Shown: positions 1 through 64,000 of the stretch, one piece after another
Layout of the letters: the number at the start of each line of letters is the position of its first letter
How positions within the stretch are numbered: position 1 is the stretch's first letter
DNA from: Perkinsus olseni
Taxonomy: Eukaryota > Perkinsozoa > Perkinsida > Perkinsidae
Reading direction: 5' to 3'
DNA: 64,000 nt
Assembly: GCA_013115135.1 (NCBI GenBank)
Contig: JABANP010000296.1
Span: 1 to 64,000 of the forward strand
The notes under the pieces: generated by a model
What the model was told of the DNA's origin: nothing
Seen by the model: only the letters and a program-made list of their open reading frames with translations
The model's database searches: none
Translations under genes and position numbers: made by a program

Positions 1-106
1 CTTGTGAAAAATATGAAACCCTACGTAGAAAGTAGTACGTACTCGATTGACTCATCAGCAACTACGCGAAAAAAACCGCCTAAAAATTAATTGCATTAAA
101 AATCAC

Positions 107-200
107 ATCCGTGGGGATCGAACCTGGGAGCCCCGTCTTTTGCAGAATTCTGCAGCCGCAAGCTCCGCCGCTTCGTCGCGAAGACCTAGTATTGTATAAG
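107..200 (-). other. tRNA-like 3' fragment in a non-coding stretch
   Basis: On the minus strand a B-box-like GGTTCGATCC is followed by a short acceptor-like strand and then a run of five T and a TTTTTAG that could be a 3' splice site. The T-stem pairs poorly and no matching 5' acceptor strand is found upstream, so this is a tRNA-derived fragment or pseudogene, not a working tRNA. The rest of bases 1-580 shows no exon that I recognise; it is AT-rich around 480-550. Confidence 0.3.
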
Positions 201-582
201 CATTAATAATATAACGTGTTTTTTAAACTCGACGGGAGTGCAGACATGAACGGCTGTGTTTAGGGCAAGTTATGGTACCGTTGATGTTGTTAACGAAGAT
301 GGCGGTACCGGAGGGCGGCTTGGTGTTGAAGCATGTGATGGTTGATTCAGTGTTGTTGCGAAAGAGACAGCTGACCAGTGTAAGGTGGAGGAGGGGTGAT
401 TATTGACCTTGTTGTGGGAAATGTGGTATTACTATAGAGATCACTTTCGCAATCGAATTTTTCCGGCTATTTCAATGAGTGAATACTTGTTTTAATAATA
501 ATATTAGATAATAATATTGCAGTAAAATTTTAACAATTTCATTTTTCCGTTAATTCCCAATCGGGGTCGTCCATGGCACCCA

Positions 583-1779
583 TTGCGAGCACTTTCCCGA
601 GGATACTATTTTTCGATATTTCACCGATCACCGATCATGTCTTCTTCAGTTAGAAGATGCTATCTCGGACGGTTACGAGCTGGAGTTCGGAAATTCGACC
701 GGTGGGCCTCTCACGGTGGCCGAGACTGTCTTAGGTGGGCGTGCTGCCCGGCCTTGTTGTGGGTGATTCGCGTTTCGTTGCCGCCTTTGTAGGGGACGAG
801 TCGAAGTCGATCATCACGACTCACTTACTAAGGTTGGTGGCTGCTAATGATGGTAGGTGGGAGTCACTGGGACGATGATGGTAACATTGCAGTTGTCGTA
901 TAAAATGACATTGAAAAGCATCCTATTCATGTCCGATCATGTCAAGTAGTGTAGTGATTATTATACCCGATGATGATGACGATGATGATCGTCATCACTC
1001 GCCATGACACGCCTGGGAGTTTGATGTTTAAGGACGAAATTGGGACGTTATAATACGAATAAGTCTCACGTGTTCTTCTGCTGTCTTCTTCGTTGCTGTA
1101 TGATGACCGTGTTCTTGCAAGCGAATCTTGTTCGGATAGCTCGATGAGGGAGAAACAACGCTGGTTGAATGACTTAGAAGTAGTTCCTGGAGCGCCGAAG
1201 TCTCTGGCGGGGTTTTCTTGCCGAATGGGAGAAGTTTATTATGAATGCTCATGAGTCGTCTATTTCACGGTGGTGATGGTGGGTGACAGCGGTAACACTC
1301 AGATGTCCCGTATGAATTGCGGCGAGAGCTGGAAGGGAGGAAAGACGAAGTTGAAGAGTTGGCCAATAGAGTCCTTACTCGGGTAAGGGTATATCCAGGG
1401 GAATCTTTTTTATGTGATTCACTGGGTTCGACCTGTCGTCTATCATACACGTAAAATACGGCATACGCGGTATGATAGATGCCAGATCCTCTGGTAACTC
1501 TTTGATGGACTCATGAGCAAGGAACTCTGTCACGTGTCCACTAGGCCTACTAGAGGGGTAGCGCACGTCATCGAGATTTTAATCCTGAACTTTCAGGTGG
1601 TCAGTGGGGGAGATGTGTATCCAAGCTCGGAGCGTGCAGTTGACAGAGAAAAAGATACGTCGGCACACTCAAGTGACGCGGACGATGATGTTGAAGATGT
1701 TCAAGTTGAGACGTACGAGCGAGACAAGAAGTTGCAAACAGTCGAAGATCTGCTAGTCGCTGCCCTCATGCACATGTGA
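583..1779 (+). CDS. Unidentified multi-exon gene, acidic and coiled-coil-like C-terminus
   Basis: I do not recognise this gene. Exon-like pieces on the plus strand read through without stops and are flanked by GT/AG: one near 640-730 (LEDAISDGYELEFGN), one near 1317-1381 (LRRELEGRKDEVEELANRVL, a charged heptad-like helix, followed by gtaagg), and a terminal exon from 1597 (after ctttcag) to the TGA at 1779. The last exon is rich in D/E and S and ends in a short helix, VEDLLVAALMHM. The 5' end and the exon joins are not established. The order and spacing (about 790 nt before SLBP) fit a separate gene that ends here. Confidence 0.35.
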
Positions 1780-2567
1780 CTTCCCCGGTCAGTTGATATC
1801 AGCTCGGAGGAATTTCGTGGCGCGTGACGGTTATGTTTTTGCAGGTATAGGTTCCCGTTTTTATCGCCCAAGTTGTATTTTTACTCGAAACTGTATTATC
1901 TGATTTTGGCGAGAGGCTTCTTTCAGCGAGGTGCTCTTTTTTTCTATCGCCGATTTTAGCAGGAACAGTGGCAGGAGTTGTGTGGCAGTTTAGAAATCGG
2001 GGACGTGCCTTGGGCGGGTTGGGGTGGGTAACTGTGTCGCACGGCACTGACGAGAGATGCGTCTTCGCGCTAACGTCGTTAGCCTGCTATCAGTCAGCCA
2101 TTCGTCGTTCGAAGGGTGTTGTCCACTAGAATGTCTCGAGTTATGGGTGAAACGGTAGATACTGGGGAGACTATCGGAGTCTAGACGCGGTCTCGTTCGG
2201 AGAGGCCTGAGAATGGTGATGAGTCACTGTCATTAAGGTCATTGAGGGCTTTTGACAAGGACACAATGGAAATTCTAGAGATCGGTTGATTATCGTCGTC
2301 ACGGTCTACCTGTGGTTGTACATCCCCTGTAACACAACTAGCTATCCCTCTAGCTTCAACGGTATCTTGACTCGACCGGTATGAATAAGTTTCTAAGCAT
2401 TTAACGTCATAAGGCTCAACGGCAACCAGCAATGTTGCGGGCTAAAACTGTCGATTAGGCTAGTCGACGGCTAAACGCTAGAAAGGCTAAACGCGGATTA
2501 GCGTTTCCGGCTCGAACTTCGAGCCTCGAAGCTCCTCAAAAATCGCTTTCCGCTATCGTCGATTGTC
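1780..2567. other. Intergenic, no gene recognised; holds a GTGGCGCG repeat motif
   Basis: No convincing exon on either strand. At about 1811-1833 it carries the motif AATTTCGTGGCGCGTGACGG followed by TTTTTGCAG. The same motif recurs near 7231, 15327 and 22832, in two cases inside introns. Confidence 0.4.
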
Positions 2568-3375
2568 ATGGCGAATGGTAGGCTAATTTGTAATATGACG
2601 ACTTCAAATCCTCCTGGAAAGCTGAGTTGGGCGGCGATCTCGGCGGAGGAGGAAGATTCCTTCGTTCCGGAGGGCCTGGCCAGCGAGCACACCTATGCCC
2701 ATCAAGCTGAGGGAGTATCTAAGCTCGCCTCACGGATGGGACGGATGATGTCGGCTGAGGCGGATCCTGGGAGCAGACCGCCGGGATTCGGGTTCCTGAT
2801 GGACGGGCATGGACTGATTCTCCCGGAAGATTCGAAGACGATTCAGTCGCGCTTTGAACTGCCTGGGGTGGGCGAGGCGACTAGGAAGAGGAATCTTGAT
2901 GAGAATGATGATGATGGACAAAATAAAATTAGACGAGTTTCTGGACCGACAGCGTTTCCGGACGCGAAAGTGGACCCTATATTCAGCGGAGTGGTGGAGT
3001 CGGGCGATGCTGTGGAGGGAGAAGCGCCCTCGCCGAGTCCGGCGGAGAAGGTTACGAAGGGCGGGATAGCGGAGCTGATGAAGGGAAGAGAATCTTCGAG
3101 CTCTAGCGGCTCTGGTGGGGAGGATTCTGAGAAGTGCTGGGAGCGACGCAAGATACTTCGCGAGAGACAGGTGGAGATCGGCAAAGCCACGCAGCAGTAT
3201 GAAAAATATCGGGCGGAGGTGTCACCGTCGAAGAGGAGGCCTGGGAGTGCATCCCGTCACACCGGATGCTTCTAAGAGGGTCAGCAAGAGAACGTTTGAT
3301 GCTGAAATTAGAATTTGGCGGAAGGCTTTGCATGAGTTTGTGGAAGGTCGTCAAAATGCAGCTGCAGAGTCCTAG
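2568..3375 (+). CDS. SLBP: Histone mRNA stem-loop binding protein (SLBP), with an apparent +1 frameshift
   Basis: SLBP binds the 3' stem-loop of replication-dependent histone mRNAs and directs their 3' processing and translation. The RNA-binding domain is clear. Its first half, WERRKILRERQVEIGKATQ and QYEKYRAEV, corresponds to the family's WE..E..L.RRQKQI..GK.T..Y..Y...V. Its second half, GVHPVTPD...SKRTFDAEIRIWRKALHEF, corresponds to G.HP.TP....S.R..D..I..WR..LH. The halves are in different frames: one extra base at about 3246 (RPG, then VHPVTP) must be skipped. No GT-AG intron of suitable length explains it, so it is a sequence error, a recent mutation or a true +1 frameshift. The N-terminal 165 residues are low complexity and acidic, as usual. 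The start at 2568 is the first in-frame ATG, in a GCGATTGTCATGG context; stop TAG at 3373-3375. Confidence 0.85.
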
Positions 3376-3436
3376 GGTAGGTTGAATTGAATTTGATTTT
3401 TCTTGTCACTTTGGGAGACGCAGGAAAAGTAGTCCG

Positions 3437-5220
3437 CTAGACGGTTGTAGTATTAGTACATGAATTATGGCAATCATCATTGGGCTGCACCCACCTTTGC
3501 TGCTTCGTCGCTGTTGTGTTCTCCCGAGGTCGGACCATGCTTATCAGGCGGTTATGCTGCTGATCAGCAGAGCTCACAGGCTCCGGAGTTGAGCCTCGGA
3601 TGCCAGGATGGGGTTTCGGATGCGGTTCTCCCTGTAGTTCAATTTTTGCATGCACGCCAGGACAGTTTGCCGAACCTTCTGTACGGCCAGCACCGGATCT
3701 GAGACTGCTGTGACCTCGTTGGTGTCTGCCACCCGGGATGTTGCTTTGAAAACGATGGCTGCGAAGCAAGGAGCCAACAGGGCTCGGTGAGGCGATGGAA
3801 GGTCGGGGCTATTCTGGGAATGCTCTTCGTTTTCGCAGAACAAAAGTGTTGATCTTTTTATTCGGTCGAGTGTGCGATGAAATATCGTGCAGAAGGATTT
3901 AACTTCCTTCGTTTTTGCATGTGGATGCTTGTGGTGGTGGTGAGGGAGACGTTTTATTCAGGACGTTGTTGAAACTCACTCGGGATCTGTCTGATGAGCG
4001 GGATCCGGCGAGGCCGCGGCGGTCGGTGCCTAAAGGTGGCTTCAAGGCTCAGCTGATACACCATGCCATAGCCGCGACTAAACTGGTGAGCTGGCAGGTC
4101 TGCTGCGGTGAATCTCTGCCGGGATCAAACAATGGCGCTCCCCGTGCTTTTTCCGAGGAGTTGAACTTGGGTTGCGTGGCATGCTATTCATCGCCAGTCT
4201 TTTGCAGTGCAATTCTCGCGCTGTAGTGAGAGATTTGCCGAATCCTGAAAACAGCCGATTCTTGTATATCGACCCAGCTGTCTGATTCTGGCGTGTGCGT
4301 CGTATGTCGGCGACAAGACGTGCATCGCCTAATTATGTGAAGTGCATGCAACTCGTGATACCTGACCTCGACCTGTCCTCCGAGGACTTTGTGGTGGTGT
4401 AGCCTACACTGGGTCGCCGACGCGATGGTTCCATCATTATAGTGGAAAAGCTGCCGTTTTCCTGGGCTGAGAAACCCACCCTCTGCGGTGAGTTGCGAAG
4501 GACTCGTTCGGAACGCGGGAAGGAAGGTCTTCTTCTGGGCCGCTGAGAAAGGAGAGAACGGCAGCCCACATGGCAGGCTGGTGTTGACCTCTGACGACGT
4601 GGGCTAAACCATCGGGCAACTCATCGTGGGGCTCATGGTGGAGATTTCTTAGGAGAGTACTACGACATGGGTGAGAGACACGACAAATCGGACAGGCAGG
4701 TCTGTTGCTATGGGCAACTTGCACCGACGAGAATTCTTGTACTGCAGTACCATCTATAGTATACAAATAGTATTCGTACTGCGTAGCGGTAGTTCTGGCA
4801 GCCACCTTTCGGTGGCGTGACTCACTAGAAGGTTTTACGCTGGTCCCGTTGGCAACGGGCCGTTGCAGGTGCGACGGAGACAACTGTTGTAGCCGAACTC
4901 GTAGAGTCGGCCTAGTGGCCCTCACCACCGCCGCCAGCAGTTGATTGTTTTGTTCTCTGTCTCGGGCGCGTCGTGAAGATCTTACGTGCATTCGGCTGAT
5001 ACGATTCTAGGTTTCACGATCAGATGGGGTCTGAATTTCGGAACTGATCTAGGCCAGCTCGCCTGTGAGAGTTCCATCGAGGTTTCTGAGATTTCTGAGT
5101 ACCTTAAGATGCATCCTGATACTGAACCGGTTAGGGTGGATACCAAAGAGAACAAGGCCGGTGGGCTGAGCCGTCAAGGAGGAGACCTGCCTGTGTGCCG
5201 AGAGTTATCCTGAGTCGGTG
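3437..5220 (+). other. Candidate exons of unidentified gene(s)
   Basis: Plus-strand open stretches bounded by GT/AG suggest one or two multi-exon genes that I cannot name. Examples: about 3950-4085 (TRDLSDERDPARPRRSVPKG...FKAQLIHHAIAATKL) ending at gtgagc; about 4207-4285 after cttttgcag (VVRDLPNPENSRFLYIDPAV then TGA); about 4303-4400 (MQLVIPDLDLSSEDFVVV); and about 5040-5140. A 184-codon open frame on the minus strand (4437-4991) has no family-like features and is probably spurious. At 4801-4828 lies a hairpin-like repeat, GCCAC...GTGGCGTGACTCACTAG, that recurs twice near 12.3 kb. Confidence 0.3.
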
Positions 5221-5830
5221 TCCCCGACGACCAGCAGGTGTTGAGCGTTCTCGAGAGTTGGTCTGTCTCCTTAATTCGTGGTTTCACTCTCTACAACGGG
5301 TGGGGCAGGATATCTCTTGAAGAGAAGAAAGTATACCTGACGAGCACGTGGTGATTCCTGATCCGATTCGCGGTTCCTCGGTCTTGCGTTGAGACTAGAT
5401 CCGTCAGCTGGTCGCCAAAGTCCGCTCCGCGCCTCGAGTATTAAGAAGTACAATGCTACTGTTGTCATGCAAAATGCCTGGGAAAATTAATTCTCCTCTG
5501 AATTGATTCCTTTTGACTCGAGAGTCTGAATTGAATGATCATCTCTGGCAGGTTGGCCATGACGAGCTGAGTGCTGATGCGAAAGACCGAGGCAAGAAGG
5601 GCCAGCGTGAGTCGGGACGCTACGGATACGTGGGCTTGATCTCTCACATACTCTCCGTGAATATAGTTGGATCTTTCTCTATCATGCATGCCTTTTTTCA
5701 CTCAACCACGCTGCTCCATCACCCCTTTGGTTTCCCGAGTGCTCCTAAAAATTTTCCCGTGCCAAGCTTGGACCTTTTATGTGGTTCGCGCATGGAACTC
5801 CTCGATGCCAATTCTTACGTTATGTGACGC

Positions 5831-8800
5831 GTGCGTTGTTCGAGAGCTACTTGCCGACTACCTCAGCTACATCCTCGCCTGTGCTCAGTCTCCGTCGTTG
5901 CCGCCAACTTCTTCGATACACTCGCGGCGCGCGTGGTGTCGCTGTCATCGAGTCTGACAGTGGCGGAGATCGGTGTCTTGATGGCGGCCTTCTCGAAAGT
6001 TGGGGTTTATCACGATCACATGGTGAGCGTCACCTTTGCTGTTTGCTGATCACTCCTGCCGTGAAAGTGTCGGTGAGTGGAAGGACATCGCTCTTCCTTG
6101 TTTTGGTAGGGGCTGCGTACTGCCCTCTCGGGTTCTCCCGGTTTCGTGTTGATTTCATGATACGGGACCCGTATTACGGGTGAGCTGCCTCCCATAGTTG
6201 TGCGCCTGATCAGTATCGCAGTTTTCCTCTCTTGCCTGACGAATTTTTACGTATAATAAAGTGTCCATAATAGGCTGTGAGGCTTTGGGAACACTAGGCC
6301 ACAAAGAGTTGGAGTGAGAGTCGCGCCTTATGCGTGTGCAATAGTCGTTCTACGTTATGGAAGAATGGACCACTACCGCGCAATTTACTGTACGCATCCA
6401 GCCAGTCGTAAGGCGACTCAACAGTGTGACGTGATGCTCTAGCATGGGGTGTCCCAACATCGCTCGTCTTCAACAGTGTGGGAGACGGCGGTCTGATTTT
6501 ACATTAATTGCGTTAGAAAAGACCTTATCGAATGCCCATCAGAGCCGATGGCGTGCCCCTCAGATGGAAGTACTCAAGGCCCGACTTCTGGTCGACCATT
6601 TACTCCGGGAAAGCGCCCAGCCGTCTGCTATTGCTGCAGTAAGCCGGTGAATCGATCGGGAATTCCACTGAGTATCTCAGATCTGCTGGTCCTACCTGGC
6701 GTTCGCTAAGCATGATCATGACATGGTCCATGCAGTTCATGAACGCCTGGAAGATTTGCTGTTTTCGGGCGAGCCGCTGCAGCTGAACGGCCACGGGTTT
6801 CTAGGAATTGCTGATTTCCTTTGCCAGTACGGGACCGCTGTTGCTGTGTGGTTCTCGTGGGGCACCGGTCGATCGCTTCAGATTCAATGATGGCGAGGTG
6901 ACTTCCTTAACGGAGCGGCTGATAGAGGTGGGCTTTTATGGTCCTCGGGATGATCTTACAATAGCCGACTTTTCGAGATCTCAGCATTCATTCCGAGTTG
7001 GGGTCTGGCGCCCCGTTGAAAGAAGTAATTCTGAAACTCAGAATCGATTATGGAATTGACTTTAGCACGTCAAATGTGATTCAGGAATCGATTTTCAGTC
7101 TCAGAGCGACGCTTGAAACTTTGGGGTTGTACCCAATAGGGGACCTGCAAGTAGCCCTACCCGTTTCGCCTCGGGAAGATACGGTAGCGGCGCGAGAAAT
7201 CGGATATTTCGAGATCGTTAGGTGGACTGTATAATGACTTAATTTTGTGGCGCGCGAAATTATTCTCTTGTAGGTGCAGTTGGCGACGGCAGGTTCCCGA
7301 GCCTGTCACCGAGCAATCTATCCCGGCTCCTCGGATGCTTCTCGAGAATCGATTATCCCTGGGCGAGCGCGGATGTCGACCGAGTTCGACTGGTAGGCTC
7401 TGGCCTTGGTTGAGAATGATCATGGGAAGCGATGGGGTTGCGAGTTGGGAAGTCTTCGAAAATTCGTGGAGCATCGGATTTGAATTTTTGGTGCATTTTT
7501 CGGTCGTCATACCGCGCTATTTTTCGCCTTAGCGGCTGAATAAACTCGTACGGTTGCAGGAGCTGCTCGACTGATATTGCAAGTCCACGGTTGTTGCAAT
7601 TCGAGGCCGCGAACCGCGTCTGTGAGGTGCTCCAAAAATCTTCGCTCCGTCGAATTATCATGCGCACTTTCACGAAAACGCAGACCGTAATGACGATCAG
7701 GAATGAGCCTTCATAGTCGTGATCCTCCTCCAGTGTCATTGGCTTCATAATAGAGTCTATATAACCCACCGATCGGTAACCCAGTTATTTGTCAGAGATC
7801 AAAATAATTTTGACTGAGTGATGCGAAGGGTATGAGCGCGACAGGTCTGTGGTGATTTGATTTTTTCAGTGCGTTAATCCAGCAGTACTGGAATCGATGC
7901 CGTGGCTGTCGGCGAGTGAGGGAATTGCAGTTGGGCAGTTCTACACTCATAGTGAGTTCGGGTATGGTTGAGGAATCACTTGGGATTTATTAAGTTGTTG
8001 GGCGAGTTGTGGTATGAATTCTTCGTGTGGACCTGAGAGACAGCGTTGATATTAGTCGGCGCGCATGATTAGCGCATGTCTTGGCGGCCTCTTCACAATA
8101 TTCGGACATGATAATTATCTGTCGGAGAAATGCCGGACCTGGGATTCGAACCTGCGACCTCGTAGTTTGATCGCCTAAGATGGTCCTCGGCTAGTTTCTG
8201 ACAATGTGCTAGCAATCCCGGAGTGATGCTTGACGGTTCAGTGGTACTTCGCTGCTTCAGTGACCTCTCGGTCGGCGCCTACAGAGCAGGAGGAGCAGAT
8301 ATTGTCGCAGTGCTTGGGTGAGTATCTAAGGTTGAAGCATAGCTTTGACATGTCGGAAAGATACGTCCCTTATTGGCTTGTATACCGTCGTCTCATCGGG
8401 TATCTTCCTGTCAGGGCCGAGCAAGGTGACGGCCTGCAGAGATCCTGAGGATATCGTAAAAACTCTCTCCTGCATAGCGAGACTGAGTCGGCTTGATAGC
8501 TCCAATGGTGAGTTATCGGCGCAACGTATCATAGCTTGAAGCTAGGAAGATACAAAATTGGTAGGTGTACCAGGGTACTCGGAGCGTAGAGCTCGACAGA
8601 CTGTAGGGGAGTTGCTGCGGTTGTTGGAGTCGCTTGGGGAGGAAATTGATGGACAGCTGGCGAACTCAATTATCATGAGTTGCAAGAGTTTGAAGGTGAG
8701 CTCGGAGCGACCTCTCCGGAGCTGGCTGAGAACGTTGATGGATACGCCCGTCCACTCGAGTTAGTTGATTTTCTAGTACTAGCAAGTTGGCGATTTTATG

Positions 8801-9050
8801 CTACTTTAACGACTGTAACCAGTCTGCGACCAGACTGTCAGGAAAAACACTTAAAGCTAGAAGGGGTAGTTTGGTTGTGGTCGTGGCGTTAGCATAAAAT
8901 GAGTCGCTGAATTTCGAGCGATCTTCCTCCCTCCGGCAAGGTACGTCGAGAGACGCTATTGACCACTTTGCGAGACCGCTTGATGGCTGACGGCGAGTTG
9001 GATGCGGACGTTCGCCAGGCCCTGCGGGATCTCGAAATTGATGTTCCATG
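5831..9050 (+). CDS. Helical-repeat (HPR/FASTK-like) protein, multi-exon
   Basis: Several exons carry the helical repeats typical of the heptatricopeptide-repeat (HPR) proteins that bind organellar RNA in alveolates, algae and animals (FASTK/RAP group). Visible repeat segments: SLTVAEIGVLMAAFSKVG at about 5955-6010, ending at gtgagc; WSYLAFAKHDHDMVHAVHER near 6690-6770; EDIVKTLSCIARLSRLDSS near 8445-8505; GELLRLLESLGEEIDGQLAN near 8600-8670. The last exon reads LRDRLMADGELDADVRQALR and stops with TGA near 9050, only 185 nt before PEX5. I could not see a clear C-terminal RAP domain. Exon joins and the start are uncertain; further exons probably lie at 5500-5830, 6500-6650 and 6880-7230. A mitochondrial or plastid RNA role is inference from the family only. 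A degenerate tRNA lies antisense in it at 8131-8203, and the GTGGCGCG intron motif is at 7231. Confidence 0.4.
8131..8203 (-). pseudogene. tRNA-like sequence (degenerate), antisense within the HPR-like gene
   Basis: The 73-nt minus-strand segment has an acceptor stem that pairs at six of seven positions counting one wobble, a four-pair D-stem and a perfect TTCGAAT T-loop. However, the anticodon stem encloses a nine-base loop without a T33, and the T-stem pairs only partly. It looks like a decayed tRNA inside a gene transcribed in the opposite direction. Confidence 0.45.
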
Positions 9051-9234
9051 ATGGTGTTGTTGGTTGTGTTTCTGGTAGGCAGTTGTTGCGTTTAGGGAAA
9101 GGTGTGGTATGTTGCTCCGATAATAGAAAATGGGGCGTATCTTTTTTTCGTTCGAGGCCAGCTTCAACCTTGGATTCCCGTGTATTAGCGTGAAGAGTGT
9201 CTACGCTTGCTGGTAGTATTGTTTTATCAACGGC

Positions 9235-12200
9235 ATGTTCAACAACCCCGGTGGGCAGCCGTCCAAACCCGCCAATGTGGCGCTGCAGGGCCGCAACCCT
9301 CTCAAGAGCTTCACGGACTCGATGACCAGAGCCGCAGCTGCTACGCAGCGGCAAGGGATGACCGGTAGTAGGGGGTATCCGAGGTTGACCCGTGGAAGAT
9401 GCGGAATATGTAGAGAGAGGCACTCGTTTTGTGGGTAGTATTGTTAGCAGAGGAGCTATTCTTCACACATCTCAGCCCTTTTTTTATTTGGAATTGCGTC
9501 GCTCCGCTGAAAGAATGAGATATAGTTAGCCCTGAGATTGCGAGCAACTATTGATCGGGAATGGGTTCTGGCTCATCTCACGCAGGAGGGCATCCCTTGG
9601 TAGCTTTCAGCTAGTACTAGGAGAGATGAGTTGGGGGAATGTTGGTATTACTCGGTGTGACGCGTTATGTGGTTCTCGTCGGAGAGAATGATAATTTCAC
9701 CTTGGCTTACGTGATGGGGCTGTGGGACTTCGATAGATGATACCGTTCAGCGGTCTATCCGAAATGCTGCTGATGGCAGTGGAAGCATTACTACTAGCGT
9801 AGTAGGCCTATACTTTCAGGTGCTCCTCAGTTGTCATCGTCATCCTCCTCCGGACCAGCATTGGATCAAAGGTTGGCAGGCCATATGGCAGGAGGGCCGA
9901 GTGCAGCGGCAATGGATGCTAGTTTTATGAACATTGATAACCATCCGATGGCGGAAAGTAGGTAAAGTTGGCTGCTAATGGCTTTTATAAAAGCTGATTT
10001 GAGGGACGAGTGGTATAGAGTCCCTGCCATGATACTAGCCTTTACTACAACACCTTGCTTTACGATGAAGGAAGGTCCTGTAGTTCGTTTGACAAGGGCC
10101 CTGATTAACAGATCTGTTATAATGTTCAATTTCACTTCTTTATACAACAGTAAGTGGTCGTTGACAACTCCTTGTTGTCGTGGTTGGAAAGTTCTATGCG
10201 TGGATATTTGAAGCCGGTTGTCAGTAGCTGTCAGTGCGCCATTGGAATGAGCGTTGATGAGATTCTGGATATCCTTTTGGTCGGAGGCCGTTGGTGTTGA
10301 GGAATTCGTGTGTCAGTTACTACGCAAGGCGCGGCCAATTGGGCTCAAGAGTTCGATGGAAGGCAGGTGAACCAGATGAGGTCAGGGGTGTTCTGCCGGC
10401 TACTCGGACCAGCAGCTGTGTTTATCAGGCCGGCCATGATGCATCCTGTGCGGTCGGAGTCGGCGGCGCCACCGACGGTAGCGTTCGCGGGACCGGCGAT
10501 GCAGCAGCCACAGCAGCATCAGCAAGCAGTATTTCATCCAATGCCTCCGCAGGTGGTAAATCGAAAACTGTTGGAAATATCCTCAATGTCTCACTTATAT
10601 TCGAAAAATTTTTCAAAAAATGAAAGAATTTTCCAGAAAAATGCTGGTCTTCACGAGGTGGAAATTTTTTAGTCGTTTGATCAGTGATCAATGATAACCC
10701 TCGGGTGCCCTTCTGCCGGTAGGTAATCTGAGTCACTATTCGTCCGTTTCAACTACTGGAGTTTCCTGAAACCTTTATTGCGGCGTGCTCTGTGCGATCG
10801 GGTAGAAGACGCTGTCCTTTTCAGTTGTATCACCAAGCCCCCCTTCCTCCACCCGTTCAACTCCCCTTGCAACAGCAGGCAGTGACGAGCCCTAGTGATG
10901 CCACCACCGCTGCTACCGTCGACAAGAGTGTTGATGTGGACGCGGCCAAGAGGATGGTTGAGACCATGCGTAAGGAAGAGAAGGAACGACTGGAGAGCTT
11001 GCAGCTGCCAACTCAGTCGGACGAAGTTTTTCTCCAGCTTACTGATAGTGCAAAAAAGATTTCGCTGATTGAAATGAAAACATAGTTACCGAGCAATACG
11101 TCTAATGTCGCTGCTTTCATCCGATAAATCAGAGTACGGGGTATACAGAGATCGCGCGTCGGTGAAAAGTGTGAACTTGGAATGGTTGGTGCCAATTAAC
11201 TGTATGTCTAGTATCCAGTAATTATCGGGTGTCAACGGGCATTATCATTGGTTGATAAGTACCGGTGAACTTCGAACTAAACTTATAAGTAGTCACGGCC
11301 GTCATAGACGTTATCAGAGCTACGTCGGATTTGCGATCTACATTGAATGCTCTGGTATCAGTATTGTTAAGCTGTATTGCTCGGTCGGATAGATGCCCAC
11401 TAAGGCGCTCCTCACTAAGAGTCTTAGTCTAAGACGAGCTTCTGTCAGATTGAGGTTGAGAGTATTTGTGCTGAAAACCTAGATTAAAGTGCGAACTCCT
11501 GGCGTTTCATGCACAATAAGAATGATCGACATTCAGCTTTACTAGCGCAATAACTTTTCAGGGTCGTCTGGCAATGCCAAGTTCGCCAACAGCCAGTTCG
11601 TGGATTTTGTAGATCAGATCGTTAAAGGTGACTTGCAGTTGGCCGATGATAAGGTAGGCATCAGAATACGGAATGCCTGGCTTCGCTGATTGCATTTAAT
11701 TCAAAAGTCGCTTTCACGTGACGGTTCCGAGGCTACCACGACGTTGGGGCTCCGTGGAAGCCTCAACGAATCAGAGAGTTGACGCAGGCAAATGTACGGA
11801 ACCGTCGAGGGAAAAATGAAGGTCTGCCGAAGCGACTTCGGCGAAGCCTTTTTTGAACATTCTTCCCTGATCCGAGCGTAGTGTATACAGTTTACTATTT
11901 ACGAAGGATGCTATCCCAGCAGGGGTGTAGGATGCCAGCAGAGCGATGCGCATCAAGCATGGTGGTATGAAGCTCGCCTGGGGTGTTTGTGAAGCGAATT
12001 CACCCCTGTGAGGGTCGATCGGGCGTCTTTGATTCGGGGAGGCAGCCGATCCAGCCGTGAATGGAGTTCGATCGGCCTAGCGGCACTACACGTGGATTGC
12101 GATGCTGTTGAGGGCCTCGAGGCGCCCGTTTGACTGAAGGGAGGCGAAGTTGGCGAAAATTAGTGATACGAGGGGGCCGAGGAAAACTCTTCGGGGACTG

Positions 12201-15200
12201 TCCTTCGCCGAGTTTCCGCCTTTCGATTGTCGAGCGACGCGGGAGCAATTCGGTGGATATAGCATGTAGTGGGTGGATAGCATCGAAAAGACACTCATCC
12301 TAGCACATTGGTGGCATGACTCACAAGTGGGCTAGAGTAGTGACCTGGATTGCCCGAGCAGCCACTTGTGTGGCATGACTCACTAGTGGGCTACAGTAGG
12401 GCAAGAGTGCCTTGGAGAGTGAATTAAGCTGGAATTTGAACCAAGACTGTCGGCTGCTTGGCAGCTTGACAAGCCATGTTGGATACGCCAGTGAGAGATT
12501 GGGATCGAGCTGCGGATTTATGCTCTCTATTCTATATTGGAGATACGTGTTCCTACACAGGTTTTCGTATTGAATTTCCCAGATGTCTCAACACTTATTG
12601 GTTGAGACATTTGTCTATCCTAGCACAAGTGAACTGATGCAATTTATCCGGCCCGGAAAGTGCTAGCGGCTAACAGGTGACACGGAGACCTTTCAAGGTT
12701 CGTTAGATATCTTGATATAACAAAAGCTTAAGGCCGAAGTCGATCTCGAGGGAGTGCCCCAGCGGGCCCAGCTGTGCGATGCTACTGTGCTTTTTATACA
12801 TTCTATCGGATATTTCTGTGCAGTGTTCTCGTTGTGAAGAATACACGAAGCCTATGCTTTCGCTCCGCTGCTGCGGTGATTCATTTTTCCAATTTTCATC
12901 AGGCTCTTAGTCAGAACCTCAAATTCGTAGGAATTGAACATCACTAGACTACGGTCATTCGATCACATCTTTGGGTATTTTTCTACCTAGGTGCTGGACT
13001 CGACTGGAGAGCCTGTTAATTGGGAGGCTTTGTACGACGAGGCAGCAGCAGCTATGGCTCATGCTGAAGAGATCACAGAGGAGCAGGAGCAGATGAACCG
13101 CGAAGAGAATGCTGGCATTTTTGGTGAGCTGGTGGTGAGGAAATGTGGGAGACTGGCTGATGACTCAGGGCCGATGGATGATGTGTGGCAGCAGCTGCAA
13201 CAGGAAGGCTGGTTACAGCAGGATGGTTGGACAAGCGCGAGAGATACGTATGAGTTCAATACGGAGAACCCGTAATGAAGGGGGGTGAACTAGACCCACA
13301 TGACGGGTAGATGTGATTTTGCTGCGCGCTAGTTTGGTTCATGGAGGTGGTGTGTTGAAGAGAATGATCGTTGACGTGGATGCTGTCTTATCGGTTATTG
13401 AGCTTAAAAGTTCCCGTACGATCGTCCTTGTAGCTCGCGTGGTAGACGTTGTGAATTTACTGTGAAACCGTCGGCAGCAACTTCGAGTTATGGAGGCTCA
13501 TGCCAGCTGCGCGGTTGTATAGGTACTTGGAATCTTCCGAGTCACCCTTGCAGTTGGCGATGAGGTTGTTGGCGGAGGGGAAGGACAAGGAGGCTATGCT
13601 TGCACTAGAGGCGGAGGTAGGCGCTGTAGGATAGAGACATCGTGATGAGGTGGGTTGGCAGGTCCAACAGCATCCGGACTCCTCGGAAGGGTGGCGGCTG
13701 CTGGGGTTGATGCATGCAGCAAACGATATGGATGTGGAAGCGATAGTGAGAGGAGGGCTGGAGGGGTCGCAGTGGTGGTGAGTTGGGTGTTTGCAGACGT
13801 GCCTGGAACGAGGTCATGAGGCGGACCCGTACAATACGGACAGCTTGCTGGCACTTGGAGTGTCTCTCACTAACGAGTTGGACTCTTATAGGGCGTTGAA
13901 AATCCTACGGTAAGTTGCTCGAGGCAGTGGCGCCTGGACGAATGCAAGGTTTTACACCGACATCGTGTCCGAGTGGTTAAGGAGTTGGACTTGAAATCCA
14001 ATGGGCTCAGCCCGCGCAGGTTCGAATCCTGCCGATGTCGTTTTCTCTGCATTTTTCATCTCGCTTCTTCGTTGACAGTGAGTGGCTCCAGAACCACGAA
14101 GCATATCACGGTCTCGTCGAAGCTAGCACTGCAAACCCCCAGATGCTACTGGACTACGACTTCTTGAAAAAAGACGTAGCCAGTTCGTAGTCAGACGCCC
14201 CCTTCATCCAGTGCGCCCCCGATCAGGTTGTCTCGCTCTTGGAGAGGGCGGCCGATAGTCGACCGCAAGACGCCGATGTCTTTCGTAGCACTCGGAGTAG
14301 CTTATAATATCGATAGGAGCTACGGCAGGGCGGCGGAGAGCTTCATAACAGCCGCTACATTGCGGCCGGAGGACCCGACTCTGTAAGTGGACCGTGCGGC
14401 AGTTGGATGCTCACTGTTGAAGTCTGGGAGCAGGTGGAACAAGCTTGGCGCAACCTTGGCAAACTCGGGGCTGTCTGAAGCGTCACTTGTGGCATATAAT
14501 CAGGTTAGACTTGGGTGGTTGAGAGGATGGTGATGGGGCTCTCGGGGGAGGTTGTCTCGCAGCTCGCTCGGTTGGACGGAGGTTGTCGGCTAGTCAAACT
14601 CGAGCATAAGGGATTGGCTCTCACAGTAGTCGAACTAGTGTAATTCTTTTCGGAGTGCTTAGATATTGAGTAATGGTTATGCTTTGTTATCATGACTTGT
14701 TTCGTTGGCGCAGGCCTTGAAGTTGAAGCCGAACTACGCTCGTGCATGGTCCAACCTAGCGATAGCTCACTGCAACTTGAATCAACATCAGGACGGGATA
14801 AGGTAGTTGTGTGGTTTCTAGAGACTTTCTGACTGATGTCTACGAGCAGGTTTTACTTGGCGGCGCTGAAGTTGAGTCCAAAGGCTGAGCATCTGTGGAC
14901 GCTGTTGTTCAACGCGGTAAGGCGCAGGTTCGACTCTCGGCAGGGGCGTTTTTAACAGCAATTTATTCAGCTCGTTCTTTACACAGGTCGCTGCGTGGGC
15001 TCCTGAGCGAGACGAGCTGGGCGACATGGTGGACCGTCGCGACATGGACGGCCTGAGTGCAGCAGTTGGGGGAGGGGTAGTAAAGCTCGGGTTATGTCAC
15101 TTTAATTTAGTTGGTTCGCTCTCCGAGCAATGATCAATCGTACTGTGAAGATAAGCGCTTCTTAGACTCACACGACGTACCTTGTCGATTATCATATCGG

Positions 15201-15321
15201 CCGTCCACAGGTGCCGGACGTTGAGAACCTTCCCTCTCCCGAGCGTAACCTTCCACAGTCGGTAGCAGAAGTGGTGGCTTCGCTGAGAGCGCAGATGAGG
15301 AGACCTCAGAACGAGGGCTGA
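9235..15321 (+). CDS. PEX5: Peroxisomal targeting signal 1 receptor PEX5, about 16 exons
   Basis: PEX5 is the cytosolic receptor that binds PTS1 cargo through a TPR domain and delivers it to the peroxisomal docking complex. The start is ATG 9235 (MFNNPGGQPSKPANV...). N-terminal exons (9235-9364, 9820-9961, about 10.3-10.55, 10.83-11.08, 11.56-11.65 kb) are low complexity. They hold a WxxxF-type motif (NWAQEF) near 10345 and FANSQFVDFVDQIVKGDLQ near 11595, like the family's SKF..FV.QI segment. Exon 12991-13271 ends TYEFNTENP, matching the Y.F...NP that precedes the TPRs. Exons 13523-13616, 13650-13745, 13797-13909, 14079-14175, 14212-14382, 14434-14503, 14714-14802, 14850-14915, 14987-15076 and 15211-15321 encode the TPRs, including ALGVAYN, WNKLGATLANSGLSEASLVA and LKPNYARAWSNLAIAHCNLN, up to TGA 15321. 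Introns are 33-213 nt except two larger ones. One extra base at about 14285 breaks the frame just before ALGVAYN (+1). Introns hold a whole tRNA-Ser and a tRNA 3' half. Confidence 0.9.
11653..12990 (+). other. Long PEX5 intron with a repeated hairpin motif
   Basis: This 1.3-kb stretch between two PEX5 exons shows no further exon that I can support, though a second WxxxF exon could hide here. It holds two near-identical copies of GTGGCATGACTCAC(A/T)AGTGGGC at about 12311 and 12370. The second is preceded by GCCAC, giving a potential hairpin also seen at 4801. Confidence 0.5.
13959..14040 (+). tRNA. tRNA-Ser(UGA), inside a PEX5 intron
   Basis: An 82-nt class II tRNA. The acceptor stem GACATCG/CGATGTC pairs perfectly with G73, as expected for serine. 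The D-arm is GTCCGAGTGGTTAAGG. The anticodon stem TTGGA/TCCAA encloses CTTGAAA (anticodon TGA). A long variable arm (GGGCTCAGCCC) and T-arm (GCAGGTTCGAATCCTGC) complete it, followed by TTTT. No CCA is encoded. It lies in sense orientation within the PEX5 intron 13910-14078, 49 nt after the 5' splice site, so it may be made from its own Pol III promoter, released from the intron, or both. Confidence 0.95.
14916..14986 (+). other. Short PEX5 intron built around a tRNA 3' half
   Basis: The intron is fixed by the protein on both sides (LWTLLFNA | VAAWAPERDE). Five nt after its GT comes GCGCAGGTTCGACTC, identical over its first 12 bases to the T-arm of the tRNA-Ser in the upstream PEX5 intron. An acceptor-like strand (GGCAGGGGCG) and a run of five T follow. 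No D-arm or anticodon arm is present upstream. Confidence 0.6.
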
Positions 15322-15866
15322 GGATAATTTCGTGGCGCGTGACGGTGATCATAGTAGTTGTGAAATTTTATTAATAATGTTTCTCCTTAAGCCGCGTTGG
15401 GTTCTAGCGCGATAAATTCGCGCTGTCGGACACGAGATGGGAATAATTCTCTTCTTCAGAAATGACAAGACCGATTGAAGTCTTTCACAAGGTTCGACAT
15501 TATTCGGAATTTGTTAGATTATCAAACTTTTTTCTCAGATCAGAACGGTCGTCACTGACCGCTGAGTTGTTTTCGGGCGAGCAATAATTCCGGCCACAGA
15601 AAAGTTCTTTTTGGATTTTCGTATTTCACTTGGCGAAAAACTCCACTTATCAAATTACGGGTGAAACTCCTCAAATATATGCGCGCGAGGAAAATGGCAG
15701 CCTTTCGTCCGCGTAGCGTTGGGAAGAGAGCTCGTGCTGTGAGTCAATGACCGGACAGGAGGCAAGCTTACCAGCTTTGACATCGTTCCGCGAAGAGAAT
15801 GTCTTTCCCACGCCCGTTATGTGGTAATTATGACTTCATATTGAGTAGAAATATTGGGATAGCATT
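15322..15866. other. Intergenic between PEX5 and SEC20
   Basis: No gene is visible. It begins with another copy of the AATTTCGTGGCGCGTGACGG motif (about 15328), a few bases after the PEX5 stop, and continues AT-rich. Confidence 0.45.
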
Positions 15867-15998
15867 TTGTCGCTTTTGATTAATTCACTCACTCGCGGCT
15901 TCTTTTTCACGCGGCGCCGAAGTTCGCCTGTGTGGCGCCTGAAGGAGATTTTCCCTCTTGCCAGGAGGCGCGTGTTCATCAGTTGTTCATCTCTTCAA

Positions 15999-17439
15999 AT
16001 GGCGGAGTCAGCAGCAGCAGCAGCAGGAAGGGAGCGGCTGTTTGGTTCGACCTCCTCCTCGTCGACGACTGCCAAGTCCACCACTGAGGGGAGCTCGAGT
16101 AGTAGTAGAGCGGCGGGGAGGGTGATGAGGAGATCGGTACAACAGATGAGGGAGAATGTTGAGGTGCGAAGGGATGGTCGTGGCGTGTGCCAAGTTTAAC
16201 GTCGAGTGAGTTTCATTGGCATTTCTTGCGCTTGGGGGCTCTCTTGGCGAGCATCGCTGTGAGAATTGAGCACAGTAGTGGCGAAGTGGCGTTGAACTGC
16301 CTATGAAGTTGCGATAATCACAACAGTGGTGGAGGTATTAAAGTGGCAGCTACCGGTACTACCGGTGTTGGACCGTACCCATGATCGACCTCCGCCGAGA
16401 AGGGCGACGGAGTGTTTCGAATCCAACTGGCTTAGTCTGACTACCAGCGATGTGTCTTGGTCGTAGTATTCCCTCGGTTGGAGTTGTGTAGTTTTTTCTA
16501 AGTTGATTGTGGAGAGGACTGGGTTCGGCGGCTGTCAATATTATGAATTTCTGAATGTTATAAATTAGAAATGTCAACAATATTATGTATTTCTCTGGTC
16601 GAGTTGGCGAGCACTAGGCCTTCGTGACGAAAGTTCGAATCCCACGGGCGTCACTTTTGAGCGCACTTATTTTGTGGTGGCTTTCCAGTGGTAGTTGGGG
16701 AGGGTGCCGAAATGAATAGAAAAAGGTTTCTGCGAGATCTTCGGACGGTGAATTTGTAATGAGTACTATGAGCGGAGAGTCGTTGAGATAAATCGCAACG
16801 AGTGATATACGAACGAAGCTATCGGTGAGTGAGGGAATATTCTGCCCTTCGCCATTAGTTGCTATTGGCGACTCGGAGGAGACGTTGGCGCAATTCTGAT
16901 TGAAAAAGTGTATAATGAGGTTGTGGTGAGTAACCAGTGCACGAATATCCTGGAGTCGTTGGGATACATCTCCGTTAAGTTGAAATAACCAGATATCTTT
17001 TTTTCTATTATTAGAAATCAGATCAAGTAAATCGTGTTTTCAAATTGCTGGAGAAGTTTGAGAATCTTTTCTTCACTCTCAGCGCATGCGAGTTACCGAA
17101 GATACGCTGACCGATTCCAGCGGCAAGATCAGGGATGTTAATGACGAGTACGCCAACAACTACTCGGGAGCGTTGAAGACGGCAAGTGAAGCGATGACCA
17201 GTCTGAAGAGAAGAATCGACGCGGATGACAAATTCATCTGGTGGTCATTTATTTTCTTCATGCTGGTGTGTGTGTTTATCATTCTGAAACGGTTGATGAT
17301 TTTCTCCCTTTCCGCGTGGCTGTTTCGGATCGTCGCCAAGCCGATTTCTGTCGGTTATCAAACCATTGTCCAGCCTGCCGTTCGTTCGTTCAGCGGTTAT
17401 GATAATTTCACTGATTTGCCGGGCGTTGAGGAGTTGTAA
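15999..17439 (+). CDS. SEC20: SEC20 (BNIP1-type) Qb-SNARE
   Basis: Sec20 is an ER-resident SNARE for retrograde Golgi-to-ER fusion. The first exon (ATG 15999, MAESAAAAAGRERLFG...) is Ser-rich and ends RVMRRSVQQMRENVE before gtgcga, matching the R..M...V segment at the start of the SNARE helix. The last exon starts at 17083 after cttcactctcag. It reads EDTLTDSSGKIRDVNDEYAN, then a hydrophobic membrane anchor of about 21 residues (about 17227-17300), and ends with TAA at 17439. The tail after the anchor is about 45 residues, longer than the short lumenal tail typical of the family. An in-frame upstream ATG exists at 15867, but the conserved part starts later. A middle exon in 16.2-17.0 kb is likely but not placed. 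The intron region holds two repeat types (16413-16465 and 16624-16654). Confidence 0.75.
16413..16465 (+). repeat. Intronic repeat copy (GGCTTAGTC family) in SEC20
   Basis: The segment TGGCTTAGTCTGACTACCAG plus flanks resembles stretches near 21822 and 43634, both also just upstream of plus-strand exons. This copy is the most diverged and lacks a seven-base piece present in the other two. Confidence 0.45.
16624..16654 (+). other. tRNA 3'-half-like sequence in a SEC20 intron
   Basis: A hairpin GTGACG...CGTCAC encloses AAAGTTCGAATCCCACGGG (T-loop TTCGAAT) and is followed by TTTT. GTGACG could itself be a 5' splice site, with a CCAG 3' site at 16688. No 5' half of a tRNA is seen. Confidence 0.4.
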
Positions 17440-20172
17440 AATTACTTCATCTCGAAGCGGTGTTGCTTTGTTAACATCAATCTTGGGGGACTCGGGCGTG
17501 CGGAGGTTTTCTTTTCTTTCGTCTGTTTTTTGGAAAAATCATCGTCCTTTTCTCAGCCGGAGAGTTGTATGCTTGACGCTTGAATGCCGGTTGAGCTTGG
17601 TTCCTGACGAGATCAGCGATGGTTTTTTCCGTGGTCGTAGAAAAAATTATATTTTTTAGGTGTAGCAGGTGGCTTGGTGTCGTTGATGGTGGAGAGAGAG
17701 TCTCTTGAAGCGACTGACGGAGTGAAGAACAACAGTTGAGATTTTGGTTTGTGGTTGCTCGAAACTTGCTCAGAAATCGATCTTAAAGTGGATCAAATAA
17801 AAAAGGAAATTTTTGAGAAAGGGGAAAATATTTATCGCCTGGTAAAAAATGGAAGTGATTTTTCTTAGCAATGATTGGTGGATGGTATGGTATTCGAGTT
17901 GTGATCTGCTGTCTGCGCACCTCTATGACCGATTCAGCTCGGCTGCGGCGCTCCTCCCTGTTGTCTGACCGAGGTAGGGTCAACAGATTTTTCAAGTGGA
18001 AACGAGGCTGAAATTTTTTTCGCGATTTTTCGTGCAAGTTCGAAATGGTAGCTTGCGCGTCCAAGAGGGTTGGAGATCGCTAGAGCACGTGCAAGCCGTT
18101 TGAAAAGTGGTTTTCTCTTGATGCGAGGAGAATCTTTAAATCTTCGCTGTGCGCAGAGATGCATCTTTGTTGTTGTTATCTCAAGCCCCTTAGACCATGA
18201 CAGACTCTGCAAGGTTGAAGATTCTTGTGACGGCTTCTTCGGAACTCCTCGGACGAATGGTGCTGCACACTCTAGCGAAGTAGGAATCCGAGGTCGAAGC
18301 TGGCAACTCACAGGTCTTGAAGATTCCCCGCAGCACGGCCCTCATTTTTACCACTTCCACTGAATTCTCGTCGAAGTTTTTTGGGGGGGTAGCAGAGGAT
18401 AGCGTGGTTGTTGGTGACTACGAAATTTCTCTCTCCGAATTTTTTCTTCACGTTTTTTTTCCGAGAAAAAAGGTTTTCGAGTTTTTCTTTTTTTCGGTAT
18501 TTTACGCCGTTTGAATTTGAATCGCCCATGTTCTACTATCAAGACATAGCAGTCGTTGTTGGGGTTTTTCCAAAGTAGTGGCAACCTCGGCAACGCACCC
18601 ACGGTGTATACGAGTGAGCTTAATGTCAGGCAACATCCAAGTTCTGTCATTTTCTTATTCGTCGAATCGGGAGCGGAAGACTGCTACATCGTTGACGGAA
18701 ATTTTGGTATGGGAAAAACTGACAACATACCACCAAGCGCCCCGAAGATCAACAAAATCTACGCTGATGCAGGTAGAGCGTTGAAGAATTGCAAGAGAGG
18801 GCAAGATTAGCAAGATTCAGGTCCTTTTCCTGCTGATATTAATGCTGTTGTTTACTGCAATAGCAGTAGCCCGCCTGAACAGGTGGCTAAGTAGTAGCCC
18901 GACTTGCCCTGCGCTGGTCTGTCTTCAATCTTTCTGTCTGTAAGGTTCTTCGATCGATGCATATCACAGCTGCCTGGGCTGAGTATCTTTGTTTATGCTA
19001 GTTCGATTTATGTCAACTGGGGTGCAAAAGGGCGTCATGGCGGAGAGGATACTAGCATGGTGAGCGTGGATACGGCCTCTGCCTACGATCTGCTTTGTAC
19101 TGGTGTGTCTTTCCGCGGTCCGGGTCACTGCAGTCGGTTGCAACTTCTCTTTCCACCTGATTTTTTCGAATTCGGGACATCAAGAATTTCCTGGTGAAAT
19201 TCCCATGATGCAGAGGTTGGGAGTGTGAACAGCACGTGGTAGGGCTCTGACTGTGAAGTCTGCCTCTGTGGCCAGACTTCTATTTATTTCTTCGATTGCA
19301 TCGTCAGAGCCGCACCAACTCATGTTTGGTGCCTACCACTACTGTTCAGTAGGGTACCAGAGACCACCTGACTCTGTGTCAACAACGGACCAAGGCAGCG
19401 GCCTCTGGTGTCCTCCAGGGTGCGGAGGGCTGGGTTCAGCTCACATCCGCGCGTACAACCATTGGTGATTCCACAGTTCCTCATGCTTATTAGTCGGTAC
19501 ACGCGTGTAACGAGGTAAAGCTCGGATTGGTAGGAGGTGGTGCGCTCGCGTGCCCCCGTTAGGCGTGTCTCCCCGCCGTGTCACAAGGCCGCGGTGGGAT
19601 CAGGCCGCGTGCCTGGGTCTCTAACGACCTTGGACGTGTTCACGTTTGGACCCGCCCTCCCGCCCGGTTCGGGTTGGGGGATCGGGTTGCGGACTCTCTC
19701 TGTCGTCCGCTCCTCTTTCTGAGCGATCCGCTGGTGCGCTCTTCTGCCCATGGTTCGAGATGTTGCCGACGGACACTCGGAAGGAGCTTTAGAGTCCACT
19801 AGCTCTAGCGTTATTGAAGCACCTCGTAGCAGGCTCCACGCACATTTCCTCTGCTTATGTGAAGTCCACTCCCGCTGATCCTCCTGCGGGAGGACTGCGA
19901 CCATGAACTCAATATTCGGCGCGTGTGGAGGAACAGGAGTTGGTAGGAGCTATCAGTGAGGGTATTCCTGCTAGAGCTGGGCAACCGTACTGGAGTCGAG
20001 GAAATTACGGTACGGAGTACGTTTGAAACTGCCAACCTACTACGGGGACGGATGACTAGTACGTATTAACTATATTAAACAACGCATACGTGTATTGAAT
20101 TACGCCGTACTTCAAGTTCGGCGTACTAGCACGGTACTTGGGGACCGCTGCGACGGACAGTACGGGTACGAA
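17440..20172. other. 2.7 kb without a confidently recognised gene
   Basis: Short open stretches exist, for example 18190-18275 (LKILVTASSELLGRMVLHTL) and about 18985-19075 (LPGLSIFVYASSIYVNWGAK), but I could not join them into a credible protein. T-rich runs occur at 18380-18500. From about 19985 the sequence becomes rich in GTAC, leading into the minisatellite. Confidence 0.4.
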
Positions 20173-20508
20173 GCCGTACTAGACCGTACCCGTACCGTAC
20201 TAGACCGTACTAGACCGTACCCGTACCGTACTAGACCGTACTAGACCGTACCCGTACCGTACTAGACCGTACTAGACCGTACCCGTACCGTACTAGACCG
20301 TACTAGACCGTACCCGTACCGTACTAGATCGTACTAGACCGTACCCGTACCGTACTAGACCGTACTAGACCGTACCCGTACCGTACTAGATCGTACTAGA
20401 CCGTACCCGTACCGTACTAGATCGTACTAGACCGTACTAGACCGTACTCGACCGTACTAGACCGTATCCGTACCGCACTAGACCGTACTAGACCGTACTC
20501 GTACTGTC
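20173..20508. repeat. GTAC-rich minisatellite, about 31-bp unit
   Basis: Tandem copies of a unit of about 31 bp are made of CCGTAC and CCGTACTAGA blocks, with about ten near-identical copies and decayed ends. The unit is full of the palindrome GTAC. There is no open frame through it. It is probably a slippage or unequal-exchange array. Confidence 0.85.
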
Positions 20509-21940
20509 GCCCACCTCTGATTCCTGCGCCACCTTCGGGGGCAGTGTACCCCTACCACGGCCGACTAATAGCAACAATTATCACTGAGATCGAGTAGCCG
20601 GGGTCGTTTGGTGAGTGAGTAGAGGCACCTAATTCCGGCCCTTTTTGGGGTCATTTCGTTCGGTCGGGGAGAGTGTCTTTGACAGGCTTTCGAGCTCCTG
20701 CCGACTGCGGAACGTCCGAGGGCCTCATCGATGGCGGCGAGGCTGATTGGAAGCTCACGGAAGAGATGGCCAAGCAAGAGTATATATCTTAAGTAAGAGG
20801 GGGGTGGAAGGGGAGTATCTTTATTGCGTTACAGCGAGTAACCGAGATGTTTGTGAATTGCCAGGGTCAACCTAAGATACGACGATCTACACAGTCATTG
20901 TTTTGTTTCCTTCCCCTCTTTCCCCTCCGGGTTCGAGCGACGTGAGAATCGTCTTCATCGAACAACAGTGCTTCTTCTCGGCGTCAATCGATTCAGTGAG
21001 GATTTAGTTGGGGCAGCGTTCCCTCTCAGTTACTGCTCCGAGCAAGCTCTGACGAGGCGCTGGCTGCAGAATGAGCGTTCCTGTCGACTGGTGAGAGTTG
21101 CGTGCCTCCATCAGATTATCGTTTAGTCAATATAGATAGTTTTGTAGACTCATTAGAAGTTATTTATTCGGGTTTTTTTCGGTGGACGAAACCGTTATGA
21201 AAATGGCATTTTTTGTGATAACTTGCTCAATTTGGAAAGTTACCCCACCGCTCTCGGTAGACGTCGAGTAACAGCGTAAAACTCTCGAACTAGAAGCTTC
21301 ATAGATGTCAATTCTATTATTAAACTATGCTTCGTAACGAACAAAGCGGAGCTCGGAACGAAGTCTCGGGTTCGAACCCCAGCCAGGGCTTTTTATTCTG
21401 TATTTTTTCGGGTTCATCTACAACGGTCCACGCTGGTTTTGGTTGGTAGAACAGGAATGGGCGCGATGTCGTATTTTTATAGAATATATGAATCGAGACC
21501 TTTCGATTGGTATGCGTCCCATGAGTTCATTCAGCATAGTCGTGGAGAAATAATTTGAACGAACGAACGGACGAACGCAAAAAAAAGGCGCAGAAGTGAC
21601 AGTATATGCTCCGCTCGCTCCGCAACTTTCACTCGATACACGGTTCACTTTGCCAGCATTCCAATGCTAATAAAGCAAACACGGCAGTATTCGGGAGTGC
21701 TTGAGAGCGTTAGGGTGGACTATCAACTTCGTGCCCGTTGTCTGTCGCGATTGAACACAGCGTTGCTCTGTGTGCCTCGTGTTCAAAACACAAAGTGTCT
21801 TTTGAGTTCAACGCCGTAGACCGGCTTAGTCCGACTAGCACCGACGGTATCTCGTTCGAAAGGGGATGAGTTCAAGCTAGTTCGACCATCGTATTGTGCT
21901 CGTTATCGTGACAATGGACTTACCAAAATTTCTCTCAGGC
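20509..21940. other. No confident gene; tRNA 3'-half and intron repeat copy
   Basis: A possible exon lies near 21020-21085 (RRWLQNERSCRL before gtgaga). At 21363-21391 a tRNA-like 3' half (GTCTCGGGTTCGAACCCCAG then CCAGGGC) is followed by a run of five T, without a matching 5' GCCCTGG upstream. At about 21808-21880 is a good copy of the GGCTTAGTC repeat, about 70 nt before the tctcag that precedes the next exon. Confidence 0.4.
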
Positions 21941-22433
21941 ATTCGTCAGACTGGGGTTACTCACCCCGCCAGCATGTTCAACTCTATCGAGAGCGTTCAG
22001 TGCTGTGGCGGAGCGAGTGATGGTGCCGGAAGCGCGCGCCCTGGCCAGGGCGAGGGTTGGCAAATCCGCGAGTGATCTGATGACGATTTCGCTGTTGCCG
22101 ACTTTGGACGGTCGGAAGACCGATCCGAAAGCGGTGATTCTCATCACACCGGCTGATCTGGCTGCTCGAGCTGTCCTCAGTGCCGCTGTCGAAGGGGTAC
22201 GCGGCAGCGCTGAGGTACGCATGGTCGCGGGTTCGAACCCAGGTGAATTCCTTTTTCTGCCTTTTTAGATTACTGAAAGCCCGCAAGTATATGCTCTGGC
22301 ATTGGCCTCGCCCATGCTGCAGTGGGACAAATTACGTTGTCTGATAATCGATCATTCGGGCGGGCGCGTATCTGCCGCTGATGGCCGCGGTACCGGCGCT
22401 GTTCTGCGCCGTGCTCCCCCTCCCCATGAGGTA
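21941..22433 (+). CDS. Unidentified exons running in frame into GNPAT
   Basis: Exon A (about 21941-22214, after ttctctcag) reads LGLLTPPACSTLSRAFSAVA and later KAVILITPADLAARAVLSAA. Exon B (22269-22433) reads ITESPQVYALALASPMLQWD and ends before gtaacg. They are joined by a 54-nt intron that holds a tRNA-like half. I do not recognise the family. No stop separates these exons from the next exon at about 22593-22820, so they may be an N-terminal extension of GNPAT or a separate gene whose end I cannot see. Confidence 0.4.
22215..22268 (+). other. 54-nt intron containing a tRNA 3' half
   Basis: GTACGC is followed within ten bases by GTCGCGGGTTCGAACCCAGG, a T-arm-like piece, then TGAATTC, a run of five T and CTTTTTAG. 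The flanking exons are open, but the protein is unidentified, so the splice sites are less certain than those in PEX5 and GNPAT. Confidence 0.45.
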
Positions 22434-22592
22434 ACGCTGGGCCGACTTGCCGTCAAATTAGAAATTTCGTGCGGAAGAAAATTCCAGAAAATTCTATATT
22501 TTTTTCTGGAAATTTGGAGCTTGACGCGAAGGATCTTTCAATGAGGCTATCGCCACGACACCTTGGGTGATCCCTAAGCCCCTCTCGATCAG

Positions 22593-25500
22593 GTTTGCAG
22601 CGCCACGCTGGAGCGAATCGATCCCGAGGTCTGCGCAGACGTCCGCGGCCTGCATATTCATAACTATCTCACCCACTGTCTTGGACTGATCGAAAATGGC
22701 GGAGCGGAGTTTTTGGATGTTCGCCCGCCCACCGGAAGAAGTCTGACGATGCAGCAGCCGCTGCGCTATACTGATGTTTTATCGGATGCAAAATGGCAGC
22801 ACGGCGGAGTACTCAATTTTGTGAGTTGTAAATAATTTCGTGGCGCGCGGTAATTTTTTTCCTGCTGTGATAGGCGCTGCGGAAGGAAGCCCTGTCGTAT
22901 TACATGCCTAGCATGGAGCGTGTGAGGTCGTTGGTGATGAACTCGAGGGCCGTCCGGGAAGCAACTCACAGCAAGAAGTTGAAGGGGGAGGCGGAGGCCA
23001 TGCTGGTGAGGCGGAATTATGGAATTTTCGAGCGCATTGGAATGAGTGTTTCGCGTGGTTACGTGGGCCTGTGAATATCGGGAAATATGGTATGATTTGA
23101 TGAAATTATTTATTCTGAGCAATAATTCGGAGTTTGGCGACGGAAAGAGAAGTTCCTCGTTCATGCTGTCTTCAACGTTTATACTGTTTTGTCGAGACGA
23201 ATGAGCCAAACGAAAGAATATTAAGTTTTTGTCTGGAAAACAGTAGAATTTTTCATAAATTTAAATTATTCAATAATTTATTATTTTTTTGCATCACAGA
23301 GATGAACTGACTGCCGTCCGGTCGATGTCGTTATATCATATCGCGGTGTTTCAGGACCGCATTATGGGCAACCAGCGAAGCGACGTGCTCAGGGGGTTCG
23401 TCATAGTCCTTCATCGTGTTTTCACTTCTATTTATGATCGAGTACTTGTCAATCATGATGGTCTTGGGAAGCTGAAAGAGTAGGTCCCCGGTTCGAATCA
23501 CCCTCGGGGCATTTTGCTTTCACAGATTGAACCAGCGTGGTGCAAAGATTCTTCTACTACCGACACATAGGAGCTACATTGACTTCCTGGTGCTCAGCTA
23601 CATCTGCTACTAGTAAGAACTCACGGTGTGGCAAGATAGTGAGTGATACCCCGCGCAGGGTAGGGGCGACAACATACCTTCTGGATTGTTGTTTTTCCAT
23701 GGTCTCTCGTGTTACGCAGGCCCCATTTGTACTAGTGAAGTCGAACTCCGCGATGAGCCTCAGATTTAGCGGCCAATCGGGAGTTGATTGCCTTCGATGT
23801 TTCAGTGCCGACATTCGGCTGCCTTTTATCGCTACTGGGGACAACTTCTTTTCTATTGCGGGGATTTGGAAGATATTGCAGCATTCTGGTGAGAAATGAC
23901 TGGAAAAGTTCCGATGCGGGGACTCGAACCCCGGTCGCGTGGGTGAGAGCCACGAATCCTAACCAGCTAGACTACATCGGAGGATAGATATTAGGATCTT
24001 CCACGCGCTCCGCTCCAATATAGGTGCCTTCTTTATGAAACGCTCCTTTAACAGCGAGACTCACCCTCTGTACTCGATTGTCTTCAAGACCTACATGCAA
24101 GTCATACTCGAAGAACAAGGTGAGCGAAGGCGTCTCATCCCCAGCGGTTGCTCTTTGTAAGCGATAAAGATTAAGATTGCCGTGAGTATTTCGAATTCAT
24201 CCGGTCACTCGTTGTAGCGCAGAGCCTCTCCTTATTCTGTAATTTAAGGCTTCGGTTCGAAGCCGTTGAGTGCGTGGCTGTGGCGGAACGGTCAGAAATT
24301 TTCGTGGGAAACCACTTGGAGATGGCAGGCAGCTCTTGGCAGTGGGTCTCATTCTGTCAGGATGTGTCGAGATGTTCATAGAGGGAGCTCGGTCGAGAAG
24401 CGGCACGATGATACGCCCACCCAAGGTTGGGCTCTTGAGGTTCGCCACTGAGCCGGCGGTCCAGACCGCGATGAACGCGAGTTCGGCTTCTGATTTCACG
24501 GGTAGGAACTCAGTCTTCGCGGGAGAATTCGGCTAGAACGGTCGAAGAGGTTAAGCCTCTTCCTCCGATTGGTAAGCAACGACTCAGTTATAGATGAGAA
24601 TAACAACCGTGTAGTTTCGAATTACCAAAGAGCCCGACCCGATTCCGATCACAGGATTTAGGCTTTCTATAGAGCGCTCCCGTTCAACCCGGATTCATTG
24701 TGTGGAATGCCGTCCTAGTGTCCTCGAAAGGGGGATGAATTCACCGAGCTCAGCCAGTAGTGTTCCGATCAGATGAAGATGAGGTTTTCCTCGTACCGAT
24801 TTCTATCGGATATTCCCGAGTGATGGAAGTCGATTCCCTCGCCACCGAGCTGGAGGGTCGAGCCAAAGTCGCCGAGAGCCTCGCGAGGACGGTCTCGTAG
24901 GCGCCGACACGCCATCGCGGCGGTTGCAGGTCTCCTCTGGCAGAGCCTTGCGCTACTTGTCTATGAACTTCGGAACACTGACGGTCCATATCGACCCCGA
25001 GCCGATCAAGGTCAGCGACGTTGTCAAGCGGTGGATGAGCGAACAGAAAGGTGGGCAGCCACTTGCCATCTTACTCTCACTTGCAACTTCCTCAACTCTG
25101 GAGTCATCGACAGGTGACTATTCCGCTTCCCATGTTCCTCCGAAGTCCCCTCGATACGCCACGCCCTATCAGCAGCTCGCAGAGGAAGTGGCTGATCGTT
25201 TGGACGCCAACATGCCCATCCACACCACCCATCTGGTGAGGGTTCGCCGGAGGGGTTTGGGTCGCTGCCCGGCGGACGGTGGGAGGTTGAGCTCAGGTGG
25301 CGGCAATTTTGTTGTGGAAGCGACACGATTCGTCTTCCGCTGTAAGCCACGCTTTGATGGTGGACAAGGTGAGGTGGTTGTCATCTTTGTTGAGAAGACG
25401 TGGCTTGACGGTCATACTTGATGACAACAATGTAAGCGGTCCCGGGTTCGATTCTCCCCGATGGTATTTTGCTGGATCGCCTTCAGACTTCCTCGGCCGT

Positions 25501-27485
25501 TTCACGTGTGGCTTCCCTTTACGTCGATCATGTTGTGATCTCCGCGCCAGAAGAAGAGACTGGCGAAGTGAAGTAAGTCTGATCGGGTCACTAGCCTTCT
25601 GTTTTTCGCTTATTAACAGACGAAGAGCCAGTCATCATAAAGGAACATTATCTTCTCATTAACTATTACTCATAGAAGACCTAGCGCGTCGCAGCGCGCT
25701 AAGACCCCCTGTCTAAACCATCACACAAGCTCGTCTACCGCCTAGGACTCATGCCGTCCTGCTACACCCTCGAACCGCATGAGTTGGTTCAAACCACTTT
25801 GTTGATGGTAGGACACACGTCACCCGGTTTCCGCTGACTAACAGACGAAAAATGGTTCTCATGAAGGAAAATTGATTTTTTTGTTTTTTCTTATATTACT
25901 TAAAGAAAACATAGCGCGCGAAGATTCCCTTTTCAAACCAACACGAGGGGGACAGCAGCGCAGGTTTCAAACAGGATCAATTTAACCGTTCAGCAACGCG
26001 TCAACCACACGATGGTTGGCCGAAGACACGTTAATAGGTCGTCGACCTCTGAGAGGAGGAACTACGAAGATTCTCGCAGGCTCTCGACTGCTCCGTGCAA
26101 TTGTATCTGCAGAAAGCATTCCGATAATGACTCGAACTACTGCTGTTCGCACCACTTTGCCATTTCCTCGGGATCGTATTCTCTTCTTGACGAAGAGGAC
26201 ATCGTGTAGCTTTGCCTCTCGGTCGAGGAGGTAAATACATGGTTCAATGAGGCCCTATGAGACTTGTGACAATCTGTTTCACGTGCGTATGTCCCGTCGC
26301 GTGCGCGCTCTACCTCTGCGTCTCGCGATCCTCCCGAGCAGGGTAGCTACCACCGAACAAGTGGCTCCATTCTCGAGCGTTTCCCCGGTCTCTCATAGTC
26401 TCTATAAATTTGAACCCTCGATAAAGATGGATTAGACTCTCTCCGACTCGCGGCGAGTCACTCGCCCCTCAGGTATTCCGTCTGCCCGGCCAACCCGCTG
26501 TTCGCTACCCTCTTGCTAAGCTACTACCGTAATCAGCTCATCTATCATCTCGGTCATGAGGCCTGCCTGGTCCTTGCCGCCGGTGACTTGACGAAGCTCT
26601 CCTTCCTGCGAACAGAGCTTCTTCTGGAATGCATCCCTGCTCAGCAGCAACGAGTACCGGAGGGTTGCGATCGAGAGTTGAACGATTTTGCCGTGTCCTT
26701 AATCGGGCCGGTGGTTGAGTGTTGGTGGGTGGTGGCCTTGGCAGCTTGTACTTACCCTAGCCTCACCACTACCCCCGCGGAGTTGGTCTCGAGAGCATCG
26801 GGCTTGGCGAAGGAGATGTATGAGGAAGGGAGATGTTCGTATTTGGAAGCTTGCTCCTTTGACTTCGCTAAGAAGGCTGTCAGAGGGATGGAAAAACGAG
26901 GGTAGGTGTTGCAATGAAAATCTGATATACTTTCCGCGCAAGGGATGGTACTCTGACAATTTCATTCAAGCTGTGCTATTGTCGAGTAGGAAGCTCGGGT
27001 TGGCCGCTTTCGACGCACGACCGGTTGGTTACTTCGCGGAGAAGCGTCGTGGACTAGGTCAGTGGCGGACCTCTCGCCTAGAATGTCAGCGAGTGCTCGC
27101 GGGAATGCATAGGAAGGGAATCGCCCGTTGAACAACAAGAGTCGGAGTTATCGTATTGGTGGAGGAAGTGGCTCATGACTTTGTCCCTTGCAGGTGCATA
27201 ACGGTGAAGGGTAGGACCGTGCACATCACGGTCGAGAAGATGCATGAGCTTCTGGCTCTTCTTGAGTCGATCAAAGAGAGTATGCCGGGTCTGTGTCGTT
27301 CCAAAACTCGCCCGATTTCAGGTCCGGCCCTTCCTCAAGGTAAGGCCTTGTCCAACTCTTCGGAGGTCTCCTGTGGCGGGGTTGAGGAGAGGCAGCAACC
27401 CGCGCAGCGGGGGCTCTTCACACAACTACGTGACATGACGCTTGTCAAGCCTCTCGGCCGTTTAAACGGCACTTCGAGAATGTGA
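22593..27485 (+). CDS. GNPAT: Dihydroxyacetone-phosphate acyltransferase (GNPAT), peroxisomal, multi-exon
   Basis: GNPAT acylates DHAP in peroxisomes, the first step of ether-lipid synthesis. All acyltransferase blocks are present: PTHRSYIDFLVLSYI (HX4D, 23526-23612), GAFFMKRSF (24024 on), FIEGARSRSG (24361 on) and FLVPISIGY (24761 on). Upstream exons give RYTDVLSDAKWQHG (22593-22820), ALRKEALSYYMPSMERVRSL (22874-23005) and FTSIYDRVLVNHDGLGKLKE (23355-23479), in line with the mammalian N-terminus. Downstream exons match the C-terminal part: RALRYLSMNFGTLTVHI, PYQQLAEEVADRLDANM, VRWLSSLLRRRGLTVILDDN and LLLSYYRNQLIYHLGHEACL (about 26.5 kb). The last reading frame ends ...NGTSRM before TGA 27485; SRM fits the PTS1 consensus, as mammalian GNPAT ends in AKL. 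Exon joins after 26.7 kb are tentative. An 880-nt intron (about 25.59-26.47 kb) carries a diverged direct repeat of about 150 nt. The ATG is not placed. Confidence 0.85.
22821..22873 (+). other. 53-nt GNPAT intron with the GTGGCGCG repeat motif
   Basis: Fixed on both sides by protein (QHGGVLNF | ALRKEALS). Contains AATTTCGTGGCGCGCGGTAA, shared with 1811, 7231 and 15327. Confidence 0.6.
23480..23525 (+). other. 46-nt GNPAT intron that is mostly a tRNA 3' half
   Basis: The splice sites are fixed by conserved protein on both sides (LGKLKE | LNQRGAKILLLPTHRS). Between gta and the final ctttcacag the intron is GGTCCCCGGTTCGAATC, then ACCCTCGGGGCA and TTTT. This looks like the last 32 nt of a tRNA of the GCCCCGA acceptor type with a Pol III-like T-run. 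The matching 5' half is absent nearby. CCCCG and CGGGG can also pair as a hairpin. Confidence 0.65.
23909..23981 (-). tRNA. tRNA-Glu(CUC), antisense in a GNPAT intron
   Basis: The minus strand reads TCCGATG...CATCGGA with A73, a perfect seven-pair acceptor. The D-arm is AGTCTAGCTGGTTAGGAT. The anticodon stem CGTGG/CCACG holds CTCTCAC (anticodon CTC). The T-arm is CCGGGGTTCGAGTCCCCG. A TTTT follows. It fills 73 of the 135 nt of intron 23889-24023, whose ends are fixed by ILQHSG | AFFMKR. Being antisense, it must have its own Pol III transcript, convergent with the GNPAT mRNA. Confidence 0.95.
24206..24273 (+). pseudogene. tRNA-like sequence in a GNPAT intron
   Basis: CACTCG at the start pairs with TTGAGTG at the end. 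In between lie TAGCGCAGAGCC (A-box-like), an anticodon-like hairpin CCTTA/TAAGG around TCTGTAA, and TTCGGTTCGAAGCCG. The anticodon loop is too long and the D-arm is short, so this is a decayed tRNA. It lies within intron 24120-24360. Confidence 0.45.
25432..25486 (+). other. 55-nt GNPAT intron containing a tRNA 3' half
   Basis: Fixed by protein on both sides (LTVILDDNN | TSSAVSRVASL). GTAAGC is followed by GGTCCCGGGTTCGATTCTCC, then CCGATGGTA and TTTTGCT. It resembles the 46-nt intron at 23480, including the shared TTTTGCT after the acceptor-like strand. No 5' tRNA half is present. Confidence 0.65.
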
Positions 27486-27987
27486 TGCTCGTCTGCTGAT
27501 TGAGTTTGGTGATTCCCGAGAGACTCACTATTGGCGGCTGGTTTGTCCTTTTTTGTCATTATCGTAATCATCATCAATAGTTTCATAGGTTAGAACAGTG
27601 GCAGAGATCTCAGTAGCTGCTGTTGTGTTGATAGTGACACAAGTTGGGTGAATAGACGGGTGAATAGGCGAGGCCCGCTCAAGTTCAACTTGAGGTTGGG
27701 ATGAGGAGGGGAGAGTCTTGGTTGTAAGATGCTTGTCGATCGCGGGCCACCGCCGCGGTGTGCACGGCCTCGTGTCCGAATCTTCGAATGTTCGACCTTG
27801 TTCACAGTACCACTGTTGTCTGTACCTTTCGCGCGGCCAATCACTCAGAAGGCGCTACCCAACAGGGAATCAAAACCTCCGTGGAGGGACAGCCTGAGCT
27901 ACAAGACAGACACTGATGTACTCCACGCCTCACTGATATTTGACAGTAGTTGATGGTACGGTGTGGTGGATGTTAGCAGCTCCTACG

Positions 27988-28060
27988 GCCCTGCTGGCCC
28001 AATGGATAAGGCGTCTTCCTCATAAGGCGAAGGTTCTGCGATCGATCCCCGGGTAGGGTA
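27988..28060 (+). pseudogene. tRNA-Arg-like pseudogene with a CAT anticodon triplet
   Basis: Bases 1-26 and the acceptor are identical to the intact tRNA-Arg at 33317. The anticodon loop, however, reads CTCATAA instead of CTCCTAA, the anticodon stem has a mismatch, and the T-loop is ATCGATC instead of TTCGATC. Loss of T54 argues for a pseudogene. If expressed it would read AUG on an Arg body. Confidence 0.7.
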
Positions 28061-28646
28061 TTGGCCCAGAGTCAATCATAGTACAAACTCGTGTCGACGA
28101 AGAACTTTTCGACCGAGTTCTCGTCGAGCTGAATCAGCTCAGCTGATTCTCGTCCTCACCGGGACTCATGTGCCAATCCCGCTTTGAAGGACAGCCATGC
28201 GCATGCGTGCAAGAGTGTTCACGTCACCAACGGGGTGTTCATGCCCTCTTGGTGCCGGCGTAGACTTCTTAGCCCCGTCAGTCCCTCTTTCTAGGTGGGT
28301 AGGACGAATCACCAGGCAGTTAGGCTGGCCAGCGGACTTTTCGAGTCCTGGGGATGATGCCCGTGGTGTTGCATAGAACCGGGAGATGTGGATGGGGAAT
28401 ACGCACCGCCCATTGGATTCGTGAGTGGGCCCTGCTAGATAGAAAGGAAGCTTATCAGTCTCAATAGGCTCCTCGAGGGGAGCCCTTCAGCGAAGAACAT
28501 GACAATCCCTTCATATCGATCTGTGCAGAAGTGCCCCCAGCGAATGAGCACTTGAGTGGAAGTCCGACCAAGTTGGTTCCGGTGTTGGACTGTGAACTCA
28601 CCTACCCCGCAGCTCGACTCGTGGCTCGTGCGTTCGTTCGCTTCGC
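28061..28646 (+). repeat. 5' flank of the segmental duplication, copy 1
   Basis: From about 28170 this stretch matches 31357-31640, for example GTGCAAGAGTGTTCACGTCA, GGGAGATGTGGATGGGG. The two copies diverge by small indels and substitutions. A further short similarity (CGACGAAGAACTTTTCGACC) to sequence after the tRNA-Arg at 33.4 kb is seen near 28095. Confidence 0.6.
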
Positions 28647-30254
28647 TTGCCTAGCAGTGGCGATTCGGCTAATATATTCAGTGGCGGGGCTTCAGGAGAC
28701 AGCATGAGCAGGCTCAATGCTTCCTATGAAGGTAGCGCTTTTTTCAGGAGGAGCGTTGTTCTCCCTTTCATGCCCATATCACCCGACCTCTTCCGTCTCC
28801 GTCAGAAGGGGCGTTACGGGATTGATTACACTTCGGAGCATGAGAGAGCGCCTTCGCCTTACTCGATACCAATCAAAGTTCGGAGCCCTCGGAGCATCCT
28901 GAGGGGAACTTTCCGTATTATCATGGCTCTCATGGTTGCCAGCGTGAACCTCTTCGCCTTCCTCAATCTTGCGATCTTAGTTTGGGAAGATTGTATCATC
29001 GAGTGGTCTGTGTCGAGATGGAAGGTTGAACTCCGGGGTCTCGATCTAGGACCCGCCCCGTCATGGCTGGATGATCCACCATTAGATTTTGGTCACTTGC
29101 CTCCTGGAGCGGACGAGTATACTAACTTCTCGCTCGACCTGTCCATCAAGAACAATCCGGAGTGGTTACACGTGGAGATTCTCGACGTGGTGCCGGGCGT
29201 CGGTGGCGGAAGTTTGGTCATTGTATTCACCGACGACGTTGCCTTCAACGGAGCCGCTGATGTGTCTATCGCGAAGAGGGTGCGATTCGATATCATTAAC
29301 GAGGCGGATTACTTGTGCCTCCGTCATGTGCCATGGGGCAATGAACCTTTTATTTTGAAGATTTTTTTCGAGGCCAGGAGCCGATTAAAGTGCTAAAGCC
29401 TTCCGAGTTCCGAGTCCAAGTACTCGGTTACCGAGTTCCGAGCCTTGGAAATCCCATTCCGAGAGTCCACGGATTAAAGTGCGATCCCTCGGAAAAGTCG
29501 ATTTCCCGAGGGCTTTTCCCGAGAACCCGGACCGAGTCACTTTCCCCGAATTAAAGTGCTCAACGGCATCACGAGCTCGGTCTCGGAAAAATTCTCGATA
29601 TTTAGGTGTTTCCCGAGTAACTCGGAAAGAGTGGAACGCCCCGGATCTTTGCGTGCGAGGAGCGTTTCTCCCTGTCGGGATTTCTTGGCGAAGACCCGAT
29701 GGTTTTCTATGAGTGAGCGCTCATTGCTGGCGAGTGGTTTTGTGGGTTTTCCGAGCTCGGGTCCGGATTTCCGGGAGTCCAAAGACCCTGAAAACTTTTG
29801 GAACTTGGAACTCGGAAAGCTCAGCACTTTAATCGACAATCGAGAAATTGCCTCACTCGGAACCGAGTAACACCATTTCCGAGCTCGGAAAAAAGCTCGG
29901 ATTTTTGAACGCACTTTAATTCATAGTTTCTATCCGAGCTCGGAAAAGCCGCTTTTCCGAGAACTTGGACTCGGAAATCAGAGCACTTTAATCGGCTCCA
30001 GGTTTTCCTTTCTTGGCCGTCACACTCGCGGCGTGGCTATGGAGACGTGGCTTCCGCTTCACGCTCTGAAGAGCAGTGCCCCAGCTCGCGAAGCGCGATC
30101 TAAAATCACCGGACTCAGACGTAAACTAGCTTGGAGGTGTGCGAACTTGTATCACTATTCCCCTGATGAGATGTGGCCGATAGCGGGAAAAGAATTCGGT
30201 GAAATTGTGATGCGCGGTCGAGAGTTTATCTGGAGCAGCAGAGCGCGCCCTTGA
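28647..30254 (+). pseudogene. Single-pass membrane protein gene, copy 1, split by an inserted element
   Basis: I do not recognise the family with certainty; the ectodomain weakly recalls LEA2-type folds. The frame starts at ATG 28647 and runs 249 codons. There is a cytosolic N-terminus, one membrane segment (about residues 88-110) and an ectodomain with WLDDPPLDFGHLPPGADEY and NFSLDLSIKNNPEWLHVEI. At FFEAR the frame enters the 621-bp element at 29378, which adds RLKC and a TAA (29394-29396). Beyond the element the original frame resumes (FSFLGR, then METWLPLHALKSS at 30033) and runs to TGA at 30254. The downstream paralogue has the uninterrupted sequence at this point (YFEAKLSFLGR). The product is therefore truncated by about 85 residues unless the element is spliced out. 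Confidence 0.75.
29378..29998. mobile_element. 621-bp MITE-like element with 17-bp terminal inverted repeats
   Basis: The ends GAGCCGATTAAAGTGCT and AGCACTTTAATCGGCTC are perfect inverted repeats, flanked by CAG on both sides as a 3-bp target duplication. Inside are two more ATTAAAGTGC copies near the left end (about 29473, 29553) and two GCACTTTAAT copies near the right end (about 29823, 29912), all facing the same way as the nearest terminus. The interior is filled with CTCGG/CCGAG motifs and has no transposase. Removing it with one CAG leaves 27 bases that align without gaps to the paralogue at about 32331-32357. Confidence 0.9.
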
Positions 30255-31356
30255 GTGCCCCCAGGGGAATGAATATTTTTCATATCACGATGATGGGCCA
30301 CCCACGGATGGTCGTTAGCCTGGTAGAGTCGTTGCGAAACTCAACTTCGACTGACCGTCAATAGCAATGGTATTTCAAAGGCCCCTTTGTTTAACAGAGC
30401 TTGCCATAATAGCATAATTCTCGAAGTCCGCTCAAGTTATGCTACCCGCGCTTAGCTCGGCTCCCCCTCTTTTCTCACAGTTTCTCTGTCTTGTGCTGGT
30501 ATTGTCTAAAAATTGGTTCAACCGTTCACTCGTGTTGTGCACAGCCCCACCTATCCGTTGCCTTTCTAGGAGAGGGGGACGGGGAGCCATCCAGCGATCC
30601 GGGCTGGGTGACTCCGTGCCGACGCCGCGGCACCTCCTAGAAAGACGATTCTCGCCGATGTACGGGAGGGTGGGTGGGTGGGTAAAGTTTTATCCACACT
30701 CCCCTCCGATAGGTTCCTTGCGGTAGGTGTGAGCGTTTCACACCCTCGTCGCCCGGCTCTCCTCTCGTTCCCCTTTCCTTTCCTGCACTTTGCACAACAT
30801 CTCCGTTCCGTTTGAACTTGCTCAATAAATTGAGCGTCACTCAATCATAATGCTAAATCATATCGACGGAGGACTTTTCAACCGAATTCTGGTTGACCGT
30901 AGGCTGCTATGGCCAAGTTCATGATGAGGTAAATCCCGGAGAGTTTTATCGACGGTGAAACCGGGACGGATGGGGACAAGATTTGCGTGCTAGCGACATT
31001 GGGTAGAGCACTAGGATGGATCCAGTTTCTTGTAATACTGTTCATCCACTCCAGTACCGTGGCGTTCCGTTCTCGACCAAAAGGGGGTAGTCTCCGAGTG
31101 GGCTGGCCGCTGCACGGGTAAGAATTGTGTATCCGCTGTGCGCAGCCAGACGCGGAAGCCGCTGGAGTAAGGCAGCAGGGAAGGTAGTTGACGACTGCCC
31201 TCCTTGCGACTGCTAGTCGTTGTTAACCCGTGTTACTCTCACTGCCTTCCAGTCCGTCGCGGCCGTCGTTTCGACTTCCAGTCCCCGTGGTCAGAGATGC
31301 GAAAGCGGATAGCTGCTACTATGGCAGCCGTACCCTCAAGCGCCGTCGGTAAACAA
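30255..31356. other. Spacer between the two duplication copies, no gene recognised
   Basis: Several short open stretches on both strands have no family features. Near 30850 a sequence (CGACGGAGGACTTTTCAACC) resembles those following the two tRNA-Arg copies, suggesting a third remnant of that flank. Confidence 0.4.
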
Positions 31357-32589
31357 GGAGCCCGCTTCAAAGGACAGTTATGCGCACGCGTGCAAGAGTG
31401 TTCACGTCATCAACGGAGTGTTCGTGCCCTTTTGGTGTCGGCGTAGACTTTTCGACCCCGCCAGTCCCCCTTTCTAGGTTGGGAGGACAAATGACCTGGC
31501 AGGTAAGATGGCCACCGGACTTTTGGAGTCCTGGAGATGATGTTCGTAGTGTCGCACCGTGCCGGGAGATGTGGATGGGGGGGTCCGCACAGCCCCTTGG
31601 ATGCGTTGCTTGGCTAGCCTGGCAGTAGTTCTTCGGCTAATATCTCAGTTGGTGGGCTTCAGGAAGCAGCATGGGCAGGGGCAATGTCTCCTATAAAGGT
31701 GGCGCTTTTTCAGTAGGAACGTAGTTCTGCCTTTCATGCCCTTATCCCCCGACTTTCCCCGTCTCCGTCAGGTGGGGCGGTATGGGGTTGGTTACACTTC
31801 GGAGCATGAGAGAACACCTGTACCTCCCTCGATACCAATCAAAGCTCAAACCCCTCGAGGCATCCTGAGGAGGAGCCTCTGTATGATTATGAGCCTCATG
31901 GTTGCCAGCGTGAACTTCTTCGCCCTTCTCAATCTTGGGGTCTTCGTTTCGGAATATTATATCATCGAAGGGTGTGTATCGAGATGGAAGGTTGAACTCC
32001 GGGGTCTCGATCTAGGACCCGCCCCGTCATGGTTGGATGATCCACCATCGGATTTTGATCACCTGCCTCCCGGAGCGGACGAGTACGCTAACTTCTCGCT
32101 CGACCTGTCCATCGAGAACAATCCGGAGTGGTTACACGTGGAGTTTCTCGACCTTCAAGTGGCCTTTCATGGGGGAACCTTAGTAGTTTTATTTCCCCGT
32201 AATTCAGTCGAACCTCTGATGTATCCATCACAAAGAGGGTTCGCTTTGATACTTTCAACGAGTTGCTATACCTATGCCTCAACCATGTGTCGTGGGGTGA
32301 GGGTCCTCTTATCATGATCATTTATTTTGAAGCGAAACTTTCTTTCCTCGGTCGTACTAGTCGAGCTGTGCCGATGACGACGCGGGTTCCGTTCCACGGT
32401 CTGGAAGGCGTCAATCTTGGAAGTCGATTGAGTGTCACTGGACGCAGAATGGCGCGGGGGTGTGCAAGGTTGTACGACGCTTGTCGCCAAGCGAAGCGCT
32501 CGCTAGTCGTAAGCGAGTACGGCAAGGTCGTGATAAGCGACAAGACGAGCTTTTGGAGAACGAGAGCTCAACTGACTCAGTTGAACTGA
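31357..32589 (+). pseudogene. Membrane protein gene, copy 2, frameshifted
   Basis: Paralogue of 28647-30254 with its 5' flank from 31357. The region equal to copy 1's SEHERAPSPYSIPIK through NFSLDLSIKNNPEWLHVE is open in 31736-32205, with the same membrane segment and WLDDPPSDFDHLPPGADEY. A missing T in the run at about 31711 shifts the frame and leads to an early TAG. Around 32205 a second shift moves the homologous C-terminus (LCLNHVSWGEGPLIMIIYFE) into another frame that ends with TGA at 32589. Two independent frame breaks make this a pseudogene unless the assembly is wrong. Confidence 0.7.
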
Positions 32590-33316
32590 GTGAGTAGTAC
32601 TCACCGCCAGCTCAGCCGAATCTCGAACATAGTGCGGTGGCCGACGAGTTGCTCTATTTTTCACTTTTACACAACATTATCCCCGTGGCGCTCGTGCCTG
32701 CTCATCTGCGATCACCGTCAGCTTCGCCGTGGTACGGTTTCTGCGTGTCTCCGCTTCAGTTTACCGTCCACGGCGGTGGCATGCCTCGAATGCATCTTCT
32801 CTACCATATTGTGCCACTAGGTTATCTTATTCGACGTCATCTCGTCTCAGCCTCTTTTGTTACTTCCTCACAGCTGTTGTGTTCAGTAGTGAGTTAGTAT
32901 TGCTGATGCAGCGACGCGATCAATTTCGTTGTGAACCACAAACTCCGCAAAACAATCTGCTATACACTTCTGGCGCCGCGGCGGCAGACGGAGTCCGACT
33001 CCGACTCGCTGTGGAGCTCACCTCGATACTACGGTAGTATCACTACCCCAAGTTCTGTAGGATGTGACCGCATCAAAATTGTCTCAGATTGGAGCGTTTA
33101 GCGTTTTCAGTTACGATGCGAAAACTGCAGGAAAAGGTTTAGTGAGAGAATGAGTCTACTACTGCACAGGTCACAGTGTGGAGCACTCGTACACTGCGCA
33201 ACGCATTCATGGGTACAGAGACTTCCATAGCCGAGCAGCTCGAGGAGGGGACTCGATACTCAAGCGATCTCAGGGGAGTATATGATACCGGGGGGCCAGA
33301 ATTAAGATAACTCACA
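32590..33316. other. Intergenic, no gene recognised
   Basis: Short open stretches only. No splice-bounded exon that I can support. Confidence 0.4.
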
Positions 33317-33389
33317 GCCCTGCTGGCCCAATGGATAAGGCGCCACCCTCCTAAGGTGGAGATTCCGGGTTCGATCCCCGGGTAGGGTA
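33317..33389 (+). tRNA. tRNA-Arg(CCU)
   Basis: The acceptor GCCCTGC/GTAGGGT pairs with two G-T wobbles, with A73. The D-arm is GGCCCAATGGATAAGGC. The anticodon stem CCACC/GGTGG holds CTCCTAA (anticodon CCT). The T-arm is CCGGGTTCGATCCCCGG. Only ATTTC follows, a weak terminator. It lies 22 nt past the stop of SLX1, convergent with it. Confidence 0.93.
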
Positions 33390-33411
33390 TTTCAAACATT
33401 ACAGCAACCTG

Positions 33412-34999
33412 TCACGACACATCGACCGGCGAATCTTCGATCTCGTTCTCGTCGAGCTCATTTTCATCTTCGTCACTGCTGCCTAACATCTCGGGCTGCT
33501 TCTGGTAAACTCCGACCGTGCGGAGCAGATCCCCCCACTTTGAGACATCATCACAGACAGGGCACTCTGAAGAAACCGAAAAGGGCTGAGGTTACACAGA
33601 GCTGAGGTGAGAATTCACTAGGCACTCCGCATGCCCTCGAATGAGCGCAAAACTCCGGGTCTGCGATCTTACTGATGAAGTCGGGGATTAGACGGTCTTC
33701 GGCATCGAGCGGCGGAGACCCAGTGGAGTCGCAGCACCCCACAGAAGCGATGCAGGTGATGTGTGACGAGTTGCGACAGGAGAGGCACACCGCTCGCTTC
33801 GTTATCCCCGGCGTGAAGGCTTGCATGCAAATACAGCACGCATGATTACGACTGTCTGCCTCGTCGACAAGTGCCTAAAAGCGGAAGTCCTCGAGAACTG
33901 ATATCCTCATATCGATTAGGGCCAACGTAGTCGGCATTGGCCTCATTGACACTGGCAGACTCGATCGCCATGGCGGAACCTCACCTGGGCACTGCCTGCA
34001 ACATGAGTTCGATGCAGAACTTCAATTGGCAGGTGTTCTATACGGAAGCAGCTGCCCGAGGCCGCCTCGCCTATGGGACGACCGATCACAGGTGCATCGT
34101 ATCACGGCTCCCACCTCTGGCAGTTCTGAACTCTGCAACTTTAGTTTCTACGGCGCTAGCTATGCCAGGCTCGAGGACGTTCAACACGAGCGGCATTCGG
34201 GACCATGGAGGAAGATGGAGCATACCGATGACCAGCGCTAGATCATCATGGACGTTATTGGTGCGCTGGCGGCCACGCTTCGTCAGGCCTTTCCCTGAGA
34301 GAAGGGGTCGAGTTCCTCGAGAGTTTGCAGGATCCTTCCGTGATACACCCGACCGTTAGACACCGGCGCACCACAGGCGCGGTGGATGTGCGGCTCACCT
34401 ATGCTGGCTAGACCTTCTCGGGTCAGACGCGACAACCTGGGGTGCTGCCACGTCCACTCAAACTGCAACGCCTGAACGATGCACAAACATGGAATGGCTT
34501 TCAACCGGAGCCCAAAGGAGATCTCGGATCACGGCCCTGGCATCACTAGCGGTACTCCTGTCGTAGTAAGACAGTCGCAATGGACAATCGTCGAGAGTGG
34601 GAGGGGCTGAGCCGGAACTGTCACTCAGAGTCGCTATCGTCTAGTGGTTAGGACGTCACGTTGTGGCCGTGACAACCCCGGTTCAAATCCGGGTAGCGAC
34701 TTTCATTATCTCACTTGAACTTGACTGCTGAATCCATAACAAACCAGGAGCATCTTCCACGGCCTGTGACGCTTCGTCCGATGGGCTCCTCCAGCACTCA
34801 GCTCGCCGTTGTGTTGTCGGATCCTGATCGAAACAAAGACAGTCGGTCCTGAAGCAGAGAGGCTGAGTGATCGCCAAGAATCCCACCTTCGGCGAGGGTT
34901 CACTGTGAAGCCGATATATCCAACATTTGGAGACGCTTCACTTTGTAACAAGTAACAACCATAGAACCCAGAATCGCTAGTGCCCGGGGAGTGTGACAT
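33412..34999 (-). CDS. SLX1: SLX1 structure-specific endonuclease (GIY-YIG plus zinc finger), multi-exon
   Basis: SLX1 is the catalytic subunit of the SLX1-SLX4 nuclease that cuts Holliday junctions and flaps. It starts at ATG 34999 (MSHSPGTSDSGFYGCYLLQS). The GIY-YIG core is FYGCYLLQ, VGYIGFTVNPRRR, a 63-nt intron (34824-34886), IRQHNGELSAGGAHRT and PWKMLLVCYGF. After intron 34472-34714 the frame continues with ALQFEWTWQHPRLSRL, the family signature. A further exon near 34140-34260 gives MLHLPPWSRMPLVLNVLEPG. The last exons carry the C-terminal zinc finger (CLSCRNSSHITC near 33780; ECPVCDDVSKWGDLLRTVGV near 33520) and an acidic tail to TGA at 33412. The intron 34472-34714 contains tRNA-His on the opposite strand. 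Confidence 0.9.
34630..34700 (+). tRNA. tRNA-His(GUG), antisense in an SLX1 intron
   Basis: The acceptor GTCGCTA/TAGCGAC is perfect. The D-arm is GTCTAGTGGTTAGGAC. The anticodon stem TCACG/CGTGA holds TTGTGGC (anticodon GTG). The T-arm is CCCGGTTCAAATCCGGG. The base after the acceptor is T. The terminator is weak (TTTCATT). Host intron 34472-34714 lies between Q-V-Q and ALQFEW of SLX1; the tRNA runs opposite to SLX1. Confidence 0.95.
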
Positions 35000-35860
35000 A
35001 GCCACAGAAAATGGCTTCGAAACTGCAGCGTAGTAGTAATAGCAGGATTGGTGATATGCAGAAGACTGTGTATCGGTTCTAAGCCCTGCATTTACCACTC
35101 GAGGTTATAGTAGTGCTCGATGGCGCAGAACAATCTAGTCAACCAGCAGCATACCACTTCCTGCTGACAACCACGTCAGAAACCCATTCTACGTTGGGAA
35201 TTTCTGAAAGCTTGAAAGTCAGTAGAGCAAATAACACTCTTTCATTCATTCTGTGAAACGCAGTGTAACCTAGAAAGGTTCGCCATGCACATCAGAATAC
35301 CGCACGAGACTTCACCTCACATACTCCAACGCAAGAACTAGATTGACTCAAAAAACTGAGATGTGGCAACAAAATGAGTTGCGCAATGGTCACGTAAGCA
35401 ACCTCAGTCACCCAGCTTCGGTATACAAACTAGACCCTGCTCTTCCATTCGACCACAGTGCTCAGATTTGCGCTCCACAGCTCTGTCTCGAGCTGCTTGT
35501 AATCAAGCATAGTGGATTTAGAAACCTGGCCAGGTACGTTAACTTCGCCCATTTGCGCTGTCAATGAGGAGGTCGCATGTGAGCGGTTCCGACTATGTGC
35601 TTGCGAGGCCGCCGGCTCCCGTCATATCCCGAGAACAGATGATGCGCAGAAGGAACTCACCTCTCACCGGAGAGTGAAGCTCCTCATCACCAACGTTCGA
35701 CCGGAATTTCATGCGTAAATTAACAGAAAACTCGACACTCCTCTATCGACGTGAAAACCATATCCGCTTTGTGCCTGCCGTCCACTGGGCTTCCGATCAC
35801 CTCCGTGCACACGAAGCATCCCACTCTTGTTTGCTCTTCTGCGTAAGACACGGGTCAACC
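35000..35860. other. Intergenic between SLX1 and ASNSD1
   Basis: No gene recognised. The two minus-strand genes do not overlap; upstream sequence of SLX1 would lie here. Confidence 0.4.
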
Positions 35861-37693
35861 TCAGATACCACTGAACTTCCGCTCTCCAGTACCCTGCCTA
35901 TTACTACCGAAATGAGCCACATTATTCACCTTGGCCAGCCGAGTACCGAACTGGATCGCCCGCTTCCTGAACCCCGCCATGTCGACCAGCGCCCCGCCGG
36001 CCAGTAGTCTGACCGCACCTCGCAGCAACGGCTTCGTCTCGACCTCACTATCACGCAACTTGTGCCGACCCACCCATTCGATGAGCTCCTCGTCGAGGTA
36101 GGGATGGCGGGGCTCTCTGCCGTGGTCGCTCATGACCCGATCGTCCCTGCCTAGGTTCCGCCGCCACAGCCGGTCCAAGTCCTTCAGCATCTCTCGTCGT
36201 CTGCCTTCGAGGCCGTCCCGGAGCTCGCTGGTGCGGTATCGAGCGTAGCCTCCTAGGACCTCATCAGCACCATGGCCGACGAGAATGACACGGGCGTCCG
36301 ATCGGACCCTCGCTGCTCCATCACACATCCCAGTTAACACGCGGGGAAGAGGAGCCCCAGCGGTGTGATCAGTCGGTGTGCGGTCCTTCACACCGGCCTT
36401 GTGAGTTCGACAATAGGGAAGGTCGTCCTCTGCGGCCACTCGGCGGCAACAGAACTTGCACATGCGCCGAACGCAGGTGTCCTTAGCCACCCTCGTGCAG
36501 CCGTCATGCGAGCAAATCTCTCTGCTAGGCCCGGACTCGCCGCGAACCTTCATTCCTCTGCATTCTGCCGAGGCCTCGCTCTCCTCAACTAGCACGGATT
36601 TTCTGAACTCAGCCGTCCCGCACTCCTCCGGCGCTACGACAATTCCCTCTCCCCGCGCTGCCGTCCACAGCGCTGCGGAGATGTTGATGTCCATGTGAGT
36701 GATCTCGGGGCTGCTCAAACCCATAACCCGATCGTACATCCCCTTATCAGCGGCGTCGATCGGGCAGAGGATCAGGCGGACTCTATCCGAGCCATAAACT
36801 TCAGCCAAACGCTTGTAGCTGACCAAGGCCGTCCTGAGGTCGGGAGAATCTTTGCCGTCCACGCTAGCGGTGAGGAGGTCGACCTGACGATCAGACTCCT
36901 CGAGGGCGAGCATGGCCAGCGCGGTGGAATCGACACCACCAGAGAACAAGACACCAATAGGGCCGGGATGGTCCAACATTTGTACCCGTCTGGCGACCGC
37001 GCGCCGCAAAATTGTCAAGAATTCCTCAGGCGTGCCTGTGTCAGCAGTACCAGTGTTCCAAAACGCTTCTTTTCGGTAGCAGACGCCGCTCGGGTACCGC
37101 ACCTCGCGGATCTCACGACTGCCGAGCTCCAGACAGTAGACGCTGCCCTCGGCCGGCACCTCCGCAACTCTGGATTCCGAGCTTATTCCACCGACTGAAG
37201 CTACCGCTAACCCGCCATCAGCGTCATCGGACAACAGCAGAGACCTTCGACCGAATCTGTCTCGACCGAACCAAATTTCCCCTTTTCTCCGGTCGTAAAA
37301 CACAAACGCGAATGGGCCCTTCAAGCCGTCCAGAACAGCCACTACGTCATCAGCCCTCCGCAGCCGGTCGAAAACCTCGAGCGTGTCGCCGCGACCCGAC
37401 CCGGCGAACTCGTCGTTGAAGAGCTCACCGTTCCAGAGGAGAATGTAGTCATTGGCGAAGCAGCGAGGCTGCTGCACGGCACCTTGGGACCCTCGCATGT
37501 GTAACACCGCCGACTGGAAGTCCAGGGTTAGATCATCGTGTTGCACTCGACGAGTTCCGAAGTGATCAGGACCGCGACACCGGAGCAGTTCCTCGACGTC
37601 AGGGAGTTTGGCAGATGCGGAATGGTCTTCAAATTTGAATGATGCAGGGATCGAACTTGCGCAGGTGTTAACGTGAAAGCATATGCCACACAT
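35861..37693 (-). CDS. ASNSD1: ASNSD1-like asparagine synthetase domain protein with a Cys-rich insert
   Basis: ASNSD1 proteins pair a class II glutaminase-like domain with an asparagine-synthase-like ATP-pyrophosphatase domain; their reaction is unsettled. The start is placed at ATG 37693 (MCGICFHVN), because Met removal exposes the Cys nucleophile; 22 further in-frame codons upstream (hydrophobic) are probably not used. Seen: LLRCRGPDHFGTR, LLWNGELFNDEF, IWFGRDRFGRRSLLL; then PP-loop GVLFSGGVDSTALA, VGHGADEVLGGYARYR and C-terminal FRKRAIQFGTRLAK, which is typical of ASNSD1. Between the synthase motifs lies an insert with CSHDGC, CVRRMCKFCC and CRTH, a possible zinc-binding module. About 610 codons on a single uninterrupted frame, intronless in a region where most genes are intron-rich. 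NCKX, the next minus-strand gene, is also intronless. Confidence 0.88.
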   Translation of the reverse strand: MCGICFHVNTCASSIPASFKFEDHSASAKLPDVEELLRCRGPDHFGTRRVQHDDLTLDFQSAVLHMRGSQGAVQQPRCFANDYILLWNGELFNDEFAGSGRGDTLEVFDRLRRADDVVAVLDGLKGPFAFVFYDRRKGEIWFGRDRFGRRSLLLSDDADGGLAVASVGGISSESRVAEVPAEGSVYCLELGSREIREVRYPSGVCYRKEAFWNTGTADTGTPEEFLTILRRAVARRVQMLDHPGPIGVLFSGGVDSTALAMLALEESDRQVDLLTASVDGKDSPDLRTALVSYKRLAEVYGSDRVRLILCPIDAADKGMYDRVMGLSSPEITHMDINISAALWTAARGEGIVVAPEECGTAEFRKSVLVEESEASAECRGMKVRGESGPSREICSHDGCTRVAKDTCVRRMCKFCCRRVAAEDDLPYCRTHKAGVKDRTPTDHTAGAPLPRVLTGMCDGAARVRSDARVILVGHGADEVLGGYARYRTSELRDGLEGRRREMLKDLDRLWRRNLGRDDRVMSDHGREPRHPYLDEELIEWVGRHKLRDSEVETKPLLRGAVRLLAGGALVDMAGFRKRAIQFGTRLAKVNNVAHFGSNRQGTGERKFSGI

Positions 37694-38365
37694 GATGAGT
37701 AACGAGAGAAACAGTAAAGACTGTGATGACCGAGCATCCAACAGACCTCTCCCCTTCACAACAACTCGACAACTACTCTACGTCACGGTGGATTCCACAT
37801 TTACTAACCTGAAGCGATGCAGGATTGACTCCGCCGTGCGCAGGCGTGGTTTACTACGAGAAGATGCTATTGCCAAGCGACGGACGCCGTGGAGCCCACG
37901 TCGCCACTCCTTATCGGGAACGCTGCGCAGTTGAGAAATACGAGAATATTACTACACTGTCGCAGTGTCACTGCGCAACAAATCCTTAGAAAATCGGGTT
38001 TTTCTATCATTTTCTCCTTCCAGAGCACAATTTCGCAACGAGCTGCCAGTATGTGGGCTTACATGACATACTGGATATACCCTCCAGGGTCGCCCTCCAT
38101 TTTTAGGGCAAAAGTCTCCGTGGATCGCGAGAAATCGAAGATTTACTTGATTAGCACGCAACAAATACTTAGAAAATCACGGCTCAGCGCGGGCAGTAAA
38201 ATCGCTCATTTTAGCCACAAAGTATAATTTAAACTCTGAATCAGTCTGAACAATTTTCGGCAATCGAGAGAGCGCCTAATAACTAGTCTGGTCCAGAAAT
38301 ATCAGACCTAAATTCGAAGCCGAGAAACTTCCACGATCCCTGAAGTGAAAAATGTCGGGTATTCA
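37694..38365. other. Upstream region of ASNSD1, no gene recognised
   Basis: Direct repeat of about 20 nt (GCGCAACAAATCCTTAGAAA at 37974, CACGCAACAAATACTTAGAA at 38155). No exon supported. Confidence 0.4.
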
Positions 38366-39742
38366 TCAACTCGCTAATGTGATGATATCATCCTCGACCC
38401 CCATATAGGCTACGGCAACGGCCCTATCCGCCAATTTGCTGATGTCTCAACAACAACAACAACAACTCGCTAATGTGATGATATCATCCTCGACCCCCAT
38501 ATAGGCTACGGCAACGGCCCTATCCGCCAATTTGCTGATGTCTCAACAACAACAACTCGCTAATGTGATGATATCATCCTCGACCCCCCATATAGGCTAC
38601 GGCAACGGCCCTATCCGCCAATTTGCTGATGTCTCAACAACAACAACAACAACTCGCTAATGTGATGATATCATCCTCGACCCCCATATAGGCTACGGCA
38701 ACGGCAACCCTATCCGCCAATTTGCTGATGTCTCAACAACAACGACTCGCTAATGTGATGATATCATCCTCGACCCCCATATAGGCTACGGCAACGGCCC
38801 TATCCGCCAATTTGCTGATGTCTCAACAACAACAACTCGCTAATGTGATGATATCATCCTCGACCCCCATATAGGCTACGGCAACGGCCCTATCCGCCAA
38901 TTTGCTGATGTCTCAACAACAACAACTCGCTAATGTGATGATATCATCCTCGACCCCCATATAGGCAACGGCAACGGCCCTATCCGCCAATTTGCTGATG
39001 TCTCAACTACAACAACTCGCTAATGTGATGATATCATCCTCGACCCCCATATAGGCAACGGCAACGGCCCTATCCGCCAATTTGCTGATGTCTCAACAAC
39101 AACAACTCGCTAATGTGATGATATCATCCTCGACCCCCCATATAGGCTACGGCAACGGCCCTATCCGCCAATTTGCTGATGTCTCAACAACAACAACAAC
39201 TCGCTAATGTGATGATATCATCCTCGACCCCCCATATAGGCTACGGCAACGGCCCTATCCGCCAATTTGCTGATGTCTCAACAACAACAACAACAACTCG
39301 CTAATGTGATGATATCATCCTCGACCCCCCATATAGGCTACGGCAACGGCCCTATCCGCCAATTTGCTGATGTCTCAACAACAACAACTCGCTAATGTGA
39401 TGATATCATCCTCGACCCCCATATAGGCAACGGCAACGGCCCTATCCGCCAATTTGCTGATGTCTCAACAACAACAACTCGCTAATGTGATGATATCATC
39501 CTCGACCCCCATATAGGCAACGGCAACGGCCCTATCCGCCAATTTGCTGATGTCTCAACAACAACGACTCGCTAATGTGATGATATCATCCTCGACCCCC
39601 ATATAGGCTACGGCAACGGCCCTATCCGCCAATTTGCTGATGTCTCAACAACAACAACAACAACTCGCTAATGTGATGATATCATCCTCGACCCCCATAT
39701 AGGCTACGGCAACGGCCCTATCCGCCAATTTGCTGATGTCTC

Positions 39743-39777
<35 letters not shown>

Positions 39778-39829
39778 CTCGCTAATGTGATGATATCATC
39801 CTCGACCCCCATATAGGCTACGGCCGTTC
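38366..39829. repeat. Satellite array, about 16 units of roughly 90 bp
   Basis: Each unit reads CTCGCTAATG, then the perfect palindrome GATGATATCATC, CTCGACCCCCATATAGGCTA, CGGCAACGGCCCTATCCGCC, AATTTGCTGATGTCTCAA, and a variable (CAA)n. Unit length varies from about 87 to 118 bp, mainly through the CAA run. Two sequence variants (GGCTACGG and GGCAACGG) are interspersed. The last unit is cut at GGCTACGGC. Not coding, and the absence of distinct spacers rules out CRISPR. Confidence 0.95.
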
Positions 39830-40404
39830 ACTCCATCGCTCGAACGGTTCGGAAAACATCGACCTGCGCTAGAAGTCTTGGTGCGGGGAGCCAGCGCTAA
39901 GATACCGTCGAAGCGATCAGAACAGGAGCCGTCGCGATGATGTAACGTCATCAGGTTCGCTTCAGCGTGTTCGGCATCCTTTATGAGAGTCACCGTGCTA
40001 CCATTACCGAGGGACGCCTCGTGCTCAACGTGTGATTCCCGGCGTAGTGAGGATCTCACACTTGACCACCGATTTGGCGTAGTGATTGAAATTTCAAACA
40101 GCCGCCTGGAATAATGAGCGAGCAAGTCCCGAGAAGCCTTCCCTCCCCCCAGTTCACTACATCCGGTTTCCAGGTGCCAGTCCTAAATGGACTCATCGGC
40201 AAATGCTTCGATGAACAGCAAGCAACCGAACGTTTCACCTGGAGACCTTCGAGAGATTCGGCGTGGACTGAAATGGCAATGACCCAAAAAATGAACCTGA
40301 GCGCTTCCACGTGCGAAGAGATCCGGCGATGGCCCCAAGGAAACACAAGGCGGAGCTGAGCACGAGTGTAATGATATAGGAATTACTACTGATGAAAATC
40401 AAAT
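39830..40404. other. Intergenic downstream of NCKX
   Basis: No gene recognised; short overlapping open frames only. Confidence 0.4.
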
Positions 40405-41937
40405 CTATCCTTTGAATGTTCCAGCAAAAGTAAGAACACCGAGGAGCAGAATAACAGCCAGATAGCACTGCAGAGCGGCCATTCCCCTCGCCCGATCAAT
40501 AATACAGTACTGACTAGCCTCGGGGGCCCGACCCTGCCAGACCAGCCAGCAGGCCAACACCGTCGCTACGGCCGCATTGATGCAGGCAACCGTCTTGAGG
40601 AAGACTGCACTGCCTGACGATACGGGCACGACACCGGAGGCAAAAAGAGTGAGGGCCCATGGGAGACCGAGGCCGACACATATGTTTATAATTTGTGAGC
40701 CCAAGCACGATGCTGCCGCCATCGAGCCGTAGCCACGGTAGGTGGCAGTGAGAGCGTTGATGGCGTCCGGGACCTCAGCACCGAGGGCAACCAGAGCTAG
40801 ACCGAAGAAGCCGCTGGAACTGGGGTTCTGCAGAAGGGCCACCCACCGGTCTACAACGCAACCGACCACGAACGAGGCCAGAGATACCCAAGCAAAGGAC
40901 GCCAGGAACGTCACCGCATAGAGATTTTCGCGAGGCTGATAGATACGGCAGTCCGGGCAGGTGACGTCGACCACACGCTTGAGTGGCCAGAGCACTGCGG
41001 CGAGGTCGGTCTGTATATTCTGCAGCACTGGAGTGGTTCGGGCAGTGTCCGCGGGACTGGGCGTCGAGCCAGTCTCCATCAGAGGCAAGGCAAGTTCTTC
41101 GTCGTACTTGTCTCGAAAGACCGAGCTTTTTTGATCGCTGGCTTTCCGTCGGAACTCTCGGAAACTCTGAAACTCGGCGGTTCCGTCGGAGGTGGTGGAG
41201 GGCTCCAAAGCAGCAGCCACGCCGGCCCTGTGCGTCAGACGCCACTGAGAGTACCACGACCGAACCTGGTCACCGTAGCAAAGCACCGTCACGTAAACTC
41301 CGTAGACGACGAGAAGAAGCACGCCGTGGGCGGCAGAGATCGACGTCCGAAGTGCGTGCAACAGCACTAGCACCGACGCGCCGTAGAACAGAACGTCGCG
41401 GGTTAAAGGCCTTCTTTTCAATAGGAGGGGCACCTTGTTGACGCTGGCGATGCTGCAGAGAGCCGGGACTGTGAGAAAGGCCAGCAGACCGCTGCCGAGG
41501 ATCGCCCCGATACCTAGGGCTGCATCGCTCTCTTGGTTGCCTCGCATGATCGCCTTCATAGTGGCCATGGAGTTCACAGTGATTTCGGGCACGGCACCGC
41601 CAAAGGCCATGAACGTGGCACCGCCGATCTCCTCGGGAAGGCCCCAATGGTCACACAAGGTCTCCATAGAGTCGCATAGGTGATCAGCGGCCAGCGCCAA
41701 AGTGGCGAAAGCGAGCAACAGGAGTGCTACTTCGACTGGGACTTCGACGGCGAGGCTTCCTAGGGAGTCAAGACAGAGCGACTCCCCGAAGTTGGAGAGA
41801 GTGCAGGATTCACTCATCGCGGATGCCACGTACACAACGAGAGGATCGCGAGATAAATCGATTAGTATGGCGAGCGCGAGACAGAGTGCGCATATTTGCC
41901 CTGGCGCACGCCCTCGCGGAAGTTGGGCGCACGCCAT
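40405..41937 (-). CDS. K+-dependent Na+/Ca2+ exchanger (SLC24/NCKX-like), intronless
   Basis: A 510-residue member of the cation/Ca2+ exchanger superfamily, which uses ion gradients to extrude or sequester Ca2+. After an N-terminal hydrophobic segment (possible signal anchor), residues about 62-190 form the first helix cluster with alpha-1 repeat GGATFMAFGGAVPEITVNS. A central hydrophilic loop (about 235-330) is short for the family. The second cluster holds alpha-2 GLALVALGAEVPDAINA and GSQIINICVGLGLPWAL. The key acidic residues of both alpha repeats (PE and PD) are present. The closest subfamily is SLC24 by alpha-repeat wording, but CCX-type exchangers are not excluded. One frame without introns; ATG 41937 is the first in-frame start, and a later Met at the SESC region is possible. 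Confidence 0.88.
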   Translation of the reverse strand: MACAQLPRGRAPGQICALCLALAILIDLSRDPLVVYVASAMSESCTLSNFGESLCLDSLGSLAVEVPVEVALLLLAFATLALAADHLCDSMETLCDHWGLPEEIGGATFMAFGGAVPEITVNSMATMKAIMRGNQESDAALGIGAILGSGLLAFLTVPALCSIASVNKVPLLLKRRPLTRDVLFYGASVLVLLHALRTSISAAHGVLLLVVYGVYVTVLCYGDQVRSWYSQWRLTHRAGVAAALEPSTTSDGTAEFQSFREFRRKASDQKSSVFRDKYDEELALPLMETGSTPSPADTARTTPVLQNIQTDLAAVLWPLKRVVDVTCPDCRIYQPRENLYAVTFLASFAWVSLASFVVGCVVDRWVALLQNPSSSGFFGLALVALGAEVPDAINALTATYRGYGSMAAASCLGSQIINICVGLGLPWALTLFASGVVPVSSGSAVFLKTVACINAAVATVLACWLVWQGRAPEASQYCIIDRARGMAALQCYLAVILLLGVLTFAGTFKG

Positions 41938-42353
41938 GGCTTACGGATGGAACGAAAAGAATTGGTGAGTTGAGCGGGGGAAGAAACTATACCGGACGAG
42001 ATGGGCCACACCGATCAGTGAAAAGCGTGTTTCTCGACTCGAACCTAACAGGGTAGGCGAACGCAGGGGCGTCAACGTCGCCAGGCGGACCTCTCTGTGT
42101 TACACACAATACCGGCCGAGCATTTTTTCACGACTTGCAATCGATACGGCTGTTTCCCCGTTCCGCTGGAGGCTGTTGTTGAACATTCCACTTATCTCTC
42201 GTACAACCTATCATTTTTAACGTGCATATTTCCGATTTGCTATCAGAATATCGCGACCACTTGGATTTGCCGGGGAAAGCGTCCCTCCTCAGTCTCCGTC
42301 CTCCATGCATTAATGGTAGTGCTGGTGACAAGAGAACGAAGATTGCCGTACGC
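41938..42353. other. Divergent intergenic region between NCKX (-) and the DPY-30/EF-hand gene (+)
   Basis: Probably holds both 5' ends. No promoter element can be assigned by eye. Confidence 0.4.
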
Positions 42354-45300
42354 TAGGGCAGTCGAAGACGACGTCGCGCTCGACCGAAGCTTCTTCGACA
42401 AGCTCGTGCAACCCTCCACCACAGACACCGATTGGGACATCTACTTGGTCGAATCCATATGGCCCATCTTGTCGAGAGGCCTAGCCGCTCTCGCACTCGA
42501 GGTAGGTGCCTCAACGCCACGTCCATGCCAGCACGCTCTTCCACGCACCTTGTGCTACCACTCCTTCCGTTGTAAACATTACACGGGGAGCGTAATAACT
42601 AACAGCGCTAGCCGTGTACAATTACCTCTCAACGGCAATAGCGATGGCCCGGGTGGTGGAGTCCGGTCGATGCCACGCGTCTGTTTACCGGCTGATTTAG
42701 AGCACAACACCCGAGTTTGGCCGTCAGGAATCCAATCTTTCATCTGCTGTCTTGCTGTCGCCCGCCACTCAGCTCAGCTCGGAGCCAGATAGGATCAGCG
42801 GAGTATGCTTAACACATCGTTGGACGATGATGTTAAGCATATCCTGAAACTCGAACGATGATCGTTCCTCCAAGGTTGAACGTCTCCATTTTCGGAAGGA
42901 CGGAGACCCGCTTGTACGGCCACGATTTTGCCCGTTGACCTGGCTCGCGCAATATCTGCTACGTAACAAGCCGAAAAGTGGGACACACGACGCAGAGGGA
43001 GTGCGAAGAGAAAAGCAACTGGAAAAATTCTCAGAGTGGGCGGATCTTGAACGAGGCCGCCGAGAGGTGAGATTTTAATCACTCGGGATAGGGAAGGTCG
43101 ACGTCCTCGAGCCCCTGTTATAAACCATATGTACCGCTTCGATCGTCATTGATCCCGATTAGCCTGCTAGATTGGCGGACCCGTCTGCGGAAATGGCTTT
43201 CGGCGTGTGGCATAGTCAACTCTGATGGCCTTCGCTCCGCCAACGCACCTTCTTGCAGCGAGCTAGTGCATCAGGTTTTTGTAAAAGTTTTCTCCCAAAA
43301 TCAGTACTGGTCAGATATACCGCCGCGAAAAAGAAGTTCGTCGCGTATTCAACGGCTTCTCGGCACGAAGACAAGTCCGAATAAGCGCGCTTCCGAAAGT
43401 TGTGGCTGTGCTGGACGAACTGACCTGGCTCGGAGGGGAACTCGTCAACTCGGAGTACTGCAAGACACAGAACATCCTGGAAAGCTTCAGAGGAAAAGAT
43501 TCCATCGACTTCGAAGAGTTCTGGCGTTGGTTCGCCGGACCGTCGAGAGGCGCAGGTGAGTGCGCACTTTGTCGGAGCGCTTCTTCTTGAGGCCTTGTTC
43601 ACGGGTGTGTGAGTTCTAAGTCCAACGCCGAGGACCGGCTTAGTCAGACTAGCACCGATGTATCTTGTTTATAGAGGGATGAGTTTAGGCAAGTGTCCAC
43701 GGGTGTTACTTCTTCATTCCCGGCAGCACTGCGTCATAGAATGTGCTACACGAAGCTAAAAGACTCGTTTAATGGTTCGCAGGTGGGACTTGTGCTTGCC
43801 TTGCCGGATTGTGTCAGCTCTGGGATGACACATTCGGAATGGATAGATCGTTTGACCTGCGAATTACATGGCTTGTGGAGTGTGTCTCTCGAACAGCGGT
43901 CGGTCCTAGAGGAGGATCCGGGTAGCTCGAGGAATGCGCTTCAGGAGGTGTGCCATTGAGGTGGACGGCCTTCGTCCGAGCGGAAGCTCGAAAGCACTAC
44001 AAAGATGCGCGAGTAAGATCACTGCCCTCGTTTCTTATTGGTGTGCGCCTGTTGCTTCCCTACACTCCCTTCGGCCTTTGATGGAAGAGTCTAATGCTTC
44101 TGTGTACAAGGGTGCAGTCACTAAGCCCGTGGCACCGGCCAAGCGCTGCCTACGACACCTCAGTATCCCTGAGGGCCTGCAAGGGGTCAAGAAGCGTCGT
44201 GCTGCTTCTCTGGCTTCTTCTATTCACTTGTCTATTATTGATGGGTGTGCTCCCTGGAGAGATGCTATCTTCGATGTTGCCGCAAACAGAACCTCCGATC
44301 CCACCCGCAGCGCATATCCCTCCGTTGTTCAGGAACTAAAAGCGAAGAGGATCGAGGAGAAGGAGGTGGCGGTCGTTGGTGCCATCCGAGCCGACGAGGA
44401 TCGTGATGAATTAGAGTAAGCGCGTGCAGTCTCATGAAGTGTTTGACCTTCTCCGAACTGCACTGATATTAGGTTTTGGAGCGTTGTCATTCATAGGTTA
44501 CCAGAAGTTCCTCAAAAAAGGCATCTGTTCTCAGATTCACCGAGCTGTGCACGAAGCTTTCGGAAAACGAGGAAATTCGCAAGATTCTGGACGAAGATTT
44601 CATCCTGACTGGAATGGAGCCTGCCGAGGGTGAGGAAGTGGTGGATGAGGTGAGAGTTTCCTGGCCGCAGTGTTGGTTAGTGCTCTTCTCACGTCCCGTC
44701 CTTTCAATGAATGCCGTCATGTCGATCGCGGAAGCACCTTCGTAGGTGCCACCGAGGGGGAGCCACGTAGAGCTTCTATGCGATCTGATGGAGAAAGCCG
44801 GATTCCGAAAAGATCCGAATCGTTTCTCCGGCGATGAGATAGCTCCCGAGCTGGCTGCTCTGGGCGCTCAACAAACTTCTGCCTGCCAAGACGCTAAGTG
44901 GTGAGTTTCATCGGCCGCTCATCTTGTGGATTTACACCATCTTCCGTGCAAGCTTGACGAATGAACGGGCGAGAATGACAATGTTACTGTGAGTTTGACA
45001 CTGAATGTGAAAGTTTGACAGAATTTGGATTTGCCAACACCAAGTTCGACACACGGTAAATATGCCAGCATCGAGGAAGTTAATGTTAAGTTTGACGAGG
45101 GAAATGTATCGAGAATGAAAGTAGAAAAGTAGATTTTGTTTAGTCAAGTCTGGCATTACAAGGGTGAGTGTCTCACGCTGGACCCTGGAGGTATTGCCAG
45201 ACTCGGCTGCCTTCCGATCTTGAGGCCAGAATGGCAAGTTCTCATCCAAGTTTGACATTCTTAATGTTGGCGTATTCAAGATGCGTCAAACTTGCCATCG

Positions 45301-47130
45301 ACATAATGTCGACGACATTTTCCCAGTCGTCAAATCGGACTTCAGTCGAACTTGTATTTCTCAGAGCCAATCCTGTTTTTAACATTGCCATTCTTGCCTG
45401 TTCACTTGCCAACGGCAAGTTGCCATCGGCAGGTTGTCGAACTTGCTCGGAACATGGCGTGTTGCCGGAAGGCCCTATCGGCATCATCTCTCGAAATGAA
45501 CAAAATTGCATATTCCGATGGTCCTGACTGATTCTATATACTGGTTCCGTGCAACTTGCTCTGAGTAGAAATCTTCGAAAACGAGTTTTTCGGATACTTC
45601 GTATTGAAGTTTTTGGACTCCACTGATCGGAGAGTTGGCGAGGTCACAGTCTGACCATCAGCTCCTGAGAATGAACTAAATAGCCACCCGTTAGCCATCT
45701 CTCGGTCCTACAGAAGTCCCGTATGTAGTACGGAATTGTCTTTCAGGACGGTGGGATGTATGCACCAGTGGTCGCTTCTACAGCGCCTTCTGGTCTGCGA
45801 GTGTGAGGATGGTGTGGTGGATGCCGAGAGCTTGAAGCTCATGATGGACCGCAAAGAGTTCTCTGCGCTGAAACGAAAAGTCTCGTAAGCTGCGAAAGGG
45901 GCCCTTTCAAAGGGCTCGATGGTACATGCTCGACCGAATCCTTCAGTTTGACTAAAGATGTTCACTTGAGATCCACCACAGACGATGATACCTTGCAAGA
46001 GTCAGAGGACGTGACACAAGAGAATACCGAGAACGGCAGCAGAGGTGCGAACCTCTGGGAGACCCTGCCTCCATCGGCTCTGTCTGTATAAGAGCGCCTC
46101 AATCTACGCGATTCGCGCAACGCGAAGTTGCTGCCGCTGTTCGACGAGATTATCATCTTGATGAGGGACAGGGTTGTCTCAGACCCCGCTCCTGCTGGTG
46201 CTGGTGGTCCTCGGGATAGAACTTCGAGTGGAGATCGCAAGCCGTCCTTGAAAGAGCTATCCGACAGGTCAGAACAGACTGCGAATCTTCCAGCAAGCAG
46301 TTTACCCTGGGATGAATGCCAGGTACAACATTAACATCATCAGACTTGCATGGCTTTCGGAACAGTTCGGGACACTTTTGCCTGACGGGCACGACGACTA
46401 TCCCGATAATCCGCAGGTAACCAGCCGTGAGTCAAAGCCCACGGCGAATGTAGTTCGCATATGTTCCCTCAGTCCCTCTCGAAATCGGCCGTTCGAGGTC
46501 TCGCCGAAGAGCTTTGTCCAGAAATCACTGACGAAGAATTCGAGGTACTGCTGGCTTGAAACACTTTCATTGAAGATGAGCAGGACGCACAGTCGGGCAG
46601 AACTTGACAAGCTCCCTTGGGCGGTCAATCGCGTGATTTTGGCGGGCTCCTCACAGAATTAGTCCAATTCTATATCGCAACTGCAACTCGGATAGCCTGA
46701 AGTTTGGCCGAGATGTGAAGGCAGTGATGCACTACCTGGGGTAACTACAGCTCTAAGACGAGCAACGACGGAATCCAACGAAAGAGCTCTATGAGTCCAG
46801 GCTGACTCCATACGCAGTGTTACAGCGATCGCAATCGCGTTGTGTGACGCCGCACAACTGCCGAGTCTGTTTGCCAAGTTCTTGCATGAGAATTGGATTA
46901 TACAGGGACACGATCTTCTCGTGATTAAATAGTATTCCCCTCAATCCTGAGTCTCGAAAATAGTCGCCTCTCGAGCTAGCGCTCAGCCGCTTTGTGACAT
47001 GAAACTGGTTGTGCGATTGAGCGTCTCTCAGGCTAAATGGGAGATAATCGACGCAGACAGATCGGGCTCCTTAGAGTTCGATGAGTTCGTGGAATGGATG
47101 GCACTTGACGAATTTGATATTGACGATGGT
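42354..47130 (+). CDS. DPY-30 motif plus EF-hand protein, many exons
   Basis: The first clear exon ends DIYLVESIWPILSRGLAALA LE before gtaggt (about 42500). Another (about 42900-43072) reads PLTWLAQYLLRNKPKSG. Together they form a DPY-30 dimerisation helix pair, as in COMPASS, radial-spoke and EFCAB10-type proteins. The exon at about 43320-43555 reads YRREKEVRRVFNGFSARRQV and DSIDFEEFWRWFAGP, an EF-hand-like pair. The exon at about 47027-47130 has a canonical calcium loop, DADRSGSLEFDE, then FVEWMALDEFDIDD before gtgagt. Exons between include FTELCTKLSENEEIRKILDE (44.55 kb), DLMEKAGFRKDPNRFSGDEI (44.8 kb), DAESLKLMMDRKEFSALKRK (45.84 kb) and LPLFDEIIILMRDRV (46.13 kb). A flagellar or chromatin scaffold role is inference. 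Start and end are uncertain; an exon at 47350-47603 may be the end. Introns hold a GGCTTAGTC repeat and a fold-back element. Confidence 0.65.
43614..43693 (+). repeat. Intronic GGCTTAGTC repeat copy
   Basis: Matches 21806-21880 over about 70 nt: CCAACGCCG, GACCGGCTTAGTC, GACTAGCACCGA, then GGGATGAGTT. It sits between the EF-hand exon ending near 43555 and a cag at 43731. Confidence 0.7.
44162..44325 (+). repeat. Dispersed fragment shared with 51.13-51.29 kb
   Basis: About 160 nt, with AAGAAGCGTCGTGCTGCT and GCAAACAGAACCTCC.ATCCC, recurs near the second Gly-rich gene. Here it lies in a 486-nt open frame (to TAA 44419) that may be an exon of the EF-hand gene; the other copy has stops. It may be a captured gene fragment. 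Confidence 0.6.
44962..45404. mobile_element. Fold-back (MITE-like) element with imperfect inverted ends
   Basis: The left end TGAACGGGCGAGAATGACAA and the reverse complement of the right end, TGAACAGGCAAGAATGGCAA, match at about 85 per cent. The interior repeats CAAGTTTGAC and its complement GTCAAACTTG many times. It lies in an intron of the EF-hand gene. The same end motif occurs alone at 51293. Confidence 0.6.
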
Positions 47131-48587
47131 GAGTATCAGCCGACCATAGGCTTTCTATGAGAAAACCAAAATCTTAACTGTCGTGTTTGACGCTATCAGA
47201 TTGAGTGGCGACACTCGGGACCAAGTGCTAAGGGTAGTCGTGGTAGCGTCTCAAGTCATGTCGTTGATGTGCTTGGCTTGGCAATAATATGGCTTGCGTT
47301 GGTGTTTCCCATGGCCTATGTGAATATGGTTCATGAACGCTTACAGAAGATATGCTTTCCCCTGCTATGAAACCTCTGACTGCGGAGACTGGGAGAAAGG
47401 GACGGTATGGCACACCTGAACAGGTCATGTGTCACGTGCCTCTGTTGAGGACGACAGGCCAAGGAGCAACGCCGGCCCGTCTGCCATTGCACCGGAGTGC
47501 TGGGCGCGCGAGCACGCATGCACCCAAACACTGGACTCGTCCAGCCTGGGAACCCTTGATGCCAGGGCTACCACGGCTCACCCGCAGACTCGGTTTAGGT
47601 TGAGGGTGGGAGGGTTGAATTCAACCCGGAAAGGCGGCGGGCAGGTCACGCGGAATGTCGCAGACCCGCTCACGCCGACGTAGTATAGGGAGACTGAGAG
47701 GAGAGTCAGTTGGAAGGTGGTCCACGCGTCTCCGCAGGACCACTCCTCGTTACTGCCATGCACAAATTACCACTCCAGAAATCGGTGATCGTAACGCAGC
47801 TAGAACTAGTATCATCAGAAACGACTAGCTTGAGTAGTGCAGGATTGTGTGACTACGTCCCCTGCCGCGATGGTGTCACCCTCAGTAAAGGCTGCGGCCT
47901 TCCTTACACAGGATTCATTTCGCATTTCGTCTTTGTTAGCGATTTCTCACTCTCCGTAACAGCTTCTCTCGGCGCGACTTAGCTCACTAGTTAATCAAAA
48001 GTGGTTGAGGGGCGAGGCCTCCAGTCAAAAAAGGTGAACGACACATTGGAAGATATCGAGGCTCTTAACAGTAAGAAAAATTCCAGTATTCTCAGCCGTA
48101 ATACTGACATTCTGAATGCTGAAACAGCGTCCAGTGCGGATCGTGCGATACCTCTCGACGAGAAGTTCTCGAGAAGCGTCGTACAACGACACATCTAAGG
48201 ATTACGTGGCTTCCGCTGGGTCTCAATTCGATACCGTTAACTCTTGTTCCTTCATACTTTGGGAACTGCATTGACTCAATATCAAAGGCTAAGGTGAGAA
48301 GCTGAGCTGTAGTTGCGTAAGCTGCGATGAATTGTTCAATGAAAGAACAGAACGGCTATCAAAGTGTACTATTACGGATTCACTTTATGCAGTACTCAGA
48401 GCAGAGGTATCGCGGGCTGCCTTTCGCAACCAAAAGGCGGTGTTATCGAATAAAACTCTGCTTGACAAAATGAGGCTGGCTACTGCTACAAAATTTCATC
48501 GAGTGGTTGAACCACTGTGGCTCGAATGCACGGTATTCAATACAAAATCGACATATAGTCGGTGTGGGTTGACTCGGCCTAGGATCT
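47131..48587. other. No confident gene after the EF-hand exon
   Basis: An open stretch 47350-47603 follows an acceptor-like gcttacag and could be the last EF-hand-gene exon. At 48001-48060 a sequence (GTGGTTGAGGGGCGAGGCCT) resembles 59622-59680; both may be remnants of one gene family. Confidence 0.35.
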
Positions 48588-49346
48588 TCAAACTGTGAAG
48601 AGTCTGCGATTGACATCACCACCACGGCCGCCATTACCACCACGGCCGCCATTACTACCATTACCGCCATTGCCACCATTGCCACCATTACCGCCATTAC
48701 CACCACGGCCGCCATTACCACCATTACCGCCATTGCCACCATTGCCACCATTACCGCCATTGCCACCATTGCCACCATTGCCACCAGGGCCGCCATTACC
48801 GCCATTACCGCCATTGCCACCATTGCCACCATTGCCACCATTGCCACCACGACCGCCATTACCACCACGGCCGCCATTACCACCACGGCCGCCAATACCA
48901 CCACGACCGCCGGGGCCGTCCACGCCATCAAGACCGTCTTCACCGTCACGGCCGTCACGGCCGTCCAGACCATCAAGACCGTCTTCACCGTCTTCACCGT
49001 CACGACCGTCCAGACCATCACGACCGTCCAGACCATCACGACCGTCTTCACCGTCACGACCGTCCAGACCATCACGACCGTCCTCACCGTCCTCACCGTC
49101 ACGGCCGTCCAGACCATCACGGCCGTCCAGACCATCACGACCGTCTTCACCGTCTTCACCGTCACGGCCGTCCAGACCATCACGACCGTCCTCACCGTCT
49201 TCACCGTCACGGCCGTCCAGACCATCACGACCGTCCAGACCATCACGACCGTCTTCACCGTCTATACCATCATTATCACTTTCTGTGCTACCGACAATTG
49301 CGGCAGAAGTCAGGAGAAGGAGTGAGAGAAGGAAGAAGAACTTCAT
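48588..49346 (-). CDS. Secreted Gly-rich (collagen-like plus GGN) repeat protein
   Basis: A 252-residue protein: signal peptide MKFFFLLSLLLLTSAAIVGS, an acidic linker, then about 110 residues of Gly-Asp/Leu-Asp/Arg-type triplets (G-L-D-G-R-D, G-E-D), then about 100 residues of GGN/GGR repeats, and a short tail RRLFTV at TGA 48588. Every third residue in the first block is Gly, but few prolines occur, so a true collagen helix is doubtful. The acidic block could bind calcium; a wall, mucus or adhesive role is inference. The opposite strand is also open over most of the repeat (Pro-rich), a shadow of the repeat. It shares the first residues and the ATAGATATGAAGTT start context with the gene at 51595, and the tail type with the 54-residue peptides at 61-63 kb. 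Confidence 0.8.
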   Translation of the reverse strand: MKFFFLLSLLLLTSAAIVGSTESDNDGIDGEDGRDGLDGRDGLDGRDGEDGEDGRDGLDGRDGEDGEDGRDGLDGRDGLDGRDGEDGEDGRDGLDGRDGEDGRDGLDGRDGLDGRDGEDGEDGLDGLDGRDGRDGEDGLDGVDGPGGRGGIGGRGGNGGRGGNGGRGGNGGNGGNGGNGGNGGNGGPGGNGGNGGNGGNGGNGGNGGNGGNGGRGGNGGNGGNGGNGGNGSNGGRGGNGGRGGDVNRRLFTV

Positions 49347-50124
49347 ATCTATGGAGCGAACCTGAGCTCGGAAGCCGAGTCGACGAGAGCTTCAATTGCC
49401 GATAGTTCTAACTGTTCTCGTTGGCGAAGCAATAACGCTACAGTGCGAGCATGTAGAGGTCGATCATGGTGGGAATGACATGACGCTTGGCAGTAGACAG
49501 ATCTGGCCTGTCCCAATCTTCATCGGCCTCATGTACATGCACGTGAGATCTCCAGAGAGGCGTCTGCCGCCCCAAAGTGGAGGGGACCCTTAGTGGAAGG
49601 CGCTCCGCTAGCAATACCGAATCGCTCGAGCATATGCAAGCCTATTTCACGGAATGCGTAACCTCTAGCATGGATCAGGAAATCAGCTTGTGTGTGCGTA
49701 CACTACGGGGTGCAAGCGCGCCCGTGTCACCAACCTGGTGACTGCATTGTAGTGACAACATGGTGACGATTGCAGTGTACGCTATGTAACAGCTACAGCC
49801 TGGTTAAGTATCATTCAGCGTTAAGGCTATCATCGCTGCACTTACCTGTACTGCTATTGCGTGTCATCAGCCGCAGATAATCGTCTGACCTCATTCTGCG
49901 CCTTGGCCTCGCGCGCATTAGTATACGTGCTACACTAAGCTTAGCTTAGCTTAGCTTAGTTATCTATAAATCACATTATTAGCATAGCTCCCTTCGAGTC
50001 CAATTTTACTCTTCTTTGAGCCCCGTCTCAAATAGCCACACTCTACTGAGTTATAGTGCATGACATCAGGTTGGTGACACGAACATGCAGGCGCTTATGT
50101 AAGGTTTTCCGCCGGGAAAGAGAC

Positions 50125-50167
50125 AAGAGTCCTTGCAACCGGGAAATTCCCGGTTGCAAGGACTCTT
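50125..50167. repeat. Perfect inverted repeat, 21-bp arms, 1-nt spacer
   Basis: The left arm AAGAGTCCTTGCAACCGGGA+A and its exact reverse complement are separated by one A. Near-identical GGGAAAGAGAC and TTAGAGACAGG flank it. It is too symmetrical to be chance, and would form a strong hairpin or cruciform. It is not followed by a T-run, so it does not look like a terminator. Confidence 0.9.
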
Positions 50168-50728
50168 AGAGACAGGTGAGAAGCTACGCAGCGTACCTAC
50201 GCGACGCAGCCCAGTGGGCTGAGCCCACGCCTGGTGACTCTGAATATTGGATCAGCAATGCGCAGTGAGCAACAATTTGCTGCTAGCAAACTTCGCTCTA
50301 AGATCGCCTCGTGAGGGAAAAGTTTGCCAGCAGAATGTATGGCGTCGCAGCGGTGTGTGAATTAGAAAGAACAGTCTCCTTAAAGGCAAGGTATTTTCAT
50401 ATTGTCAACTCCCTTTGTTGACGTGCTCGGATAGGCGAGAGACCTGAGAACCGACTATTGCACCATGATCACCCTTTGAGTCGTTCGACCCCACAGATCC
50501 TTCTACCATTGATATGAGATTAACCAGAGTAAAACTAAGGGCCTTAGTTTAGCCGTAGTCTAAGGCTTAGTTACTAAGCAGAGGAGATGAAAATGTACCA
50601 AGCCAGAGTGGAAGGGGAACAGTACATTACCAGCGGGTATTAGGTATTAGGATTAGGACAGATATTAGGAGATATTAGGACACACTGTGTCTGCAGCAGA
50701 TCCTATGGCGCGCAATCATTAACCGAGG

Positions 50729-50803
50729 CGTCCTGTGCAAGATTCGAACGACACTCTAAGTTAGGCTCTTCAGATCCTATTGCTCGATACCATTGGATCA
50801 ATA
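50729..50803 (-). pseudogene. Degenerate tRNA-like sequence
   Basis: The minus strand has an A-box-like ATCCAATGGTATCGAGCA, a CTGAAGA loop (GAA triplet) with an imperfect stem, TCGTTCGAATCTTGC as T-arm and a CACAGGACG end. The acceptor has no good 5' partner. Probably a decayed tRNA. Confidence 0.4.
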
Positions 50804-51129
50804 ACACTCGGAATATGTCATGGCACGGCGCAATCAGAGCCATATGCGACTGTCATTTGGTCTCGAATGTCTCCAGCAGCAAAATAGAAGCTCCGGAAAA
50901 GGATCCTTGAGTGCCTCACACCTGGAGTCACTCCAGCGGAGTGCAGTGGCCTTGAAGGGATTCTACTCTATTACAGTAGCTCGGAGGGCACGACGCAGGC
51001 AGGACGTATCGGCAAGAACTGACTCAGTTCAACTGAGTCTAACTCTTCTGGACTTCTCGGCTCCGACGGAGCCGCGCCGAATACTAGGGTGCAGTTACAG
51101 TCACATGGCTCGTCAGCATAGTCCATGCC

Positions 51130-51290
51130 TGCAAGCAGCCAAGAAGCGTCGTGCTGCTCATCTGGCTCCCTGTACTGACTTGTGTTTGTTGACGGATATG
51201 CTCCACGAAGAGAATATATTATGAATCTTTGCACTCGACACGCAAACAGAACCTCCAATCCCACCCGCACCGCATTTCCCTCGACGGTCA
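51130..51290 (+). repeat. Dispersed fragment, second copy
   Basis: Homologous to 44162-44325 with substitutions and stops. It is followed at 51293 by the fold-back end motif TGAACGGGCAAGAATGACAG. Confidence 0.6.
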
Positions 51291-51403
51291 AATGAACGGG
51301 CAAGAATGACAGTGAACGACCGTCTTGGCCTTCGACACCGTCTTGGACATCGACCCCGTCTTGCCCATCGACCCCGTCTTGGCCATTGACCCCGTCTTGG
51401 CCA

Positions 51404-51595
51404 TCAAGAGTCTTGATGGTCTTGATGGTCAAGATGGTCTTGATCATCTTGACCATCAAGACCATCTTGGCCATCGACACCGCCTTGGCCATTAAGACCA
51501 TCCCGACCATCGAGATCGTCTCGGCCATCGGGACCGTCCTGGCCATAGAAGCCAGAAATCAAGAGTACAATCGTCACAGCGAAGAAAAACTTCAT
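51404..51595 (-). CDS. Small secreted Gly-X-Y repeat protein, repeat broken by an inversion
   Basis: ATG 51595 gives a signal peptide MKFFFAVTIVLLISGFYG, then G-x-D triplets (QDGPDGRDD, GLNGQGGVDGQDG), then a run of D-H-Q/L and a stop at 51404 (63 residues). Beyond the stop the Gly-X-Y pattern resumes in another frame (LDGQDGVNGQDGVDGQDG) down to about 51310. The odd D-H stretch is the reverse complement of the neighbouring repeat, a small inverted segment at about 51410-51470. It is either a short protein or a recently broken longer one. Paralogue of the 49346 gene by signal peptide and upstream bases. Confidence 0.6.
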   Translation of the reverse strand: MKFFFAVTIVLLISGFYGQDGPDGRDDLDGRDGLNGQGGVDGQDGLDGQDDQDHLDHQDHQDS

Positions 51596-51953
51596 ATCTA
51601 TAAGAGAAATCAGGGAGTAATAGCTGCGTCGACCCCAGTGACACATAGAGTTACTCATTCAGAATGACCCAATACCTAGAACTCCCAACCTCGACTGCCT
51701 CCACTTCGTCACCGAAGCTGCGGTGAGGATCATCCGGTCCGGGCGGTCCGGGGCAGTGAACTCGTACAGATTTGAAACGTGATAAATCGCACGAGTCCGT
51801 TGCTCGAAAGACAGACTAGAGTGGTCAACACTGTGAGCCGTGCGCACTTCGCACAAGCAAACTGTACGAACCGCGTCATTCCTGTTGGTGTGACCCACTA
51901 CAGGTCAGTCCTTACCTTGGTCTGTGTCATGTAGTTGATGTGCTTTTATCAAT

Positions 51954-54914
51954 ATGGGCTTGTATTTTGCCTGCTTGCTTGCTTCTCTCGCCTGTTTCGC
52001 GGATGCCTGCAGCTTTCTATTCGCGAACTTTCCTGTGAGCGATTTGGACGTCCAGAGGGCGAATAGATGGATGAAGCGCCGTGGACCCGACACCACAAAC
52101 GTATGGCGAGATTCGCATGGCAAGTGAGTCACGTGCAATAGCAAACTCTCTTCTGTGGTGTGATCTGACAGAGGCTCGCACTCTCCTGACATGTTCTGCC
52201 GTATCATGCTCTGCTCACAAGTTCGGCCATATCACTCATGCGCCATGGTCTTCACCGGTTTCAGATACACGTACGTTCACAATCTACTCCACATGACAGG
52301 AGAAATCGTGCAACAGCCACTGCGGTAGGCTAGTCCAACACTCAGCGGAGGGTCACCCTCCGCAGCGGAGTTATACCCTCCGAGGGTGTACTGTCTCATC
52401 AAATGTGGAATTTCCCCCAATTTTCCAAGTGACGGCTCCCAACGAGCCTTAAGGCTCCGACTAAGACACACCATGTCTCTATGGCGACAGAGGACGTTAC
52501 ACTCATGTGACACCTAAATCTTTCTAGAAAAGTGTTTCGGAAACACAACAAGAACACGAATACAGTGCTCGTGTTCTCGTCTCGTTGCATTCTAGAACGT
52601 GCACGCCAAAAAAAGAGGGTATGTCTTCTCTTCTTTTTCCAGCTCGCACAACGCGGATATGGTAGCACTGTTCAACGGTGAAATTTACAACTGGGAGGAG
52701 CTGGCGCAAGGAGACAATTCTATCATATCAGATGGCCAGGTCATTCTCCCCCTCTACAGGTCCGAGCGTCCACGCATGAACCTCGTGGAGTGTACCTCTC
52801 AGGAAACTTGGCGTCGACAAATTCGCTCGTCACCTTGATGGCGAATTTGCGATCCTGGTTCATGACCGAACGAGAAGCGAAATCACTCTGGCGGCTGATA
52901 CTTTCAGTACAAAGCCACTCTGGTGAGGCGTTTGCATTGACGGGCAGGACGACCAGCGTTCGCCACCTGCATTATACGATGTGCAGTTCGACACGATGAG
53001 TTCTATACCCGAACGACAAGCTAGTTCGTGCTGCCTTCCCTCAGGAGAGCTCTGCCGAGCTCACCAACGCCGGCATCTGTCAGGTTCGCTAGGGAAGGCT
53101 CTCGTTTCGCTGCAGCAACATACAAAAGTTCCTTAGCCGCCTTGGGGTTCGCTGTGAGTTGCTCGCCGTTTGTACAGTTTTGTATCCTCAGAGGCTTTTC
53201 AGGATGCTGATATACAAATGGTCAGTCCGAATAGTGTCCTGGTTTTCGTGGAGGGTGACTCCGGCAACGTAGACCTCTCCCATACGATAACTGTCACAGA
53301 GTTCGACATAAGGCAGTACAAGGTGACAGCCTGGCCGCTCGCCGATAGTCACTCTATCGCGCTGAGCCCATTCCTCATCAGAGGATCACTTCATATGGGA
53401 CACCGGGTGTGGTGTCGGCTTGATCAGACCGTTCACTAGAGATAGCGGGAAGCTCACCACCCTTAGAACTCGACGGAGACCGCGGCATAGGAGAGAGGAG
53501 TTAGGCTCTTGATACATCACAGATAGGCTTATATTAATATCAGTCTCAATACTATTGAGAGCTGTTTTTGCCCTCGCGTGAAGCTAGTAGCTAATGTTGA
53601 GTCAGAAGTAGCTAAAAGCTTCACGCAAGAGTGAAAATCGCTTTGATATAATTGACCTGCATACGCCATGGAGACAGATCGAACACAATGATGTATCCGA
53701 ATAAACAGTGATTGAAAGGACGGTTCGCTGAAGAGAATGTGCGTCGGACCTTCGTTCGATTGCAGAAGTCTACGGCCGACTTTGAGACCGCTTTCATCGA
53801 TGCGCTGAGGAAGAGAACGCACGCCGTTCAGCATCCTATTTTCATCGGGCTCAGCAGCGGGTAGGCTTCTGTGATTAGGGGCAATCCTGAGCAAAAATGC
53901 TGCTGTTCACACTCAGTCACGACTCGGGAGCTATCCATCTCGGCCTCTTACGCTTGGGACTGCACCACACCGCAGTGACCATTTCGGGAGACGAGGACCT
54001 CACTGTCGTTGAGAACAGGTGCGGACAACTTCAGCGTCCGCCCGATGCTCTACTAGTTCGGTAGAGCTGAGTTCCCGATTCAGGGTCAATCAAGAGTCCG
54101 ATCTTAATGAACACTGGCTGCTTGCGATTTCGAGCCGAGACGACGAGGATGAGGCCGACTGGGTGGAAGCCGAGGTTGAGCACTTCAACTACACACATGA
54201 GGCGTACCTTAGTTGCGACTTTAGCGCCCTCAAATTCGGCGATTTTTCAGTGACCTTCCGCCTTCCTTATCCGCCGACCAGGCTTCTAGAGGCCTCTCAC
54301 TCATCTGCAGGCATATGCGTGATCAGGGTGAGCACAAGGTGAACGAATACCAATACCAGCTCAGACTCGTCCCGCGCATAAACGTTCGCTCATTGCTGAT
54401 GCATCCCATGTTCAAGGCGCATTGGTGTACCTCTCGGGAACGGGAGGTGACGAAGTCTTGTCCGACTATGCCTTCAATGGCACAAGGTTCGGAGCTCAGT
54501 CGCAGTTCGGCGGCCTTTGGCCAAGGGATCTCCATAGTGTCTTCCCTTGGGGCACGCTATTTCTGAGTACGCAAAGGGACTACTTGATGAAGGAGGTGTG
54601 TGACGCACTCGCGCCCTGCAGGACTCGTCACTTCTTGCTCAGGAGCTGGTGGCCGGCTCACATGGTGTCGAAAGCCGTTACCCCTTCTTGGACCGCCGAG
54701 TGGTGCAAGAATGGCTATGGCTCTCGGCAGATGTGAAGAACTCAGCATACAAGGTTCACACTACCGGGCCCTCACACAGCATGTGCGCTCTCAGGCTCCG
54801 TTGAAAGTTCTGTTCGATACACTCAATTATCCCTATTTACCGACCAAGGTCGGCTTCTCCGTGATGTCGAGACAACTGCCCTCTGACGAGCCAGTGAGCT
54901 ACCATACTCTGTGA
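51954..54914 (+). CDS. Asparagine-synthetase-like amidotransferase with a signal peptide, multi-exon
   Basis: Exon 1 (51954-52123) reads MGLYFACLLASLACFADA, then CSFLF, and later WMKRRGPDTTNVWRDSHG. Further exons give YTYVHNLLHMTGEIVQQPL, MVALFNGEIYNWEELAQ, ISDGQVILPLY, FARHLDGEFAILVHDRTRSE, SRFAAATYKSSLAALGFA (53.1 kb), HPIFIGLSSG then HDSGAI (PP-loop, 53.86-53.94 kb), ICRHMRDQGEHK, VYLSGTGGDEVLSDYAFNG (54.43 kb), HGVESRYPFLDRRVVQEWLW (54.67 kb) and APLKVLFDTLNYPYLPTKVG before TGA 54914. This is the class II glutaminase plus asparagine synthase layout. Normally Cys follows the initiator Met; here it follows an ADA signal-peptidase site, so cleavage would expose Cys19 as nucleophile. An ER, vacuolar or secreted location is inferred. 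SGGxDS is changed to SSGHDSG. The substrate is unknown. Confidence 0.82.
53565..53635. repeat. Inverted repeat in an intron of the amidotransferase gene
   Basis: GCGTGAAGCT..TAGCTA and TAGCTA..AGCTTCACGC face each other across about 19 nt, giving a long hairpin just upstream of the exon near 53.75 kb. Confidence 0.6.
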
Positions 54915-56140
54915 TTACGAGGCAGAGTGGTTCACCTCAGACACACATATGGAAGTCCCACCTACATGCACCTCGGTTCTGTCCTCCGCCATTGCCGACA
55001 GATCTCATCTCAAAGGGAGTGCATTATGTGCGTGCATCGTAACTTGGAATCACAGTTAATTCGGCCCACTTCTGCACGGCTTTCCACGTGCTATGGAGTA
55101 CTAGCATCATCTAAGAAGATGACCCAGCTTCACGAGCACATTTTGGTGTTCACCGCGCGCCCGTTCAGTCGGCGCAATCGCTCGAACTGCCAGGCTGGAA
55201 TGCGAAGATTTTGTATCCTCACATCAGCAACATGTGCATGCCATTGTAGGCCTGCCCTGCGGGTGGAATCAGTTCTCCTTGGGGAGACAATAGATGCTCC
55301 TTCGCTACCTGTCAGAGCGGCCGTGTTCTCGTAGCGAATACCATGAGGTGCACCCGCATGGGTGAGCCAAATAGCTCTTCCTAACTCATGCTCTGGAGCC
55401 CTTCGGTGCTCATCAGGCACATGGACGGGCCAAGTAATCTGCCAAGATGCACGCCCAGAAGCAGAAGTGTGGCCGACCCTTCAACCGCCCAAACCTGTTA
55501 TAGAACACATCGACCAACTCCCTTCACCACAAACGGTAGCGGCGTAACTGGAAACTGCGTCACGTCTCAATAAGGCGTCCGACTCTCTCGACATTCGGTG
55601 AAGCAATCAACCTGGATAATCTCTTTAATGTTATTCCCTATCAGCACAATGACGTCGTGTGACACGAAACTGTGACGGCTTCCCAATCGCTTGCTGAGTG
55701 TATTACGGTTGTTCGGAGAGTTCAGTCATTACTTCTCGATATTGTTCCCGCTGTTTTTACGTCTAATCTTTACATCAGGGGACCCGAAGCGACTTGCCGG
55801 TTACATGCTCATTTCCTAGTCTTTGAGCTATTCTTGGACGTTTTGCCGCAACGTCTCGACAACTACAGTACTTTCTTCGTAACCGTTATGAACAAAGTTA
55901 TGGCCGTTATTATATAAGTCCTCGGATATGACGTCTTCGAACGATCGCCAATTTGACGATCGTTTTACCCTATTGGGTACGATGCGACCACATTCTTTTT
56001 GAATCCTATGGCAGAGGAACTCGTCTGAGTCGACGTCCCGATGGTTCAAGTTCCTGAGGGCCACGCCGTTACCCAAGTCCAACCCCTATGAGAAACCGCT
56101 GAGCCACCGCCTCTCTCACGCGGCATGCACACACAGCACA
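54915..56140. other. No confident gene
   Basis: Open stretches (for example 54927-55334) have no family features. Confidence 0.35.
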
Positions 56141-56146
56141 GACCTC

Positions 56147-58414
56147 ATGATAGATTGGCTCGAGGGTATCCGACTCACATTCTTCACGTACTGTCAGAAC
56201 GCTGTCTTGGTAGTCAAAGATGCTATGCGAGGAGCTGCCGAAGCAGCGATGGAAGGCGGCCTTGCTTCTTTTGTGAACGAGAAGATCCTACCCTCTATAA
56301 TAAGATACCACAATATACTGGCCTTCCACGATGGTCGAATGGCCACGGACTGTAAAACAGCGCGCAGAGTAGCGGGTCGGGCCATACTTTGTCCGTATCA
56401 GGTCTGGTAGGGATGTTAACCATGAGGATATTCGCGTTCGCGATTCTGACAGATCCAGAAGGCACGTCAACGAACGAATTTGATGAGTGAGCTCCCTCGG
56501 TTGTTCGGTCGAAACTGCGGGAAAAGTCGCTTCCATTTTGCAGGAAGTTCAGTCCTCAATTCGTTCAGCTCCTCGAGGATCTCACTCTGGGTGAAATCGT
56601 CATGTCCGGCTGGGCAAGAGGGCTTTTCGAATTCCTCCTGTTCGCCTTCGAGAGGCTGGGGCTGGTTGACAGAGATGCTGTCGTCGGCGCATGCTCACAA
56701 GTATGCTGCACACATTTCTCTGTGGTGCTATTATGAACGTTTGCCTTCTCGGCAGACTCGATGCTCCCGCGAGTAATCGACGTGAGCTTTACTCGCTCAT
56801 TGTCGAGTAAAAATAAATTTCCGAACAAGGTTTTTGCCCTCTTTATAGGACTTCCAAGATAGGAGCTCCCGGGCAAACTGTTATTACGAGAGAGTTCTAT
56901 CTGCGGTAGGTAATGCGTAACGGACTCTATCGCTAGAAGCACGTCCGCGAGGCCTTTCTTTCAGGCTAATGATGGAGACGTTTATCGAGTGCTGCGGGAC
57001 GTCAATGTCGAACTGTATGACACTCTTCAGGATTCGAGCTTATCAGAGTTATCAGAGCGATGCGCTTCTCGGGAACGCCGCCGCCTTTCAGAGTCCGATG
57101 AACTCGTGGTCACGGCGGGCTTCTCTTCAGATCACGCCGGTTTTGTGGAGAGCGATCTTGAAATCCTCCGCCATATTGAGACCCGAAGCAGATGTTCAAC
57201 CAGCAAGCCCATTGCTCGCTTGCCCTCTTGGAACAACTCCTTACCGCATTGAACCGAGCCGTTGGGAATGCAAAGCCCTCACACGACGATCAACATCCCC
57301 AAGCTCCTATAGGTGACTGCTGGGTTGTCGTACCAATATCGGCTGAATTGAACCTGATTGATTGAATCAGAAGACAAGAGGTGATTCACTAGGGAGAAAA
57401 CCCTGAGCTGTGAAGTGAACAGCGGAATCAGTACGCGAGTTGGGCTGGATGGGTAATTAGCTAAACTGTGTGAAAGGCCATGCAACACTCCTCATGATGA
57501 GAAGTGGATGAGAATCAGATTCTCAGAATCTCGTTCAACTTCGACGGAGGACAGGAATCCTATCCTAGATCCTATCATAGGATCTTGTCCATGAGTTTCA
57601 TTTTGCTGGAATCCCTTCGAGGCTCAACAAAGACGTCTGGAGGTCAAAGCTTGACAGTGAATTTCGACACGTTTTTCTCAACACTTCCTCGTAGATCATA
57701 TAGTACGCGGCAGGAAATCGACTGGTTCGCGAGAAATTCACCCTTGGAGTGGATACTAAGTAGTGGGATACACCTCTCAATTTCCGACCAGCCAGACATA
57801 CTGTAGTTCCACCCGGTGGAATCCACCGTTTCGTTCTCGCACCCACAGTGGCTTTTTTAAGAAAAGAAAAGAAAAGAAGAGAAAAGAAAAGAAAAGAAAA
57901 GGTTTTGTTAATGCTCGGTCTACAGGCTCTCAAAGAGGGGCTCAATACAGGGCCTCCGTCATGACATGACGCAATCCGTCAGACGGAAATCCGTCATGTC
58001 TCTGGTCGACAAGGCGTAAATGTCAATGATAGACCTCTCATGATTCTTTGCTTTCATTTGATAGAACTCTGCAGGTACTGCATATTCATGACGGATTCTA
58101 GGGCAGTTGAAACCGTCGATGTAGAGAGCATGAGCAATGCCTCGGTGGTAACGCTCACGTATGAAGCGAACAAGCTTTACTGCAAGATACTCCGTAATTG
58201 CGGCGTATATTTCAACGTAAGACCTTCATTCACTCCCTCGGGCTGTATCGTGTTTTAGGTGCCCGATCCGGTTGCCGACTACCCAGAGAGGAAGGTTGGC
58301 TGGGGCAAGATCTCGGTGATGATACGCGAGATGAGTCGGAGAGAGGAGGAATGCGAGTTCGGTGTCTCCATAGACACTGATGCCTACTTCAGTGAGCCGT
58401 GGTCTTCACATTAA
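56147..58414 (+). CDS. Unidentified multi-exon gene(s)
   Basis: I do not recognise it. Likely exons: about 56147-56250 (WLEGIRLTFFTYCQ); about 56545-56699 after ttttgcag (SPQFVQLLEDLTLGEIVMSG, GLFEFLLFAFERLGLVDRD); about 56970-57100 (DGDVYRVLRDVNVELYDTLQ); about 57190-57311 (QQAHCSLALLEQLLTALNRA before gtgact); about 58075-58218 (MSNASVVTLTYEANKLYCKI) and a terminal exon 58260-58414 after tgttttag (VPDPVADYPERKVGWGKISV, ending FSEPWSSH and TAA). The last two join cleanly and probably form one gene; whether the 56-57 kb exons belong to it is unclear. A purine-rich (AAAAG)n run lies at 57861-57901. Confidence 0.4.
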
Positions 58415-61192
58415 TGAAGTGCTACTTGAGTTCTAGCATTCAAGTTGGAATGACTCATGTTGAACTTCAAGTTGGAGTCTCTAGAATTCGCGAACACCAT
58501 GCTGAGAGGCTGAACTGAGTCACACTGTGCGGCCTCTCAGCATCGTGTGCCTCAGTCATCGACTTTCCGTACAACTCTCCGATCGAAACCGTCCGCCACA
58601 TTGTCGCTCACCATTCCAGGCTGAAATTTTCGGCTTGAACCTTTCAGGGACGCGGGAGAATCTCGATAATATCGTTGAAGACTTTGAATTAGATGGGTCC
58701 AAACTTGTGGGGATAGCAGAAGAGTTTCATCAGGAAGAGCTAGGTCAGTAGGATAATCTCTGAGGGTTTTTTTTCAATTTGTCATCGTTCAGAGTTCGAA
58801 GACCCTTTTGCCCGAGGGCATGCCATTGGTTCTTTCTTCATAGTTCGAAATGATAAAGCGGGACGGCGAATACTCCGCGACTGGTGAGCCATTAGACTCG
58901 GTGGAGCGTCCGATAAACTCGGAAGCTCTTTGTCGAAATACGACGGTCGACGAAGCCGGGCCCTGAGGTGTTCCGAGAGGGTGGGTAAACCTTTTTTTCG
59001 AAAGTGTTCCTGGGCAACACCTGAGGCGAGAAACTTGCTGCTTTCCTCCTTGACCCTACACTAATGTTGGCAGCTTTTGTGACGAGCCCTGCGCGGACAG
59101 CTTGATCACAGTATGAAGCGGTACATACGATGCCAATTGACAGCGCAATGGGGCCGCTATGCCGAGTGATGGCCGCAGTGAGGCAAGGGCTTGGCCGTAT
59201 TAAGTCCGCTATTCGGCATAGCTGTATTTCCCTCTACAGACTGTCTGTAGTGCGTCGTAACCTCGGAATTCTTCAGACGAGGGCTTGCCACTTAAGCTCG
59301 TCCGATTAGAGCGAAGAAGCTCTCGTTACATGAGTCACGTTACGTGAACAGGAGTGCAGCTTCCTCGTTAATTCCAGCGAGCCGTGTCGGAACTTTCCAG
59401 GTACGATGCTCCTGTGAAACATGATTCACACCGTAGAATGCTGAAGGAAAATCCGCAAGGACTCAACTTCTGTTGGGATACGATCGTGCATGACTCTTAC
59501 ACGGCTAAAGTACTCTGGAGCATTCACAATGGCTCCCGTTTAGACTGTGTTTGTCTTTTAGATATCTTACTTTCCGCCACATCTGTTCTCGGCCCCCCAG
59601 AGCCTGTTAGTAGAGCATAATTGGTTCAAGGACGAAGCCTTCCGTCAAAAACTGATCCGACACATTCGAGCATCCTAAGTGCTCTCTATTCGGCGTATTC
59701 AAATATCAAGTGCCTGGTCGCTCAGGTAGGGGCAGTCAGAAAGTTCTATCCCATAAGATCATGTTCTTGTTCGCGGCTCGGTGACACAGACGTATTGTCC
59801 CCTTTGTGTTTTTGAATCATTTCCCTGTGATGCCTTGCCAGCGTTGCGTACCATTCGGGAGACACCACGGAGAGTCTTCTAAACTACCGGAGCCCAGTCC
59901 TCGGGGGGACCAGATTCACGCGGGTTTCTATGAGGGACTTTCGACGCGAGTGACGATCGACGTGTTGCCGCATCCAACCACAGGCTGAGACAAGTCGAGT
60001 CACAAGCTCATTCGTGACTCGTTTCTTAGTCGATCGGTAGACATTACCAGTGCGGTGCCGCAGCAGTAGTGCGACTGTTCCCTACTCAGCGGCTGAGTCA
60101 GCCGCCACCCTGTGGGATACCTGAAATGAGACCGGAGCCGTGAGTTCACTTCGACGTCTAGTAGGCAGTCGGCAGAACAGCAGGCTGCCACTCAGTCAGT
60201 CCTCTCCCAACACTCCCACCCGACTCACTGAGTCGGACTCAGTCGCTTCGACTGTCTGGCGGTGGTTTAGAGTCTAAACTTTAGACGAAACGGGTCTTGA
60301 GATCCCCTAACTTTGGCCTGAATTCAACTTCCCGCGCGGGTCGGAGCCCGGGAACTCAGTCTCCGGTTGATGTGAGATTGACCTGCCAGCCTTAATCACC
60401 TTGTTAGAGTTGTTAGTAGAGCCATCCAGGTTCGGCCCGCCAATGTATATGCGTACACAAATGGAGTTGATCGATCTTTACGAGTTAGCTACTCTTGTAG
60501 TTGCCCCTTGTCTGACAAGGTTTGTCATATCTTGGCTCTTTCCGGCCTATCGTATCCGTCAATCGCGGACTGGTCCTACTAATACGCGACCCCGACTGGT
60601 CGCATTGGCAATGTGACATTGCTATCGGTTCATATTGAATTGAGGCCCCTCATGCCCATGTGCTCAGGAGATTGCGGTTTCGAAATCAAAGGTTGACCGT
60701 GGTGAATCTCACGGTGTGTTGAATTTGGAACTTTGACTGTGATATCCAGCTCGCGTCGCTAGTCCAGCGGGGCCAGCCTAAAGATATCTCAAGCGAGAAA
60801 AGCAGAAGGTTCGGTGTGACTTTTCTCCCTCGCCAAGATCATCTCAGTAACTTCACGTCAGAATACTACTGATCTCATGTCAGTTCAATGACCGCTCTCA
60901 ACTTTGAATACCCCGAAAATGCCACAGACAGGCGCGACACAAGACCAGGCCCTAAGATACGATCAGAAGTGTTGAGCTTGATGGAACACACTCTCGGAAA
61001 TATACTGGATCCGTAGAACAGACCAATACGAGAGTCAGAATTGGAAAAGCGTCGAGTGCCGAGCTCGAAAAGCTCGGTCATGAGTGTCAAGATAGATCAA
61101 GACGGATCAACATGGTGAGGTGGTCGGGGCAGAGTCATTCATCCGATCATCAAAATAGGGTACCCGTACTCGTGCCCCCTCGCGAGGCTTCC
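58415..61192. other. Mostly unassigned; a few exon-like pieces
   Basis: Exon-like pieces on the plus strand: about 58649-58748 after tttcag (ENLDNIVEDFELDGSKLVGI) and about 59384-59680 (NPQGLNFCWDTIVHDSYTAK, WFKDEAFRQKLIRHIRAS). The last resembles a decayed copy at 48001. Nothing recognisable in 59.99-61.1 kb. Confidence 0.3.
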
Positions 61193-61357
61193 TCAAGCGA
61201 AGAAGAGAACGCGGCCGTCACCACCGCTGCCGCCATCACCGCCACTGCCTCCACCGTTGCTACCGCCGTTACCGCCATTACCGCCGTCGCCGCCATTACG
61301 GCCAGCAGTGGCAAGGGCCATGATGAACAGCACCGTCACAAAAAGGAAGGACTTCAT
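61193..61357 (-). CDS. 54-residue secreted Gly-rich peptide (left arm)
   Basis: ATG 61357: signal peptide MKSFLFVTVLFIMALATAG, then RNGGDGGNGGNGGSNGGG, SGGDGGSGGDG, ending RVLFFA and TGA at 61193. It is exactly as long as its inverted paralogue at 62761 and shares the first 17 residues and the last six. Conserved ends around a free-running GG-x core suggest a real, selected family. Function unknown; an extracellular matrix or antimicrobial-type role would be guesswork. Confidence 0.75.
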   Translation of the reverse strand: MKSFLFVTVLFIMALATAGRNGGDGGNGGNGGSNGGGSGGDGGSGGDGRVLFFA

Positions 61358-62760
61358 GTGTATACGATAAAGTTTAACCTAATAATCAAGTTGATCCTGA
61401 ACTCGACCCTGAAACCGAAATTCACGCTTAGTCAGCCCCACTTGACGCGAGGACCTAAATTTTTGCCCGTTGAAGACTCCAAGTCGTATCCACTCTCAGG
61501 TGGATCAAGGCGGTCATGTCGTTTAGACAAGCATTGCTCAATGGGCCATGGGATCATAGGCTATGGCTCAATACAGTTCGACTCGACGTTCCCGACGTGA
61601 AACAAAGAAAAACTACATTCGGAAGGTTTGCCCTGGTTTTAGCTTATGAGAATCGATCGCGTCACACAGTGCCAGTCATCTCGTACGCATGCACTTGGCG
61701 CCACTAGACAGAGCAACAGAGTGGCATTGCGAGCCGTTCTTTGGGTTCGGCGGCGAACTAGCTACGAGTGACGACTTCGATGCAGAGTGAACCCACGGTA
61801 ATCTCGCCCTCTACAGAGACAACGAGCGAATATAAAGGCATCCATATAGAGAGCACCGGTAGACAGCACGGGGACAGCTCACGTGACAGAGATGGCGCCC
61901 TCCGCGCAGAGGACATGCGCGCCGCGAAATCTGAGGGCCGGGGATCAGCTGTAATGACTCTCATCGTCCTCTAGGGACTCTTCTCGGTGAGTCGCGAAGC
62001 TTTCTTGCTCCATAATCAAGAGAGATGACCGAGGTACCGACTGACAGAGAGAAGCTGTCCCCGAGAACTGGCACGGGCGAGCGGGGATGTAACTTGTCCC
62101 TTGACGCGTGGACGGATATACTCGCGGTCGCATTCGGGTCGTCAATTCAAAGCAGTCGATGATGACAACTCCTAGTACTGATAACAACACTTGCCTCCTT
62201 ATGAGACCGGTGGAGGGTGTTACAGCTGACCGGCTACCCTCAAGAAGCCTTGGCCGGGCCAAGTTCGGGTCGGCTCGCGTCCTCTGCGCGAACGCCCCTA
62301 GCTCTGTCACGTGAGTTGTTCCCGTGCTGTCTACGTGAGGCGCTCTATATAGATGCCTCTTTAATTCGCTCATTGGTCCCATGGACGGTGAGTTTGACAC
62401 GGTTTCACTCTGCACATTGTGTTGAGACCAGCTTCCATAGCCATCCCTCCCCCAACGCCCGGCAACGGCTCTCAATACAACTCAGTTTCTCTGATTTGTG
62501 GCGCTAAGTGCATGCGTACGAGATGACTCGTACCAGTGTGACGCGATCGATTCTCATAAGCTTAGAACAGGACAAACCCGCAAGATGTTCCCGTCATTGA
62601 CAACTTCGAGCCATAGGGAAGTTGCATTCACTTGAGAGTGAGTCACTTGGTGACTGGCACTCAGAGTGACCCCAGCTTTTCGCGGCTAGCGGCGGCAACT
62701 CAGCGGAAATTTCTGTTAGATCCTTGGGTTGATTATTAGGTTGAAGTTTATCGTATACAC

Positions 62761-62925
62761 ATGAAGTCCTTCCTTTTTGTGACGGTCCTTTTCATCATGG
62801 CCCTTGCCACTGTTGGTAGTAATGGCGGCAACGGCGGTAATGGCGGTAACGGCGGCGACGATCATGGTGGCAAAGGCGGTAGAGGAGGCGACGGTGGCAA
62901 TAGCCGTGTTCTGTTCTTCGCCTAA
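62761..62925 (+). CDS. 54-residue secreted Gly-rich peptide (right arm)
   Basis: ATG 62761: MKSFLFVTVLFIMALATVG, then SNGGNGGNGGNGGDDHGGKG, GRGGDGGNS and RVLFFA before TAA 62925. The 5' flank CGTATACACATG is identical to the left-arm copy. The His/Asp/Lys-bearing middle differs from the left-arm peptide, while signal and tail are kept. Confidence 0.78.
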   Translation: MKSFLFVTVLFIMALATVGSNGGNGGNGGNGGDDHGGKGGRGGDGGNSRVLFFA

Positions 62926-64000
62926 AGAGGTTTAGTGGAGGGGCATTCCGACGGGTGAAGCATTTGCTGCCCGGGTGAATGACTCAGCTCTCAGTACTCA
63001 TCAATCTTGATCTATTTTTGGTCCTCCACGTTGAGCTTTTGAGCTCCGCGGTCTACGCCTCTACAATTCTGCTTCTCGTTGTGGTCTGTGCTGGTGAGTC
63101 AGTACAGATCCGAGAATGTGTTCCATCAAACTCAACACATCTGAGAGTATCTCGACGCTAAGCTTTGAGTTGCACTAGTAGTTGGCGCATGTATTCGAAA
63201 TCTAAGCCTTCGGTTCGCAAGATGGACAAAGTCTGGTTCGGATCTGCAGGCCGTAAGTCGAATCGCAGGTCGACAGCTCCGAGTAAGTGTCTCTAGATGC
63301 CGCGGGCTCAGGATGCGCAAAAATCCAGCCGATGTACGACTGCGACTGACAAACTCACAGTCCGAGGATCGGACATAGGGACAGAGATTCAGGGGTCAGC
63401 TCCTGACTGAGAAGGGGGGCCGTGGAAGAGTGGGTGCCAATTGGAACATCGCAAGCTGGACAGATGGTGAGCTCGTACTCTGATTTATCCTGTACACTAT
63501 CGACCCGGGCAGCACAGACTGGGTCGCTGACGTTTCGGACAGTAATCGTTGGGTGGCCCGAACACTGAGACAGGGACACTGTCACAGTGTTTGAATATCG
63601 ATCCTGAGCACGACTTCGGCGAAGTCAACAACACTCGCAATTCAGAAGCGGGAGAGTAAAACCCCCAGCAATTGCATGAAGCCCAGACCAAATCAATAAG
63701 ACCCTAGAGCAGTGCAGCAGCACTGCAGTGCGCCCTGCGGTGTTCTGTCCGGTCGCTGGACTTCAGTGACTAGGGGCTGCGCAACAGTGCAGACTGAGGA
63801 GCTCTTGACTTTTATATGTTACGTAAATCACCGTTTGTTGCGTTGCGGGAACATCTCGGGACTCTGCCGAACTGAACCTCTAGCGCACATATTGGATGAT
63901 TTTGAACCACCCCGGCAGCCGGGGCCCTGCCAAGGCCTACGCGGCTACGACCCTTGCCTACACGAAAAATCAGTTCGTGGAACTAGACGAAACCAACAGT
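62926..64000. other. No gene recognised
   Basis: The first 90 nt belong to the inverted duplication. After that I see no exon, tRNA or repeat that I can support. Confidence 0.4.

What the first reader, a model, noticed from the sequence alone, without database searches (positions are those of the whole stretch)
14916..25486. Short introns made largely of tRNA 3' halves
At least three introns whose ends are fixed by conserved protein (PEX5 14916-14986; GNPAT 23480-23525 and 25432-25486), and a fourth in unidentified exons (22215-22268), begin GT and within 4-10 nt enter a tRNA T-arm, then an acceptor-like 3' strand and a T4-T5 run, then the 3' splice site. The 46-nt intron is almost nothing else. 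No 5' tRNA half lies nearby. Similar pieces occur at 16624 and 21363. This looks like a family of introns seeded or overwritten by tRNA-derived sequence, i.e. introner-like elements with a tRNA origin. That reading is inference; the pieces and the splice sites are visible.
Basis: partly seen in the sequence, partly recalled or inferred. Interest (0 to 1): 0.92.

Follow-up and report, generated by a model that had tools for sequence, protein, structure and literature searches.

The report
Introns built from tRNA tail halves
A clam-parasite genome holds many very short introns that are mostly the back half of a transfer-RNA gene, lying in either direction, which points to a new source from which genes may gain introns.

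Summary
The window is from a Perkinsus genome: a 157-aa spliced PEX5 stretch is 99% identical to a P. olseni protein. The four named introns are there, to within one base. Genome-wide, the tRNA 3'-half word AGGTCNNNGGTTCGANNCC occurs 903 times against 2 for the word read backwards. Of the first 100 places, 5 are tRNA genes and a sixth looks like one. Of 10 fetched places with a tRNA 5'-half word, 8 are tRNA genes. Twelve such introns (9 sense, 3 antisense) are bridged by Pfam matches after removal. A kinesin P-loop intron is absent from 12 other kinesin loci. The pieces keep tRNA register but not T-stem pairing: 133 of 270 outer pairs against 143 shuffled; real tRNAs give 319 of 324. Best reading: introner-like elements of tRNA 3'-half origin. 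How they spread, and why T-stem halves mismatch, stays open. The pieces at 16624 and 21363 are not shown to be introns.

The parts
14917..14986 (+). 70-nt intron of PEX5; tRNA-like positions 44-73 at about 14919-14948, then T5
   Evidence: Spliced 157-aa stretch 99% identical to a P. olseni protein through the junction; PEX5-related structure 4eqf matches to 2 residues past the junction; coordinates
22215..22268 (+). 54-nt intron in unidentified exons; tRNA-like 44-73 at about 22222-22251, then T5
   Evidence: GT...AG; removal leaves one frame open for the whole 160 codons translated
23480..23525 (+). 46-nt intron in a GNPAT-like gene; tRNA-like 44-73 at about 23482-23511, then T4
   Evidence: Removal joins LKE|LNQRGAKILLLPTHRSYIDF; Pfam acyltransferase match starts at the junction and is below cut-off
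25432..25486 (+). 55-nt intron further down the same GNPAT-like region; tRNA-like 44-73 at about 25437-25466, then T4
   Evidence: GT...AG and open frame ILDDNN|TSSAVSRVASLY; no family match tested
16624..16653 (+). tRNA-like 3' piece, not shown to be an intron; D-arm-like sequence upstream by eye
21361..21390 (+). tRNA-like 3' piece inside a dispersed repeat (about 21320-21619, 86% identical to L006)
8131..8160 (-). tRNA-like 3' piece (AGGTC GCAGG TTCGAAT CCCAG GTCCGGC A TTT); splice status unknown
103..132 (-). tRNA-like 3' piece followed by T5; splice status unknown
13910..14078 (+). PEX5 intron that holds a complete sense tRNA-Ser (13958-14041)
   Evidence: tRNA by ARAGORN and Rfam; intron ends read by eye from ILR|EWLQNHEAY
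23889..23994 (+). Likely intron of the GNPAT-like gene that holds a complete antisense tRNA-Glu (23908-23981)
   Evidence: tRNA; intron ends by eye only

Best explanation
These are introner-like elements of tRNA origin. A roughly 30-40 nt unit made of tRNA positions about 37-73 plus the Pol III T-run has been inserted at many places in protein genes, in either direction, and is removed as a roughly 50-nt spliceosomal intron. Shown: the unit, its tRNA register, both orientations, the splice settings, and the lack of T-stem pairing; the lack of dispersed 5' halves is shown on a small sample. Inferred: that insertion made the intron rather than filling an old one. Inferred: how the unit supplies splice sites. 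In sense, the anticodon-loop/variable-loop side gives GTAAG, GTAATCG or GTAGGTC and the T-run gives the pyrimidine tract before AG. In antisense, the T-run side reads as GTRAGA/GTAA and the variable-loop side gives the pyrimidine-rich stretch before AG. Guess (about 0.3): new units are mosaics of different tRNAs joined at the shared T-loop word, for example by reverse-transcriptase template switching near modified base 58 on end-extended pre-tRNA (modification recalled). That would explain unmatched T-stem halves, missing CCA and a start near the anticodon loop.
For: 903 vs 2 genome hits; 2561 vs 16 with up to one mismatch. Of the first 100 places listed, 5 are tRNA genes, against 108 of 137 for the same word in phage contigs and 8 of 10 fetched for a 5'-half word. 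Donor-like words pile up next to the unit on both strands, and TTTT at the tRNA place. 46 of 90 in a tight splice-plus-frame setting vs 13.5% random and 10.8% shifted anchors. 12 introns bridged by Pfam matches; CK2 alpha and adenylosuccinate synthetase align without a gap across the junction. 12 of 12 other kinesin loci found lack the P-loop intron. An antisense pattern gives 183 vs 57.
Against: No clear target-site duplication. Transposase and reverse transcriptase were not searched for. Neither the 3' nor the 5' blocks match the real tRNAs compared (10 and 9 types) better than shuffles. A T-stem-matched donor for one recurrent 3' block has 0 hits. 44 of 90 copies did not pass the tight test. 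Between duplicated loci the core changes less than its flanks, which hints at selection rather than plain relics. No RNA-seq and no second Perkinsus genome could be used.
Confidence: 0.68

Rival explanations
1. Filling, not making: the introns are old, and tRNA 3'-half pieces were inserted into, or overwrote, introns that already existed.
For: Complete tRNA genes also sit inside introns here. Gain could not be tested with orthologs. The duplicated loci aligned share their elements.
Against: Introns of median 51.5 nt are mostly the unit, with splice sites close to it on both strands; a kinesin P-loop intron is absent from 12 other kinesin loci.
Confidence: 0.2
2. A functional DNA motif: the core is kept because a host factor binds it, most likely TFIIIC at a B box, and the tRNA likeness outside the core is secondary.
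For: The core matches the Pol III B box (recalled). It occurs in both orientations. In 6 aligned element pairs, read in both directions, the core differs at 6 of 168 sites and its flanks at 48 of 324. T-stem pairing is not kept.
Against: AGGTC, the acceptor end and the T-run at fixed spacing are not part of a B box; recurrent near-identical 3' and 5' blocks at unrelated loci are not expected from motif selection alone. The 6 pairs are few, partly found through the motif, and one is the intergenic repeat.
Confidence: 0.1
3. Decayed ordinary tRNA pseudogenes or a tRNA-derived SINE that happen to lie in introns.
For: A few longer tRNA-like pieces with a D-arm and a dispersed repeat with a tRNA-like end exist.
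Against: 8 of 10 fetched 5'-half places are tRNA genes; decayed copies would keep T-stem pairing above chance; splice sites lie close to the unit.
Confidence: 0.02

Closest known systems
Introners / introner-like elements (Micromonas, Aureococcus, fungi; Amoebophrya IEs, PMC7789003; survey PMC9860276)
   Same: Many dispersed copies of a short unit that act as spliceosomal introns in unrelated genes.
   Different: The unit here is a tRNA 3' half, with no clear duplications; inverted repeats were not tested. In the passages I saw, Amoebophrya IEs carry inverted and 3-5 nt direct repeats; a word search of the survey's main text found 'tRNA' 0 times and 'Perkinsus' 0 times.
Dada DNA transposons of Perkinsus marinus, which insert into tRNA genes (PMC3706591, passages seen)
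   Same: Same genus; mobile DNA tied to tRNA genes; insertions flanked by fragments of different tRNA genes are described (in zebrafish).
   Different: For three P. marinus families the putative duplication is TAGCTC in the A box. Our units start about position 37 or later and have no transposon body.
tRNA-derived SINEs (recalled)
   Same: tRNA sequence with Pol III B box, dispersed copies.
   Different: SINEs start at the tRNA 5' end and carry a body and tail; these units are 3' halves only and fill an intron.
Extra-TFIIIC (ETC) sites (recalled)
   Same: B-box-like motif away from tRNA genes.
   Different: Binding was not tested; a fixed tRNA 3'-end register with T-run and intron placement is not part of ETC sites.

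Membership tests
Introner-like element | Multiple similar introns at unrelated loci in one genome | tested here: met
   903 core hits; 46 of 90 in tight splice settings; 12 bridged by protein domains
Introner-like element | The element itself makes up most of the intron and supplies or abuts the splice sites | tested here: met
   Donor-like words and TTTT enriched next to the unit on both strands; median intron 51.5 nt over 64
Introner-like element | Intron gain (presence/absence) | tested here: inconclusive
   Kinesin: 12 of 12 other loci lack it; SNF2: the 2 informative other loci lack it (one with a stop codon), a close copy has it; no ortholog DNA available
Introner-like element | Target-site duplication (an optional feature) | tested here: not met
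   Mean junction run 2.09 vs 2.03 shuffled (sd 0.05), 64 introns; single offsets in the sense set reach z 2.1 to 3.1
tRNA gene | Complete cloverleaf with paired T-stem | tested here: not met
   5 of the first 100 places are tRNA genes, one more by eye (L273); outer T-stem pairs 133 of 270 vs 143 shuffled, real tRNAs 319 of 324
tRNA-derived SINE | tRNA 5' part with A box | tested here: not met
   No tRNA match at the window introns; 8 of 10 fetched 5'-half hits lie in ARAGORN tRNA genes; a few longer pieces with a D-arm exist elsewhere
Dada transposon (tRNA-targeting) | Insertion inside a tRNA gene with 6-7 bp duplication | tested here: not met
   Units lie in protein genes and lack the A box; transposase not searched
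ETC / TFIIIC site | TFIIIC occupancy | not testable with these tools
   No binding data

The most novel reading that the evidence does not exclude
Perkinsus makes new spliceosomal introns from chimeric tRNA 3' halves: pieces of two different tRNAs joined at the T-loop and inserted in either direction, working as introns because the T-run serves as pyrimidine tract one way and as a GTAAR donor the other way. A rough hand extrapolation from the 0- and 1-mismatch counts (903 and 1658), assuming equal divergence at all fixed sites, gives some 5,000 units.
Probability: 0.3. Interest if true: 0.95.

Novelty: new variant of a known kind. Interest (0 to 1): 0.85.

Why it matters
Where new spliceosomal introns come from is a long-standing question, and the known large-scale source is transposons acting as introners (PMC9860276, abstract start and passages). 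A host tRNA gene as the source, usable in both orientations, would add a second source and make intron gain testable by comparing Perkinsus genomes. It would also show that a Pol III gene end carries splice-site-like signals on both strands. I found no report of it in these searches: introner + tRNA-derived (0 papers), introner-like elements + Perkinsus (0), introners + tRNA (7, listing seen; one searched for passages), Perkinsus + tRNA genes + intron (18, 10 listed; one searched for passages), Perkinsus + introns + genome (102, 15 listed), and (353, 20 listed; 40, 12 listed; 2). The library holds open-licence papers only.

Tried and rejected
Chance B boxes: rejected by the 903 vs 2 control. 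Ordinary tRNA genes: rejected. LTR primer-binding sites or mature tRNA: positions 74-76 are mostly T, not CCA. Plain decay of intact tRNA 3' halves: rejected, because T-stem pairing is not above shuffles while real tRNAs reach 319 of 324 with the same count. A single decaying ancestor: acceptor positions 66-69 are near flat while recurrent 3' and 5' blocks exist. Mantel tests between blocks turned out uninformative except for the T-stem, because real tRNAs show little linkage elsewhere too. A home-made coding score trained on long ORFs was poor and was dropped. A first open-frame test was too loose (57 of 86, mirror antisense 36 of 86, random 408 of 1000). Target-site duplications: none clear. 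Donor search by sequence: no match; five further tRNA types seen later were not compared. In one search the L027/L028 elements were not counted, because they lack C48 of the pattern used.
Full report
Organism. G000 is a 61.5-Mb, 968-contig eukaryote. The spliced-leader pattern CCGTAGCCATN{2,4}GGCTCAAG has 98 matches against 0 in the control; the Perkinsus SL sequence is from PMC3101222 (passages seen). A 157-aa spliced PEX5 stretch of the window is 99% identical to a named P. olseni protein. I treat it as P. olseni or a very close relative.

Check of the observation. The four introns are at 14917-14986, 22215-22268, 23480-23525 and 25432-25486. Each holds a tRNA variable-loop-like word, a T-arm core, an acceptor-like stretch, a discriminator place and a T-run. 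The T-run starts 15 nt after GTTCGA in all four, and 14-16 nt after it in all eight window pieces, as in complete tRNAs of the same window. Rfam finds 5 complete tRNAs in the window and nothing at the four introns up to E = 10; a chance-level mt-tmRNA match overlaps the 21363 piece on the other strand. PEX5 is the best fixed: the P. olseni protein and a P. marinus protein both read LFNAVAAWAP through the junction. The GNPAT-like 23480 intron is fixed on its 3' side only by family data. The other two rest on open frames.

Genome scale. GTAAGN{2,14}GGTTCGANNC: 160 vs 33 for the pattern read backwards. GTGAG version: 173 vs 35. AGGTCNNNGGTTCGANNCC: 903 vs 2, and 2561 vs 16 with up to one mismatch. 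Of the 100 places listed, the first 30 include 2 ARAGORN tRNAs. A further 63 include none, and three more are known tRNA genes. L012, L016, L272 and L273 are not called, but L273 looks by eye like a full-length tRNA-Asn with a broken acceptor end. So 5 of 100, six by eye. The same word in IMG/VR contigs lies in ARAGORN tRNAs in 108 of 137 cases. A tRNA 5'-half word has 408 hits vs 0 in the control, many in tandem arrays. Of 10 single places fetched 8 are ARAGORN tRNAs; one more looks by eye like an intron-bearing tRNA-Tyr. So the 3' half is dispersed, and in this small sample the 5' half is not.

Splice settings. Over 90 distinct non-tRNA copies, donor-like words number 41 in the 15 nt before position 44 against 8-9 per bin elsewhere. 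Antisense donor-like words number 20, 19 and 18 in the three bins from +15 to +60 after it, against about 8. TTTT numbers 73 in the bin +30 to +45 against about 5 (the bin means are mine). A strict test (strong donor, pyrimidine-backed YAG, at least 75 nt open on both sides after removal) is met by 46 of 90 (24 sense, 19 antisense, 3 both) against 13.5% of 2000 random positions and 10.8% of 360 shifted anchors. GTAAGN{5,25}GNNTCGAACC, the antisense form, gives 183 vs 57; some of these hits are sense copies with a palindromic core.

Protein evidence. I tested 15 spliced element peptides. In 11 of them, covering 12 introns, one Pfam match crosses the junction. Nine are sense: ammonium transporter, kinesin, CK2 alpha, SNF2, histidine-kinase ATPase, TPP enzyme, zinc-ribbon (RCHY-like), 2-hydroxyacid dehydrogenase, amino-acid transporter (only 7 residues on its upstream side). 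Three are antisense: TPP enzyme, adenylosuccinate synthetase, ubiquitin hydrolase. In 4 it does not: the helicase match ends before the junction, the GNPAT-like match starts at it, PRPS and L072 have none. CK2 alpha and adenylosuccinate synthetase align to solved structures with no gap at the junction. In the kinesin search the other 12 matching loci all match straight across the P-loop site; only this gene is split there. For SNF2 two other loci are informative and both lack the intron (one has a stop codon), while a close copy shares it.

Anatomy. Column profiles show tRNA features beyond the words that were fixed by the search: AGGTC in the GTAAG-selected set, C50, C72, A73, and T74-77. Outer T-stem pairs are 133 of 270 against 143 +/- 5.5 shuffled; an overlapping set gave the same. 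Real tRNAs give 319 of 324 by the same count. Near-identical 3' blocks (18 pairs vs 2.0 expected) and 5' blocks (26 vs 3.6) recur at different loci, yet 5' and 3' identity are uncorrelated, r = -0.01 (one of the 18 pairs, L235/L236, is a near-duplicate locus). This is what units assembled from different tRNAs would give. Against it, neither block matches the tRNAs compared (10 types for the 3' block, 9 for the 5' block), and a donor with matched T-stem for a five-copy 3' block has 0 hits.

Constraint. In six aligned element pairs from duplicated loci, counted from both sides, the core differs at 6 of 168 sites and the flanking blocks at 48 of 324. One of the six is the intergenic repeat. The sample is small and partly found through the motif, but it suggests that the core is kept. 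Because both orientations occur, a DNA-level factor such as TFIIIC is easier to imagine than an RNA signal. That is inference.

Comparison. The units work like introners. Amoebophrya introners carry inverted and direct repeats in the passages I read; here no clear duplication is seen. The main text of the large introner survey does not contain the words tRNA or Perkinsus. Dada transposons of P. marinus insert into tRNA genes, at the A box in three families; they are a lead for how tRNA pieces might move, not a match.

Verdict. The family is real, large, and tied to introns in both orientations; an introner-like origin from tRNA 3' halves is the best reading. Gain is supported by the kinesin family but unproven, and the mechanism is open.

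Noticed in passing
13910-14078 and 23889-23994: Complete tRNA genes lie inside short introns: a sense tRNA-Ser in PEX5 and an antisense tRNA-Glu in the GNPAT-like gene.
   Followed up: partly
21320-21619; L006 797-1099: A dispersed repeat of about 300 bp, 86% identical between loci, contains a tRNA-like T-arm and T-run; pieces at 16624 and minus-strand 123 share short words with it by eye.
   Followed up: partly
L260-L262, L266; contigs C108, C112, C142, C154, C778, C823: tRNA genes and tRNA 5'-half words occur in tandem arrays with periods of roughly 150-360 bp.
   Followed up: no
27988-28060: ARAGORN tRNA-Met (CAT) that just reaches the Rfam cut-off (29.4 bits) and reads like a diverged copy of the tRNA-Arg (CCT) at 33317.
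   Followed up: no
about 20160-20510: Tandem repeat of CCGTACTAGACCGTAC-like units, by eye.
   Followed up: no
window 20864 and L073 1561: The word GGGTCAACCTAAGATAC recurs exactly at these two places among the Perkinsus sequences held.
   Followed up: no
G000 C57:131770-154530: Nine copies of GTGAGTG.TGTGGGGTTCGAACC, eight of them 1,332-1,350 bp apart, likely a repeated unit that carries such an element.
   Followed up: no
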